From positions 1-44,574 of IMG/VR virus record IMGVR_UViG_3300020477_000765: a stretch of DNA of 44,574 bases. One strand, 5' to 3'. Under the pieces are notes generated by a model that worked only from the letters and a program-made list of their open reading frames with translations, did not search any database and was not told the origin of the DNA. The number at the start of each line of letters is the position of its first letter. Positions within the stretch are counted from its first letter, which is position 1. Source of the stretch: a virus. Both the position numbers and the translations under genes were made by a program. This document shows, piece by piece, positions 1 to 44,574 of the stretch.

Positions 1-70
1 CAAAATCTGGTTTACCGCCACAACTAACTAACAATAATGTTAGTAAAAATATTGCTATCGTTCTTAACAT
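1..70 (-). CDS. csgG: Start of a lipoprotein, probable CsgG-like curli secretion pore (partial)
   Basis: Only the first 23 codons are inside the window; the gene runs off the left edge. They encode a short hydrophobic signal ending in a lipobox, LLLVSCGG, so the mature protein should be an outer-membrane lipoprotein. Its ATG overlaps the stop codon of the CsgF-like gene (TAATG), showing translational coupling. CsgG, the nine-fold curli export pore, is a lipoprotein with this kind of N-terminus and works with CsgF. The name rests mainly on that neighbour; the visible residues alone only prove a lipoprotein. Confidence 0.55.
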   Translation of the reverse strand, partial: MLRTIAIFLLTLLLVSCGGKPDF

Positions 71-528
71 TATGAATTATCTTCCTTAGGCATTGTAAAT
101 GTTGTTGATGTGCCATCGGTTTCTGTTACCACTACGGTTACATTACCTGTGCCTGATGGTGTTGTCCAAGTAACTACTTCACCACCAATAGGTGATGTAA
201 ATGTTCCTGAATCTTGTTGTAGACCATCTGAACCAAAAACGTTATCTGTAATTTGTTTTGCAAGAGCAGTATAAAATCTTGCTTCTATGTTTGCTTTAAA
301 TTTAGCAATAGCAGTGTTCTTTGCGTCTGATTCTGCTTTATCTTTAGCAGCTTTCTCAGCAGCTTTGATTGCGTCTTTTCTAGTTTTTTCTATATTTTCT
401 ATAGTTAAATAGTGTGATGACTTTCCTTGACCACTAAATGAAGGGCTGTGAAACTTGAATATAATATCCGAAGCACTAGCATTAGAAGCTATAAAAAGAA
501 ACACTAATATTGATGTGATAAATCTCAT
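70..528 (-). CDS. csgF: CsgF-like curli assembly / secretion accessory protein
   Basis: 152 aa with a Sec signal peptide (about residues 1-19, cut after ASA). The mature N-terminus, DIIFKFHSPSFSG, closely follows the start of CsgF (TMTFQFRNPNFGG in E. coli, from memory), the segment that inserts into the CsgG pore. A second block near residues 85-97 (FYTALAKQITDNV) fits the FTQAIQSQLL-like helix, and the C-terminus is a beta-rich T/V/G domain as in CsgF. An insert of about 35 residues rich in K, A and D separates these blocks. In curli systems CsgF sits at the outer face of CsgG and couples the pore to fibre nucleation. A late-type TATAAATA box lies 26 bp upstream and a GGGAG Shine-Dalgarno just before the ATG. 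Confidence 0.75.
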   Translation of the reverse strand: MRFITSILVFLFIASNASASDIIFKFHSPSFSGQGKSSHYLTIENIEKTRKDAIKAAEKAAKDKAESDAKNTAIAKFKANIEARFYTALAKQITDNVFGSDGLQQDSGTFTSPIGGEVVTWTTPSGTGNVTVVVTETDGTSTTFTMPKEDNS

Positions 529-553
529 ATTTCTCCCACTTATTTTATGCTAT

Positions 554-572
554 TATTTATATGAAATAAATA
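554..572. promoter_or_regulatory. Bidirectional late-promoter dyad
   Basis: TATTTAT (554-560) and ATAAATA (566-572) are perfect inverted copies around a 5-bp centre. Read on the minus strand, 561-554 is TATAAATA, the T4 late promoter box, placed 26 bp before the csgF-like start. Read on the plus strand, 565-572 is AATAAATA, just 7 bp before the cyclase ATG. This looks like back-to-back late promoters; the plus-strand one would give an almost leaderless mRNA. Confidence 0.6.
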
Positions 573-579
573 GTATAGT

Positions 580-2211
580 ATGATAAAACTATTTACAAGT
601 ACCTGGAGTGCTTGTTTGACTGCTTTAATATTGATTATTATTTATATTTCTAATCCTATATTAATACAAAAAACAAGACTTTCCTCACTAGACTACTATC
701 AGAATTTTGGAAACAATTATGAATCCAAAAGTTTAATTTTATTGGACATTTCGGATAACGCTTTAAAGAAAGAAGGTCAATGGCCTTGGAAAAGAGATAC
801 GGTCGGTCGTGCTGTCATCAACGCATATAAAAATGGTGCAGCTTTAGTCTTTGTAAATTTAGTCTTTGTACATAAAGATAGACTAGGTGGTGATGAAATG
901 TTTTTAAAAATGATTTCAAAGTATCCTATTATCTTAACTGAAACTAAAGACGCAAAAAATTTAATCAGTATAAAAAGAAAAGTATTAGGTGTAGGTGATG
1001 TTGAAGTTCCTATTGATGTTGATGGCACCATTAGAAAACTACCTCTAAAAAATTCTGTGCCTGAAGTTATTTTAAAAGTAATAAAGTTTCCTATACCTAA
1101 CCAAGATGATGTTTGGATTGATTTTAGACATCAAATTCCTAGAATAGATTATGCTGATAATGATTGGTCTAATATGAAAGGTAAAATAGTTTTTATTGGA
1201 ACAACTTTCAAAGGTTCTACTTTCGTTCTAACTCCTAATGGTTTAAAAAACACACACGAAATTATGGCCTTATCAACTGAAACATTATTGTCTGGTAAAT
1301 ATATTACTAGACCTGATTGGTTACCTAAAGCAGAATTTGGTATTACAATATTAGCATTAATATTCTTTTTACTTGTAATGCCTAGAATTGGATTGTTATG
1401 GTCTGCATTATGTCTAGTAGGTTTCTATTTTGATATAGCACTTGCAAGTGGTTATCTATGGACTCAACATATGATTATAAGTGATTGGATAACTCCTATG
1501 CTTGTAGGTAGTATTGTATGGGCACATTTAATTTATAATAATTTTGCTAGAGAAAATAGATTAAAATTACAAATCAAAAAACAATTTGAACACTATCTTG
1601 CTCCTGCAATGGTTAAGAAACTACAAAACAATCCTTCTCTATTAAAACTAGGTGGTGAAAGAAAAGAATTAACATTTTTGTTTTCAGATATTAGAGGTTT
1701 TACTCCTATATCAGAATCTATGAAAGGTGATCCAGAAAAACTTACCAAGTATGTTAATAAGTTTCTAACTGCAATGACAGATATAATATTAAAAAATGGT
1801 GGGACTATTGATAAGTATATGGGTGATTGTATTATGGCATTTTGGAATGCACCATTAGATACACCTCAACATAAAAAACTTGCAATTAAAACTGCTAGAG
1901 AAATGAAATTTAAATTAAAAGAAATGAATAAGAACGGCGAATTTAATCCCCCATTGAATATAGGTATAGGTCTTAATACAGGTGATTGTCTTGTAGGTAA
2001 TATGGGTAGTGAACAAAGGTTTGATTATTCAGTAATTGGAGACGCTGTTAATCTTGCTAGTAGGTTAGAAGGTATAAGTAAGAATTATAATACAACTATA
2101 ATTATTAGTGAATTTACACGCAAAGATATTGAAGGTTTTAAATTTTATAAATTAGATGATGTTCAAGTGAAAGGTAAAGAAGAAAAGGTTACTATTTTTT
2201 CTGTTCACTAA
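580..2211 (+). CDS. CHASE2-domain membrane adenylate cyclase (class III)
   Basis: 543 aa and the only plus-strand gene. A transmembrane helix (about 8-28) leads into a CHASE2-like extracytoplasmic sensor (to about 240). Three further helices follow (about 253-268, 271-290, 300-318), then a cytoplasmic class III cyclase domain (about 362-543). The catalytic set looks complete: metal-binding D370 (FSDIRGF) and D416 (YMGD), K412 at the adenine-selecting position, S484 where many bacterial cyclases have T/S, and transition-state N491 and R495 (VNLASR). It should make cAMP in response to a periplasmic signal. No Shine-Dalgarno is visible before the ATG. The 3' end overlaps the convergent glutamine synthetase gene by 20 bp. 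Such receptor cyclases are typical of bacteria, so acquisition from a host is likely. Confidence 0.93.
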   Translation: MIKLFTSTWSACLTALILIIIYISNPILIQKTRLSSLDYYQNFGNNYESKSLILLDISDNALKKEGQWPWKRDTVGRAVINAYKNGAALVFVNLVFVHKDRLGGDEMFLKMISKYPIILTETKDAKNLISIKRKVLGVGDVEVPIDVDGTIRKLPLKNSVPEVILKVIKFPIPNQDDVWIDFRHQIPRIDYADNDWSNMKGKIVFIGTTFKGSTFVLTPNGLKNTHEIMALSTETLLSGKYITRPDWLPKAEFGITILALIFFLLVMPRIGLLWSALCLVGFYFDIALASGYLWTQHMIISDWITPMLVGSIVWAHLIYNNFARENRLKLQIKKQFEHYLAPAMVKKLQNNPSLLKLGGERKELTFLFSDIRGFTPISESMKGDPEKLTKYVNKFLTAMTDIILKNGGTIDKYMGDCIMAFWNAPLDTPQHKKLAIKTAREMKFKLKEMNKNGEFNPPLNIGIGLNTGDCLVGNMGSEQRFDYSVIGDAVNLASRLEGISKNYNTTIIISEFTRKDIEGFKFYKLDDVQVKGKEEKVTIFSVH

Positions 2212-3196
2212 TAGAAGATAACAAGTAATTTAAAACTCTATAAGGGTCTGCATTTGAAGCAGGTCGTCTATCTTCTAATCTACCTCTATATTCATTTTCT
2301 ACCGTTGCAATAGGTATTCTAATACTGGCACCTCTATCAGATACTCCATATGAAAATGTATCTATACTTTGTGTTTCGTGTAGACCAGTTAATCTTTTAT
2401 CATTATCAGAACCATAATCACTTTTAACTCTTTCAGGATCGTGTGTAGTTTTTAATGCCTCACATAAACCTTTGATATAAGATTCAGTACCATAATCTCT
2501 CATTCTTCCATTAGAAAAGTTAAGATGTAATCCTGATCCATTCCAATCTCCTGATATAGGTTTAGGTTTCCAATTAACAGATACACCATATTTTTCTGCA
2601 ATTCTACTTAACATATATCTGGACATCCATAAATCATCTGCAGCTGAAATCCCCGTACCAAAACATTGATATTCCCATTGACCTAATGCTACTTCAGCAT
2701 TAATGCCTCGTATATCTATACCTGCATTTAAACATTTATGTAAATGTTCTTCAGCAACTTTTCTACCTACTACATTATCAGGACCCACACCACAATAATA
2801 TTCTCCTTGAGGTCTTGGGAAAGTAGAAGGCCACCCTAAAGGTCTACCTTTATGATATAAAAAATATTCTTGTTCAAAAGCAAACCACCAATCATTTGAA
2901 TCATAAGGTTCTGTATCATATCTTGTATTTGATATATGTGGATTTCTTTTTTCATCTTTCACTTGACATAATACAAATTTATCTATGCCATCAAAACCTT
3001 TATATTCTTTTACAGGTTCTAATATACAATCGGATGATTTACCTTCTGCTTGTTTGGTAGAGCTTCCATCAAACGACCACGCAGGTGCGGTCATTGATAA
3101 ATGGTGAGCCTTTTCGTCTTTTGATTTTACTTTGATTTTTGAGCGTAGATTTGGGTCTGGTTTATATCCATCTAACCATACATATTCTAATATCAT
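2192..3196 (-). CDS. glnII: Type II (eukaryote-like) glutamine synthetase
   Basis: 334 aa, close to the usual length of GSII and far shorter than GSI. It makes glutamine from glutamate, ammonia and ATP. Visible GSII signatures are WSFDGSST (40-47) and SSDCILEP in the beta-grasp domain, FEQEY (107-111) with metal-binding glutamates, WNGSGLHLNFS, and the C-terminal SDRGASIRIP and LEDRRPASNADPY blocks. No catalytic block is missing. It is the last gene of the operon holding formate dehydrogenase and the lysis-like genes, and its 3' end overlaps the convergent cyclase gene. As a cytosolic enzyme it would support nitrogen assimilation and nucleotide synthesis during infection (inference). Confidence 0.95.
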   Translation of the reverse strand: MILEYVWLDGYKPDPNLRSKIKVKSKDEKAHHLSMTAPAWSFDGSSTKQAEGKSSDCILEPVKEYKGFDGIDKFVLCQVKDEKRNPHISNTRYDTEPYDSNDWWFAFEQEYFLYHKGRPLGWPSTFPRPQGEYYCGVGPDNVVGRKVAEEHLHKCLNAGIDIRGINAEVALGQWEYQCFGTGISAADDLWMSRYMLSRIAEKYGVSVNWKPKPISGDWNGSGLHLNFSNGRMRDYGTESYIKGLCEALKTTHDPERVKSDYGSDNDKRLTGLHETQSIDTFSYGVSDRGASIRIPIATVENEYRGRLEDRRPASNADPYRVLNYLLSSISEQKK

Positions 3197-3216
3197 CTAT
3201 ATCTTTCAGTTTCAAT

Positions 3217-3245
3217 TATTTATTATACCTAACATATGTGTTAGG
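3217..3245 (-). promoter_or_regulatory. Putative promoter and dyad ahead of glutamine synthetase
   Basis: On the minus strand a 7-bp inverted repeat (CCTAACA-CATA-TGTTAGG, 3245-3228) abuts TATAATAAATA, which holds both a sigma70 -10 box (3227-3222) and a late-type AATAAATA box (3224-3217). No good -35 is seen. The dyad could be an operator or a 5' hairpin. Confidence 0.4.
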
Positions 3246-3251
3246 TGCATA

Positions 3252-3341
3252 TCAGGTAAAAGCTATTATCAAATAATAACTTATCCCTATCACTATTCCT
3301 ATTACTGCAACAATACCCGCTAAGGTATATATTGTGTTCAT
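3252..3341 (-). CDS. 29-residue single-pass membrane peptide
   Basis: Starts directly after the TAA of the upstream 55-aa gene (TAAATG) and encodes 29 residues. Almost the whole length is one hydrophobic helix (LAGIVAVIGIVIGISYYLIIAF). It is in the same operon as formate dehydrogenase and glutamine synthetase. It could be a small holin or regulatory membrane peptide; no family is recognised. The tight stop/start spacing is the main support. Confidence 0.5.
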   Translation of the reverse strand: MNTIYTLAGIVAVIGIVIGISYYLIIAFT

Positions 3342-3509
3342 TTATTTTTTTCTGTCTGTTAACTTATTAATTAACTCAAATGCTACTTTAACTTTTTCTT
3401 CTAGCACTTTAATTCTATAATGTGATTGTGCCAAGGTTACAATTAATAAAATAAATGCAACAAACATTGGCCATAATCTACTTAACATTAATACAGCTTC
3501 ACTATCCAT
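3342..3509 (-). CDS. 55-residue membrane plus coiled-coil protein
   Basis: The start codon overlaps the formate dehydrogenase stop by one base (TAATG). It has a transmembrane helix (about residues 10-29) followed by a charged, heptad-like tail (HYRIKVLEEKVKVAFELINKL). The layout recalls small phage holin-associated or XhlA-like proteins, but no family can be named. Strict coupling to both neighbours supports real translation. Confidence 0.6.
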   Translation of the reverse strand: MDSEAVLMLSRLWPMFVAFILLIVTLAQSHYRIKVLEEKVKVAFELINKLTDRKK

Positions 3510-4705
3510 TATTTTTTAAACTTCGCAGCTTCCTCTGAACCGCCTGTAGCAGTTCCTTTTGTATAAGAATGAGCACCCATACCTGCAAGGTCTCCATCTT
3601 TAACTATTAAATATTGATTTCGTATTTCTTCTCCGTCAAAGAAACACTCCAATATTTCTCTAACACCAGCAGCATATCTTGCTTGTGCTGATAAAGAAGT
3701 ACCAGATGTATGAGGTGTCATACCTTGATTTGGCATACTTCTCCAAATGTGGTCGTTAGGAGCAGGTTGTGGAAACCAAACATCTCCTGCATAGCCACTT
3801 AATTGTCCTGACTCTAATGCTCTTGCAATAGCATCCTTATCACAAATTTTTCCTCGTGCTGTATTAATAATATATGCACCAGGTTTACACTTACTAATTA
3901 ATTCATCATTAAATAAATGTTCCGTTTCAGGATGTAATGGACAACTTATATTAATTACATCACAAACAGCAACTAACTCCTCAACTGAATTGTGATATAT
4001 TAAATTTAATTCTTTTTCTTTTTCTTCTGGCAATCTATGTCTATCAAAGTAATGTAAATGAACATCAAATGGTTTCATTTTTCTTAACATATCATAACCA
4101 ATTCTACCAGCGGCAATTGTTCCTATGTGCATACCTTCAACATCATAACTTCTTTTTACTGCGTCTGCAATATGCCATCCGCCTTCGTTAACTATTCTAT
4201 GTTGATTATGATAATCTCTAACTAAAGATAATATCATCATAACAATATGTTCAGCAACTGACCTTGAATTACAATAGGTTACTTCAACTACATCTATTTT
4301 ATGATCCATCGCTGCTTGTAAATCTACGTGGTCAGAACCAATACCTGCTGTGATAGCCATTTTTAAATTTGGTGCTGATTCCATTCTTTTTCTTGTTAAG
4401 TAATATGGCCAAAATGGTTGTGAGATTACTACATCTGCGTCAACTAATTCTTTATCTGCTGTACAACCTTCGGCGTCTTTATCTGAGGTTACAACTAATG
4501 TATGTCCTCTATCTTCTAAAAATTTTCTTAATCCTAATTCTCCAGATACACAACCAAGTAATTCTCCTGGTGTAAAATCAATACCTTTAGGTGTTGGTAA
4601 TGACATACCATCTGGATACTTTTCTAATTTTGGTAAGTCTTTAACTGGATATGATTTTGGCATACCATCTTTTGGATCGTCATATAATATACATAATATT
4701 TTCAT
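3509..4705 (-). CDS. fdh: NAD-dependent formate dehydrogenase
   Basis: 398 aa, the normal length of bacterial and plant FDH of the D-2-hydroxyacid dehydrogenase superfamily. It oxidises formate to CO2 and reduces NAD+. Residue numbers coincide with those I recall for the Pseudomonas enzyme: N146, nucleotide-binding AAGRIG (198-203), D221 (NAD preference), R284 (TARGK), Q313 and H332 (TPHTSG). All are present, so it should be active. It starts one base into the stop of a lipoprotein gene and is followed directly by two tiny membrane genes. Its place inside a lysis-like operon suggests late expression. The likely gain is NADH from C1 metabolism of a formate-using host (inference). Confidence 0.96.
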   Translation of the reverse strand: MKILCILYDDPKDGMPKSYPVKDLPKLEKYPDGMSLPTPKGIDFTPGELLGCVSGELGLRKFLEDRGHTLVVTSDKDAEGCTADKELVDADVVISQPFWPYYLTRKRMESAPNLKMAITAGIGSDHVDLQAAMDHKIDVVEVTYCNSRSVAEHIVMMILSLVRDYHNQHRIVNEGGWHIADAVKRSYDVEGMHIGTIAAGRIGYDMLRKMKPFDVHLHYFDRHRLPEEKEKELNLIYHNSVEELVAVCDVINISCPLHPETEHLFNDELISKCKPGAYIINTARGKICDKDAIARALESGQLSGYAGDVWFPQPAPNDHIWRSMPNQGMTPHTSGTSLSAQARYAAGVREILECFFDGEEIRNQYLIVKDGDLAGMGAHSYTKGTATGGSEEAAKFKK

Positions 4706-5091
4706 TATTCTTTATCCTCTTCTTTCGTTTTTTTCTCTTTCTTTTTATTTTCAGGTTCATAATACTCTTTATATTGGTCAAGTAAATCATTGGTATGTTT
4801 TAAGTGTGCTCTTATTTGAGCAAAGTTTTTTGCAATTAATTGAAAGTCTTTATCACTCAATCCAAATAATACTGGATCAAGTCCTTGTTCTTCCATCTTT
4901 CTAAATACCTCGTCTGCATTTTCACTTGTAATAATAATCCATCTCAACTTTTCAAGTTCAGGCATTGTAGGTTTAACTAAATCTAATTTCTGTCTAGGTT
5001 CTTCTAACTTAAATATTTTAAGTTTCTTTTCTCCAATGGAGCAACCTGTTAAAAGTCCTATGAATATGATACTAATTATTATACGGTACAT
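4705..5091 (-). CDS. Lipoprotein, outer-membrane spanin-like (Rz1-like)
   Basis: 128 aa with a signal ending in the lipobox LLTGC (Cys at about 16). The mature part is charged and helical, with a very K/E-rich C-terminus. The gene begins inside the 3' end of the membrane/coiled-coil gene at 5072-5548 (20-bp overlap, different frame), the arrangement expected for an overlapping Rz/Rz1 spanin pair. It is longer than usual Rz1 proteins and not proline-rich, so the role is inferred from position and topology. Confidence 0.6.
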   Translation of the reverse strand: MYRIIISIIFIGLLTGCSIGEKKLKIFKLEEPRQKLDLVKPTMPELEKLRWIIITSENADEVFRKMEEQGLDPVLFGLSDKDFQLIAKNFAQIRAHLKHTNDLLDQYKEYYEPENKKKEKKTKEEDKE

Positions 5092-5548
5092 AATTTGGGT
5101 TCGCTATTGATGGACACTCTCTATTAATTTCTGATTTTTTAGTTGCGGCTATTTCTTGTTCAGTAAGTGGTGACCCACCTGCTATTTCTACGCAACGAAT
5201 TGCTTTATCACTTGCACCATTAATTATCTTTTGAATTACTTTTGTTTTTTCTATTGCAAGTTTACCAAAATCTCGTCCACCTTTGTTAAATCTTTTGTCT
5301 AAATCATCTAAATCTTTTTTTAGATTTGCAACAAGCTCATTCATCTTGTTGTTGGCTTCCAATATTTCTTTGAAATCCTCTTTTTGCTTAGCAATCAGCT
5401 CCTTTTGGGAGCTGACTGCTTCTTCTAGTTTGATTTGATTTGCTTTTAAGATTGCATTATCACTTCGCAATTTCATAACATACATTCCAGCGCCTGATAT
5501 TCCGGCGATTAGTACGACAGCAAAAATCATTTTGAAATAACCAAACAT
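5072..5548 (-). CDS. Inner-membrane coiled-coil protein, i-spanin-like (Rz-like)
   Basis: 158 aa from the chosen ATG. An upstream in-frame start (5605) would lie inside the preceding 52-aa gene, so the ATG at 5548, 8 bp after that gene's stop, is preferred. An N-terminal membrane anchor (about 5-22) is followed by a long coiled coil (about 30-95) and a C-terminal segment with two cysteines ending in NPNYVPYNN. The topology matches inner-membrane spanin subunits, and the lipoprotein gene overlaps its 3' end. Marine T4-like phages carry similar proteins, usually unnamed. Confidence 0.6.
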   Translation of the reverse strand: MFGYFKMIFAVVLIAGISGAGMYVMKLRSDNAILKANQIKLEEAVSSQKELIAKQKEDFKEILEANNKMNELVANLKKDLDDLDKRFNKGGRDFGKLAIEKTKVIQKIINGASDKAIRCVEIAGGSPLTEQEIAATKKSEINRECPSIANPNYVPYNN

Positions 5549-5556
5549 AAAATTCG

Positions 5557-5715
5557 TTAATCTTTCTTCAATATAGCCCAAGCGCCATAAGCAATTGCAG
5601 CCCAAGCTGCAATCTTAGCAATGGGGCTAAAGAATAAAACTATAACACCTAACCCGATTAATACTCCACCGTGTAAAGATGTTAGTTCTTTAAGTCTTCC
5701 TGATATAAAGTCCAT
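5557..5715 (-). CDS. 52-residue membrane protein, holin-like
   Basis: Encodes 52 residues starting MDFISGRLKEL, with two hydrophobic stretches (about 18-29 and 32-48) separated by a turn (SPIAK), and a basic end (LKKD). GGAGAGTC precedes the ATG. It sits directly before the spanin-like pair, so a holin or holin-helper role is plausible from size and position only. Confidence 0.6.
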   Translation of the reverse strand: MDFISGRLKELTSLHGGVLIGLGVIVLFFSPIAKIAAWAAIAYGAWAILKKD

Positions 5716-5735
5716 AGACTCTCCTTCTTTTATTA

Positions 5736-5969
5736 TTATTTATTCTTATATATATGATAAAGTATCCATATTGCTACTAATCCCAATAAACCTTGAGATG
5801 AAAAACCAGCAATTACTGACTGAACATTTCCTATTACAGAAATATCTGGCCAGAAAGGAATACTTTGACCTTTAAATAGGACTTCCAGCACGATACCTAA
5901 TGCGATTAAACTTACACCTACATCAGCTAAACCAGCTGCCCAGTCCCTTACTTGTTTGAGTTTGTCCAT
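5736..5969 (-). CDS. Small two-helix membrane protein, possible holin
   Basis: 77 aa: a short charged N-terminus (MDKLKQVRDWAAG), a hydrophobic helix at about 16-31, a polar loop with FWPDIS, a second helix at about 52-72 and a basic tail (YHIYKNK). Size and topology suit a phage holin, and it lies in the run leading to the spanin-like pair. GGAGGATCC precedes the start. No sequence family is recognised. Confidence 0.6.
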   Translation of the reverse strand: MDKLKQVRDWAAGLADVGVSLIALGIVLEVLFKGQSIPFWPDISVIGNVQSVIAGFSSQGLLGLVAIWILYHIYKNK

Positions 5970-5983
5970 ATTGGATCCTCCTC

Positions 5984-6247
5984 TTACTTGTCGGACTCAT
6001 CTGATTTTGAACAATCAGGATGAGCCATTTTTTCTAGTCTTTTAATTCTTTTAACCAGACTAGGAAATTTTTGCATTAACTTTTCTTCTTTTGTTAATAC
6101 ATCTAAATCATATCGTTTAGCAGCCCAGGTATAACATTGGTCTACCTTTTTATAAAACCAATTACCCATTTTAGTTTTTCTAAACCAAGCATTGGTTGAC
6201 TGCCCGAGTATTGCACCCACAATTGATTTCATTAAAAACCACCACAT
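5984..6247 (-). CDS. Conserved small phage protein, unknown role
   Basis: 87 aa. The N-terminus is hydrophobic (MWWFLMKSIVGAILG) and the rest is basic and helical, ending in a polar KSDESDK tail. M6 (MKSIVGAIL) is an alternative start. It lies between the DUF1353 gene and the holin-like genes with 1 to 15 bp gaps. I do not recognise a family; a membrane-associated accessory of the lysis-like operon is a positional guess. Confidence 0.6.
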   Translation of the reverse strand: MWWFLMKSIVGAILGQSTNAWFRKTKMGNWFYKKVDQCYTWAAKRYDLDVLTKEEKLMQKFPSLVKRIKRLEKMAHPDCSKSDESDK

Positions 6248-6248
6248 A

Positions 6249-6746
6249 TTATATGTTATCCTCCTTCGGGATTATACTCCATCTGCCAAACAATGCTACT
6301 GCATAATAGGCAGAATAAATTTTCCATTTTGGTACTGACGGTTCTGCGTCTTTCATACCACATAGAAATACTTTGTCAGCTGCTTTCTTTGCAGCCTTGA
6401 CTAAACTTTTATCTTCTCCAATTGTTAAACCATTACCAACTTCCGCCTCAGCATTCCATCGGTATTGTCTAATTCTTTTGTATAATAAATCGTGTATGAT
6501 AGCTGCCCTTGCAACATCCCAAGGTGCTATAATTGCCCACGCTGCCCTTGGTACACTTGCTAAATCGGTTACAAAATCTTCTCTAACTCTTACTCTATTA
6601 TTATTTTCTATTTGAACACCCACACCTATAAGAGCTTTTGTTTCATCATCTGTTAAATCTGTACAAGTATATAATAAATCTTTTTTCATTATCCACTTTC
6701 TAGGTGGATTATATTCTGCTGTTATCTTTGCATTAAACTTTCCCAT
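6249..6746 (-). CDS. DUF1353 family protein
   Basis: 165 aa. The DLASVPR stretch (about 65-71) and AAIIHDLLYKR (about 82-92) are the hallmark segments of DUF1353, a phage and prophage family often found near lysis or tail genes. Its biochemical role is not established; the conserved HD pair hints at metal binding. It heads the operon running through the holin-like and spanin-like genes to formate dehydrogenase. AAGGATC precedes the ATG. Confidence 0.75.
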   Translation of the reverse strand: MGKFNAKITAEYNPPRKWIMKKDLLYTCTDLTDDETKALIGVGVQIENNNRVRVREDFVTDLASVPRAAWAIIAPWDVARAAIIHDLLYKRIRQYRWNAEAEVGNGLTIGEDKSLVKAAKKAADKVFLCGMKDAEPSVPKWKIYSAYYAVALFGRWSIIPKEDNI

Positions 6747-6759
6747 ATTGATCCTTTAA

Positions 6760-7035
6760 TTAAGGTTGCTGTAATCGTTTCTTTGAAAGCATTTTAGTTT
6801 TCGCTCTATCAATCTTTCTTTGTAAAACTTTTGACTTAAGCCTATCAGATATTGCTGTTAACATAGGTTTAATTGTTCCCATACCAGGTCCCTTATATTG
6901 TGAAAATGTAGTTGCATATCTTTTGTTGGGGTAAAATTGGTGGGGTGAATTTAATGAGGCCATTGGCTTGTTTATATCAGCAGCCGGACCTATGCCAACA
7001 CTAGGCATTCCTAAATATTCTTTAAAAGTTTTCAT
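6760..7035 (-). CDS. Small virion-type protein with capsid-targeting-like N-terminus
   Basis: 91 aa, beginning MKTFKEYLGM, the same N-terminal style as several proteins up to 19268, but lacking the glutamate of an LxE cleavage site. The middle is glycine/proline rich and the C-terminus is very basic (KSKVLQRKIDRAKTKMLSKKR), which would suit DNA contact inside the head. It has no recognised family. It ends the virion-protein run and is 13 bp from the DUF1353 gene. Confidence 0.6.
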   Translation of the reverse strand: MKTFKEYLGMPSVGIGPAADINKPMASLNSPHQFYPNKRYATTFSQYKGPGMGTIKPMLTAISDRLKSKVLQRKIDRAKTKMLSKKRLQQP

Positions 7036-7045
7036 ATGTTATTTA

Positions 7046-7687
7046 TTATTTTAAATCTTTAACCTTATCTTCTATTTCACCATCAAATATAGATAATAAT
7101 TTACCTGCAACTTTATCTCTTGTTGTTCCTGGTACCGTTCTACTTGAAGGACCAGCAAGTTCTTTTACTTTATTATCTACTGCATATCTAAACAATTTAA
7201 CTGCCAAATTTTTATCATATACACCTTTTGCTTTTTTACGAGCCAAATTTAAAATAATAGGTTGTATCTGCATTCTATATAACTTTTCATCATTACTAGT
7301 TTGTAATACTAATTCTTTTTCACTATAAGATTCTTTTTGATACCTAGTTAAGAAAGTAGAAAATTTACTTTTTTCTCCTTCTTTCTTTTTCTTTTTAGGA
7401 TCAATTCCTGGTTCGTGTGAAGGTGGCAAAGCCACATTGGAACCATCCCCTACTGCATTTGCAGGAGCATCCTCTTTTTGTGTTTCTTCATTTGCTCTTC
7501 TTAAAGCATTAGCAACATCTGGATGACTTGCTAAACCTTTTGCAATTTTTTCAATAGCGGCAACTGCACCTGAATAATTACCACCTTTATATCTAGGATC
7601 ATTTAAAATACCATACGCTTGTTTAATTTGTTGCGTAGTATAATCTTTTTTCTCTCCTAGTTTTACTCTTAACTCTTTTAATTTCAT
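7046..7687 (-). CDS. Putative virion protein with LGE-type N-terminus
   Basis: 213 aa starting MKLKELRVKLGE; an L-x-E site falls at residues 10-12, as expected for a capsid-targeting peptide. Residues about 30-65 (DPRYKGGNYSGAV, IEKIAKGL) form a helical domain. A low-complexity linker (NVALPPSHEPG, then KKKKK) leads to a helical C-terminal half. Comparable proteins occur in marine T4-like phages as unnamed structural genes (from memory). Its start overlaps the upstream stop by 4 bp. Confidence 0.6.
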   Translation of the reverse strand: MKLKELRVKLGEKKDYTTQQIKQAYGILNDPRYKGGNYSGAVAAIEKIAKGLASHPDVANALRRANEETQKEDAPANAVGDGSNVALPPSHEPGIDPKKKKKEGEKSKFSTFLTRYQKESYSEKELVLQTSNDEKLYRMQIQPIILNLARKKAKGVYDKNLAVKLFRYAVDNKVKELAGPSSRTVPGTTRDKVAGKLLSIFDGEIEDKVKDLK

Positions 7688-8280
7688 AGTCGTATTCTCT
7701 CTATATTATCCTCTGATACTACAACCTTGGTGTCCTTATCTTCATTATAAAGTTCATACACATTAACACCTAAAAAATTATCACTAGGTTTAATATCATA
7801 TTTGGTAGAAACAATATCACCTACATCTGCTGTAGCATTGTCATCTAAATCTTTTAAATCATCTACCACGGTAAATCTACCTTTAGGTAAATAATCTATT
7901 TCTACACCTTCTTTTATACTATCATCATATTTAATTAAATCATTTTCTAATAAATGTTTATATAATGCCTGTTCTATATTACCAGAGTTTAAATACTTTT
8001 CTCTATCTTCTCTTAATAATAATGCAAGAGCAGCTGCATATGTTCCAATTTTAGATTTGCCACCTGGAACAAGTCGTATTAATCTTTTTAAATTAAAGAC
8101 AAACCTATGCAACAAAGTATAAGCATTTTTTTCATTGCCACCTGTTAAACTTTTGGCTCTTTTTAATACTTTACCATCTTTGTCTATAATACCTAATTGA
8201 AAAGCTTTTGTCTTTTCAAAAGGTGTAACTAATAATTTAATAACTCTATATGTTATTAATAAATCTATCGCTCTTCCCAT
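7684..8280 (-). CDS. Conserved T4-like phage protein, probable virion component
   Basis: 198 aa beginning MGRAIDLLITYRVIKLLVTPFEKTKAF. Residues 1-105 form a conserved helical domain (including LLHRFVFNLKRLI and the alanine-rich AAALALLLRED); the rest is more polar and beta-like. I recall this type as widespread in marine T4-like phages without a named function. It is coupled to both neighbours: start overlapping by one base and stop overlapping by 4 bp. Confidence 0.6.
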   Translation of the reverse strand: MGRAIDLLITYRVIKLLVTPFEKTKAFQLGIIDKDGKVLKRAKSLTGGNEKNAYTLLHRFVFNLKRLIRLVPGGKSKIGTYAAALALLLREDREKYLNSGNIEQALYKHLLENDLIKYDDSIKEGVEIDYLPKGRFTVVDDLKDLDDNATADVGDIVSTKYDIKPSDNFLGVNVYELYNEDKDTKVVVSEDNIERIRL

Positions 8281-8642
8281 TATAGTTCCTGTAAGCTCTT
8301 TAATATTGTTTTGTTTATCTTAACACTTTTTAGTTCTTCATCTTGTACATATTTTAAATATACTAAAAAAGTTTTAAGTACACTCCAAAATTCTTTTTCA
8401 ATTTTGAATAATAACAAGGTGCAACAAGCATCCACACCAAAAACATTTTGTAAGACAATTATATGATTAATAATTAATCTAGTTTTCAGTTCACCTGTTG
8501 TCTTCCACTTACGAAATAATCTTTTGAGATATTTAAATCTCTTTATATCCTCATTAAATTCTGTTTGAGAATCTAAACTAGGACTTTCATAATTTTTTAT
8601 TGCGTAAAATAACCAATTTTCTCTTGTTATCTTTTCAAACAT
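8280..8642 (-). CDS. Conserved T4-like phage protein, unknown function
   Basis: 120 aa, helical throughout, starting MFEKITRENWLFYAIKNYE. Conserved-looking segments are EFNEDIKRFKYLKRLFRKW and TRLIINHIIVLQNVFGV, with a cysteine pair (about 73-74). The style is very common in marine T4-like phages, always unnamed as far as I recall. Located between two virion-type genes with gaps of 0 and 7 bp. Confidence 0.6.
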   Translation of the reverse strand: MFEKITRENWLFYAIKNYESPSLDSQTEFNEDIKRFKYLKRLFRKWKTTGELKTRLIINHIIVLQNVFGVDACCTLLLFKIEKEFWSVLKTFLVYLKYVQDEELKSVKINKTILKSLQEL

Positions 8643-8649
8643 TTATCCA

Positions 8650-9057
8650 TTAGACTAATTCAGCTGCTACTCTAACAGAACCGTTATCTAATGTTTCGTA
8701 TTTGAAATTAATTTTCATTTCTTTTCCATTTACGGTATCATCATTAATATCAGATCCATCAGTATCTTTGCCAAAACGGCCACCGAATCTTGCCACTCCC
8801 GTTGAGATTGTTCCAGACTTATCAGTAATATCTATTTTTTCTTTAAAGTCTAAACCTAATCTATGTAAGTTTTGTTGTAGGTTATTTACAGCTGCGTTAG
8901 GGTTAATATATTCCCTATCTGCAAGAGCACCTACGAATGCGTTAACTCTATTAAGGACTTCACCATCGTGTACATTGTGAGCACCGATAGATGAATCTTC
9001 AACAGAACCAGCGTCAACATCATTCCACTCTTTTAGTTTTTGTTTAAAAGTTTTCAT
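8650..9057 (-). CDS. Putative head-internal protein with MKTFKQKLKE leader
   Basis: 135 aa. The first ten residues, MKTFKQKLKE, align position by position with the T4 internal-protein targeting peptide (MKTYQEFIAE, from memory), with the L-x-E protease site at 8-10. The rest is a small, probably beta-rich domain (FGGRFGKDTDGSD, INFKYETLDNGSVRVAAEL). An AGAAGGATG context gives a good ribosome site. It overlaps the 3' end of the 46-codon gene upstream. The family is otherwise unrecognised. Confidence 0.65.
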   Translation of the reverse strand: MKTFKQKLKEWNDVDAGSVEDSSIGAHNVHDGEVLNRVNAFVGALADREYINPNAAVNNLQQNLHRLGLDFKEKIDITDKSGTISTGVARFGGRFGKDTDGSDINDDTVNGKEMKINFKYETLDNGSVRVAAELV

Positions 9058-9184
9058 CCTTCTTTTCCTCTATTTCTTTAAGAGATTTGGAGGTCTCTCT
9101 AACCTCCGTGTATGTTTTTTTATCGTTAGCGCTTTCAGCGCAACAAACATCCTCTTCAAAATCTCTTAACTCTTTATTTTTCAT
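9044..9184 (-). CDS. 46-residue acidic ORF containing two DNA hairpins
   Basis: Encodes 46 charged residues (starts MKNKELRDFEEDVCC), 2 bp after the preceding gene's stop and overlapping the next gene by 14 bp. The DNA also holds two perfect stem-loops: 9129-9141 (5-bp stem, 3-nt loop) and 9089-9107 (6-bp stem, 7-nt loop), the second enclosing a GGAGG on the transcript. The stretch may therefore be a translated leader, an RNA regulatory element, or both. Confidence 0.45.
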   Translation of the reverse strand: MKNKELRDFEEDVCCAESANDKKTYTEVRETSKSLKEIEEKKDENF

Positions 9185-9186
9185 TG

Positions 9187-9480
9187 TTATGTTGTAGCAA
9201 CGTTTAAAGCAGCTTGTTTATCTGCTGGCATTGCTTTGTCTTTTTCATTTAACACAACTCTATTATCCTTTTCACCATCAACAGGTCTTCCTGTTACTGC
9301 CTTTGGATCTTCAAGTTTTATTAACTTATCTACTTGTTGAATGGCACCATAGAGAGCGTTTAGGTTACTTTTCATAGTACCTAAATCGCTTTCTACTTGT
9401 TTAATTCTACCATTCACCATATCAAAGTCAGACTTTAGTTTGACTCTTTCGTCTTGTAAGGTCTTAATATCTATAGCCAT
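9187..9480 (-). CDS. Short coiled-coil protein of the virion block
   Basis: 97 aa. Residues about 4-58 form a heptad-like coiled coil (ERVKLKSDFDMVNGRIKQVESDLGTMKSNL... in pieces), followed by a polar tail rich in D, K and A. GGAGGATAT precedes the ATG. The layout suits a small structural or chaperone-like virion protein; no family is recognised. Confidence 0.6.
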   Translation of the reverse strand: MAIDIKTLQDERVKLKSDFDMVNGRIKQVESDLGTMKSNLNALYGAIQQVDKLIKLEDPKAVTGRPVDGEKDNRVVLNEKDKAMPADKQAALNVATT

Positions 9481-9501
9481 TATATCCTCCTATTATATAA
9501 A

Positions 9502-9963
9502 TTACGCTGTTGCGTATCCGTTACCTGCAATTATGTTCCAATTAGAATTTTTGAACATTAAGGTAACACTTTCGCCTTCAGCATTTAACAACACACTAGT
9601 AGCACCTCTTAAATTAGAAGGTGTTATAGTTTGTTGGTGGGTGCCTGAAGTTGCGGTGTTCAAAATTGTTTTTACTTGACCATCTGAACCATCTGCCAAA
9701 GAACAAGTAGCGGTACCACCAGTACCATTAATTTCTGTAACCGCTGAGGTTACATCAATTGCTAAAGCAGTAGAGCCATCACTTGTTAGTGATTGACTAG
9801 TTTGTGCAAACGCAATCCAACTTGGCATATTGTTAAACACATCTGCTGCTGTTATTTTTTTGTTGATAGGTGTTCCAGAAGGATCATCTACCACGTGAAA
9901 CAAATCAGCGGCTGCTAATGAGTCGCCTAAATCTGTTAACGCTGTTATTTTTTTATCAGCCAT
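9502..9963 (-). CDS. Virion structural protein, fibre/decoration type
   Basis: 153 aa. The N-terminus (KITALTDLGDSLAAADLFHV then VDDPSGTPINKKIT) is a phage tail-fibre/structural motif. The remainder is a small beta-rich domain with S/T/G composition (TATCSLADGSDGQV, ESVTLMFKNSNW). An AAGGAG sits just before the ATG, at the end of a 122-bp leader with three hairpins. Likely exposed on the virion, but it could be a capsid decoration protein. Confidence 0.65.
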   Translation of the reverse strand: MADKKITALTDLGDSLAAADLFHVVDDPSGTPINKKITAADVFNNMPSWIAFAQTSQSLTSDGSTALAIDVTSAVTEINGTGGTATCSLADGSDGQVKTILNTATSGTHQQTITPSNLRGATSVLLNAEGESVTLMFKNSNWNIIAGNGYATA

Positions 9964-10085
9964 TTTTTTTCTCCTTATAAACCCCTTTAGCGGGGAATGC
10001 TATTCTAGGTATTTTCCTAGACCACTTTGTTAATTAATGTATAGGGCGATACTTTATATATCGCCCATATACTTATTACTATTTA
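9964..10085 (-). promoter_or_regulatory. Structured intergenic leader with late box and three hairpins
   Basis: Read on the minus strand: a late-type AATAAATA box (10087-10080), then a perfect 8-bp hairpin (GGGCGATA/TATCGCCC arms at 10066-10044), a 6-bp hairpin (TCTAGG/CCTAGA, 10021-10004) and a CCCC/GGGG hairpin (9995-9982), ending in the ribosome site. The first hairpin lacks a T-tract, so it is not a standard terminator. A stable 5' leader for a strongly expressed virion gene is the likeliest reading. Confidence 0.5.
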
Positions 10086-10388
10086 TTAAGCATCCTGTGA
10101 AGCAGTTAAAGCTACTAAAGTTTCGTATGATACTCTACCAGTTCTTCCTGATTTACCTGTATGCTTCAAGTTCCAACCTGCGTGAGCCATAGCTGAAGTA
10201 GTTTCACTATCTTTATAATTAAATAATCCGATAGTTTTTCCACTTATTAAGTTATCCTCAGTAGCGTTGTTAAATAGTTTTCCAGAACCTGCAGCTCCCA
10301 TATTAGCAGCTGTTGGTGCTTTCTGCACTCTACTTAATGCCCATAAAGGTGCACTTCCGTGAGCGTCTGTATTTTTCCAACTTGACAT
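10086..10388 (-). CDS. Conserved small virion protein of marine T4-like phages
   Basis: 100 aa, starting MSSWKNTDAHGSAPLWAL. Glycine/alanine rich, with GKTIGLFNYKDSET, HAGWNLKHTGKSGRTGRV and a YETLVAL C-terminus. I recall very similar proteins in marine T4-like phages, unnamed but in structural gene blocks. GGGAGAGAATA precedes the ATG. It is probably an abundant, small virion component. Confidence 0.6.
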   Translation of the reverse strand: MSSWKNTDAHGSAPLWALSRVQKAPTAANMGAAGSGKLFNNATEDNLISGKTIGLFNYKDSETTSAMAHAGWNLKHTGKSGRTGRVSYETLVALTASQDA

Positions 10389-10439
10389 ATTATTCTCTCC
10401 CTTCGTTAATTAAGGTACTCAATCCTTTTAAATATATAT

Positions 10440-10937
10440 TTAATTAAAACCTAACCGTTTTAACTCTAATATAGTTCTATTCGTGTCAGTATGATATATT
10501 CCTATACCACCAGCACTACGAAAAGATTTCACATTTCTAATATAATCATCTATTAGAATAGCAGGACCACTTCGCAATTTAGCATAGTTAGACTTTTCAG
10601 CCCTTGTAACTAAATGTACTCTGGATCCTGTCAATCCAATTCTTGTTTGTAACCACTTCTTTTTACCTGGTATACAATTCGGGTCATAATTATTAGGTAC
10701 ATATGCACTTAATATATGTGGATTATATTTTGCAATAAATTTCCACAACTTTTGACCATCTCTCATCCAGGGCAAAGTAGCCCAAAAATTCTTTTTTGCA
10801 ACAATCGGTGCCCACTTTTCTTCCGAAGCAGGCAGGTTCTTCCATCTGTCAATAGAAACACCTGTAAGTCGTACTGCTGCTGATTTAAAGTCTGCCAGTA
10901 CGCCATCCATATCGCAATAGATACGTGGCAGATCCAT
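10440..10937 (-). CDS. HAD-family 5'(3')-deoxyribonucleotidase-like phosphatase
   Basis: 165 aa. CDMDGVLADF (8-17) holds the two catalytic aspartates of the haloacid dehalogenase fold in the form typical of 5'(3')-deoxyribonucleotidases. LSAYVP (about 77-82) supplies the motif II serine, and AILIDDYIRNVKSF carries the acidic motif IV. It would dephosphorylate nucleotides, possibly tuning the dNTP pool. It sits between virion genes, 3 bp from its upstream neighbour. Substrate choice cannot be told from sequence alone. Confidence 0.8.
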   Translation of the reverse strand: MDLPRIYCDMDGVLADFKSAAVRLTGVSIDRWKNLPASEEKWAPIVAKKNFWATLPWMRDGQKLWKFIAKYNPHILSAYVPNNYDPNCIPGKKKWLQTRIGLTGSRVHLVTRAEKSNYAKLRSGPAILIDDYIRNVKSFRSAGGIGIYHTDTNRTILELKRLGFN

Positions 10938-10940
10938 AAA

Positions 10941-11624
10941 TTATACCTCTTTAATATTCGGTTTAGTATCTATTGAAGATACTTTTTGTCCTGTAGCAGT
11001 TTTCTTTTTACTTGCCAAATCATCTGAATTATCTTTGCTTGCAGCTAAATGTTTTTTAGGACCCTTTAGCATATCTTTTTTATAAGCACCTCTTCTATCC
11101 AAATGACCTGCCCCTTTAGCAATACCTGGTTTTAATTTTTGTATTTTACCACCTCTTGCTAAAAAGTCTTTCATCAATTTATCCATTTCTTTTTGTTTCT
11201 CTGGACTTAACGCTTCATATTTAATACCAAATTCTTTTTTAATATGTGCTTGTTCATCTTTTGACAATGCTTTAGTTATTGCCTGTCTTTTGTTATGTAC
11301 ATATTTGTCAGCAGAATCTGTATCGCCATCATTATCTATATCTTTATCTTTTCTATTATCAAATTTTTTCTTAAGCGCTTGTTTGTTAACTACATCTAAA
11401 TCATTATCTTCGGATTTACTATCACCGTGAATATGAATATGTGTATCTTCACTTACTACTTTGGCAGCTACATCAGCAAGTGAACCTTCTTTTTGACCGA
11501 AGTAAGATTTAGGTTGTAAAGAAACTTTTGGTTCTTCTTTTACAATTGTTTCTTTTTCAACTCTTACTTTGGTAATCGTTTCTTCAACGCTGCCTTTTTT
11601 TGTATCAAAGTATTTTTTACTCAT
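10941..11624 (-). CDS. Virion protein with duplicated YF-GS motif and calcium-loop-like segment
   Basis: 227 aa, charged and largely disordered-looking. Two copies of a short motif occur near the start: KYFDTKKGSVEETITKV (4-20) and SYFGQKEGSLADVAAKV (39-55). A DIDNDGDTDSADKYVH segment (about 95-110) has the D-x-D-x-D-G spacing of a calcium-binding loop. FLARGGKIQKLKPGIAKG (about 155-172) is another marine phage motif I recall. It probably belongs to the head/neck structural set; it overlaps the 831-aa gene by 8 bp. Confidence 0.6.
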   Translation of the reverse strand: MSKKYFDTKKGSVEETITKVRVEKETIVKEEPKVSLQPKSYFGQKEGSLADVAAKVVSEDTHIHIHGDSKSEDNDLDVVNKQALKKKFDNRKDKDIDNDGDTDSADKYVHNKRQAITKALSKDEQAHIKKEFGIKYEALSPEKQKEMDKLMKDFLARGGKIQKLKPGIAKGAGHLDRRGAYKKDMLKGPKKHLAASKDNSDDLASKKKTATGQKVSSIDTKPNIKEV

Positions 11625-14112
11625 TTATTGTCTCCTTACGACCTTCATTTTCCACACCAGAAATTTGCTGTGCGTATTCGTGTTCGGTCTGTTCATTTTT
11701 ATACTTATCTTTCTTCACAGGTTTGCCACCTTTATCTTTATAATGTGGTTTCGCCCCTTTGTTTTTTAAATACCAAGCAAGAGCGTATATATTCTTGCCA
11801 TCTTTACCATCTTCACCACCTAGTTCAGGATGTTTTTTCATTGCTCTTACAGAGCCTTCCCAACCTGGAGGCGATACTTCTTTAAACATTGTGTCTAAAG
11901 TTAAACTTTCTTTTTGATTACTTAATAGACCACCATACATTTTATTGATAGTGTCTTTTTTAAATCCCCATTTATCCATTAATGCTTTTTTAGCAATATA
12001 AGAAACAAAATTAATTTTTGCTTTTGCTAAAGCGTCTACCATATCAAATTCTTTATCGTTAATCCATTTAACTAACGCTTTATATTTGTCACCTGTTGGA
12101 TTAATTGTTTTAACCGTTGCCCATTGTTTTCTCAAATTACTTAATTGAGATGGTGAAAAATTTTCTCTTACTTCATTTGGTTGACTCTTATGTTTTAAAT
12201 CTTCAAAAGACTTTTCTTCTTTTACTGGATTACCAAAAGCGTCAACTGGTTTAATTTCATAACCAGGACCTTTTTGTTTTTTCATATGTATAGCAGTATT
12301 ATATCCAACTGATTTATCTTTTAACTCTGGAATTGGTTTATTAGTTTTAGCGTCAACTACTTTATATTTCACATTACTATCTTCTTTAAAATTTAAATTG
12401 TGTGTTGTAATTGAAATATCTTTTGCACCATCTTTTTTCAATTGAGCAGCTTGTTTATCTGCATCCGATTTTGTTTTATATGCCTGTACTAATCTTTTTC
12501 CATCTAAAGAATATCTAACAGCAAACCCTTGTTGAACGCCCTCTCTAAAGGATTTAAAATCTTCAGCTCTAACTTGGCCTAATTCAAATCTTCTTAAATA
12601 TTCATCACCTTTATTCATTCTTTTTGTTAAGATTCTTTTAACCATTCTTTTAGCACCATCTTCATCACTAGCATCCACTTTAATTTTACCACCAACTTGT
12701 TTAGCAATATTTGCCATACCACCAGGTGTTTGTTGTTTACCTGTATTTTTAGTCCCTTTATACTCTACACTAAAAGGTTCTTCATTTAATTCTTTTGTTA
12801 AATCAGCTATCTTTTGTTTTAAATCTTTTATTTTGCTTGCGTGTTCTGGACCAGCAAGTGTTCTAGCTTGTTGTTTAAGTTTATCTATTTGAACTAAAAT
12901 TTTGCTTTTTTCCTGTGGAGTTTTTTCTTCCTTCACATAAGTACCTGGTTCTACTTCAGCTGCAATTGGTTTTTGTCTTGCTTGTTTTGCTTTAAGGTCT
13001 TGCAATTCTCTATTTAATTTTTCTTTTCTTTTCATTACAGCAACTTTCATTTCAGGATCTGACATTTGTTTAGGATCATTTTGAATAGATTGTAATACTT
13101 TTGATTTAGCTCTATAGTCTTCCATATCTCTTAAAGCTTCGTTTAATTGTTTATCTTCCCAAAACTTAACAGCGTTATCTGCCTTATCTACTTGTTCACT
13201 CCATATACCTGGTCGTCTTAATTCTTTTATTAATTTAGGAACATTTTTTAAAACTTGGTCTGCTTTTGCTTTTGTGAACATAGATACTTGCGAATTAGTT
13301 TTAAAATATTCTTTCTTTACATCTTCAGCAAGTTCTACATACATTCCTAAATGTGCAATACTTTGACCAACTAAATTAGCAATTTTCATTCCTTCATCTA
13401 ATTCTTCTCCAACATCTTTTAATAAAAGTGTTTTAATACCTGCGTCAGATTTTAATCCAACTTCATCTTTGTATCTTCGTATTGCTTCTTTTTCATTTTC
13501 GCCTTCAACTTCCCAAGTCTTTTTACTAGGGTGTGAAACTCTATAAACTTGTACGCCTTCTTTAACCATTTTCTTTGCTGTATTTTTTCCCATTTTATCA
13601 ATCGTAAATCCTTTTGCTCTTAACATCTGTGCCATATTTTGTAAATCTGTTAAACTATCTGCACCTTTGAATCCAGCGTGTTGACCATCTTTACTATATG
13701 AAATTAAAAATGGTGAAATTTTTTCAATTACTTTATCTTTGAAACCTATTAATTGTCTTTCTTTAATTTCTTTTTTCTTATTAGGTTTGCCTACATCATC
13801 TGTTTCAGGTTCATTTTCTGCTGTTTGCATATCTCTCATTTTTAATTGCATTGCTTTTAAATCTGCTCTTGCAATAGCATATGGAGTTTTTTGTTTAGGA
13901 TCTCCAAGGTCAAACTTATCTACTTTATCTTTTTGTTTATCAATTCTATCTTTCAATGCTTTAACCTTATCTATATGAGAAGGTTGTCTTTCACCACTTT
14001 TTGTTGTAGGTGTTTCTTGTTCTTTCAGCATTTGCTGATGATGATTAGTACCAGGCTTCCAATTTTGGACCTGATTTAAAGCGTTGTGCCAAGTTTCTAA
14101 ATATTTGCTCAT
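11617..14112 (-). CDS. Large lysine/glutamate-rich putative virion protein
   Basis: 831 aa, very rich in K, E and Q with several coiled-coil stretches (about 45-110, 350-450). It looks modular: short beta-like repeats around 160-215 and 540-610 (RVSHPSKKTWEVEGENEKEA; AVRYSLDGKRLVQAYKTKSDA), an internal FKSFREGVQ segment, and a C-terminal PPGWEGSVRAMKKH ... IYALAWYLKNKGAKP module seen in marine phage structural proteins (from memory). Many L/I-x-E tripeptides could be prohead-protease sites. A scaffold-like or internal head protein is likely; a tail role cannot be excluded. Confidence 0.6.
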   Translation of the reverse strand: MSKYLETWHNALNQVQNWKPGTNHHQQMLKEQETPTTKSGERQPSHIDKVKALKDRIDKQKDKVDKFDLGDPKQKTPYAIARADLKAMQLKMRDMQTAENEPETDDVGKPNKKKEIKERQLIGFKDKVIEKISPFLISYSKDGQHAGFKGADSLTDLQNMAQMLRAKGFTIDKMGKNTAKKMVKEGVQVYRVSHPSKKTWEVEGENEKEAIRRYKDEVGLKSDAGIKTLLLKDVGEELDEGMKIANLVGQSIAHLGMYVELAEDVKKEYFKTNSQVSMFTKAKADQVLKNVPKLIKELRRPGIWSEQVDKADNAVKFWEDKQLNEALRDMEDYRAKSKVLQSIQNDPKQMSDPEMKVAVMKRKEKLNRELQDLKAKQARQKPIAAEVEPGTYVKEEKTPQEKSKILVQIDKLKQQARTLAGPEHASKIKDLKQKIADLTKELNEEPFSVEYKGTKNTGKQQTPGGMANIAKQVGGKIKVDASDEDGAKRMVKRILTKRMNKGDEYLRRFELGQVRAEDFKSFREGVQQGFAVRYSLDGKRLVQAYKTKSDADKQAAQLKKDGAKDISITTHNLNFKEDSNVKYKVVDAKTNKPIPELKDKSVGYNTAIHMKKQKGPGYEIKPVDAFGNPVKEEKSFEDLKHKSQPNEVRENFSPSQLSNLRKQWATVKTINPTGDKYKALVKWINDKEFDMVDALAKAKINFVSYIAKKALMDKWGFKKDTINKMYGGLLSNQKESLTLDTMFKEVSPPGWEGSVRAMKKHPELGGEDGKDGKNIYALAWYLKNKGAKPHYKDKGGKPVKKDKYKNEQTEHEYAQQISGVENEGRKETINE

Positions 14113-14128
14113 ATTAATCCTATCTATA

Positions 14129-14410
14129 TTATAGCGTTTCGCCAGCTGCCATCATTTTAACAGCGTCTTTATACATTCCAAATTCTTTTGAAATTTGGTC
14201 AATAGTCTTTCCTTTTTTAATCATAGCTTGAACACCTTTATTTCCACCAACCTTTTTTGAATTATCTTTAAATGCTTTCTGACTAACAAATCCAAATTCA
14301 GCTGCTTGTGGATTATGGTCTACTTTATATTTACCAACCATTGAACCTTTTGTTTCGGTTGCTTCCATAATCTTTCTAGCTTCATTGATTAAACTTCTTG
14401 TAATTGCCAT
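14129..14410 (-). CDS. Small basic protein with LINE leader, probable virion component
   Basis: 93 aa starting MAITRSLINEARKIMEA, with an I-x-E tripeptide at residues 8-10. The C-terminal half (IKKGKTIDQISKEFGMYKDAVKMM) reads like a short helix-turn-helix or repeat unit. It is only 3 bp from the 874-aa gene. No family is recognised; a DNA-binding head component is one possibility. Confidence 0.55.
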   Translation of the reverse strand: MAITRSLINEARKIMEATETKGSMVGKYKVDHNPQAAEFGFVSQKAFKDNSKKVGGNKGVQAMIKKGKTIDQISKEFGMYKDAVKMMAAGETL

Positions 14411-14413
14411 TTT

Positions 14414-17038
14414 TTATCTCTCTTTCTTACATTGATAACATTCCCAGTATCTTGCCTTATATCTAGGACCTGGGTTATCGCAATTATTGTCTTTCATATA
14501 AGTTTCTTTTAACTCTGGTTTACTAAAGTTAACTTTTACTACTTCTTTATTTTCACTCATTGCATAAACAGAATAATCTTTAGGACCTGTAGGTGTTTCA
14601 AATGGTTCAAATAATCTAACATCTTCATTTTCATATTTCACATTCTTAATTTCAGACGGAAATACTCCCCACTCATTAACCTGTTCAGAAAATTCTCTAA
14701 ATGATTTAATCTCTGGTGTGCCTAATTCTCTTTGTATTTCTGCTTTAGACTTACCATACTTCAATTTAAACTTGTCTGCGTCTAAATGTTTAAGGTCAAT
14801 CGCAATATCCTTCATACGACCTTCTCTTAAATTCTCGTTTGTATCTACTACTTTATTAACCATCTTGTTATAAACTTCGTCTAATTTTGTTTTCCACTCT
14901 TCCCCATATCGTTCCTTATATTTATCTATTGTATCAACGCTATTATACCACTCCTCTATGTCATTTAATTCAACCTTCGTTTCTTTATCAATAAGACCTT
15001 TAACTTTTTGTTTAACAACATTGATTCTATTATCTGCAGGATTACTAGGTTTATATGTAGTGCCTTTGTAATTAGGGTCATATCCTGCCTGACCTGGCGT
15101 AGTTTTGCTTGTGTGTTTTGCATAATCGTGTCCCATATCATACGCCTCTTTTGGACCTGATTTATCAAAGGATATATTATCCTTTTTAATATCGTTTTTC
15201 ATTTGTTTTCCTTCTATAATTTCTTTGCTACGAGCACCCATAGTTTCTGTATAGACTGGAGTTTCTATTATGTTGTGTAACCACGCCTTATGAAATTTCA
15301 TATTGTCATCTTCTAAAGTTACATAATTAGTTCCTCTTCTTACTATTATGCCAGTTACTTTACTCACCATATCATCTACTATATCTCCAACTCTATAAAC
15401 ATCTTCTCTAACATATTTGTCCCGTAATGTATTCTTATCTAACTCCTCTTTTGTTGAGGCAGTTATAAATGGTTTGAATCGTAATGGACCTGCAATTGAT
15501 TGTCCACCTACAACACCACCATCGTAATTTGCTTTGATTTTCTTCTTATCTTTTTCTTTCTTATCATCTTCAACTAGTGAAGGATCAAAACTTGCAGCCA
15601 AGTTCATTCCTCGTCTAACTAATTTAAATAATGTTTCAGAATTTTTTAATGAGAAGTTTCTCGGTAAACCTTTTTTAAAACTAGTAAAATCTTTTTTCTT
15701 TGCAGCTGCTCTCATTTTACTTGCTGACATTCCCATTGCGCCTTCGGCGTCTGGATCTCTTTCACCAGCACTTACTACACTAATTCTGTCGAAGTTATAG
15801 TAACCGTGCTTATTTTTATCTCCATTATATTTTTTAATGATTGTATCAAATTCTCTTACTCTATCTGAACCTACAATCATTGTAATTTCTGTAAATTTTT
15901 TCTTATACAATTCTATTAAAATATCAAATACTTTATTAGAATTACTTACTGCAATTTTGCCAGCGTGTCTTGGAAACATACGCTTCATAACTGCAACCTT
16001 TTCTCTAAATGCTAAAGGATTTTTAGCAGAATCTTCTGAACGGCTTAAGTAAATTATATATTGGTCTGCTCTTTGAGCCGCTACTTTATTCAACAATTTT
16101 TCGTGCCCAATTGTTGGTGGGTTAAAACGGCCAAAGGTAAACGCTATGTGTCTACCTCTGGCCTCGGTTATTTTTGATAATGATTTTAGTTCATCTGGTG
16201 TTATCTTACCATCTTTCATAATCTCTACCAAATGTTTATAAAAGTTGAGATAATGATACTTTTCTAACATTTTGTAAATCACATTTTTTGGTAATTTGTG
16301 TTGTACACCAAACTTTCTAATATCGTCTGGAGACATTGGAGTATTGAAGGCGTCTGCACGGTCTTGCATTACTTTGTCTCCCATATCAATCAATGATTTG
16401 ATAGAGTCTTTTATTTCACTTAACTTTTTAGCCACAAGTTGAGATAGATTATCCACATCTTTTGCTGACAATCCCTGCAGCTCTTTATAATCAATCATAT
16501 CTCGCTTTAGTTCACCTCTTATCACATCTATTTCAGCAACCTTATGCTGAAAATCCGCCACATATTTTTCGGCGTCAAACGAATCGCCTTTTGGTTTTCG
16601 TATAAACTTATTGTCGCTTATATCGAAAGTACCATCAGCCATTGCTCGATTCCTACTAAAAATGGCAGGATCTATTATGGAAAAATAATTTATTATATGG
16701 TTACTATCACCTACTTTTTCACCATTAGCTTCCCATTGATGTTCTCTTATTTTTTCGTGTACCTTTTCTTGTTGTGCTTTTGAACCAGGTATCTTAAATA
16801 AGATATTAACATCTAAATCGGCGTCATCTCTATATCGTTTTGTTAATATAGAACCGATTAGTGTATGGTTAACTACTTTTCCAAATCTTTCAAATTGTTT
16901 AATTCCGTCTAATAATTGTTTTCTTACTGAAGGCTTAAGGACAGGATTATCTGTATCTGCTTTATCAAATACAGGTCTAGCGTATGTACTTCTAGGTATG
17001 TCTATAATAGATTCTTTTATATAATCCTTAAATCGCAT
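14414..17038 (-). CDS. Two-domain nucleotidyltransferase fusion with capsid-targeting-like leader
   Basis: 874 aa. Leader MRFKDYIKE (I-x-E at 7-9). Domain 1 (about 40-150) looks like a Pol beta-type nucleotidyltransferase: LIGSILTKRYRDDADLDVNI has the GS and D-x-D elements. An ITE tripeptide at 290-292 precedes domain 2, an HxGH-type cytidylyl/adenylyltransferase (GRFNPPTIGH, 303-312; SASKMRAA, 438-445). The C-terminal third is linker-like, contains a second leader-like IKSFREFSEQ, and ends in a cysteine cluster (CYQCKKER). It would transfer nucleotides to an unknown acceptor. A prohead-type protease could cut it into separate enzymes (inference). Confidence 0.75.
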   Translation of the reverse strand: MRFKDYIKESIIDIPRSTYARPVFDKADTDNPVLKPSVRKQLLDGIKQFERFGKVVNHTLIGSILTKRYRDDADLDVNILFKIPGSKAQQEKVHEKIREHQWEANGEKVGDSNHIINYFSIIDPAIFSRNRAMADGTFDISDNKFIRKPKGDSFDAEKYVADFQHKVAEIDVIRGELKRDMIDYKELQGLSAKDVDNLSQLVAKKLSEIKDSIKSLIDMGDKVMQDRADAFNTPMSPDDIRKFGVQHKLPKNVIYKMLEKYHYLNFYKHLVEIMKDGKITPDELKSLSKITEARGRHIAFTFGRFNPPTIGHEKLLNKVAAQRADQYIIYLSRSEDSAKNPLAFREKVAVMKRMFPRHAGKIAVSNSNKVFDILIELYKKKFTEITMIVGSDRVREFDTIIKKYNGDKNKHGYYNFDRISVVSAGERDPDAEGAMGMSASKMRAAAKKKDFTSFKKGLPRNFSLKNSETLFKLVRRGMNLAASFDPSLVEDDKKEKDKKKIKANYDGGVVGGQSIAGPLRFKPFITASTKEELDKNTLRDKYVREDVYRVGDIVDDMVSKVTGIIVRRGTNYVTLEDDNMKFHKAWLHNIIETPVYTETMGARSKEIIEGKQMKNDIKKDNISFDKSGPKEAYDMGHDYAKHTSKTTPGQAGYDPNYKGTTYKPSNPADNRINVVKQKVKGLIDKETKVELNDIEEWYNSVDTIDKYKERYGEEWKTKLDEVYNKMVNKVVDTNENLREGRMKDIAIDLKHLDADKFKLKYGKSKAEIQRELGTPEIKSFREFSEQVNEWGVFPSEIKNVKYENEDVRLFEPFETPTGPKDYSVYAMSENKEVVKVNFSKPELKETYMKDNNCDNPGPRYKARYWECYQCKKER

Positions 17039-17204
17039 TCCTTGTTCCTTTTCTTCTTAAACTTCTTTTTTCCATTCTCTTTAGTGCTTCGTTAACAAGT
17101 TTAAAAACATCTTCCTCTCCAGTTTCTTTTTTTACTTCCCTTATAATGCCTGCAAGTTTTTTAACATAAGACATTGGTTTACAATAACCTTTAAAGTCAT
17201 TCAT
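17028..17204 (-). CDS. 58-residue basic protein, unknown
   Basis: Starts at an ATG preceded by GGCAGGAG and encodes 58 residues, overlapping the 874-aa gene by 11 bp. The sequence is helical and basic at the end (KRMEKRSLRRKGTRN), with a small acidic middle (EVKKETGEEDV). The second overlapping ATG, 4 bp on, leads to a short frame and is rejected. The gene fills the gap between two larger coupled genes. Confidence 0.6.
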   Translation of the reverse strand: MNDFKGYCKPMSYVKKLAGIIREVKKETGEEDVFKLVNEALKRMEKRSLRRKGTRNAI

Positions 17205-17213
17205 CTCCTGCCA

Positions 17214-17888
17214 TTATGCTCTTTTCTTTGCTTTCAATTGCCTAACAATCCATCTTCTTGCTGTAAAACTTTGAATTGGGTTGTTAAGGTATTGTCTAAT
17301 TTTTTTAGCAACTTTGCCTAATACATCTTCATTAGCATTTGTGTTGTCTAAAATAATAAAATTTTTTCTTCCAAATAAGTATTGCAACTTACCTATATTT
17401 GCTTGGACTCCTTGCCAAGACTTTTTAGTTATTTCAGGTGGTACTCGTCTTATTCTACCTGCATTTCTTTCCAATGCAACATCTAAAGTAGTGTTAACAA
17501 ATACCATATAACAATCATAACCTATTGTTGTTCTTAATAATTGTACTTGTCTTTCTATTAACTGATAATCTCTTGCTGTACCATCTATAACTAGTCCTAA
17601 TCTTCCTATTAAATATTTTGTCATTTGGTCACTAGCCAATGCCTTTGCTTGCATTCTAATTCTATCTCTAGGTTCCATTTCGTGGTCGGGCATTGATAAA
17701 GAATAACCTGCATTAACTAATTTTCTTTCAAAATGGTGGTCTGAATTAACTAATTTTAATCCCATACCTGCAAAGACATTTTGAGTTACAAATGTTTTAC
17801 CTGATCCAGGACCACCTGCAAGGAAAAATGCTTTAAATATTCCTTTATCATATACACCTTCAGATAAATGAGTTAAAAATTGTTTCAT
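17214..17888 (-). CDS. P-loop kinase, polynucleotide-kinase / zeta-like
   Basis: 224 aa. After a leader MKQFLTHLSE (L-x-E at 8-10) comes a Walker A, GGPGSGKT (25-32), then NSDHHFE with an Asp for the phosphate acceptor. VIDGTARD follows, and a lid segment RNAGRIRRVPPE resembles the arginine-rich lid of T4 polynucleotide kinase-type enzymes. A nucleic-acid or nucleotide 5'-kinase role is likely; a zeta-type (UDP-sugar) kinase is the alternative. It overlaps the small cysteine-rich gene by 4 bp and lies next to a ligase-like gene. Confidence 0.75.
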   Translation of the reverse strand: MKQFLTHLSEGVYDKGIFKAFFLAGGPGSGKTFVTQNVFAGMGLKLVNSDHHFERKLVNAGYSLSMPDHEMEPRDRIRMQAKALASDQMTKYLIGRLGLVIDGTARDYQLIERQVQLLRTTIGYDCYMVFVNTTLDVALERNAGRIRRVPPEITKKSWQGVQANIGKLQYLFGRKNFIILDNTNANEDVLGKVAKKIRQYLNNPIQSFTARRWIVRQLKAKKRA

Positions 17889-18043
17889 TGTACTATCTCC
17901 ACATCTGGTCTTTCTTTGTCTGTATCACAAGCAGAACATTTACATCTATTGCAAATAGTTTTCCCTTGTGGACTAAAAGGTGTTAACTCTACTAATTTTT
18001 CAGGACAATGAGCATCCTTACCACAATTTTGACATTTTTCCAT
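17885..18043 (-). CDS. 52-residue zinc-ribbon-like protein
   Basis: Encodes 52 residues with seven cysteines: CQNCGKDAHC near the start and CNRCKCSAC at 31-39, a pattern suited to one or two zinc sites. Its stop overlaps the kinase start (ATGA). It has no recognised family; a zinc-binding partner of the neighbouring kinase and ligase-like protein is a positional guess. Confidence 0.65.
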   Translation of the reverse strand: MEKCQNCGKDAHCPEKLVELTPFSPQGKTICNRCKCSACDTDKERPDVEIVQ

Positions 18044-18044
18044 A

Positions 18045-19268
18045 TTAACCTCTTACCCAATTTTTAGACGCTGTAAAATTCTGTGTACTAAATTCTAATC
18101 TATCTACTAACTTAACAGCACTTCCAGCTCTATCTACTGCAACATATCCTTCTGGATTGGTAACTCTAAAACCATTACCTGTTTGTATAAATGTTCCAAT
18201 AGATTTAATTTGATTCATTTTCTGTACTAAAAATGTTTTAACTTTTTGCAAAGTCATATAACTAGCAATTGCAAAATATAATTCAGTATTATATCTGTCT
18301 ATAAATCTTAAACCATCATTTCTAATAGCTGCATATTTACTTTTTGCTTTATCTGTTTTTCTAGCATCCACTTCATCATCTAATACACTAGCATAATATT
18401 TTCTAAAATCATTGTAAGCACCCTTTGCTGATGGAACACTTCTACCTTTTTTAATATAATCATTAAAAAAGATTTTCAATCTAGCACCAACTGATAATAA
18501 ATTAGTTTGTCTTTTCATTAATTCTAAAACTGGTTTACCTCTTTTAATTGAACCCATTGCCATTCTTAATTGACCATCCATAGCTGCACTTTCAGCAGCT
18601 GTAAAACTTGCAACACCACTTGTATCTTTATAACTAGCGTCATCAAAAAATACAGCAGGTGTTTTATTAAATCTATTTACATTAACACCAAAACTTGCTT
18701 TAAGTTTATTCATTGAACGACCTGAATATGATGTGTGAAATATGATACCTAATTTTGCTCTTAATATTCTACTTGCTAAAGGACTATCTTGTGGTACAGC
18801 GTAAGTAATAGTATTAGGTGTAAAAGCAATTGCTTTCTCTCCTCTAATGGAAACATTTTTAATATCCCCAGGAGTAAAAAGTAAATCACCTTGTACAATT
18901 CCTTTTATACCTAATCTTGGTAAATGTGCTAAACACACTTTTAATCTATCCGCTAAACCACCACCGTGATTACGGTCTATATCTCTATTTGTGTAATTGA
19001 TTTTTGGGGTTACATTGAAGATTGATTTTGAACCGACAAAGAATTTGCCGTTTTCAGGATTGATACCACAGAAAACTGCTGGTGCACCATCCCATTTTAC
19101 TGATACATTGAGTTTGGACCTAGATGAGCCCAACATCATATCTCTTATTGAGCTTAAGAAATTAACGGCATTGACACCTCCGTCATAACCGTTATTTACT
19201 ATTTCGTCCTCTAAATGTTCTAGGTGTGTATTCCTAGATTCACTTAAATATTGTTTAAAACTTTGCAT
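18045..19268 (-). CDS. Ligase-like nucleotidyltransferase protein with capsid-targeting leader (DUF6267-type)
   Basis: 407 aa. Leader MQSFKQYLSE (L-x-E at 8-10). VKWDGAPAVF (57-66) matches motif I (K-x-D-G) of covalent nucleotidyltransferases (DNA/RNA ligases, capping enzymes), with K58 as the candidate nucleotide acceptor. GIVQGDLLF (123-131) and LGIIFHT (173-179) fit motifs III/IIIa and IV. I recall this family in T4-like cyanophages as DUF6267. The C-terminal 200 residues are helical. It may seal or cap nucleic acid, possibly inside the virion. A late TATAAATA box lies 64 bp upstream. Confidence 0.65.
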   Translation of the reverse strand: MQSFKQYLSESRNTHLEHLEDEIVNNGYDGGVNAVNFLSSIRDMMLGSSRSKLNVSVKWDGAPAVFCGINPENGKFFVGSKSIFNVTPKINYTNRDIDRNHGGGLADRLKVCLAHLPRLGIKGIVQGDLLFTPGDIKNVSIRGEKAIAFTPNTITYAVPQDSPLASRILRAKLGIIFHTSYSGRSMNKLKASFGVNVNRFNKTPAVFFDDASYKDTSGVASFTAAESAAMDGQLRMAMGSIKRGKPVLELMKRQTNLLSVGARLKIFFNDYIKKGRSVPSAKGAYNDFRKYYASVLDDEVDARKTDKAKSKYAAIRNDGLRFIDRYNTELYFAIASYMTLQKVKTFLVQKMNQIKSIGTFIQTGNGFRVTNPEGYVAVDRAGSAVKLVDRLEFSTQNFTASKNWVRG

Positions 19269-19331
19269 TTATTCTCCACTATATCCATCTACAAAAAATC
19301 ACTTACCCATTAACATATCACTTTGTAATAC

Positions 19332-19339
19332 TATTTATA
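19332..19339 (-). promoter_or_regulatory. T4-type late promoter box
   Basis: A perfect TATAAATA on the minus strand, 64 bp before the ligase-like gene and just after the stop codon of the previous gene. It would drive the kinase/ligase and downstream virion genes. Confidence 0.6.
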
Positions 19340-20503
19340 TTAATATATCTTTATGAAAGGACCATTAATATCTGAAAACTCTTTTTTAGCCCCATAATAT
19401 AATACACTTAACCATTCTTCAAATTTTTTCTTCTGGTCTATCTTATAATAAACTTCTATCCAACGCATACCTACTAGTTTAGAACACAATCTACCTAAAG
19501 TATTTCTATCTTTATTTTGATGTTTAAGTGCATATTTAATTATATCTTTAAGGTTAGATATTTTTTTACCTAATTCTAAAGGTGCGTCATAGTTAATTTT
19601 TTGTCCTTGAATTTTATACTTCTTAATTCTTTCATATTCTTTAGCCCAAAAATTTAATTGTTGTTCACTAAATTTACCATTAACTTCAATCATAGGATCA
19701 TTAGTTGGAGATTTTGGTCTTTCTAAATTTAATTTTTTTAAAAATGTCTCCATAGCAACCGTAGATGTTTTACCTAATTTAGCACCACTTTGTCTACCTT
19801 TTGGAGTTAAATCTGTTTGAATTACCGTATTTGGAATACTATATCTAAAACTTCTAGCCTGAACGTGTATCTCAACATCATCAGCAAACATATCAAATGC
19901 TATTTCACCAGTATCAAATAATGGTGGTTTACTCATATCTAAATCACATTTAAGACTATCAGGTTTTAATTTAAATTTAACACCTTTGGATTTTTTCTTT
20001 AAATTAGCTTCTTCAACTTTTGCTTCTTTTATACCTGCCTTAACTTCTTTTAATGATATGGGAATTAAAATCTTATCCTTTAAAAGTTCTTTCATATAAA
20101 GATTTAATTTTATTAATTTATCTTTAGGTATCATACCAGTTATATTAGCAATCTTTTCAATTTCTTTTTTAATTTTATTTTCACCTTGTCTTTTAACCAT
20201 TATAATGTCCATAGGATTCCATCTATCTTTAACAGATACTCCCATTTTACTGGATGCTAATTTTTCAATAAAAGGCATTATACCCTTATCTCTGCTATAA
20301 AGATACTGCTTCTGGCCTTTTAAATATTTTTTAATTGCAGCTCCTTGAGCTTCATAAACACCTATCCATTTAGCAGGCATTTTAGGATATGCGTTTTTTT
20401 CTATATCTTTTTTGGTAGGAAATTTATTTCGTTCTACAACTGATTCAAAAACATACATTGAACCATTTTCTTGTTTTTGTGTTTCTATTGCGTTTGAAGC
20501 CAT
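19340..20503 (-). CDS. Unknown protein with WNPMD motif, possible nuclease-like virion gene
   Basis: 387 aa. The KDRWNPMDIIMVKR segment (about 92-105) resembles the WNPADIW element seen in several phage proteins of PD-(D/E)xK-like type, but no full catalytic set can be shown. The rest is K-rich and helical, with RSFRYSIPNTVIQTDL and GAKLGKTSTV blocks near 217-250. A CATAAATA box lies 17 bp upstream and an AGGAG site before the ATG. Likely a late gene; function unknown. Confidence 0.6.
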   Translation of the reverse strand: MASNAIETQKQENGSMYVFESVVERNKFPTKKDIEKNAYPKMPAKWIGVYEAQGAAIKKYLKGQKQYLYSRDKGIMPFIEKLASSKMGVSVKDRWNPMDIIMVKRQGENKIKKEIEKIANITGMIPKDKLIKLNLYMKELLKDKILIPISLKEVKAGIKEAKVEEANLKKKSKGVKFKLKPDSLKCDLDMSKPPLFDTGEIAFDMFADDVEIHVQARSFRYSIPNTVIQTDLTPKGRQSGAKLGKTSTVAMETFLKKLNLERPKSPTNDPMIEVNGKFSEQQLNFWAKEYERIKKYKIQGQKINYDAPLELGKKISNLKDIIKYALKHQNKDRNTLGRLCSKLVGMRWIEVYYKIDQKKKFEEWLSVLYYGAKKEFSDINGPFIKIY

Positions 20504-20519
20504 TTTATTTCTCCTGCTA

Positions 20520-20527
20520 TATTTATG
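20520..20527 (-). promoter_or_regulatory. Late promoter box variant
   Basis: CATAAATA on the minus strand, 17 bp upstream of the gene at 19340-20503 and after the end of the replication block. It differs from the T4 consensus at the first base only. Confidence 0.45.
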
Positions 20528-20551
20528 TTATATCAGAAAAGAATTAAAAGG

Positions 20552-20830
20552 TCAAGCTCTGGATCTATGAGATTTTATAAGTGGTTTTAAAGGACCATAT
20601 CTATGACATAAGAAGGAAACTATACCACCACTTGCTTCCCATACTTTATGTTTGTTTTGAAACTTAACTAATTTCTTAACATCTTCCTCAAAAAATGATT
20701 CAATGATAATAGATTTGGTTGGCATTTCTACTGCCTGCCACATTATCTTACCTTTTACTTTTTTCATTTCGGCTTTATAATATAGCTTTGTTTTAGTTGG
20801 TTTTGGTTGTCTAAATCCTTTTTTTCTCAT
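20552..20830 (-). CDS. Small basic protein downstream of gp41, unknown
   Basis: 92 aa, basic (MRKKGFRQPKPTKTK start, KSHRSRA end), with a beta-like middle (KLYYKAEMKKVKGKIMWQAVEM). Its start overlaps the gp41 stop by 4 bp (ATGA), so it is probably co-translated. No family is recognised. Charge and position suggest a nucleic-acid-binding helper of replication. Confidence 0.6.
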   Translation of the reverse strand: MRKKGFRQPKPTKTKLYYKAEMKKVKGKIMWQAVEMPTKSIIIESFFEEDVKKLVKFQNKHKVWEASGGIVSFLCHRYGPLKPLIKSHRSRA

Positions 20831-22251
20831 ACTTTAAATCCTGAAAATTTGTCATAAGTGTCATCTGGTTGAGGACCTTGTGGTTTCTCAATTTCTTCTT
20901 TTGACTCTTGGTTACTATCTACAATTTGTTGAGCGTGTTGTTCAACATCATACAATCTCATTTTTGCTCTATCAACACCTATAATAAATGCTCTGTTAAT
21001 TGCAGGATCACTATAACGATTCTTTAATTGTTTAATCTTCATTTGATTTAATTGTTCTAACTCCTCATTAGTAATTAAAGCGAACATAAAATCTGCTGTC
21101 GCAGGTAAACCAAAACTTTCGGAAGTATCTTCTAATCCTACATCCGAACTCATATATCCTGACCTTGTTGTTTGTGTGGCAGATATAATTGGTACATTAT
21201 ATTCTACTGCCATTCCTCTTAACTCTTCCGCTATTGCTTTAATATAGAAATAAGATGATATATTTCCACCTTTAAATCTACTTGAAGCACATATATTTAA
21301 ATAATCAATAAACAATACATCTGGTTTAAATGATTTCTTTAATGATAGCTCGTCCATTAAATTTTTAAAGTGACCACTATGAGCAGCCGCTGTTGGGTAT
21401 TCTTTTATAATTAATTTACCACTTACTTTTTTCTGTAATTTTTCAATCTTACTTTCATAATAATGTTTAGGCATTTCATATAACTCATCAATGGTTACAT
21501 CTAAAAGATTTGCGTCTATTCTTTCAGCAATTCTTTCTTCAGCCATTTCTAAAGTAATATATAAAACATTTTTACCTTGTTGTATAAATGAGGATGCCAA
21601 ATGACACATAAACAAGGACTTACCAACACCTGTTCCTGCTAATGCAACATTTAAAGTTTTAGGTGGCAACCCACCTTTTGTAATTCTGTTAAAATAAGAT
21701 AAATCAAATTTAATTCTTTCCTCTACTTTATGATAATACTCGTATCTATCTTCGGTCTGTCCTAAATAATCGTGTCCAATATGTTGGTCAAATGAAACTG
21801 CAAGTGCCTCTGCTAATATGTGTGGGATTGATTCTGGATTTCTTTGTTTATCTTTACCATCAAGTATTTTAATACCTGATAAGATAGCATTATGTACTGC
21901 TCTATCTTTACAAAATTTTTCTGTTGTATCTAATAACCATTGTTGGTCAATAGATGGAACTTGTATACCTTCATTTAAATTATTTAAAATGTTGATAATA
22001 TTTTTATGTTCTTCCTCTGTAATAGTTTTTAAATTTCCTATATCTATTGCTAAGGATTCTCTATTAGGTAATTTATTATATTTAACTACAAATTGATTTA
22101 TAGTATTAAAGAGGACTATCTCATCTCTATTTTTGAAATAATCCTCTTTTAGGAAGGGAAGTGCTTTACGAGTATATTCCTCGTTATGGATTAAATTCCT
22201 TAATATTGTTAATTCAAATCTATCACTTGTTGATGATTGATAATTTGCCAT
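20827..22251 (-). CDS. gp41: Replicative DNA helicase, T4 gp41-like (DnaB family)
   Basis: 474 aa, the usual length of gp41. An N-terminal helical domain (about 1-150) is followed by a RecA-like motor with Walker A AGTGVGKS (205-212), the LYITLEM-E segment, Walker B VLFIDYLNI (about 308-316) and a downstream TTRSG arginine-bearing loop. It forms the hexameric 5'-3' helicase at the replication fork. The C-terminal tail is polar. It overlaps the previous small gene by 29 bp and follows uvsX as in T4-like phages. Confidence 0.95.
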   Translation of the reverse strand: MANYQSSTSDRFELTILRNLIHNEEYTRKALPFLKEDYFKNRDEIVLFNTINQFVVKYNKLPNRESLAIDIGNLKTITEEEHKNIINILNNLNEGIQVPSIDQQWLLDTTEKFCKDRAVHNAILSGIKILDGKDKQRNPESIPHILAEALAVSFDQHIGHDYLGQTEDRYEYYHKVEERIKFDLSYFNRITKGGLPPKTLNVALAGTGVGKSLFMCHLASSFIQQGKNVLYITLEMAEERIAERIDANLLDVTIDELYEMPKHYYESKIEKLQKKVSGKLIIKEYPTAAAHSGHFKNLMDELSLKKSFKPDVLFIDYLNICASSRFKGGNISSYFYIKAIAEELRGMAVEYNVPIISATQTTRSGYMSSDVGLEDTSESFGLPATADFMFALITNEELEQLNQMKIKQLKNRYSDPAINRAFIIGVDRAKMRLYDVEQHAQQIVDSNQESKEEIEKPQGPQPDDTYDKFSGFKV

Positions 22252-22519
22252 TTTTTAATTGCTCCTCCATAACTTCAACTAATATATCACCTATTTTATG
22301 TCTAAAATTTTCTGTTTGTGTATCTACATTGTTGGGGTTTTTCATAACTTCATAATCAAATTTTAAAGGCAATTGATCCAATTGATTTGGTTCGCTTGCG
22401 AATTGTACTCGTCCATATTTGTAAATAACATCTTTATATTCACCTGTGATAATCTTTATACAAGAAAATTCATCTTGCTCTCTTTGAGCAAAAACATAAT
22501 CTTTATTAGTCTTGGCCAT
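22223..22519 (-). CDS. Conserved small protein between uvsX and gp41, unknown
   Basis: 98 aa from the chosen start [18 protein letters not shown]. Longer in-frame starts (up to 22624) lie wholly inside uvsX and give residues unlike phage protein, so they are rejected. [23 protein letters not shown] and [13 protein letters not shown] look conserved. It overlaps uvsX by 14 bp and gp41 by 29 bp. It may be a recombination/replication accessory; no domain is recognised. Confidence 0.65.
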
Positions 22520-23525
22520 AAAGGAATTCTTTTTTGGCTGCCTCGTCAATCTTATTGAGAATGGCTTTAGTAAAGAATTTATCAGGCTCATTATTGATAG
22601 TTTTAGCATATTGTTTTGTTCCATCTGGTAATTCTATTCTTGTTGATACTGATTTAAATATATTATGTTTAATTGCTAAATCTAATAAACCATAATGTCT
22701 TTCTAAACCTTTATCATAAGTTAGTCTTACATCTATTTTCGCATTTTCTTTTGTCAATCTACTTTTATAATTTAAGCAATGGATCACATTACCTATAACC
22801 TCTTTACCTTCTTTTTCTTTCCTTTTAGAAAGATAGACTATATTACTAGCGGCATATTTTAAGCCACTACCACCACCCATTTCTTTTTGTGGGAACATTG
22901 ACCCTATAACATCATAGGTGTGGTTAGTCATAATCATAGGGACTTTTGCTTTCCCTAATTTAAGTGTTAAAACTCTAAATGCAGCCTTCACTATTTGAGA
23001 CCTTGTCATATCTCTAGTTTCTTTTCCTTCAGCTGTATCTTCCATTTCTTTTGTTGTTGATAGCATTCCTAAACTATCTAACACAAACATTATTGGTTTT
23101 CTTTCATCTTCTTTTTGTTCTATGTATTTGTCTAATACTCTTATTGCTTGGTATCTAAATTCTTGTACGGTTGAAACAGGAACTATAACAACTCTTTTAC
23201 TATTAACTCCTCTACTCTCAACTAAATCTTTTGTTAAAGCACTTTCAGATTCAAAGAATACTACTCCACCTTCTTTGTATTTGTCTAAAAAGTGTTTAAC
23301 TATTCCTAAAGCAAAAAATGTTTTACCTGTTGCGGCTTCTCCTGCGATTGCAGTAATTTTGTTTGATGGTAATCCACCGAATATGGATCCTGATAATAAA
23401 GCATTTAAAGCATACGAGCCTGTATCTATATAACTATGTACATCTCCTGCCTCAACACCTTCACTTACTAGTGTTGCATATTCATTTCCAGTTTCTTTTA
23501 TTATATCTTTTAAAAAATCACTCAT
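22506..23525 (-). CDS. uvsX: UvsX recombinase (RecA-like)
   Basis: 339 aa. Walker A GEAATGKT (62-69), the catalytic-glutamate region FFESESAL, Walker [13 protein letters not shown], and [13 protein letters not shown], which corresponds to the DNA-binding loop region. It polymerises on single-stranded DNA and drives strand exchange for recombination-dependent replication, acting with gp41 and gp46/47. GGTAAAT precedes the start. Confidence 0.95.
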
Positions 23526-23549
23526 ATTTACCTTTATATTATACTAACA

Positions 23550-23948
23550 TTATTTTTCATCTTTGTCAATATCCGATGAAAAAATATCTCTAACTTTTTT
23601 ATCTAATTCATCTGACACTTTTGCCCGTAAAACAACAGGTCTTCCCTTCTTTACAGGAGGTTCTATCATCTTAAAATTACTATGTGGTTCTCCTTCCCAC
23701 CAAAATCTCAATTTTTCATCTTGTGGTATCCAGGCTGGGTGTGGATCATCATAATCTGTTTCTTTACATCTTGTCCATAATAACTCATACAACTCCTCTA
23801 AATTAACTTGTCCAAATTCATTATATACTCTATTTTCAAATTGTTCAGCAAATGCTTTAATCTTCTCTTTATTAAATTGTATTTTTCTTTGGAAGTCCCA
23901 ATACTCTTTTAGGTCCTGATAACTTTCTTTTGTAATTGGCATAGGCAT
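23550..23948 (-). CDS. Unknown protein between methyltransferase and uvsX
   Basis: 132 aa. Charged helical N-terminus (YWDFQRKIQFNKEKIKAFAEQF) and a tryptophan-rich centre (HPAWIPQDEKLRFWWEGEPHSNF), then a basic PPVKKGRPVVLRAKV linker and an acidic tail. No family is recognised. It starts 1 bp after the methyltransferase stop, so it is part of the same operon. Confidence 0.6.
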   Translation of the reverse strand: MPMPITKESYQDLKEYWDFQRKIQFNKEKIKAFAEQFENRVYNEFGQVNLEELYELLWTRCKETDYDDPHPAWIPQDEKLRFWWEGEPHSNFKMIEPPVKKGRPVVLRAKVSDELDKKVRDIFSSDIDKDEK

Positions 23949-23949
23949 A

Positions 23950-25314
23950 TTAATTAAAAAATTGTTCTAAAGTATTTTTTCTAGCGTGTCTAAAGTAATC
24001 TAAATCTGCTTTACCAAAGCACCAGACATTTTCAATATACAATTGATTCATAAAAGCCTTCAACTCTTCCTCCGTTTTAAATTTAGCACGACCTTGTGGT
24101 CTTTGCATAATTCTCATTCCAATTTGACCTTTAAATCTCTTTGGAAATCCTAATGTTCTTGGACTAATCAAAGCGTCAACTAATTCATCACAACTTTTAT
24201 AACGAGTACCTTTAACGGTAGGATCCATTATGTTAATAAACATATGTCCTTTATCGCTTAAACTATTATAACTATTTATAGAAACTGGGATAAAGAAATT
24301 ATCTCTCCATAAATCATATTCATTAAACTTACTCCACGATTGATCCTGTGAAAATTCGCCACCCTCATTATATCTTTCTGTTGAAAAATAAGGGGGACTT
24401 GTAAAGGCACAATCTATATTATTAATTTCATCCCAAGGTAAATCCTCAGCACCACATCTATATATTGTTACCTTTTTAATTCCATCGCAAGTGATAATAT
24501 GGTTTCTATCAAATGTATCTATAACTATATTACTATTTTTATTACCTAATAATCTTTCATAGTGTTCAATTTGTTGAGCATATCTTTCAAAGGTATTTGG
24601 ATTAGGATCACAACCAATATATTCTTCAGCCTTACTTGTATAGAACCCAGCAAGTCTATCTCCCCAACCACAACTTGTATCTAATACTTTTTTAGCATCC
24701 GTCATTTCATATACCATTTTTGCTACATTAGGTTTAAATTGTGTTGCAATATAAGTTTGTAATCTAAATGCTGATACATAACTTTTATCATTTAATTGAC
24801 CACCTCTTAATTCTTCTTTACCATCAACCATTACAGGTTTCATTCCATTGATACCTCGCCACATAGGACCTAAACATCTCCATATATCTTTTGCTGTGCC
24901 TTTAGTCCATACATCAATAGGAGATTTAAAACTATAGCTTGAACAATTCAATCTTAAATCTTGGTGAAAATAATTTGATACATCATTATAAATTGATGGT
25001 GCGTCTATAAGACCTAGTCCGTGTTCTTTATAATTGTATTTGTAATCATCATATTTTTCAAAGATTGTTTTTTGTGCTTGTTCTTTAGGTTGGGCATATT
25101 CCCATACATCTTGTTTTAATAAACCTTTAAATGATTGTTCCATTAATCCAATTGAAATTTGTTTTAAAGGAAATGGTGGTCGTTTTTCTGCAATATATTC
25201 TGCTAACTCTTCCCTAAATTTTTCTTTACCTATCTCATTAGTAATACGCTCAAAGGTAGGTTGATCCATTACAGGTAATCTATTTTCATTAATATGTTTA
25301 TCCAAGAAGCTCAT
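23950..25314 (-). CDS. DNA methyltransferase, SPPY type (paralogue of the gene at 38864)
   Basis: 454 aa. The SAM-binding motif I is VLDTSCGWGDRL (210-221) and the catalytic motif IV is FTSPPYF (304-310), the order of an alpha-like arrangement. SPPY points to amino-group methylation of cytosine N4 or adenine N6. A long N-terminal region (1-170) may choose the target. CDELVDALISPRTLGF and RIMQRPQGRAKF follow. It overlaps the next methyltransferase gene by 17 bp. It shares motif I, spacing and FRxxxA- segments with the 347-aa enzyme at 38864-39907, so the two look like diverged copies. Confidence 0.85.
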   Translation of the reverse strand: MSFLDKHINENRLPVMDQPTFERITNEIGKEKFREELAEYIAEKRPPFPLKQISIGLMEQSFKGLLKQDVWEYAQPKEQAQKTIFEKYDDYKYNYKEHGLGLIDAPSIYNDVSNYFHQDLRLNCSSYSFKSPIDVWTKGTAKDIWRCLGPMWRGINGMKPVMVDGKEELRGGQLNDKSYVSAFRLQTYIATQFKPNVAKMVYEMTDAKKVLDTSCGWGDRLAGFYTSKAEEYIGCDPNPNTFERYAQQIEHYERLLGNKNSNIVIDTFDRNHIITCDGIKKVTIYRCGAEDLPWDEINNIDCAFTSPPYFSTERYNEGGEFSQDQSWSKFNEYDLWRDNFFIPVSINSYNSLSDKGHMFINIMDPTVKGTRYKSCDELVDALISPRTLGFPKRFKGQIGMRIMQRPQGRAKFKTEEELKAFMNQLYIENVWCFGKADLDYFRHARKNTLEQFFN

Positions 25315-26206
25315 TATGTTTTCCTAATCTTTTTTCTATATCTATTATATACGATTTTTGTTTTTCAATCAAGTATCCAATTCTACCTTCTAATATGCAG
25401 GCTTCTCCAGTAGTTCCTGTTCCTGCAAATGGGTCTAATACTAATCCTTCTTTAGGTGTAACCAATTTAATTAAGTATCTAATTAATGCTAAAGGTTTAA
25501 CCGTTGGGTGTTGAGTGTCTCCTTTTTCTTTTTTACTTGCTTTTGGACTATAAAAATATTTTGCCCAATCTTCTTCCAATCCATCGTGTATTATATTTGC
25601 AGGATAACGACCTGATATTTTTTCGCCACCTTCTTTTCCCTTCCAACCACCTTTAAAGATTTGTTCCTTTTGTGTATTTCTTCTATTTTTAGATGTGTCC
25701 CATTCATAACCAGGCACTCTACAATCATCTATATTTAAACTAGGGTTAACTCCCTTTCTTGCCATAACAATAGGTTCGTGAGCAGGTTTTAAATAGTTTT
25801 TTCTTTTAGGAAACCCACTACCATATATCCAATTAATCATATCAAATATTTCAAACCCAGCATCCTCAACTGCAACTGCCATTCTATGATAATTTCTAGT
25901 AGCAGCAAATGCTAAAAGAATACCACCAGGTTTAAGTGTTCTATATACTTGTTCCCAAAATTCTTTTTGAAATGCAATATCTCCTCCATCCCAAGTCTGT
26001 CCCATAAAACCTTTTGCAGCTCTATGATATGGTCCATTACGACCTTCTTTCTCATCTTTATTATTAATTCCTTTTTGACCTGGTCCAAATCGTTTAACAA
26101 TAGACGCTAAATGATATGGTGGATCAGTTACACACGAATCAAATATATTATCATCTAAAGTTTTTAGATGTTCCAGACTATCTGCGTTTATTATTTTAGT
26201 TTCCAT
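25298..26206 (-). CDS. DNA methyltransferase, DPPY type (N6-adenine likely)
   Basis: 302 aa. Catalytic DPPY at 28-31 precedes the SAM-binding motif DPFAGTGTTGEA (258-269), the beta-class order. PTVKPLALIRYLI just before motif I is typical of this class. KPGGILLAFAATRNYH marks the strand after motif IV. It would methylate adenine N6 (or cytosine N4) in a short target, most likely protecting phage DNA. Codons overlap both neighbours, so three genes here are translationally linked. Confidence 0.92.
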   Translation of the reverse strand: METKIINADSLEHLKTLDDNIFDSCVTDPPYHLASIVKRFGPGQKGINNKDEKEGRNGPYHRAAKGFMGQTWDGGDIAFQKEFWEQVYRTLKPGGILLAFAATRNYHRMAVAVEDAGFEIFDMINWIYGSGFPKRKNYLKPAHEPIVMARKGVNPSLNIDDCRVPGYEWDTSKNRRNTQKEQIFKGGWKGKEGGEKISGRYPANIIHDGLEEDWAKYFYSPKASKKEKGDTQHPTVKPLALIRYLIKLVTPKEGLVLDPFAGTGTTGEACILEGRIGYLIEKQKSYIIDIEKRLGKHNELLG

Positions 26207-26339
26207 AACTTACCAATACAAATTTAACTGCTAATAACCAAAGTAATAATGTTGCAAATTTTAATTTAGTCATTGCTAATAATTCTCCTGTTCTATATCC
26301 CCATACTATTAATATAAAAGTTAAAAATGCCTCTAACAT
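26196..26339 (-). CDS. 47-residue two-helix membrane protein
   Basis: Its ATG overlaps the polymerase stop (TGATG) and its end overlaps the methyltransferase start by 11 bp. It encodes two hydrophobic helices (about 3-13 and 28-44) joined by a polar turn (GYRTGELLAMTK). No family is recognised. Both overlaps argue that it is translated. Confidence 0.6.
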   Translation of the reverse strand: MLEAFLTFILIVWGYRTGELLAMTKLKFATLLLWLLAVKFVLVSYGN

Positions 26340-28828
26340 CATCCAAAAAACTCCTCTAAAGTCGCTTCTTTTTCTAACGACCAGCCAATTGAATCTAAAA
26401 TAAATTTCAATGGGTCTGTAAATGTTTTTTGAAATTGTGTTTCATAATCTACATATTTTTCTATATCAAATTCTCTTGGAAGAATAGATGAAAATGCTAT
26501 TACTTGTTCTTTAAATGTATTGGGTAAATTTAACATTAAAAATTTTATCTTATCACCTTCTTGTATTCTAGGATATTTGTGTGTTAAATGATTTCGTTTT
26601 AAAAAATGGTTATAAATTAAAGCACCTTTCACGTGAATTGGAGTTCCTTTTTTATATACATTGGAACTATCTGTGTATTTTAAAACATTATTACACGACC
26701 TAGGAAAAGCAATTTGTTCTGGTGTCATCTTTAAAAATTCTTCTTTAAAGTCAGCAACAAATTTAATTAATTCTTCCTGTCCTTTATTCATAATAACACT
26801 AATCGCTTCTTTAATTTTACCTCGGCAAACTTCTGGTGTAGAAGATTTAACTGCCTCAACACCCATAACTTTTAATTTAGGGTCTATATATCGTATGCCT
26901 TCTTCATCATACAAATTCAACATATACCGTTTCTTAGCGACCCATATACCCTTGTTTGCAATGACCTCTCGTTTCATTATCATTTTCTGAGCATACGCAT
27001 TCACATACATCGCTAGACGACTATAACTATCATCTATAACCTTTTGTAGTTTATCTTCACTTGCCTTATGTAAAAAATCAGTTATCTGCTGTATAGATTT
27101 TCCTTTACATACTTTATTAACTAAATCTTTCATTGTTATATAAATTGAATCTGTATCACTAGCAACTACATAATTTTTATTTTCTGTGCCTAATACTTTA
27201 TTCATAAATTTATTAACATCATTTTCAACCCAACGAATTGATAATTGTCCACCTAATGTAATTGCCTCTGCTTGACTAACATCAAAATATCTAAAATATT
27301 GATTACCGATAGCACCATAAGCACTATTCAATGCAATCTTTTTTGCCATTTGAATATTATAACACCTAGATATTTCATTTTTATAAATTGGATCTTTTGT
27401 TTTTTGATATTCTATTTTTGCTTTAATTGATTGGTCTTTAAATATAACTCTTTCACTATACATTTTTTCCATTAACTCTGGAAGAAAACCTTGTTTATCT
27501 TTTCTGAACATTGCACCATTGGGAGCAATTGTTATATTTTTTTCTTTTGCAAAATCTAAATTTGCTTTTTCATTTAATACACTATCAACATTTATGCCGT
27601 GTGTCTGAACTCCAACAAATGTTTCTGGTGAAATATTATACTGCATTATTAAATGTGGATATAAACTATTCAAATCAAAACTTACAATCCAATCGTGCAT
27701 TCCTAAAGATGGATCTTTAACATATGCACCTTCATATTTTGTATTCTTATCGTGTTCCACTCTTGGTGGAATTATTATATTCTTTTGCCTTAAATGATTA
27801 TAGATTAAAGTATCCCAACATCTTACTTGGCTAAACACATCTATATAATTAACTCTAGCTTCATATGCCATAGTTAAACATAATTCAATTAGACGCATTT
27901 TATCCTCAAGTTTATCCACTAACTCTACATCTTGGATATTATATTCTACAAATCTTTGATAATCTTTAGTATAAAAATCTTTGAAAGTATCATAAGGATT
28001 TTCAACCTTTTCTTCTCCTAATTCTATTCTGGAAATATAATTTAATCTATAACTTTCTCTACGAACATAAGTAAATTTTTTATATAAATCAAAAAAATCT
28101 AATACGGTTATGCCTAACATATTCCAATACTGAACATTTTTATTACCCATTTGTACTCGTTCAGCATTAATATAATTCCAAGGACTCATTTTATTAATAA
28201 CATCATTGTCAAATAGTTTTCTCATACGATTCATTAAATAAGGTATGTCAAAGAATTTAACATTCCATCCTGTAATTACATCTGGATGATTTTTACACCA
28301 GAATTTCATAAACTCTAATAATAAATCTTTTTCATTTTTACATTTTACATAAGTTAAATTATTTTGTTTGGTTATAAAATCTCCAGTACCCCAAGTTATA
28401 ATTTGTTTATTACTATGATTTTTAACCGTAATACAAATTATAGTTTCATTAGCAGTATCAACATCTGGGAATCCTGACTCTGCTTCACACTCAATATCTA
28501 AAGTAAATATTTTAATTTGATTTTTATCCCATTCAATATCTTTGCCCCACTCATCAGCAATATACTGATATGGCCATCTATCCATTCCATAGATTTTGAA
28601 TTGAGGCATTTCTTTGTAAGTATCTTTAAACTCTTTTGCCTTGTATATACTAGCAAAGGTTTTTGGTCTTAAATTAATGCCGTCTAGTGTCTGATATATA
28701 GATTTCTCTTTTGTTGGCGTGTATAAAGTCGGCTGATAATTTATTCGGCTTAAGAATGGTTTACCATTATTAACTCCTCTTATTAATAATTTACTTTTAT
28801 GTTCAATTACATTGGTATAAAACATCAT
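26339..28828 (-). CDS. gp43: DNA polymerase, T4 gp43-like (family B)
   Basis: 829 aa, slightly shorter than T4 gp43. 3'-5' exonuclease motifs: DIE (111-113), WNVKFFDIPYL (188-198) and YNIQD (296-300). Polymerase motifs: A DLNSLYP (385-391), B KKIALNSAYG (496-505) and C ASDTDSIYI (556-564). All catalytic acids are present. It copies the phage genome with proofreading, held by gp45. The C-terminus ends in a short hydrophobic-acidic tail (LEEFFG) of the kind that binds the clamp. It starts just after the ferredoxin gene. Confidence 0.97.
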   Translation of the reverse strand: MMFYTNVIEHKSKLLIRGVNNGKPFLSRINYQPTLYTPTKEKSIYQTLDGINLRPKTFASIYKAKEFKDTYKEMPQFKIYGMDRWPYQYIADEWGKDIEWDKNQIKIFTLDIECEAESGFPDVDTANETIICITVKNHSNKQIITWGTGDFITKQNNLTYVKCKNEKDLLLEFMKFWCKNHPDVITGWNVKFFDIPYLMNRMRKLFDNDVINKMSPWNYINAERVQMGNKNVQYWNMLGITVLDFFDLYKKFTYVRRESYRLNYISRIELGEEKVENPYDTFKDFYTKDYQRFVEYNIQDVELVDKLEDKMRLIELCLTMAYEARVNYIDVFSQVRCWDTLIYNHLRQKNIIIPPRVEHDKNTKYEGAYVKDPSLGMHDWIVSFDLNSLYPHLIMQYNISPETFVGVQTHGINVDSVLNEKANLDFAKEKNITIAPNGAMFRKDKQGFLPELMEKMYSERVIFKDQSIKAKIEYQKTKDPIYKNEISRCYNIQMAKKIALNSAYGAIGNQYFRYFDVSQAEAITLGGQLSIRWVENDVNKFMNKVLGTENKNYVVASDTDSIYITMKDLVNKVCKGKSIQQITDFLHKASEDKLQKVIDDSYSRLAMYVNAYAQKMIMKREVIANKGIWVAKKRYMLNLYDEEGIRYIDPKLKVMGVEAVKSSTPEVCRGKIKEAISVIMNKGQEELIKFVADFKEEFLKMTPEQIAFPRSCNNVLKYTDSSNVYKKGTPIHVKGALIYNHFLKRNHLTHKYPRIQEGDKIKFLMLNLPNTFKEQVIAFSSILPREFDIEKYVDYETQFQKTFTDPLKFILDSIGWSLEKEATLEEFFG

Positions 28829-28831
28829 ATA

Positions 28832-29203
28832 TTATTCACCGAATCCGTCTATTGCTCTTGGTTTATATGTTTCATTTTTATCATAAGGTATATGTACTAC
28901 TAAACCATCTAGTCTTTTTGTTAATTTAATTTGACAAGATAATCTACTTGATAGCGTTGCAGTTTTTTCATAATCTAACCAGGCCTGTTCCTGACTATTA
29001 TGTGGTGGGGGACCTATTAAATCTACCCATTCTTTGGCAACCCAAATATGACAAGTGGCACATATACATTGTCCTCCACAGATGGCTTCTATACCTTCCA
29101 CATAAGGCTGAGCAATATACTTTGCAGCCTCCATTAAAGTACGGCCTTCTTCTACTTCAATCGTTCTTCTATCGCCGTTAGGCTGAACAAAGGTTACTTT
29201 CAT
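28832..29203 (-). CDS. fdx: [2Fe-2S] ferredoxin, adrenodoxin / Isc Fdx type
   Basis: 123 aa. Cluster cysteines C42, C48, C51 and C90 follow the C-x5-C-x2-C ... C spacing of adrenodoxin-type ferredoxins (EAICGGQCICATCH, RLSCQIKL). GLVVHIP closes the fold. It carries single electrons, in bacteria often for iron-sulfur cluster assembly or monooxygenases, and is not of the photosynthetic plant-type. It lies between a peroxiredoxin gene and the polymerase. It could feed an oxidoreductase of the host or phage; the partner is not visible. Confidence 0.92.
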   Translation of the reverse strand: MKVTFVQPNGDRRTIEVEEGRTLMEAAKYIAQPYVEGIEAICGGQCICATCHIWVAKEWVDLIGPPPHNSQEQAWLDYEKTATLSSRLSCQIKLTKRLDGLVVHIPYDKNETYKPRAIDGFGE

Positions 29204-29214
29204 TTATGTAACCT

Positions 29215-29712
29215 TTATTTGTTTTCAGATATGAATTTGTAAAGTGTTTCTGGTTTTGTATGTTCGTAAGGATCAATTTTAGTATTATCTCCACGACCTT
29301 CTTCAACAAATACATTTTCAATAACGCCATCATTAACTATAGCAGCGTATCTCCAAGACCTATTTCCAAATCCCTTATCTTCCTTCTTAACTAGCATACC
29401 TAATTGTCTAGTAAAGTCAGCATTACCATCTGGTAACATTTTAACTTTCTTAACTCCTAGATATTCTGCCCAAGCATTCATAACAAAAGAATCATTAACA
29501 GAAACGCAAATAATGTCGTCTATGCCTAATTCTTTAAATTGGTCATAATGCTGGTCAAAGCCAGGTAATTGATAATTGGAACAAGTTGGTGTAAATGCAC
29601 CTGGTAAAGAAAACATTACAACTTTTTTTCCTGCAAAAAAGTCGCTAGTAGATTTGTTAACCCACTCATTATTTTCTCTTACTTTAAAAACTACTTCTGG
29701 TAGTTTCTCCAT
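29215..29712 (-). CDS. Peroxiredoxin, Prx5 type
   Basis: 165 aa. PGAFTPTCS (38-45... peroxidatic C44) is the catalytic signature of the Prx5 group. The downstream arginine and FTRQLGM, KGFGNRSWRYA segments match the family. No glutaredoxin domain is fused and no obvious resolving cysteine is seen, so it probably relies on host thiols. It reduces peroxides in the cytosol. It follows AAGGAGGG closely and lies between regA and the ferredoxin gene. Confidence 0.93.
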   Translation of the reverse strand: MEKLPEVVFKVRENNEWVNKSTSDFFAGKKVVMFSLPGAFTPTCSNYQLPGFDQHYDQFKELGIDDIICVSVNDSFVMNAWAEYLGVKKVKMLPDGNADFTRQLGMLVKKEDKGFGNRSWRYAAIVNDGVIENVFVEEGRGDNTKIDPYEHTKPETLYKFISENK

Positions 29713-29738
29713 AATATACCCTCCTTCAAGTATTTAAT

Positions 29739-30209
29739 TTATTCACTCTCCTGTTTTACTTCTGGAGTAGAAGTTTCTTCCTGTTTTACATCTGGAGTAG
29801 ATGATTTTTTACCAATGTTATATTTCGCTTGAAGATTCCACTCTTTCTTTTCCTTAAACGCAATAATTTTTATTTGCGATAAAGGTGCTTTATCTTCCGC
29901 TTGTTCTTTCTTAACTATTGATAATAAATTCCAATCTTGCAATAAACTCGCAACCGTATTTCTTCTTTGTATATCGTTTTGGATTAGCGTTGCTTTCTTG
30001 CCGTCTAAAGCAAACAACTCTTTGAAATGTACTATATAATATTTTCCTTGTTTGTGTAGTATGTGGCAAGATTGATAAAGTATTTTATCTTTTCTACTTG
30101 CAACACCTATACGAGATAAGGTTTCTCTAATCTTTAAAAAATCGTCAGGCTGTTTTAATGTTATTTCTAACATACTATCAGCTGACCATTGTATAGGTTC
30201 ATCACTCAT
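29739..30209 (-). CDS. regA: RegA translational repressor with a repeated tail
   Basis: 156 aa. From M13 on, MLEITLKQPDDFLKIRETL, then KDKILYQSCHILHKQGKYYIVHFKE, tracks T4 RegA (MIEITLKKPEDFLKVKETL, from memory). RegA binds early mRNAs at ribosome sites and shuts them off. Here 12 residues precede the T4 start; the upstream ATG has a good GGGAG site and overlaps the gp62 stop, so it is kept. The C-terminus adds about 20 residues with two copies of STPxVKQE. Confidence 0.92.
   Translation of the reverse strand: MSDEPIQWSADSMLEITLKQPDDFLKIRETLSRIGVASRKDKILYQSCHILHKQGKYYIVHFKELFALDGKKATLIQNDIQRRNTVASLLQDWNLLSIVKKEQAEDKAPLSQIKIIAFKEKKEWNLQAKYNIGKKSSTPDVKQEETSTPEVKQESE
29749..29808. repeat. Two 30-bp tandem copies encoding the RegA tail
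   Basis: Units at about 29749-29778 and 29779-29808 share TCCTGTTTTAC and TCTGGAGTAGA with few changes. They give the STPDVKQE / STPEVKQE repeat. Confidence 0.8.
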
Positions 30210-30610
30210 TATTTTTTTCTCCCACCTTTTTCAAGTCTAGTTTTAATTAATTCAATATGTTTCTTTGATAGTATGTCCAGAGCAACTTTAGCTTTTTGAT
30301 TGCTATAACCATAATATTCTTTAACATACTCAAGGTTCTTTGGTTTATGTGTTGATATCCACTTACCACCAAATCTCCTTCTCTTTCTTATACTATTTAG
30401 AAGAAAATGGAACTGCAGCCGTTTGGCCAGGCCGTGTCTTTGATTCATTTCATTTGCATATAAAATAGTATCCATATGTTGAGATAAACAACGGTTAATA
30501 ACAAAAGGTGGGTATTTCTTTTCCCAAGTTATATCATCGCTATCCAACAAAGGTTGTTTTGAAAAATTAAGTGCGTTTAAATAATCAGATAATTTATATT
30601 GATTCATCAT
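30209..30610 (-). CDS. gp62: Clamp loader small subunit, T4 gp62-like
   Basis: 133 aa from the MMNQYKLSDYLN start; an 8-codon longer start exists but overlaps more of the previous gene. YKLSDYLNALNFSK, KKYPPFVINRCLSQHMDT and LYANEMNQRH are gp62 hallmarks, and KRRRFGGKWISTHK is a conserved basic block. It joins four gp44 subunits to load the gp45 clamp. Its start overlaps the stop of the 96-aa membrane gene (ATGA), and regA follows as in T4. Confidence 0.92.
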   Translation of the reverse strand: MMNQYKLSDYLNALNFSKQPLLDSDDITWEKKYPPFVINRCLSQHMDTILYANEMNQRHGLAKRLQFHFLLNSIRKRRRFGGKWISTHKPKNLEYVKEYYGYSNQKAKVALDILSKKHIELIKTRLEKGGRKK

Positions 30611-30897
30611 AAAGGTATCATACAATTGGTGCAAGTAGTATGAAATTTAACAATGCCCATTATGAATACTGCTATTGCAACACCATTTAAAAAAATTAAT
30701 GCTCTATCGTGCCACAACATACCTACTACAAACCAACCACTAACTCCAATTAAATGTAAATACAAATTAAATGGTGTCATTTCTAGTGAGGTTAATAACA
30801 TACCTATTAATATAATTATTGAACTTATCCATTTTATATACCAAGATAAATCGTGTAATGGTGTTATTTTATTTACTTCAAAATTTTTATGTTTCAT
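30607..30897 (-). CDS. Small three-helix membrane protein within the clamp-loader operon
   Basis: 96 aa with three hydrophobic helices (about 22-38, 44-60, 67-84) and a C-terminal CTNC. GWFVVGMLWHDRALIFLNGVAIAVF looks conserved, and I recall similar unnamed proteins in marine T4-like phages. It lies between genes 44 and 62, overlapping the latter by 4 bp. No function is known. Confidence 0.6.
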   Translation of the reverse strand: MKHKNFEVNKITPLHDLSWYIKWISSIIILIGMLLTSLEMTPFNLYLHLIGVSGWFVVGMLWHDRALIFLNGVAIAVFIMGIVKFHTTCTNCMIPL

Positions 30898-30898
30898 T

Positions 30899-31843
30899 TT
30901 ATTTAAACTTACATTGTGCCATTATTTCAGTTAAACAAGCAACTAAATTAATTTCTTGGTCTGCTACAAAGGCAGATTTATATTGATAATCTGCTATTGT
31001 TAAAACTGCTTGTGGCACAGATTTTGGATCCAAATGTTTGTATAAAACTTCATAGACATTGCTGAATAGTGAGGACGGATCCTTATCTAGGTTTTGTACA
31101 ACCCATTTCCTCATATCACCAAATCTTTTTTCTTTTAACATCTTAATCAATTCTTTATTATTGATTTCAGATATAGATACTAAAATTCCACTATCTATTT
31201 TACCTCTTACTGAATATCTTTGTAATTCATTTATGGTTCTTCTAAAATCTGGATAGTGTCTTTGTATTAATTCTGCTACTACTTTTTTATCAGCACTTAT
31301 GTGTTCTTCTTTTAATATAGTCATAAGCCGTTCTAGCAACGCCGTAGCCGTTTGTACCTTTTGACCATTAGTAATTCTAAAGTCTATAACGGTACAACGA
31401 CTATGCAATGCAGGGATGATTTTATTTTTGAAATTACAAGTAAATATAAATCTACAATTCTTATAAAATGTTTCTATAAAATTTCTTAAAGCAGGTTGAA
31501 CTGAATCTGGATTCATATAATCCGCTTCATCTATAATAACTATTTTATGTTTGTTTGATTCTTCTAAAGATACGGTTGACGCAAAATTTTTAATTTGTGT
31601 TCTTAATGTATCAATGTGCCGACCTTCATCGGAACCATTAATCATTATATAATCACAGCCTAATTCTTCACATAAGGCTCGTGCAACGGTAGTCTTTCCA
31701 GTACCAGCAGTACCAGATAATAATAGATTTGGTATTTCTTTTTTGTTTAAAAATTCTGAAAATGTATTTTTTAACTCATCTGTTAAAATACAATCAGATA
31801 TAGTTTTTGGACGGTATTTTTCAACCCATAAAAAATCACTCAT
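30899..31843 (-). CDS. gp44: Clamp loader large subunit, T4 gp44-like AAA+
   Basis: 314 aa. The VEKYRPKTI start, Walker A GTAGTGKT (44-51), Walker B IIDEAD (103-108) and SRC sensor/arginine finger (148-150) are complete. It is the AAA+ ATPase that opens and loads the gp45 ring. The next gene upstream is gp45, 17 bp away, in T4 order. Confidence 0.96.
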   Translation of the reverse strand: MSDFLWVEKYRPKTISDCILTDELKNTFSEFLNKKEIPNLLLSGTAGTGKTTVARALCEELGCDYIMINGSDEGRHIDTLRTQIKNFASTVSLEESNKHKIVIIDEADYMNPDSVQPALRNFIETFYKNCRFIFTCNFKNKIIPALHSRCTVIDFRITNGQKVQTATALLERLMTILKEEHISADKKVVAELIQRHYPDFRRTINELQRYSVRGKIDSGILVSISEINNKELIKMLKEKRFGDMRKWVVQNLDKDPSSLFSNVYEVLYKHLDPKSVPQAVLTIADYQYKSAFVADQEINLVACLTEIMAQCKFK

Positions 31844-31860
31844 AATATATTCACCTATGT

Positions 31861-32529
31861 TTAATTAAAAACAGAATCAGCTTCTAACGCAATCCAATAT
31901 TCAACTTTAACCTTTTGGTTTTTGAAATGTGCAATTTTCTTTTTAGATAAAACTACATCATAATCACCAGGGATTAGTTTCATATTTTCTGTTTTAATAA
32001 ACGCTTTAAATTCACTATCAGCTTCACCAACAACAATTGATGATTGATTTGAATTACTATTTTTCTTATCTAAAGCAACTAAACTTACTTTACCATTTTT
32101 ACCTTCTATCGCAATATCAGGTAGTGATAAATTTGTGTATAGTTTTTTCAAAGATTCATAATTGTTATTCTTTAATTGAAAACACACAGACAAGTCTGGC
32201 ATTTTAATTTCTTTTTCAGGTGCAACTAAAGTAGATTTATCAGCAAACGCATATCTAGCTTTTAATGTAGATTTTTCGTCATTGATAGTTAAACTTGTAG
32301 TGCCGTTGAATTTAATAACAGGCGATTGAAACGAATCTATCGCTCTCAAAAATTCAGGTAAATCATATACTCCAAATTCTTGTTCTATGCTTTCTTTGAT
32401 TTCCGCTTTCGCCATAATATTTTTCATAGTAGAAATAGTGTTTAACTTATTTCCTTCTTTGAATAATATGTTTTGGTTTATATCGGAAAAGTTTCTTAAA
32501 ACATTAACGGTTTCATTTGACAACTTCAT
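31861..32529 (-). CDS. gp45: Sliding clamp, T4 gp45-like
   Basis: 222 aa, matching gp45 length. The N-terminal FSDINQNILFKEGNKLNTI and the later DLPEFLRAIDSF segment are characteristic of the T4-type clamp. It is a trimeric ring that tethers gp43 and also, in T4, activates late transcription; the late boxes in this window fit that. The end of its start region overlaps the DUF3310 gene stop by 4 bp. Confidence 0.93.
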   Translation of the reverse strand: MKLSNETVNVLRNFSDINQNILFKEGNKLNTISTMKNIMAKAEIKESIEQEFGVYDLPEFLRAIDSFQSPVIKFNGTTSLTINDEKSTLKARYAFADKSTLVAPEKEIKMPDLSVCFQLKNNNYESLKKLYTNLSLPDIAIEGKNGKVSLVALDKKNSNSNQSSIVVGEADSEFKAFIKTENMKLIPGDYDVVLSKKKIAHFKNQKVKVEYWIALEADSVFN

Positions 32530-32789
32530 TTTTTCTCCTCATCATAATTTAATAATAATATAATATAATGAGCAGCCTTTAATAAATCTGCCCTATTATA
32601 TCCGTTTTTCTTACCATACCTACACAAATATTTAATTGCATTTGCGTGGCAAAAATCTTTACCTATATTTAAAGTCTTAAATAAATCTTGTATTTGAAAG
32701 CCACCTTTACCTGTTGAGTAATGTTGACCATAAGTACCTTTAATATAATCTAAAATTTCTTTGGCAATTTTTTCTTCATTATATTTCAT
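32526..32789 (-). CDS. DUF3310-like protein
   Basis: 87 aa. GKDFCHANAIKYLCRYGKKNG, then RADLLKAAHYIILLL, is the core of the DUF3310 family, common in phages near nucleotide metabolism genes and sometimes labelled nucleotide kinase without proof. It is preceded by a near-perfect sigma70 promoter (TTGACA, 16 bp, TATAAT), so it heads the early clamp and clamp-loader operon. Confidence 0.75.
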   Translation of the reverse strand: MKYNEEKIAKEILDYIKGTYGQHYSTGKGGFQIQDLFKTLNIGKDFCHANAIKYLCRYGKKNGYNRADLLKAAHYIILLLNYDEEKK

Positions 32790-32803
32790 AATATATAGAA
32801 TCT

Positions 32804-32831
32804 ATTATATCAAAAATCAATAAAATGTCAA
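32804..32831 (-). promoter_or_regulatory. Sigma70-type early promoter of the clamp operon
   Basis: Minus strand: -35 TTGACA (32831-32826), 16-bp spacer, -10 TATAAT (32809-32804), 15 bp before the DUF3310 start. Both boxes are perfect consensus, which points to use of host RNA polymerase early in infection. Confidence 0.85.
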
Positions 32832-32835
32832 TGAC

Positions 32836-33198
32836 CTATTGATTTTGACTGGAACACACATCTAGCATTGTTTTTGTATCTTTTAACTCTTGCTTTAATC
32901 CGTGTAATTCTGTTTGTAGATTCGCAATAATAATCTCTACCTTCTCAATATAATTTTGAGATTCAAGTAATTCTCTTTGGGTAGTATTAACTTCTTTTTC
33001 TAATATTTGTAATCCTCGTTCATTACTAGCAATGGAGTCCAAATACTCACCTTCCATTATTTGGAAGTGCAATTCACTTTGTTGAATACGGTCTTGTAAT
33101 TCCTTTGTTGTTTTTAATTCATTTGCCAGAACAGCAAAAAAGATTATGATAATAAGTCCAATTCCGATGTGGACTAACTTCAAGTCCTTTATCTTCAT
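32836..33198 (-). CDS. Membrane-anchored coiled-coil protein
   Basis: 120 aa. One N-terminal membrane helix (about 10-26) and then a continuous coiled coil (about 28-110) ending in a Cys-Ser-Ser tail. The topology is that of an inner-membrane spanin, and a small lipoprotein gene lies just upstream. The gene order (lipoprotein first) and early-type promoter are unusual for lysis genes, so a role in excluding other phages or in envelope sensing is equally possible. Confidence 0.6.
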   Translation of the reverse strand: MKIKDLKLVHIGIGLIIIIFFAVLANELKTTKELQDRIQQSELHFQIMEGEYLDSIASNERGLQILEKEVNTTQRELLESQNYIEKVEIIIANLQTELHGLKQELKDTKTMLDVCSSQNQ

Positions 33199-33214
33199 AA
33201 CAATCTCCTAGTCT

Positions 33215-33403
33215 TTATTTCTTATCAATCAATTCGCAAGTAATTTCGTCTGCTTGTAATCCTGCTTCTTTATCATATATCCACACATAAGAAAAGTGAA
33301 CCTGGTCACCTTTTTCTACGCATTTTTTTCCAAATGATAGTTTGGGATTTTGTACACAACCTACAAGAATCAAACTGATTAATATAATTAATATTTTATT
33401 CAT
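33215..33403 (-). CDS. Small lipoprotein
   Basis: 62 aa with a hydrophobic signal and lipobox LVGC (Cys16). The mature 47 residues hold two more cysteines (KKCVEKGD, ITCELIDKK), perhaps a disulfide. It follows an early promoter directly and precedes the coiled-coil membrane protein by 16 bp. It could be an outer-membrane partner of that protein. Family unknown. Confidence 0.65.
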   Translation of the reverse strand: MNKILIILISLILVGCVQNPKLSFGKKCVEKGDQVHFSYVWIYDKEAGLQADEITCELIDKK

Positions 33404-33408
33404 ACTAT

Positions 33409-33442
33409 TATTTATTATACTTTAATATAGGGGTTTTGTCAA
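33409..33442 (-). promoter_or_regulatory. Overlapping early and late promoter elements
   Basis: Minus strand: TTGACA (33442-33437), 17 bp, TATAAT (33419-33414), a perfect sigma70 promoter. A late-type AATAAATA (33416-33409) overlaps the -10. The start codon is 10 bp beyond the -10 box, so the mRNA leader would be very short. Confidence 0.75.
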
Positions 33443-33453
33443 TAAGACACGCT

Positions 33454-33485
33454 AAAAAAATAGGGCGATATTTCTACCGCCCTAT
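33454..33485 (-). terminator. Intrinsic terminator after hsp20
   Basis: Minus strand: perfect 8-bp stem (ATAGGGCG/CGCCCTAT; 33485-33478 with 33467-33460), 10-nt loop, followed by a T-tract (33460-33454). It ends the hsp20 transcript and insulates the early promoter downstream. Confidence 0.9.
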
Positions 33486-33501
33486 CTAAATCAAATGTTA
33501 A

Positions 33502-33960
33502 TTATTTAACATTTATAGTTTTTAGTTTCTTACCTTCTGGTACTATTCTCTCCATTGATACTCTCAATAGACCGTCTTTCAATTCAGCGCCTTTGACTTC
33601 AACATCATTAGCAATTGAAAAAGACCTTTTGAAATATCTTTTAGATATACCTTTATGTAATACTTCTCCATCTTCATCCTTTTCAGAAGCTTTTTCTTCC
33701 TTCTTGGTTTCAATGGTTAACATTCCATCTTCAACATTGACATCAATGTCTTTCTTATTAAATCCTGCAAGAGCGATTTCAATATCGTACTTGTTTTTAC
33801 CAGACTTAACTATATTGTAAGGTGGGTAGTTATTAGTAAGTGCAGGTGATAGATTGAAAAAATCATCATCAAACATTGATTCAAAATGATTAAACATAGA
33901 ATCAAATCCTATACTTACTGGTCTTAACTTGTTAAAAATAGATAGTGCTTTATTGGTCAT
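33502..33960 (-). CDS. Small heat-shock protein (Hsp20 / alpha-crystallin)
   Basis: 152 aa. N-terminal arm (1-40, FESMFDDDFF), alpha-crystallin domain (about 45-140) with NKYDIEIALAGFNKKDIDV and ELKDGLLRVSM, and a short C-terminal tail (KLKTINVK) carrying an I-x-V-like end. It is an ATP-independent holdase; phage versions are thought to help folding of virion proteins. It is a single-gene unit: late box TATAAATA 60 bp upstream, strong AAGGAGG site, and a terminator right after the stop. Confidence 0.96.
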   Translation of the reverse strand: MTNKALSIFNKLRPVSIGFDSMFNHFESMFDDDFFNLSPALTNNYPPYNIVKSGKNKYDIEIALAGFNKKDIDVNVEDGMLTIETKKEEKASEKDEDGEVLHKGISKRYFKRSFSIANDVEVKGAELKDGLLRVSMERIVPEGKKLKTINVK

Positions 33961-34021
33961 AATTAACCTCCTTTATTAAGCGAGTTACTATTTTGTAGAA
34001 CCCATTATGGCGTTCTACTAT

Positions 34022-34029
34022 TATTTATA
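34022..34029 (-). promoter_or_regulatory. T4-type late promoter of hsp20
   Basis: Perfect TATAAATA on the minus strand, about 60 bp before the hsp20 ATG. The leader after it contains a 7-bp stem (GTAGAAC/GTTCTAC) before the ribosome site. Confidence 0.7.
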
Positions 34030-34040
34030 TAAGAACTTTT

Positions 34041-34184
34041 TTGTGTTTTTCAAGCCCCTATTTTAAAGGGTTGTTTTTGATTAACTTAATAACCAGGGCA
34101 CAACCCTAAGCCTCTCTACGCCTCTACAAGACTTATGAATTGCTTGTAGCATAATATATATATCAGACACACGGCATAGAATCT
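34041..34184 (-). other. Structured non-coding stretch between rpsU and hsp20
   Basis: No ORF or tRNA is seen. It holds a 7-bp stem (CTACAAG/CTTGTAG, 34149-34143 with 34130-34124), then an 8-bp stem (AGGGTTGT/ACAACCCT, 34107-34100 with 34074-34067) with a nested 5-bp helix, and two near-copies of GTAGAGGC/GTAGAGAGGC between them. It could be the end of the rpsU mRNA or a small RNA. The T-tract of a normal terminator is missing. Confidence 0.45.
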
Positions 34185-34427
34185 CTAAATTCTTTTTACT
34201 TTTTTACCTTTAACCCAAACAAATCCTAGATTTTCTTCGTTTTTCTTACGAGCTTTAGCAAGAACTTTATCCCGTTCTTTCATTTTTTCAACTCTTTTTT
34301 CCGAAGGTTTTTTGTAATATTGTCTATCTCTAATCTCTTTCATTAGGCCTGTTTTTTGAATCTTACGCTTTAATACTCTTAAAGCCTGTTCAACATTATT
34401 GTTTCTAACTACTACGGTTATACTCAT
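34185..34427 (-). CDS. rpsU: Phage ribosomal protein bS21
   Basis: 80 aa. [23 protein letters not shown] then [18 protein letters not shown] is the bS21 pattern (E. coli: [26 protein letters not shown]). A C-terminal extension ([14 protein letters not shown]) goes beyond the usual end. bS21 sits near the 30S platform by the Shine-Dalgarno helix, so a phage copy may bias translation towards phage mRNAs (inference); such genes are known in SAR11 phage HTVC008M. It lies 30 bp after a strong terminator and has no clear promoter of its own. Confidence 0.93.
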
Positions 34428-34456
34428 CTTATTTTTTTCTACTCCCTTCTATGTGC

Positions 34457-34485
34457 AAAAAACTTGGGGCGATTAACGCCCCAAG
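34457..34485 (-). terminator. Intrinsic terminator after the MoxR-like gene
   Basis: Minus strand: perfect 9-bp stem (CTTGGGGCG/CGCCCCAAG), loop of 5, then TTTTTT (34462-34457). It follows the MoxR-like stop by 31 bp and precedes rpsU by 30 bp, so bS21 expression may depend on read-through. Confidence 0.9.
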
Positions 34486-34515
34486 CGGACTTACACTATG
34501 GATGATTTTTAGACT

Positions 34516-35733
34516 TTAAACTTGGATATCTTTATCTTCGTTTTCGTCATCCTCATCATCTTCGGAATCTTTTTGGTCTTCCTGTATTTGAGATTTTAAT
34601 TCTTCATCTTTTTTCTGTTTCAAAATCTCATCAACTGAAGCGCCACTATCAACTTTACTATATAAATCTACAAAAGATGTTTTAACATCCTCATCAAATC
34701 TATTAGTACAAACTGATATAGCTTTCATTTTGTTTTTGAAGATACCATATGCTTCGGCGATGTGGACTAATCTTCTTGTAGATATAATCTCATCAACTCC
34801 TCCATCAAAATATGTTCTTCTAATTACATCTGCCCAAGTTACTAGATTTTTAGCAAACTTGACATCTGACTTACCAGCCGATTTCAATTTAGTCGCAACT
34901 ATTTTTTCCTCTGTTTTAGCAGCAGGATATTCTTGTTCAAAGGTAACTGGAAATCTTTCCAGGAACGCCTCGTTCAAAACATTAGTTCCGATAAACTTAC
35001 CATCTTCGGATCCTTGTCCTTTTGTATTAGCAGTAGCAACTACATTAAACCCAAATTTCGGTTTAACCCATTTGTTAATTTTCTTAACATAGATTCCACT
35101 ACCTTCAAGTATTGGTTGTAAGCACATTATCTTATTACTTGCAAGGTCAATCTCATCAAGTAAAAGAACAGCACCTCTATTCATTGCTTCTATAACAGGA
35201 CCATTTTGCCAGACCGTTTGGCCATCTCTTAATCTATAACCGCCAAGTAAATCATCTTCGTCCGTTTCAATAGTAATGTTAACTCTAATCATCTCCCTTT
35301 TTGCAACAGCACAAGATTGTGTTACCGCAAGTGTTTTACCATTACCAGATAAACCAGTAATAAAAACAGGATAGAATTTTTTAGAAGTTATGATATTTCT
35401 AATATCACTAAAATTACCAAAGTTAACAAAGTCTTTATCTTTATCTGGTATTACATTTTCAGTTAGCGAACTAACTATGTAAGCAGCTTTCGATTCTGTT
35501 TTTTCAACTTTAGGTGATTCAACAACATTATTATCTGCTGTCTCCTCATTATCATTAAGAGGTAGTTTATAAACTCCTCTACCGACTTTGTATTTGTCGG
35601 ATTTTAACCAAGAAGGATTTTTGATAACCTTCTTTTTTACTAAAGCATTAATTTGTGCCCTAGTAACCGTTTCTGATTTATATTCTTTATTCAATAAATC
35701 AACTACGGATTTTTGTTTTACATTAAGTTCCAT
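34516..35733 (-). CDS. cobS: MoxR/CobS-like AAA+ ATPase
   Basis: 405 aa. The N-terminal 60 residues look like a small winged or helical domain. The AAA+ core has Walker A GLSGNGKT (127-134), Walker B LLLDEIDLA (190-198) and a sensor VVATANTKGQG. A strongly acidic tail (EDDEDDENEDKD) closes it. Cyanophage homologues are labelled CobS, but no cobalamin genes are nearby, so a MoxR-type chaperone working with the VWA/protease-like protein next to it is more likely. An early promoter (TTGACA-17-TAGCAT) and terminator frame it as a single-gene unit. Confidence 0.88.
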   Translation of the reverse strand: MELNVKQKSVVDLLNKEYKSETVTRAQINALVKKKVIKNPSWLKSDKYKVGRGVYKLPLNDNEETADNNVVESPKVEKTESKAAYIVSSLTENVIPDKDKDFVNFGNFSDIRNIITSKKFYPVFITGLSGNGKTLAVTQSCAVAKREMIRVNITIETDEDDLLGGYRLRDGQTVWQNGPVIEAMNRGAVLLLDEIDLASNKIMCLQPILEGSGIYVKKINKWVKPKFGFNVVATANTKGQGSEDGKFIGTNVLNEAFLERFPVTFEQEYPAAKTEEKIVATKLKSAGKSDVKFAKNLVTWADVIRRTYFDGGVDEIISTRRLVHIAEAYGIFKNKMKAISVCTNRFDEDVKTSFVDLYSKVDSGASVDEILKQKKDEELKSQIQEDQKDSEDDEDDENEDKDIQV

Positions 35734-35789
35734 AATATAATTATTTCTCTCCTTTCATAATGTAAGTTTTTGTCATCTTAACTATAGCT

Positions 35790-35818
35790 ATGCTATCAGT
35801 TTTTTCATCAATTGTCAA
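35790..35818 (-). promoter_or_regulatory. Early promoter of the MoxR-like gene
   Basis: Minus strand: TTGACA (35818-35813), 17 bp, TAGCAT (35795-35790), followed by AGC. The same TAGCATAGC block occurs in the promoter at 38146-38174. Confidence 0.75.
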
Positions 35819-35837
35819 CCCATAAAAAAGCATTGTT

Positions 35838-38132
35838 TTATGCGACCTCCTTGATGAATTTTTGTAATAATACTCTGGATACTAATCTATCCTTCATACT
35901 ATTTGCAAAAATCGTTTTAATTTTACTTTTTTTCATATCTTCTTTTATCTCATCTAAATTAAAATTCTTAACTGCTGTATCTGCCTTAACATAAAAATAC
36001 TTGTCATAAGCAGTATTCTTGTCAGCAAGAACCTTATCTTTATTAAATGTCTTTTTCGCCAAAGCAACTTTATCATAAGGACAATTAAAGTGCCAATATA
36101 AATCTTTGTATCTTCTAACTAAAAAGAATCCGATTGCCTGTATGCCGTGTCTTTTTTTCAAATAACTTATTAATCTTCCTGTTAAAGATATTTTCTGTTC
36201 TCTACTTCCATAACCAGAACAATCAACATAATTCTTTCCTAGTTTCAACCAAATATCTCCGTGTTGCCTCATTCCGTTTGAACCACCATCAGTTAAAGCA
36301 ATTAAAGCAACTTTATCTACTTTATAATCATTTCTAAATTTTCCAATTATTTTATCCATTGCAATTAAAGATTCATCTAAAGGTGTTGAATGTAAACCAA
36401 ATTCATCTGGTGGATGTGGCAATCTATTTAATTTTTCTGCAAAATCTGAATACATAACTTCTTTTCTTCTAGCATAAGAGTGGTTATAATAAACGCCGTA
36501 TCTATGTAAATATAAAGCAGACTTATACATATCTGTTTTTGATTGTTTATGTGAAAACAATTGAACCAACTTTGTTGATTGGTCTGCCCCTATTACATTT
36601 GGTCCTTCACTAAATGGTTGTTCTTTTTTTGGTGTGTCTTTTTTTTCATTTCCAAACAAACCTCTATAATAAGAATTGTTTAAAAACATATATACTGAAA
36701 AAGGTATATTAATTTTTCTAGCAAATAATACTAAATTTAATAATTGTTCAACCGTAGGTAACAAGTGGTTACTCATACTACCTGACCAATCTAATAAAAA
36801 TATCATTCCGTGGTTCTTCTCATTTGGAACTATTGTAATTTTTTTAAATATATCTTCAGCATATTTGTATGAATATAATTTTAATGGATCAATCACACCA
36901 GTTTTTGCTGTTGAAGCTCTTGCGTGTAATCTAGCATTTTTTTTCATTTCAAATTCTTTAACTAGATAATTAACCGTTCTTGTAGAATTGTGTATAAATT
37001 TCTTAAATATGTTTCCGTGTTCATCAAGAGCAGAACCATAACCAGAGTGTTTTCTTTCCTTAATTTCTTCTAAAATATTCTTTTTAATAAAATCTTTATT
37101 TGAAATAATTAATTTTTTTAAATTAACTTTAGGTAAGTGGCAATAATCTCTTTTACTAATATTATCATCTGCCATTTTTTGTCTTGCTTCTTCATATGAG
37201 TCAGCGGTTACAGGTCTTATTGGTACTTGACCTCCTGCATTATTTGAAAATCCTTTAAACTTTTTGGATTGATTATCTTCTTTTTTTTCTTTTTCTTTAG
37301 AGTCTGATTTTCCGTCTTTATCATCACCGTCTTTTTTATCATCTCCAGAAGAACCTTTTTCCTGTTCTTTTAATTTCTTATCTAAAAATTCATCTAATTT
37401 TTCACTACCAGATTTATTGTCATCATCCTTACTTTCAGCAGAATTACCTGAATCACTATTTCCTTCTTCTTCATCATCTTCCTTTTTAGGGGGAGCATAT
37501 ATATCTGCTGTTGCGTGGGTATCTAAATTTGGTATTTTAGACATTTGATTTTTACAATGTCCTAATATTTCTTCAGCAAGTTTTTTAACATCCTCAAAAG
37601 TTTTTAATTCATCAACTAACTTAACAAAGATTTTTTCTTTTTTATCAAAATCTAAATCTAAAGTTTTTGATGATTTAAAGTATAGGTTGATTTTATCAAT
37701 TGTTAAATAATCGTTTAATTTTCTTCCTTTAGTTTTAAAGAAATTGTCTTTATATAATTTTTTAAATCCTTCTAAATAGTCTTTTTTAAGACCAGGATAT
37801 TTCTTTTGAATCTTTTTATCTATTCTACAATCTTCCAACACATTAACAAACGACCTAAATTCATCTGTTTTATTTTTCATCTTTACCCAAGAATCTGTTG
37901 GTGTCCATAATGCGTGAGCGACCTCGTGGCCAACTAACATATCATAAACATTTTTGGATTTGTGTTCTTTTTTGAAAATCGGTATTGTTAAAATTCTATC
38001 TTTAACATCAAAACTAGCTGTCTGAGCAGAGTTTTCTTGTACTTCTATATTTTCTGTTGCAAGTAATTTGGCAAGTGTAGATTTTTTCTCTACATCATTA
38101 TCTTCAACTTTCTTTTTACTGAAATCTATCAT
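35838..38132 (-). CDS. Metalloprotease-like plus von Willebrand A protein (CobT-like)
   Basis: 764 aa from MIDFSKKK; a 14-codon longer start overlaps the promoter and is rejected. A zincin-like HEVAH (69-73) with a downstream EDCRID block suggests a metallopeptidase fold. A very acidic, low-complexity linker spans about 216-290. The C-terminal half has a VWA domain with the metal site DWSGSMS (448-454) and a later LTDGGSNG. This is the MoxR-partner layout (AAA+ ATPase plus VWA), as in CobS-CobT or viral-type stress chaperones. The pair may remodel a host or virion complex; substrate unknown. Confidence 0.82.
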   Translation of the reverse strand: MIDFSKKKVEDNDVEKKSTLAKLLATENIEVQENSAQTASFDVKDRILTIPIFKKEHKSKNVYDMLVGHEVAHALWTPTDSWVKMKNKTDEFRSFVNVLEDCRIDKKIQKKYPGLKKDYLEGFKKLYKDNFFKTKGRKLNDYLTIDKINLYFKSSKTLDLDFDKKEKIFVKLVDELKTFEDVKKLAEEILGHCKNQMSKIPNLDTHATADIYAPPKKEDDEEEGNSDSGNSAESKDDDNKSGSEKLDEFLDKKLKEQEKGSSGDDKKDGDDKDGKSDSKEKEKKEDNQSKKFKGFSNNAGGQVPIRPVTADSYEEARQKMADDNISKRDYCHLPKVNLKKLIISNKDFIKKNILEEIKERKHSGYGSALDEHGNIFKKFIHNSTRTVNYLVKEFEMKKNARLHARASTAKTGVIDPLKLYSYKYAEDIFKKITIVPNEKNHGMIFLLDWSGSMSNHLLPTVEQLLNLVLFARKINIPFSVYMFLNNSYYRGLFGNEKKDTPKKEQPFSEGPNVIGADQSTKLVQLFSHKQSKTDMYKSALYLHRYGVYYNHSYARRKEVMYSDFAEKLNRLPHPPDEFGLHSTPLDESLIAMDKIIGKFRNDYKVDKVALIALTDGGSNGMRQHGDIWLKLGKNYVDCSGYGSREQKISLTGRLISYLKKRHGIQAIGFFLVRRYKDLYWHFNCPYDKVALAKKTFNKDKVLADKNTAYDKYFYVKADTAVKNFNLDEIKEDMKKSKIKTIFANSMKDRLVSRVLLQKFIKEVA

Positions 38133-38145
38133 AATATATACTGCT

Positions 38146-38174
38146 ATGCTACTACGAATCGATATTATTTTCAA
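38146..38174 (-). promoter_or_regulatory. Early promoter of the VWA gene
   Basis: Minus strand: TTGAAA (38174-38169), 17 bp, TAGCAT (38151-38146) followed by AGC, 14 bp before the ATG. Same -10 block and spacer as at 35790-35818. Confidence 0.65.
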
Positions 38175-38228
38175 GCAAATAATGGATTATTCCATCGCAT
38201 AAACCCTAGGTTTTCTGGAATAAATGTT

Positions 38229-38864
38229 CTACTTTTGTTCTATTTTCTTAAAAAAGATGAGTTTTTTGTTCTCTCCAGTAGGTTTCACATATAATTTTTT
38301 AAGTGATTCTTTATCGTGCCATTTCATAGATACTGATTTGTGGGGTGGGAGACCTGCAGTATAACCTATCATATTCCAATTATCTGCTTTATATACTGCC
38401 CCATTATTTCCCCCAGCAACAAAGGTTACTAGGTACTTTAATGTATCGCCGTATTTCTGTTTCCAAATAAGGGGTGCTTGTTTTCGCAATTCTTTCAATA
38501 TTTGAGTTCCTGCATTTTTGATTTTTTCTCTCATACAGAATCTCCAGTTATTTGCAAATGAATTAAAGTTATTTTTATATTCATTTTTAGTCATTTTAAT
38601 ATGTGTTAATATATCTTTAGGTGGTGGATAAACAGACGACCCTATACCAATCATACCTATTGGTTTATCATCATTAAATACAACCCAATCTATTCTTCTT
38701 CCTACTGAAACCGTAGATGGTACATAACTATGAAATTGTGTGATTGTTTCTTTGATAAAATTCTTTGAAATTTTATCGTTGGCAACTCTTAATTCAAATG
38801 TTGTTGGGTGGTTTTTCTTTAAACGGTCGTGCCTAAAATTAACATCCATTGTCCACTTGTTCAT
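38229..38864 (-). CDS. DruA/Mom-like DNA-modification-type protein
   Basis: 211 aa. IDWVVFNDDKPIGMIGIGSSV (58-78) and LKYLVTFVAGGNNGAVYKADNWNMIGYTAG (142-171) carry the pattern of the DUF4338/DruA and Mom-like families: an AxNW/ADNW segment after a GxxY block, on a GNAT-like fold. Mom of phage Mu adds a carbamoylmethyl group to adenine N6. The start overlaps the stop of an SPPY DNA methyltransferase by one base. The assignment is from motif memory and could prove to be another acyltransferase-like family, but the link to DNA modification is strong by context. Confidence 0.6.
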   Translation of the reverse strand: MNKWTMDVNFRHDRLKKNHPTTFELRVANDKISKNFIKETITQFHSYVPSTVSVGRRIDWVVFNDDKPIGMIGIGSSVYPPPKDILTHIKMTKNEYKNNFNSFANNWRFCMREKIKNAGTQILKELRKQAPLIWKQKYGDTLKYLVTFVAGGNNGAVYKADNWNMIGYTAGLPPHKSVSMKWHDKESLKKLYVKPTGENKKLIFFKKIEQK

Positions 38865-39907
38865 TATTCTGGTTTTTGAAATATAAAAGTAGGTTCATAT
38901 TTTCTCCCACCTGGGAAGTTTTTAGTTTCTTCTCTTTTTTGGTTAGAGTCTTTTTGTTGTGTTGATAGTGATAACCACCAAGTATTTGATTGTTTAAATC
39001 CTACATCTAAAGCTAATGCAACCGTATCTTCTTCAAATGTTTTATATTGTTTTGTATTCGCAACATTGATTGCCATATACTTACCTGGTTTTAATCCTAT
39101 ATAAGCGTTCTGGAAAGTCTTTTTCAAAAACTTCTCTTTCCACATATCTTCTTCTGGATATGCTTTAAATGATTGTTCTTCTTCTTCACCATATTGTTCC
39201 CAACCAAAGTAAGGTGGACTAGTCATTACAAAATCTAGTGTATCTGGTTGTGGAATAAATGTTTCACTACCTTGTCTTAATAATCTATAATTCTTATCCT
39301 TCAGTCCATACTCATCTCTAATTTTTTCTAAACCTTCATAAGTAGGAATACAAGGATCCGTACCTATATAATTTACCCCAGCTGCAATTGCACCTAATAA
39401 ACGACCCCCATAACCCATACTTGGATCCCATACTAGACCTGCTTCTGTTCCTTCTAAAGGACTTTCTTTCTCTACAAATACATCATATAAAGCTGCGGCT
39501 GCTGTTGGTCTAAAATTTGATACCATTTGAGTTCCTGAGTATCTTCTTAACATAGACCTCATATCTGATTCTGTAATTTGATGATGTTCTTTTTGTTTAA
39601 AAAATGTGCCTGATAAAATCTTATTAATACCCTTCTTTAAATGCTCTTCATCATTCCATATTTCCATAGGGGTTTTCATTTTACCACATTTGATACCCCA
39701 ACTATGTTCCATATAAGACCAGGCAAGTGATAATCCGTGGGGTGATTGACCTATAATATTTAACTTACGGTCTATAATTAATTCTCTTTTAAATGATACT
39801 AATTGTTGGAAAGCATTATCTCTCCATTTTTTATCTGTAGGATATTTAGGAAATCCTTTATTCTTCCAATCAGTATAAACTTCGTGTAATAGATTTTCGT
39901 CTAACAT
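38864..39907 (-). CDS. DNA methyltransferase-like, SPPY type
   Basis: 347 aa. Motif I VWDPSMGYGGRL (159-170), acidic motif II IGTDP (181-185), and motif IV MTSPPYF (228-234). A C-terminal GRKYEPTFIFQKPE follows. SPPY suggests N4-cytosine or N6-adenine modification. The N-terminal 120 residues are unlike the 454-aa paralogue at 23950 but the cores match closely. It shares overlaps with the GNAT gene before it and the DruA/Mom-like gene after it. Confidence 0.82.
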   Translation of the reverse strand: MLDENLLHEVYTDWKNKGFPKYPTDKKWRDNAFQQLVSFKRELIIDRKLNIIGQSPHGLSLAWSYMEHSWGIKCGKMKTPMEIWNDEEHLKKGINKILSGTFFKQKEHHQITESDMRSMLRRYSGTQMVSNFRPTAAAALYDVFVEKESPLEGTEAGLVWDPSMGYGGRLLGAIAAGVNYIGTDPCIPTYEGLEKIRDEYGLKDKNYRLLRQGSETFIPQPDTLDFVMTSPPYFGWEQYGEEEEQSFKAYPEEDMWKEKFLKKTFQNAYIGLKPGKYMAINVANTKQYKTFEEDTVALALDVGFKQSNTWWLSLSTQQKDSNQKREETKNFPGGRKYEPTFIFQKPE

Positions 39908-40316
39908 ATACTTTACCTTTTATCTTTCCTTTTGCCCAATTGTGTTCACCAATTTCTTTCATACCTATTATATCATAAAATTTACAGGCATTCAAGTTGT
40001 CAGCTCTTACTGATAAATACACATCTTTTTCGCACCAATCAAAAAACTGCAATAGTATTTTCTTTGCATTTCCATTGCCTGATTCTTTATTTGCTATTTG
40101 ATGTAGTATTGTTTCGCCTTTATTCACAGGAACATTACCAATCTTTTGTTTTCTAGCGGCGTGATGAAAAGTTATTATTACACCATCTTGGTATATTAAT
40201 CTTTTCTTCTCTATCATCCTCCTCATATAATCTGTTCTTATATGAGGAAACCATTTCTTATGTTTATAAAAAATTAATTTTATATCTTCAAATTCACTTT
40301 GTATCGCCAATCTCAT
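39870..40316 (-). CDS. GNAT-family acetyltransferase
   Basis: 148 aa from MRLAIQSEFEDI; a 4-codon longer start exists. ESGNGNAKKILLQFF (about 82-96) fits the acetyl-CoA pyrophosphate loop, and VRADNLNACKFYDIIGMKEIG is the usual C-terminal GNAT segment. The target is unknown. It is locked by overlaps between a 2OG-oxygenase-like gene and the SPPY methyltransferase, so a role in nucleobase or protein modification within that set is likely. Confidence 0.8.
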   Translation of the reverse strand: MRLAIQSEFEDIKLIFYKHKKWFPHIRTDYMRRMIEKKRLIYQDGVIITFHHAARKQKIGNVPVNKGETILHQIANKESGNGNAKKILLQFFDWCEKDVYLSVRADNLNACKFYDIIGMKEIGEHNWAKGKIKGKVYVRRKSITRSLY

Positions 40317-40956
40317 TATCTTGCTCATTATCTTGTAATATCAATGCTCTTATTTTTTCATTAGAATAACAATCTACAACTAAATGTAATCTATCCATAT
40401 CTGCTTTATTATGTACAGCGTGTGGTCTAGTTACATCCGTATAGTAATATTTACCTTGTTCTAAATTCCAACAATATTGTTTTTTATCTCTCCACATATA
40501 AAAATATATATTGTCATTTGTTCTTATCGGTATATGTATTCTAACAATTTCACCATCTTCAAATCCTATTGACTTATCAACCTTATCAGTATGTTTTGAA
40601 ATACTTGTTCCTGCTTTTAATCTCATAACTCTTACTCTTTCAAATTTAGCAGGTATATGTGATAGTATTTCTATCAAAGGAACTAAATTTGATACTTGCG
40701 TTAAATGTGTATCCCTTAATTCTGCTGGTGCAATATCACTTTTTAATACTCCAGGTTTTAAAATATCTGCAGGATTATCACTATAACCTCTTAATGAAAT
40801 AGCATCCCATTGTCCTTTTTTATTATACTTTGTTTTGACAACAGAAAAATTATGTCCTTGCATATCTAAAAAATCACAAGCCTCTTTAAGGTCAGGCCTT
40901 TTATATTGAGGTAAATCTAATTCTTTAAGTATTGGTCGTTTCAGTTTTTTTATCAT
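40294..40956 (-). CDS. 2OG-Fe(II) oxygenase, Asp/Asn beta-hydroxylase type
   Basis: 220 aa. SKHTD (120-124) gives H122 and D124, and RPHAVHN gives H179, a complete iron triad; R189 (DRLHLVVD) is placed to bind 2-oxoglutarate. RIHIPIRTN before the triad histidine is family-typical. These enzymes hydroxylate a side chain or other substrate using O2 and 2-oxoglutarate. Overlaps deformylase by 32 bp and the GNAT by 23 bp. Substrate not evident. Confidence 0.85.
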   Translation of the reverse strand: MIKKLKRPILKELDLPQYKRPDLKEACDFLDMQGHNFSVVKTKYNKKGQWDAISLRGYSDNPADILKPGVLKSDIAPAELRDTHLTQVSNLVPLIEILSHIPAKFERVRVMRLKAGTSISKHTDKVDKSIGFEDGEIVRIHIPIRTNDNIYFYMWRDKKQYCWNLEQGKYYYTDVTRPHAVHNKADMDRLHLVVDCYSNEKIRALILQDNEQDNEIGDTK

Positions 40957-41542
40957 CTTTTATATCCCCCTTTACTCTAGCAGCTAATCTCTTTATATAC
41001 TTATCTCTTTTTTTCATAGCCATATCATATTTCATCTTACTTACTTTTTCTGTAAATACTATTCCATCCATATGGTCTAATTCGTGTTGGAAACATCTAG
41101 CCATAATGCCATCCATTTGATATTCTTTTCTATTTAAATTCTCATCTAAAAATTCTACTTCTACTCTTTGAGGTCTTTCTATATCTAAAAATAGAAAAGG
41201 AAAAGATAAACACCCTTCTTTAAATCTAACCGTTTCTTTACTTGATTTAATAATTTTAGGATTAAAACAAGCATAAACTTTGCCGTTTTCTATTTGAGGT
41301 TGACCTCCCATTATAAACATACGATAAGGTTTACCAACTTGATTTGCTGATAGTCCTATCCCACCATACCTGTGCATAGTAGCAAACATATTTCTTACAA
41401 ATTGTTGGGTTGATATACTTTCTTGTTTCAAAAAAATATCTTTATCAAAAGGTACTATACTTGATAATACTCTCGGATCTGTTGGTGGTAACAATTCGTA
41501 AATTGTATCCTTTTTCATTTTCTCATCTGTTATAACTGCCAT
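40925..41542 (-). CDS. def: Peptide deformylase
   Basis: 205 aa. All three catalytic blocks are present: GIGLSANQVG, EGCLSFP (metal Cys) and HELDHMDG (metal His pair and Glu). It removes the formyl group from new proteins. The C-terminal 35 residues are a basic tail rich in K and R. It starts one base into the gp46 stop. Phage deformylases are known in marine T4-like phages and may speed phage protein maturation; with bS21 this makes two translation genes here. Confidence 0.95.
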   Translation of the reverse strand: MAVITDEKMKKDTIYELLPPTDPRVLSSIVPFDKDIFLKQESISTQQFVRNMFATMHRYGGIGLSANQVGKPYRMFIMGGQPQIENGKVYACFNPKIIKSSKETVRFKEGCLSFPFLFLDIERPQRVEVEFLDENLNRKEYQMDGIMARCFQHELDHMDGIVFTEKVSKMKYDMAMKKRDKYIKRLAARVKGDIKDDKKTETTNT

Positions 41543-43251
41543 TATGCTAACCTCGTAAAGTTTTGGTGTTTCTCAAACTTTATAATATTCGTAAATTTAT
41601 CAAACATTATATCTCCTTTATGGGATATAATAAACACATTTTCTTTTTGTAATGACTTTAATATTTTAAAAAAGTCATCTGTTCCTTGACCATCTAAACT
41701 TGAATCAAATATCTCATCTAAAATTAATATATTTGTATTCACACTATTTTTCAATTTAGCAATATTTCGCCAAGTAAATAATAATGCTAAATCTATTCTC
41801 ATCTTTTCACCTTCACTAAAATTATTATAATTAAAGGTATCTCTATTTCTACTTTTTATAGTTTCTTCAAATTCTTCATTAAGATGGAAATTAACAAAGA
41901 AATCCATTTGTTGTAAATGCTCATTTATTAACTGATTCATTATAGGTAAATATTTCTTAATTATATTTGCCTTAACTCCTGTATCATTTAATATCTCTCT
42001 TGCTATATCTATATATTTCTTATCATTAACAACCCTATCTTTTTCAGATTCTATTTCTGTTAATTGTACTTTAATAACAGATAGTTCCATTTGTATTGAT
42101 TCTGTATTGGTTGTATCATAAGTTAATTTATTAATCTCTTCCTGTATTCTTGTTGAGTGTCTATTTAATTCTGTAATAGAAGTGTCTATTTTTGCAATCT
42201 CAATTCCTAACTCTCCTATATGTTCATTTATTTTAGCATACTCATTAACTTTGGTTTCTGTTTTAATAATTTCATTTAATAATTCTTTTAGTCCTGTTTC
42301 TAACTTTATAATTCTTGCCTTTTCTTCAGCAAGTTTTTCAGTTCTTAATTCTACACCTATGTCCTGTGTACAAGTAGGACATTTACTATTATTTTCAAAA
42401 AATTCTAAATTCTTTTTGTGATTTAATAAGTTTGTTTCTATCTTAGCTTCTAATTTAGCTAGTGTATTAACATCTTCTTTAGCCTTATCTTCATCTACTA
42501 ATTCAATTTTATTTTGTACTATCTTTTCATTTAATATAGTTAATTTATCATTATAAAGTTTTTTATCTTGTTCGTCCTGTTTAATCTTATCTTTTCTTTC
42601 TGTTATATCAGACTCATCTCTATTCTGTAATTGTATAAAATGATTATTTTGTAATTCAAATTTTTCTTTCATTAAATCATAACGGTGGCTTACATCGGTT
42701 ACGGCCTTACTTAATTCTGCTTGTTTTTGTCTTAACAAAATATCCATATGAGTAAAAACTCTTATATCTAATATTTCTTCTACTACCTCTCTCCTATGCC
42801 TTGCACGGAGGTGCATAAAAGGTTCATAGGAAGAGGACCCTAATATAACTACTTGAATAAAAGAACGGTAGTTTAGCTTCATTATATTTTGCTCTAGGGT
42901 TTTCTGATAGTCTATTGTTGAAGCGTCTTGGTTTAAAAGCTCGCCGTTGCAATAAATATCAAAAATATTCGGTTTAATTCCTCGTATAATTTTATATTCT
43001 TTATTACCAATTGAAAATTCACATTGTATTTCACAATCATTATTGTTAATAGAATTTACCAATTGTTCTTTTTTAATATTTCTAAATGGTCTATTGAATA
43101 GTACAAAGCATAAAGCATCCAATAGTGTTGATTTACCTGATCCATTTTTACCTATAATAAGTGTTGAAGCAGACTTATTCATATCCACCTCTATAAACTG
43201 ATTGCCAGTAGATAAAAAATTCCGCCATCTTAATTTCTTAAAATATATCAT
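41542..43251 (-). CDS. gp46: Recombination endonuclease subunit, T4 gp46-like (SbcC/Rad50)
   Basis: 569 aa. Walker A GKNGSGKS (34-41), coiled-coil arms, zinc-hook CPTC (291-294), ABC signature FSEGEK, and Walker B NILILDEIFDSS. It forms the ATPase/clamp part of the gp46/47 exonuclease that prepares DNA ends for UvsX. It overlaps the gp47 stop by 4 bp. Confidence 0.95.
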   Translation of the reverse strand: MIYFKKLRWRNFLSTGNQFIEVDMNKSASTLIIGKNGSGKSTLLDALCFVLFNRPFRNIKKEQLVNSINNNDCEIQCEFSIGNKEYKIIRGIKPNIFDIYCNGELLNQDASTIDYQKTLEQNIMKLNYRSFIQVVILGSSSYEPFMHLRARHRREVVEEILDIRVFTHMDILLRQKQAELSKAVTDVSHRYDLMKEKFELQNNHFIQLQNRDESDITERKDKIKQDEQDKKLYNDKLTILNEKIVQNKIELVDEDKAKEDVNTLAKLEAKIETNLLNHKKNLEFFENNSKCPTCTQDIGVELRTEKLAEEKARIIKLETGLKELLNEIIKTETKVNEYAKINEHIGELGIEIAKIDTSITELNRHSTRIQEEINKLTYDTTNTESIQMELSVIKVQLTEIESEKDRVVNDKKYIDIAREILNDTGVKANIIKKYLPIMNQLINEHLQQMDFFVNFHLNEEFEETIKSRNRDTFNYNNFSEGEKMRIDLALLFTWRNIAKLKNSVNTNILILDEIFDSSLDGQGTDDFFKILKSLQKENVFIISHKGDIMFDKFTNIIKFEKHQNFTRLA

Positions 43252-44315
43252 TGGTTATGGTCACTTGCCTCTATATAAAATGATTTTAAATATTCTTTTA
43301 ATTTTTGTTTATCAACATCTGTATCTAATTGGTCAACATAGTTATTTAAAAATGTTACCGTATCTTCACCCATTTCTAATATATCACTTTTAACGGATGC
43401 TTTAATATCTGAATAATCTTCCACTATAGTTAAATCGTGGACATTAATTTCATTATATAATCTTTCTACTAGTCTATTAAAAACATCTTCTTTTGTTTTT
43501 TCTAATACAATTAATTTAACAAAATGATTGTCAAATTTTGCAATATCATAATTTGTATAATCTGTTTCTTTGTCATTGTATATAAATTTTTTATGTATAG
43601 TATATGGATTTAATATTCTTTCTAATTCTCTGGTTTCTGTATCAAATATATGAAAACCTTTTGGGTCATTATAATCTGACCAAGTTTGTTCATATTGAGC
43701 ACCACAATAAATTATCTGACCATCATTTGAGTGTTTATGAAAATGTCCTGATATTACTTTTTCGAATCTTTTAAAATCTGCTTTCTCATTTCCATATTCA
43801 TTAATAATACCATTCTGCATTTCAACACCTTTAATTTCTAAATGCCCCATTAAAATAGGAACAGGTGCTGAATCTAATAGGTGCATTGTTTCTTCCCTAT
43901 TGTCATCACAAATCCAAGGAACAAATAACATATCTAAACCATCAAAGGTTACAATTTTAGGTCGTGTATAAATCCAAGGTTCATTTTTCCCATCAAAACT
44001 TGTATATAAATTTTCTACAGCATTTACTTCATTTGTGTTTTTAAAATAAGTATCGTGGTTCCCAATAATAATATGTGTATCAATCTTTTCTTTCCATAAC
44101 ACATCCCAAAAATGTTTTCTAAATGTGCTAGCAGTTTCAAAGTTAATAAACTTTCGTCTATCAACTACATCTCCTAAATGGACTAGTGTTTTGATATTGT
44201 GTTGTTTAATGTAAGGAAAAAAGATTTCATTGTAAAATCTTAATTGATAATCTCTAAAAGGTATGCTATCGTTCCTCACACCGAAGTGTGTATCATTTAA
44301 TATTGCGATTTTCAT
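43248..44315 (-). CDS. gp47: Recombination endonuclease subunit, T4 gp47-like (SbcD/Mre11)
   Basis: 355 aa. Metallophosphoesterase motifs: NDTHFG (D8, H10), HLGDVVDRR (D49), GNHD (85-88) and GHFHKHS. It is the nuclease partner of gp46. It begins one base after the upstream gene's stop and is followed by gp46 in T4 order. Confidence 0.95.
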   Translation of the reverse strand: MKIAILNDTHFGVRNDSIPFRDYQLRFYNEIFFPYIKQHNIKTLVHLGDVVDRRKFINFETASTFRKHFWDVLWKEKIDTHIIIGNHDTYFKNTNEVNAVENLYTSFDGKNEPWIYTRPKIVTFDGLDMLFVPWICDDNREETMHLLDSAPVPILMGHLEIKGVEMQNGIINEYGNEKADFKRFEKVISGHFHKHSNDGQIIYCGAQYEQTWSDYNDPKGFHIFDTETRELERILNPYTIHKKFIYNDKETDYTNYDIAKFDNHFVKLIVLEKTKEDVFNRLVERLYNEINVHDLTIVEDYSDIKASVKSDILEMGEDTVTFLNNYVDQLDTDVDKQKLKEYLKSFYIEASDHNQ

Positions 44316-44316
44316 T

Positions 44317-44574
44317 TTATAATAACTTACTCAATGCCGTTTCTGGTGCCGATTTTCTTCTTCTTCTTTTAACTCTAGGTTTTTCTTGTTCAGCTTTCTT
44401 ATTCGGTTCATCATCTACTGGCTTATTCTTTCTTAAAAATTCTACAAACTGATTCTTAAATTCTCTATCATCTCCAGGTTGTAAGGACATATCATCAAAA
44501 TTTGCGTCCTCAATCATTTTATATTTTACATTAATTTGTTTCTTCTCTTTTTGTATTCTTCTAACAAACGCATA
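44317..44574 (-). CDS. Partial gene, basic C-terminus, unknown
   Basis: An open frame runs from the right edge to 44317 (85 codons to the stop). An internal ATG exists at 44517, but the frame stays open upstream with phage-like codons (YAFVRRIQKEKK...), so the true start probably lies outside. The C-terminal part is charged with a KRRRRKSAPE block. No family is recognised. It is the operon's entry gene in this window, 1 bp before gp47. Confidence 0.55.
   Translation of the reverse strand, partial: YAFVRRIQKEKKQINVKYKMIEDANFDDMSLQPGDDREFKNQFVEFLRKNKPVDDEPNKKAEQEKPRVKRRRRKSAPETALSKLL

Follow-up and report, generated by a model that had tools for sequence, protein, structure and literature searches.

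The gene cassette and its borders

This study asks whether four overlapping genes from a marine virus of bacteria jointly build an altered DNA base and, if so, which of them belong together. The genes lie in the window (the whole 44,574-nucleotide stretch of IMG/VR record IMGVR_UViG_3300020477_000765 that was analysed) and encode a 2OG oxygenase, a GNAT, an SPPY methyltransferase homologue (MT) and a 211-aa Mom/DruA-like protein (Table 1). As the first-pass annotation had claimed, these genes overlap; they lie head to tail on the minus strand, and all four reading frames were found to be intact; the successive overlaps are 35 nt (2OG/GNAT), 38 nt (GNAT/MT) and 1 nt (MT/211-aa gene). The span from 38,229 to 41,542 that had been assigned to them holds the four named genes, but it also holds an upstream peptide deformylase gene that had gone unmentioned, which the 2OG gene overlaps by 32 nt. 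The position of the peptide deformylase is kept in most of the IMG/VR relatives, and it is not thought to take any part in the cassette. On the other side, a gap of 96 nt separates the Mom-like gene from a VWA/peptidase-like gene, a neighbour that was also found in relatives.

Table 1. Genes of the cassette and of its borders in the window.
Feature	Position	Strand	Evidence or role
Peptide deformylase	40925..41542	-	Pfam Pep_deformylase 5.5e-42; left border of the cassette slot
2OG-Fe(II) oxygenase, aspartyl/asparaginyl (amino-acid) hydroxylase family	40294..40956	-	PF05118, triad, PDB profile matches
GNAT-fold acyltransferase-like protein	39870..40328	-	Weak Pfam/RimI matches, PDB profile, G86-x-A88 loop
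SPPY class I amino-methyltransferase homologue (MT)	38864..39907	-	Cassette core; SPPY at 230, phrog_12517
Divergent Mom/DruA-superfamily GNAT, 211 aa	38229..38864	-	Accessory; DruA and Mom-like profiles, fold
VWA/peptidase-like protein	35838..38132	-	phrog_459 7.6e-171; right border of the slot

Identity of the oxygenase, the GNAT and the MT

Searches with single sequences and with family profiles established what the three upstream genes of the cassette encode. In the Pfam search, the oxygenase matched PF05118 (Asp_Arg_Hydrox) at 2.9e-14 (53.7 bits, with the cut-off at 22.6); this was the only 2OG-oxygenase Pfam family at E<=1, and no TET/JBP or AlkB match was obtained. The intact H-x-D...H triad that had been noted initially was confirmed as H122-x-D124 and H179, together with the 2OG-binding R189, and the motif H[TSA]D...H...RxHL was present in 99 of the 105 distinct homologues. 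Moreover, the oxygenase profile matched L-proline cis-4-hydroxylase and beta-hydroxylases in the PDB. Judged by these matches, the enzyme is a member of an amino-acid hydroxylase family and stands outside AlkB and TET/JBP, and for this reason the oxidation of an N-methyl group would be a non-obvious chemistry for it.

The GNAT was matched weakly from its single sequence (Pfam/RimI), and its assignment gained backing from the family profile, which aligned with PDB GNATs at 5e-4 to 7e-4 (RimI-type structures, E 7e-4), as well as from G86-x-A88, the G-x-G/A pyrophosphate loop, which is kept in 21-23 of 25 sequences. The GNAT and 2OG domains form a single fused protein in T4-like phages and also in one unrelated phage contig, L395; the window GNAT is homologous to the N-terminal domain of these 2OG fusions (hhalign 95.1%, E 3e-8), in which the acyl-CoA loop looks degraded.

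In the MT, SPPY at position 230 and motif I, DPSMGYGG, are both invariant in the alignments, and the protein matched phrog_12517 at 6e-9. This agrees with the DNA methyltransferase-type core that had been described, DNA being the predicted substrate. The match of the window MT to N6_N4_Mtase (1e-4) lies below the Pfam cut-off; its ParB-linked relatives match the DNA-methyltransferase profile above the cut-off and reach 1e-94 against phrog_12517. The AlphaFold2 model of the MT (pLDDT 85.6) had Trm11, a tRNA methyltransferase, as its best Foldseek match, and the PDB search with the MT profile gave no match.

Conserved linkage and exchange of partners

The IMG/VR surveys covered the best 80 loci per query. 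Among these, the 2OG-GNAT-MT arrangement recurred in 27 of the 29 non-redundant 2OG loci, and an arrangement that recurs in this way is not due to chance. A survey of the co-occurrence of all four genes had been suggested; conservation was found for the trio but not for the quartet, as the Mom-like gene joins the MT in only three sampled lineages, with other partners in two of the three. On the strength of these loci, the conserved unit is the 2OG-GNAT-MT trio.

Another reading, which we consider unlikely, takes the MT to be a DNA methyltransferase of the ordinary N4-cytosine or N6-adenine type, which would protect the phage DNA, with unrelated hotspot cargo as its neighbours between the peptide deformylase and VWA genes. 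SPPY is indeed typical of N4-cytosine methyltransferases, and the slot is a hotspot, in which Pelagibacter phage Mosig carries a DruA-domain protein. Additionally, no partner was recognised at some MT loci of the clade, and therefore the MT can work alone. However, the partners follow the MT to a different locus: they were present in 20 of the 21 loci in which the MT is relocated after the clamp loader and in 0 of the 25 in which this site has no MT (neither set was de-duplicated). Partners also pair with the MT in unrelated phages, and they are exchanged, since beside the MT the 2OG and GNAT genes are replaced by PLP, glycosyltransferase, 2-hydroxyacid dehydrogenase or carbamoyltransferase genes. 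In the PLP-anchored survey, an xPPY methyltransferase was adjacent or fused in 77 of the best 80 loci, and in 4 of these 80 the PLP domain was inserted inside a ParB+MTase protein; a cultured Erythrobacter phage likewise has the PLP domain inside such a protein. Pure co-location in a hotspot is thus weakened both by the clamp-loader control and by the fusions.

Alternation with TET/JBP and the amino acid:DNA transferase

Cultured phages were searched with the MT, the oxygenase and the Mom-like protein, and close relatives of the genes in the window were absent from the results; the oxygenase led only to Mycobacterium phage LilMcDreamy, and the MT had matches of 28-38%. The records of distant 2OG homologues showed an exclusive alternation of partners. 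In one group, an amino acid:DNA transferase (ADDT) with Tet_JBP lay beside the oxygenase, ADDT being present in 14/14 records and N6_N4_Mtase in 0/14; in the MT group, the corresponding counts were 0/16 and 16/16, and both partners occurred together in none of the records tested. Tet_JBP, like ADDT, was absent from the 16 MT-type records tested, and neither had a match among the window's cassette genes. Alternative cassettes also occupy one locus in cultured M. smegmatis phages: in the related mycobacteriophages LilMcDreamy (ParB, TET, ADDT, 2OG) and Vincenzo (ParB-MT, PLP), the alternatives adjoin the terminase and a ParB module that is 59% identical between them. The MT with PLP also occurs in Mycobacterium phage AlanGrant. 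Neither LilMcDreamy's ADDT nor its TET-like protein had a PDB match. The exchange of one oxygenase family between two sets of DNA-modifying genes, in viruses that are unrelated, suggests a widespread and undescribed disguise of viral DNA.

It could also be argued that the cassette modifies the translation machinery, with the RimI-like GNAT, the amino-acid hydroxylase and the Trm11-like MT acting on a ribosomal protein, tRNA or rRNA. The substrate of the cassette may be RNA or protein, because the fold of the MT is nearest to Trm11 and the GNAT resembles RimI; moreover, the peptide deformylase adjoins the cassette, and an S21-annotated gene lies nearby in the related phage Mosig. This reading is nevertheless rather unlikely: the MT groups with ParB-domain methyltransferases that match DNA-methylase families in Pfam and PHROG, Tet_JBP and ADDT are partners of the same oxygenase family, and the association holds away from the peptide deformylase.

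The 211-aa Mom/DruA-like protein

The label DruA/Mom-like fits the small protein: the profile check gave 7e-6 against the DruA Pfam family, just below the cut-off, 1e-6 against the PHROG 'Mom-like DNA modification protein' and 0.039, below the cut-off, against Mom PF25680. All 23 members of the family matched phrog_1384, and hhalign of the family with bona fide Mom relatives reached 94.9% (E 4e-8). Residue T120 aligns with Mom S124, which is mutated in the inactive structure; all 23 members have Thr or Ser there, and Mom relatives have Ser or Thr. The comparison with Mom 8bv8 gave a VIA-align Z of 14.3 and an rmsd of 3.4 A over 167 residues, the longest alignment among the matches listed but tied with generic GNATs, and the PDB search with the Mom-like profile returned nothing relevant. 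In several phages, this family directly adjoins true Mom.

As a core member of the cassette, the Mom-like gene was rejected because most of its loci (40 non-redundant ones were considered) have no MT nearby. Its distribution indicates that it is a separate, mobile family that is accessory to the trio, and its product most likely makes a separate, putative adenine modification. A four-gene pathway on one base, in which the MT would methylate, the oxygenase would oxidise the methyl group and the GNAT and the Mom-like protein would transfer acyl groups, is very unlikely even though all four genes overlap in the window and the MT is directly followed by the Mom-like gene in two further lineages, since the Mom-like gene is missing from almost all trio loci, those two lineages lack the 2OG-GNAT-MT trio and the oxygenase falls outside the methyl-oxidising nucleic-acid families.

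Proposed pathway and its significance

We propose, with a probability of roughly 0.6, that phages use a modular cassette to hypermodify the bases of their own DNA by means of an amino-acid-type handle, and that 2OG-GNAT-MT is one of its versions. The MT would place a group on an exocyclic amine of the base; this group would probably be amino-acid-bearing rather than a plain methyl, and 3-amino-3-carboxypropyl from SAM is our best guess. The survey of Iyer et al. 2013 reportedly predicted DNA modifications that are made with modified SAM derivatives. The oxygenase, which belongs to a family of free-amino-acid hydroxylases, would then hydroxylate the attached group, and the GNAT would acylate its amine. 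In the relatives, a PLP enzyme, 2-hydroxyacid dehydrogenase, glycosyltransferase or carbamoyltransferase would tailor the same handle, which would lead to different final bases. The sequence comparisons support a base-hypermodification role for the 2OG, the GNAT and the MT; from them, we infer DNA as the substrate, the amino acid on the handle and the order of the steps.

A bolder proposal, which we put forward tentatively and regard as doubtful, is that the SPPY/CPPY 'methyltransferase' in fact transfers an aminocarboxypropyl or comparable amino-acid group to an exocyclic amine on a DNA base. Such an enzyme would be an alternative to TET/JBP + ADDT and the founder of a large family of amino-acid-bearing bases, diversified by swaps of hydroxylase, GNAT, PLP enzyme, dehydrogenase, glycosyltransferase and carbamoyltransferase.

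If the proposed role is true, a common and hitherto undescribed phage route to hypermodified DNA would be present in hundreds of IMG/VR contigs, and its handle would be laid by an amino-methyltransferase homologue and not by a TET or hydroxymethylase enzyme. This would explain the clustering of amino-acid-type enzymes with DNA methyltransferases in phages. It would also extend what is known of DNA-base chemistry and of the ways in which phages use camouflage to evade restriction, and would supply new DNA-labelling enzymes.

Comparison with known systems

Mom of phage Mu (PF25680, PDB 8bv8), whose family makes N6-(carbamoylmethyl)adenine, shares its GNAT fold with the 211-aa protein, and the motif G-x-VY-x-A-x-N-[FW] and the Thr/Ser opposite S124 with the 211-aa family; the likeness is limited to this accessory protein, whose match to the Mom Pfam family lies below the cut-off. 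The profile of DruA from Druantia type I (DUF4338/PF14236) was matched by 22 of the 23 Mom-like members, at best with 8e-10. However, DruA has about 400 aa compared with about 200 aa in the Mom-like family, and the context of the latter is phage DNA metabolism, unlike that of DruA in Druantia type I; none of the neighbours of the Mom-like gene was recognised as DruB-E.

We found no description of the 2OG-GNAT-MT trio in the literature; parts of the MT-PLP association may be predicted in Iyer et al. 2013. CmoA/CmoX/CmoY constitute the 5-carboxymethylcytosine pathway of a marine phage, in which CmoX is a cytosine-C5 methyltransferase homologue that uses carboxy-SAM and is accompanied by an amide ligase (PMC12783734). 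As proposed for the window, a DNA-methyltransferase homologue lays a non-methyl handle and a second enzyme elaborates it (PMC12783734). The window MT differs in being an xPPY amino-methyltransferase with 2OG, GNAT, PLP or glycosyltransferase partners, whereas CmoX is a C5-methyltransferase homologue, and neither CmoA nor CmoY was recognised among those neighbours that were annotated.

The TET/JBP + ADDT (PF18724) hypermodification of thymine is likewise a multi-enzyme route in which a handle is placed on the DNA base first and tailored afterwards. Its transferase is directly adjoined by the oxygenase family that is found in the window, and its ParB module is shared with the MT-type cassette in related mycobacteriophages; in the window, an SPPY amino-methyltransferase homologue stands in place of TET/JBP and ADDT. 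Mom of phage Mu, which had initially been named as the only known parallel, is therefore not the sole one: TET/JBP + ADDT with the same oxygenase family is closer to the cassette, and so is CmoA/CmoX/CmoY.

Layout of the cassette and its enzymes

The window, a viral record of 44,574 bases, belongs to a T4-like phage; in DNA polymerase it shares 60% identity with Pelagibacter phage Mosig and about 52% with cyanophages. Between the peptide deformylase and the VWA gene, the minus strand carries the oxygenase, the GNAT, the SPPY methyltransferase homologue (MT) and the 211-aa protein in that order, with successive overlaps of 35, 38 and 1 nt. The oxygenase is a confident member of the PF05118 amino-acid hydroxylase family in which the iron triad (H122xD124...H179) is intact and R189 is also present; the best solved relatives of its profile are L-proline cis-4-hydroxylase and beta-hydroxylases. 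The GNAT is detectable by profile and retains the G-x-A loop. MT, for which the best PHROG match was phrog_12517, has the motifs SPPY and DPSMGYGG and a predicted model (pLDDT 85.6) with a class I MTase fold, the top Foldseek match being Trm11. Two extra MTase genes adjoin the DNA polymerase, which brings the MTase homologues in this phage fragment to at least three. Its formate dehydrogenase is possibly an auxiliary metabolic gene.

Features of the window and of the compared loci
Location	Strand	Feature	Match
Window 2192-3196	-	Phage glutamine synthetase	PDB, eukaryotic-type (type II) enzymes, E 5e-86
Window 3509-4705	-	Full-length NAD-dependent formate dehydrogenase	PDB, E 2e-197
Window 23950-25314	-	MT paralogue with SPPYF, adjoining DNA polymerase	N6_N4_Mtase, 3e-6
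Window 25298-26206	-	MTase, adjoining DNA polymerase	N6_N4_Mtase, 8e-40
Window 38229-38864	-	211-aa Mom/DruA-like protein	
Window 38864-39907	-	MT	
Window 39870-40328	-	GNAT	
Window 40294-40956	-	2OG oxygenase	
L018 9071-11040		DAHP/KDO8P-synthase family protein and serine hydroxymethyltransferase, immediately downstream of MT	
L091 6001-8900		MT between glycosyltransferase-like protein, carbamoyltransferase pieces and cytidylyltransferase-cupin protein	
L212 5422-6752		True Mom immediately adjoining Mom/DruA-like gene	PF25680, 6e-48 (true Mom)
L348 (Mosig) 7032-8330		DruA-domain protein in the slot	PF14236, 1.8e-22
L429 (LilMcDreamy) 855-1787		gp02, annotated queuine tRNA-ribosyltransferase	Tet_JBP, 0.0022 (weak)

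Two alternative gene sets and the substrate

When distant homologues of the oxygenase served as survey anchors, two distinct gene sets emerged: one combines Tet_JBP and a ParB-like protein with ADDT (amino acid:DNA transferase, PF18724), and the other has MT, usually with a PLP-dependent enzyme and ParB. In Pfam tests on 30 records, ADDT was found in all 14 ADDT-type and none of the 16 MT-type records, as was Tet_JBP (nine over the cut-off), while N6_N4_Mtase was present in 0/14 and 16/16, respectively. Cultured phages of M. smegmatis that belong to one subfamily carry the two alternatives at a single locus adjoining the terminase: in LilMcDreamy, ParB is accompanied by a TET-like protein, ADDT and the oxygenase, and in Vincenzo a ParB-MT fusion is followed by a PLP protein annotated as carboxylate deaminase. 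The ParB modules of these two phages are 59% identical. Since the two sets alternate, MT occupies the place of the enzyme named for adding an amino acid to a DNA base. The annotation of LilMcDreamy gp02 is probably wrong, as judged from the strong Tet_JBP matches of its homologues.

MTases beside or fused to the PLP enzyme match a DNA-methylase Pfam family, and some have a ParB N-terminal domain; the ParB-MTase protein of Erythrobacter phage ZS04, like that of four contigs, contains the PLP domain as an internal insertion. One contig, L395, combines ParB, a GNAT-2OG fusion, PLP and MT, and its MTase matches phrog_12517 (1e-94) and phrog_498 'DNA methyltransferase' (1e-71). DNA is thus the probable substrate, as judged from the family to which the MTase belongs, the occurrence of ParB domains and the alternation with TET/ADDT. 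Action on RNA or protein is a less probable rival, the nearest folds being Trm11 and RimI.

Linkage of the partner genes

The IMG/VR surveys covered the best 80 loci per scan, these loci being fragments, and the linkage counts ignore phylogeny. GNAT and MT lay within three genes downstream of the oxygenase in 27 of the 29 non-redundant loci with enough flank, and the MT-anchored survey (100 clusters) found the trio in about a third. In the remaining MT loci, the oxygenase and GNAT were replaced by a PLP-dependent fold-type-II enzyme or a glycosyltransferase-like protein; other replacements were a 2-hydroxyacid dehydrogenase, another 2OG oxygenase, a short second MTase and a carbamoyltransferase. 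The genes around MT in L091, also seen in L065 and L089, are another alternative tailoring set. Several non-trio MT loci had GNAT and 2OG fused into a single protein, the N-terminal domain of which aligns with the family of free-standing GNATs (hhalign 95.1%, E 3e-8) and may have lost acyl-CoA binding.

The grouping could be mere co-location in a hotspot, as the content of the peptide deformylase-VWA slot varies between phages and that of cultured pelagiphage Mosig holds a DruA-domain protein, but partner genes also accompany an MT of another group located after the clamp loader (within four genes in 20/21 loci with MT vs 0/25 without; Fisher p about 4e-12, relatedness uncorrected and loci not de-duplicated), and in unrelated phages an xPPY MTase was adjacent or fused to PLP in 77 of the best 80 loci.

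Proposed mechanism

Most likely, MT would equip an exocyclic amine of a base with a handle, and the oxygenase and GNAT would tailor this handle. Some partners are able to act on an amino-acid-like group (amino-acid hydroxylase, amine acyltransferase, PLP enzyme, 2-hydroxyacid dehydrogenase) and others to cap a hydroxyl (glycosyltransferase, carbamoyltransferase). Because every alternative partner fits one of these roles, we favour a handle that carries an amino acid, e.g., aminocarboxypropyl from SAM, tentatively and at roughly three chances in ten.

The 211-aa protein

The 211-aa protein is classed in the Mom/DruA superfamily, as a divergent representative. Its family matched DruA in 22/23 and the PHROG Mom-like family in 23/23 members, and aligning its profile with that of bona fide Mom relatives gave 94.9% (E 4e-8). 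In this alignment, T120 pairs with a serine of Mom that is mutated in the structure of the inactive enzyme; the fold similarity to Mom (Z 14.3) equals that to generic GNATs. The first-pass annotation had placed this gene in one operon with the trio. Among 40 non-redundant loci, it was seldom near MT and often stood alone or adjoined either the DNA polymerase or a true Mom; it directly followed MT in the window and only two other lineages sampled, both with PLP/GT replacing the trio. The protein would probably perform a separate adenine modification. True Mom also adjoins a Mom/DruA-like gene in L207, L209, L216, L223 and L231, as in L212, and hence two Mom-superfamily enzymes may cooperate.

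Comparison with known systems

TET/ADDT thymine hypermodification is a phage pathway in which a handle is placed and then tailored. The CmoA/CmoX/CmoY carboxymethylcytosine route described in 2025 follows the same logic (PMC12783734), and Mom-family enzymes are reportedly encoded by jumbo phages (PMC7824862). A literature search, with the survey of Iyer et al. 2013 lying outside it, found no description of the 2OG-GNAT-MT combination or of MT and TET/ADDT taking each other's place next to one oxygenase family. Compared with the TET/ADDT pathway, the difference is that MT replaces TET/ADDT beside the same oxygenase family.
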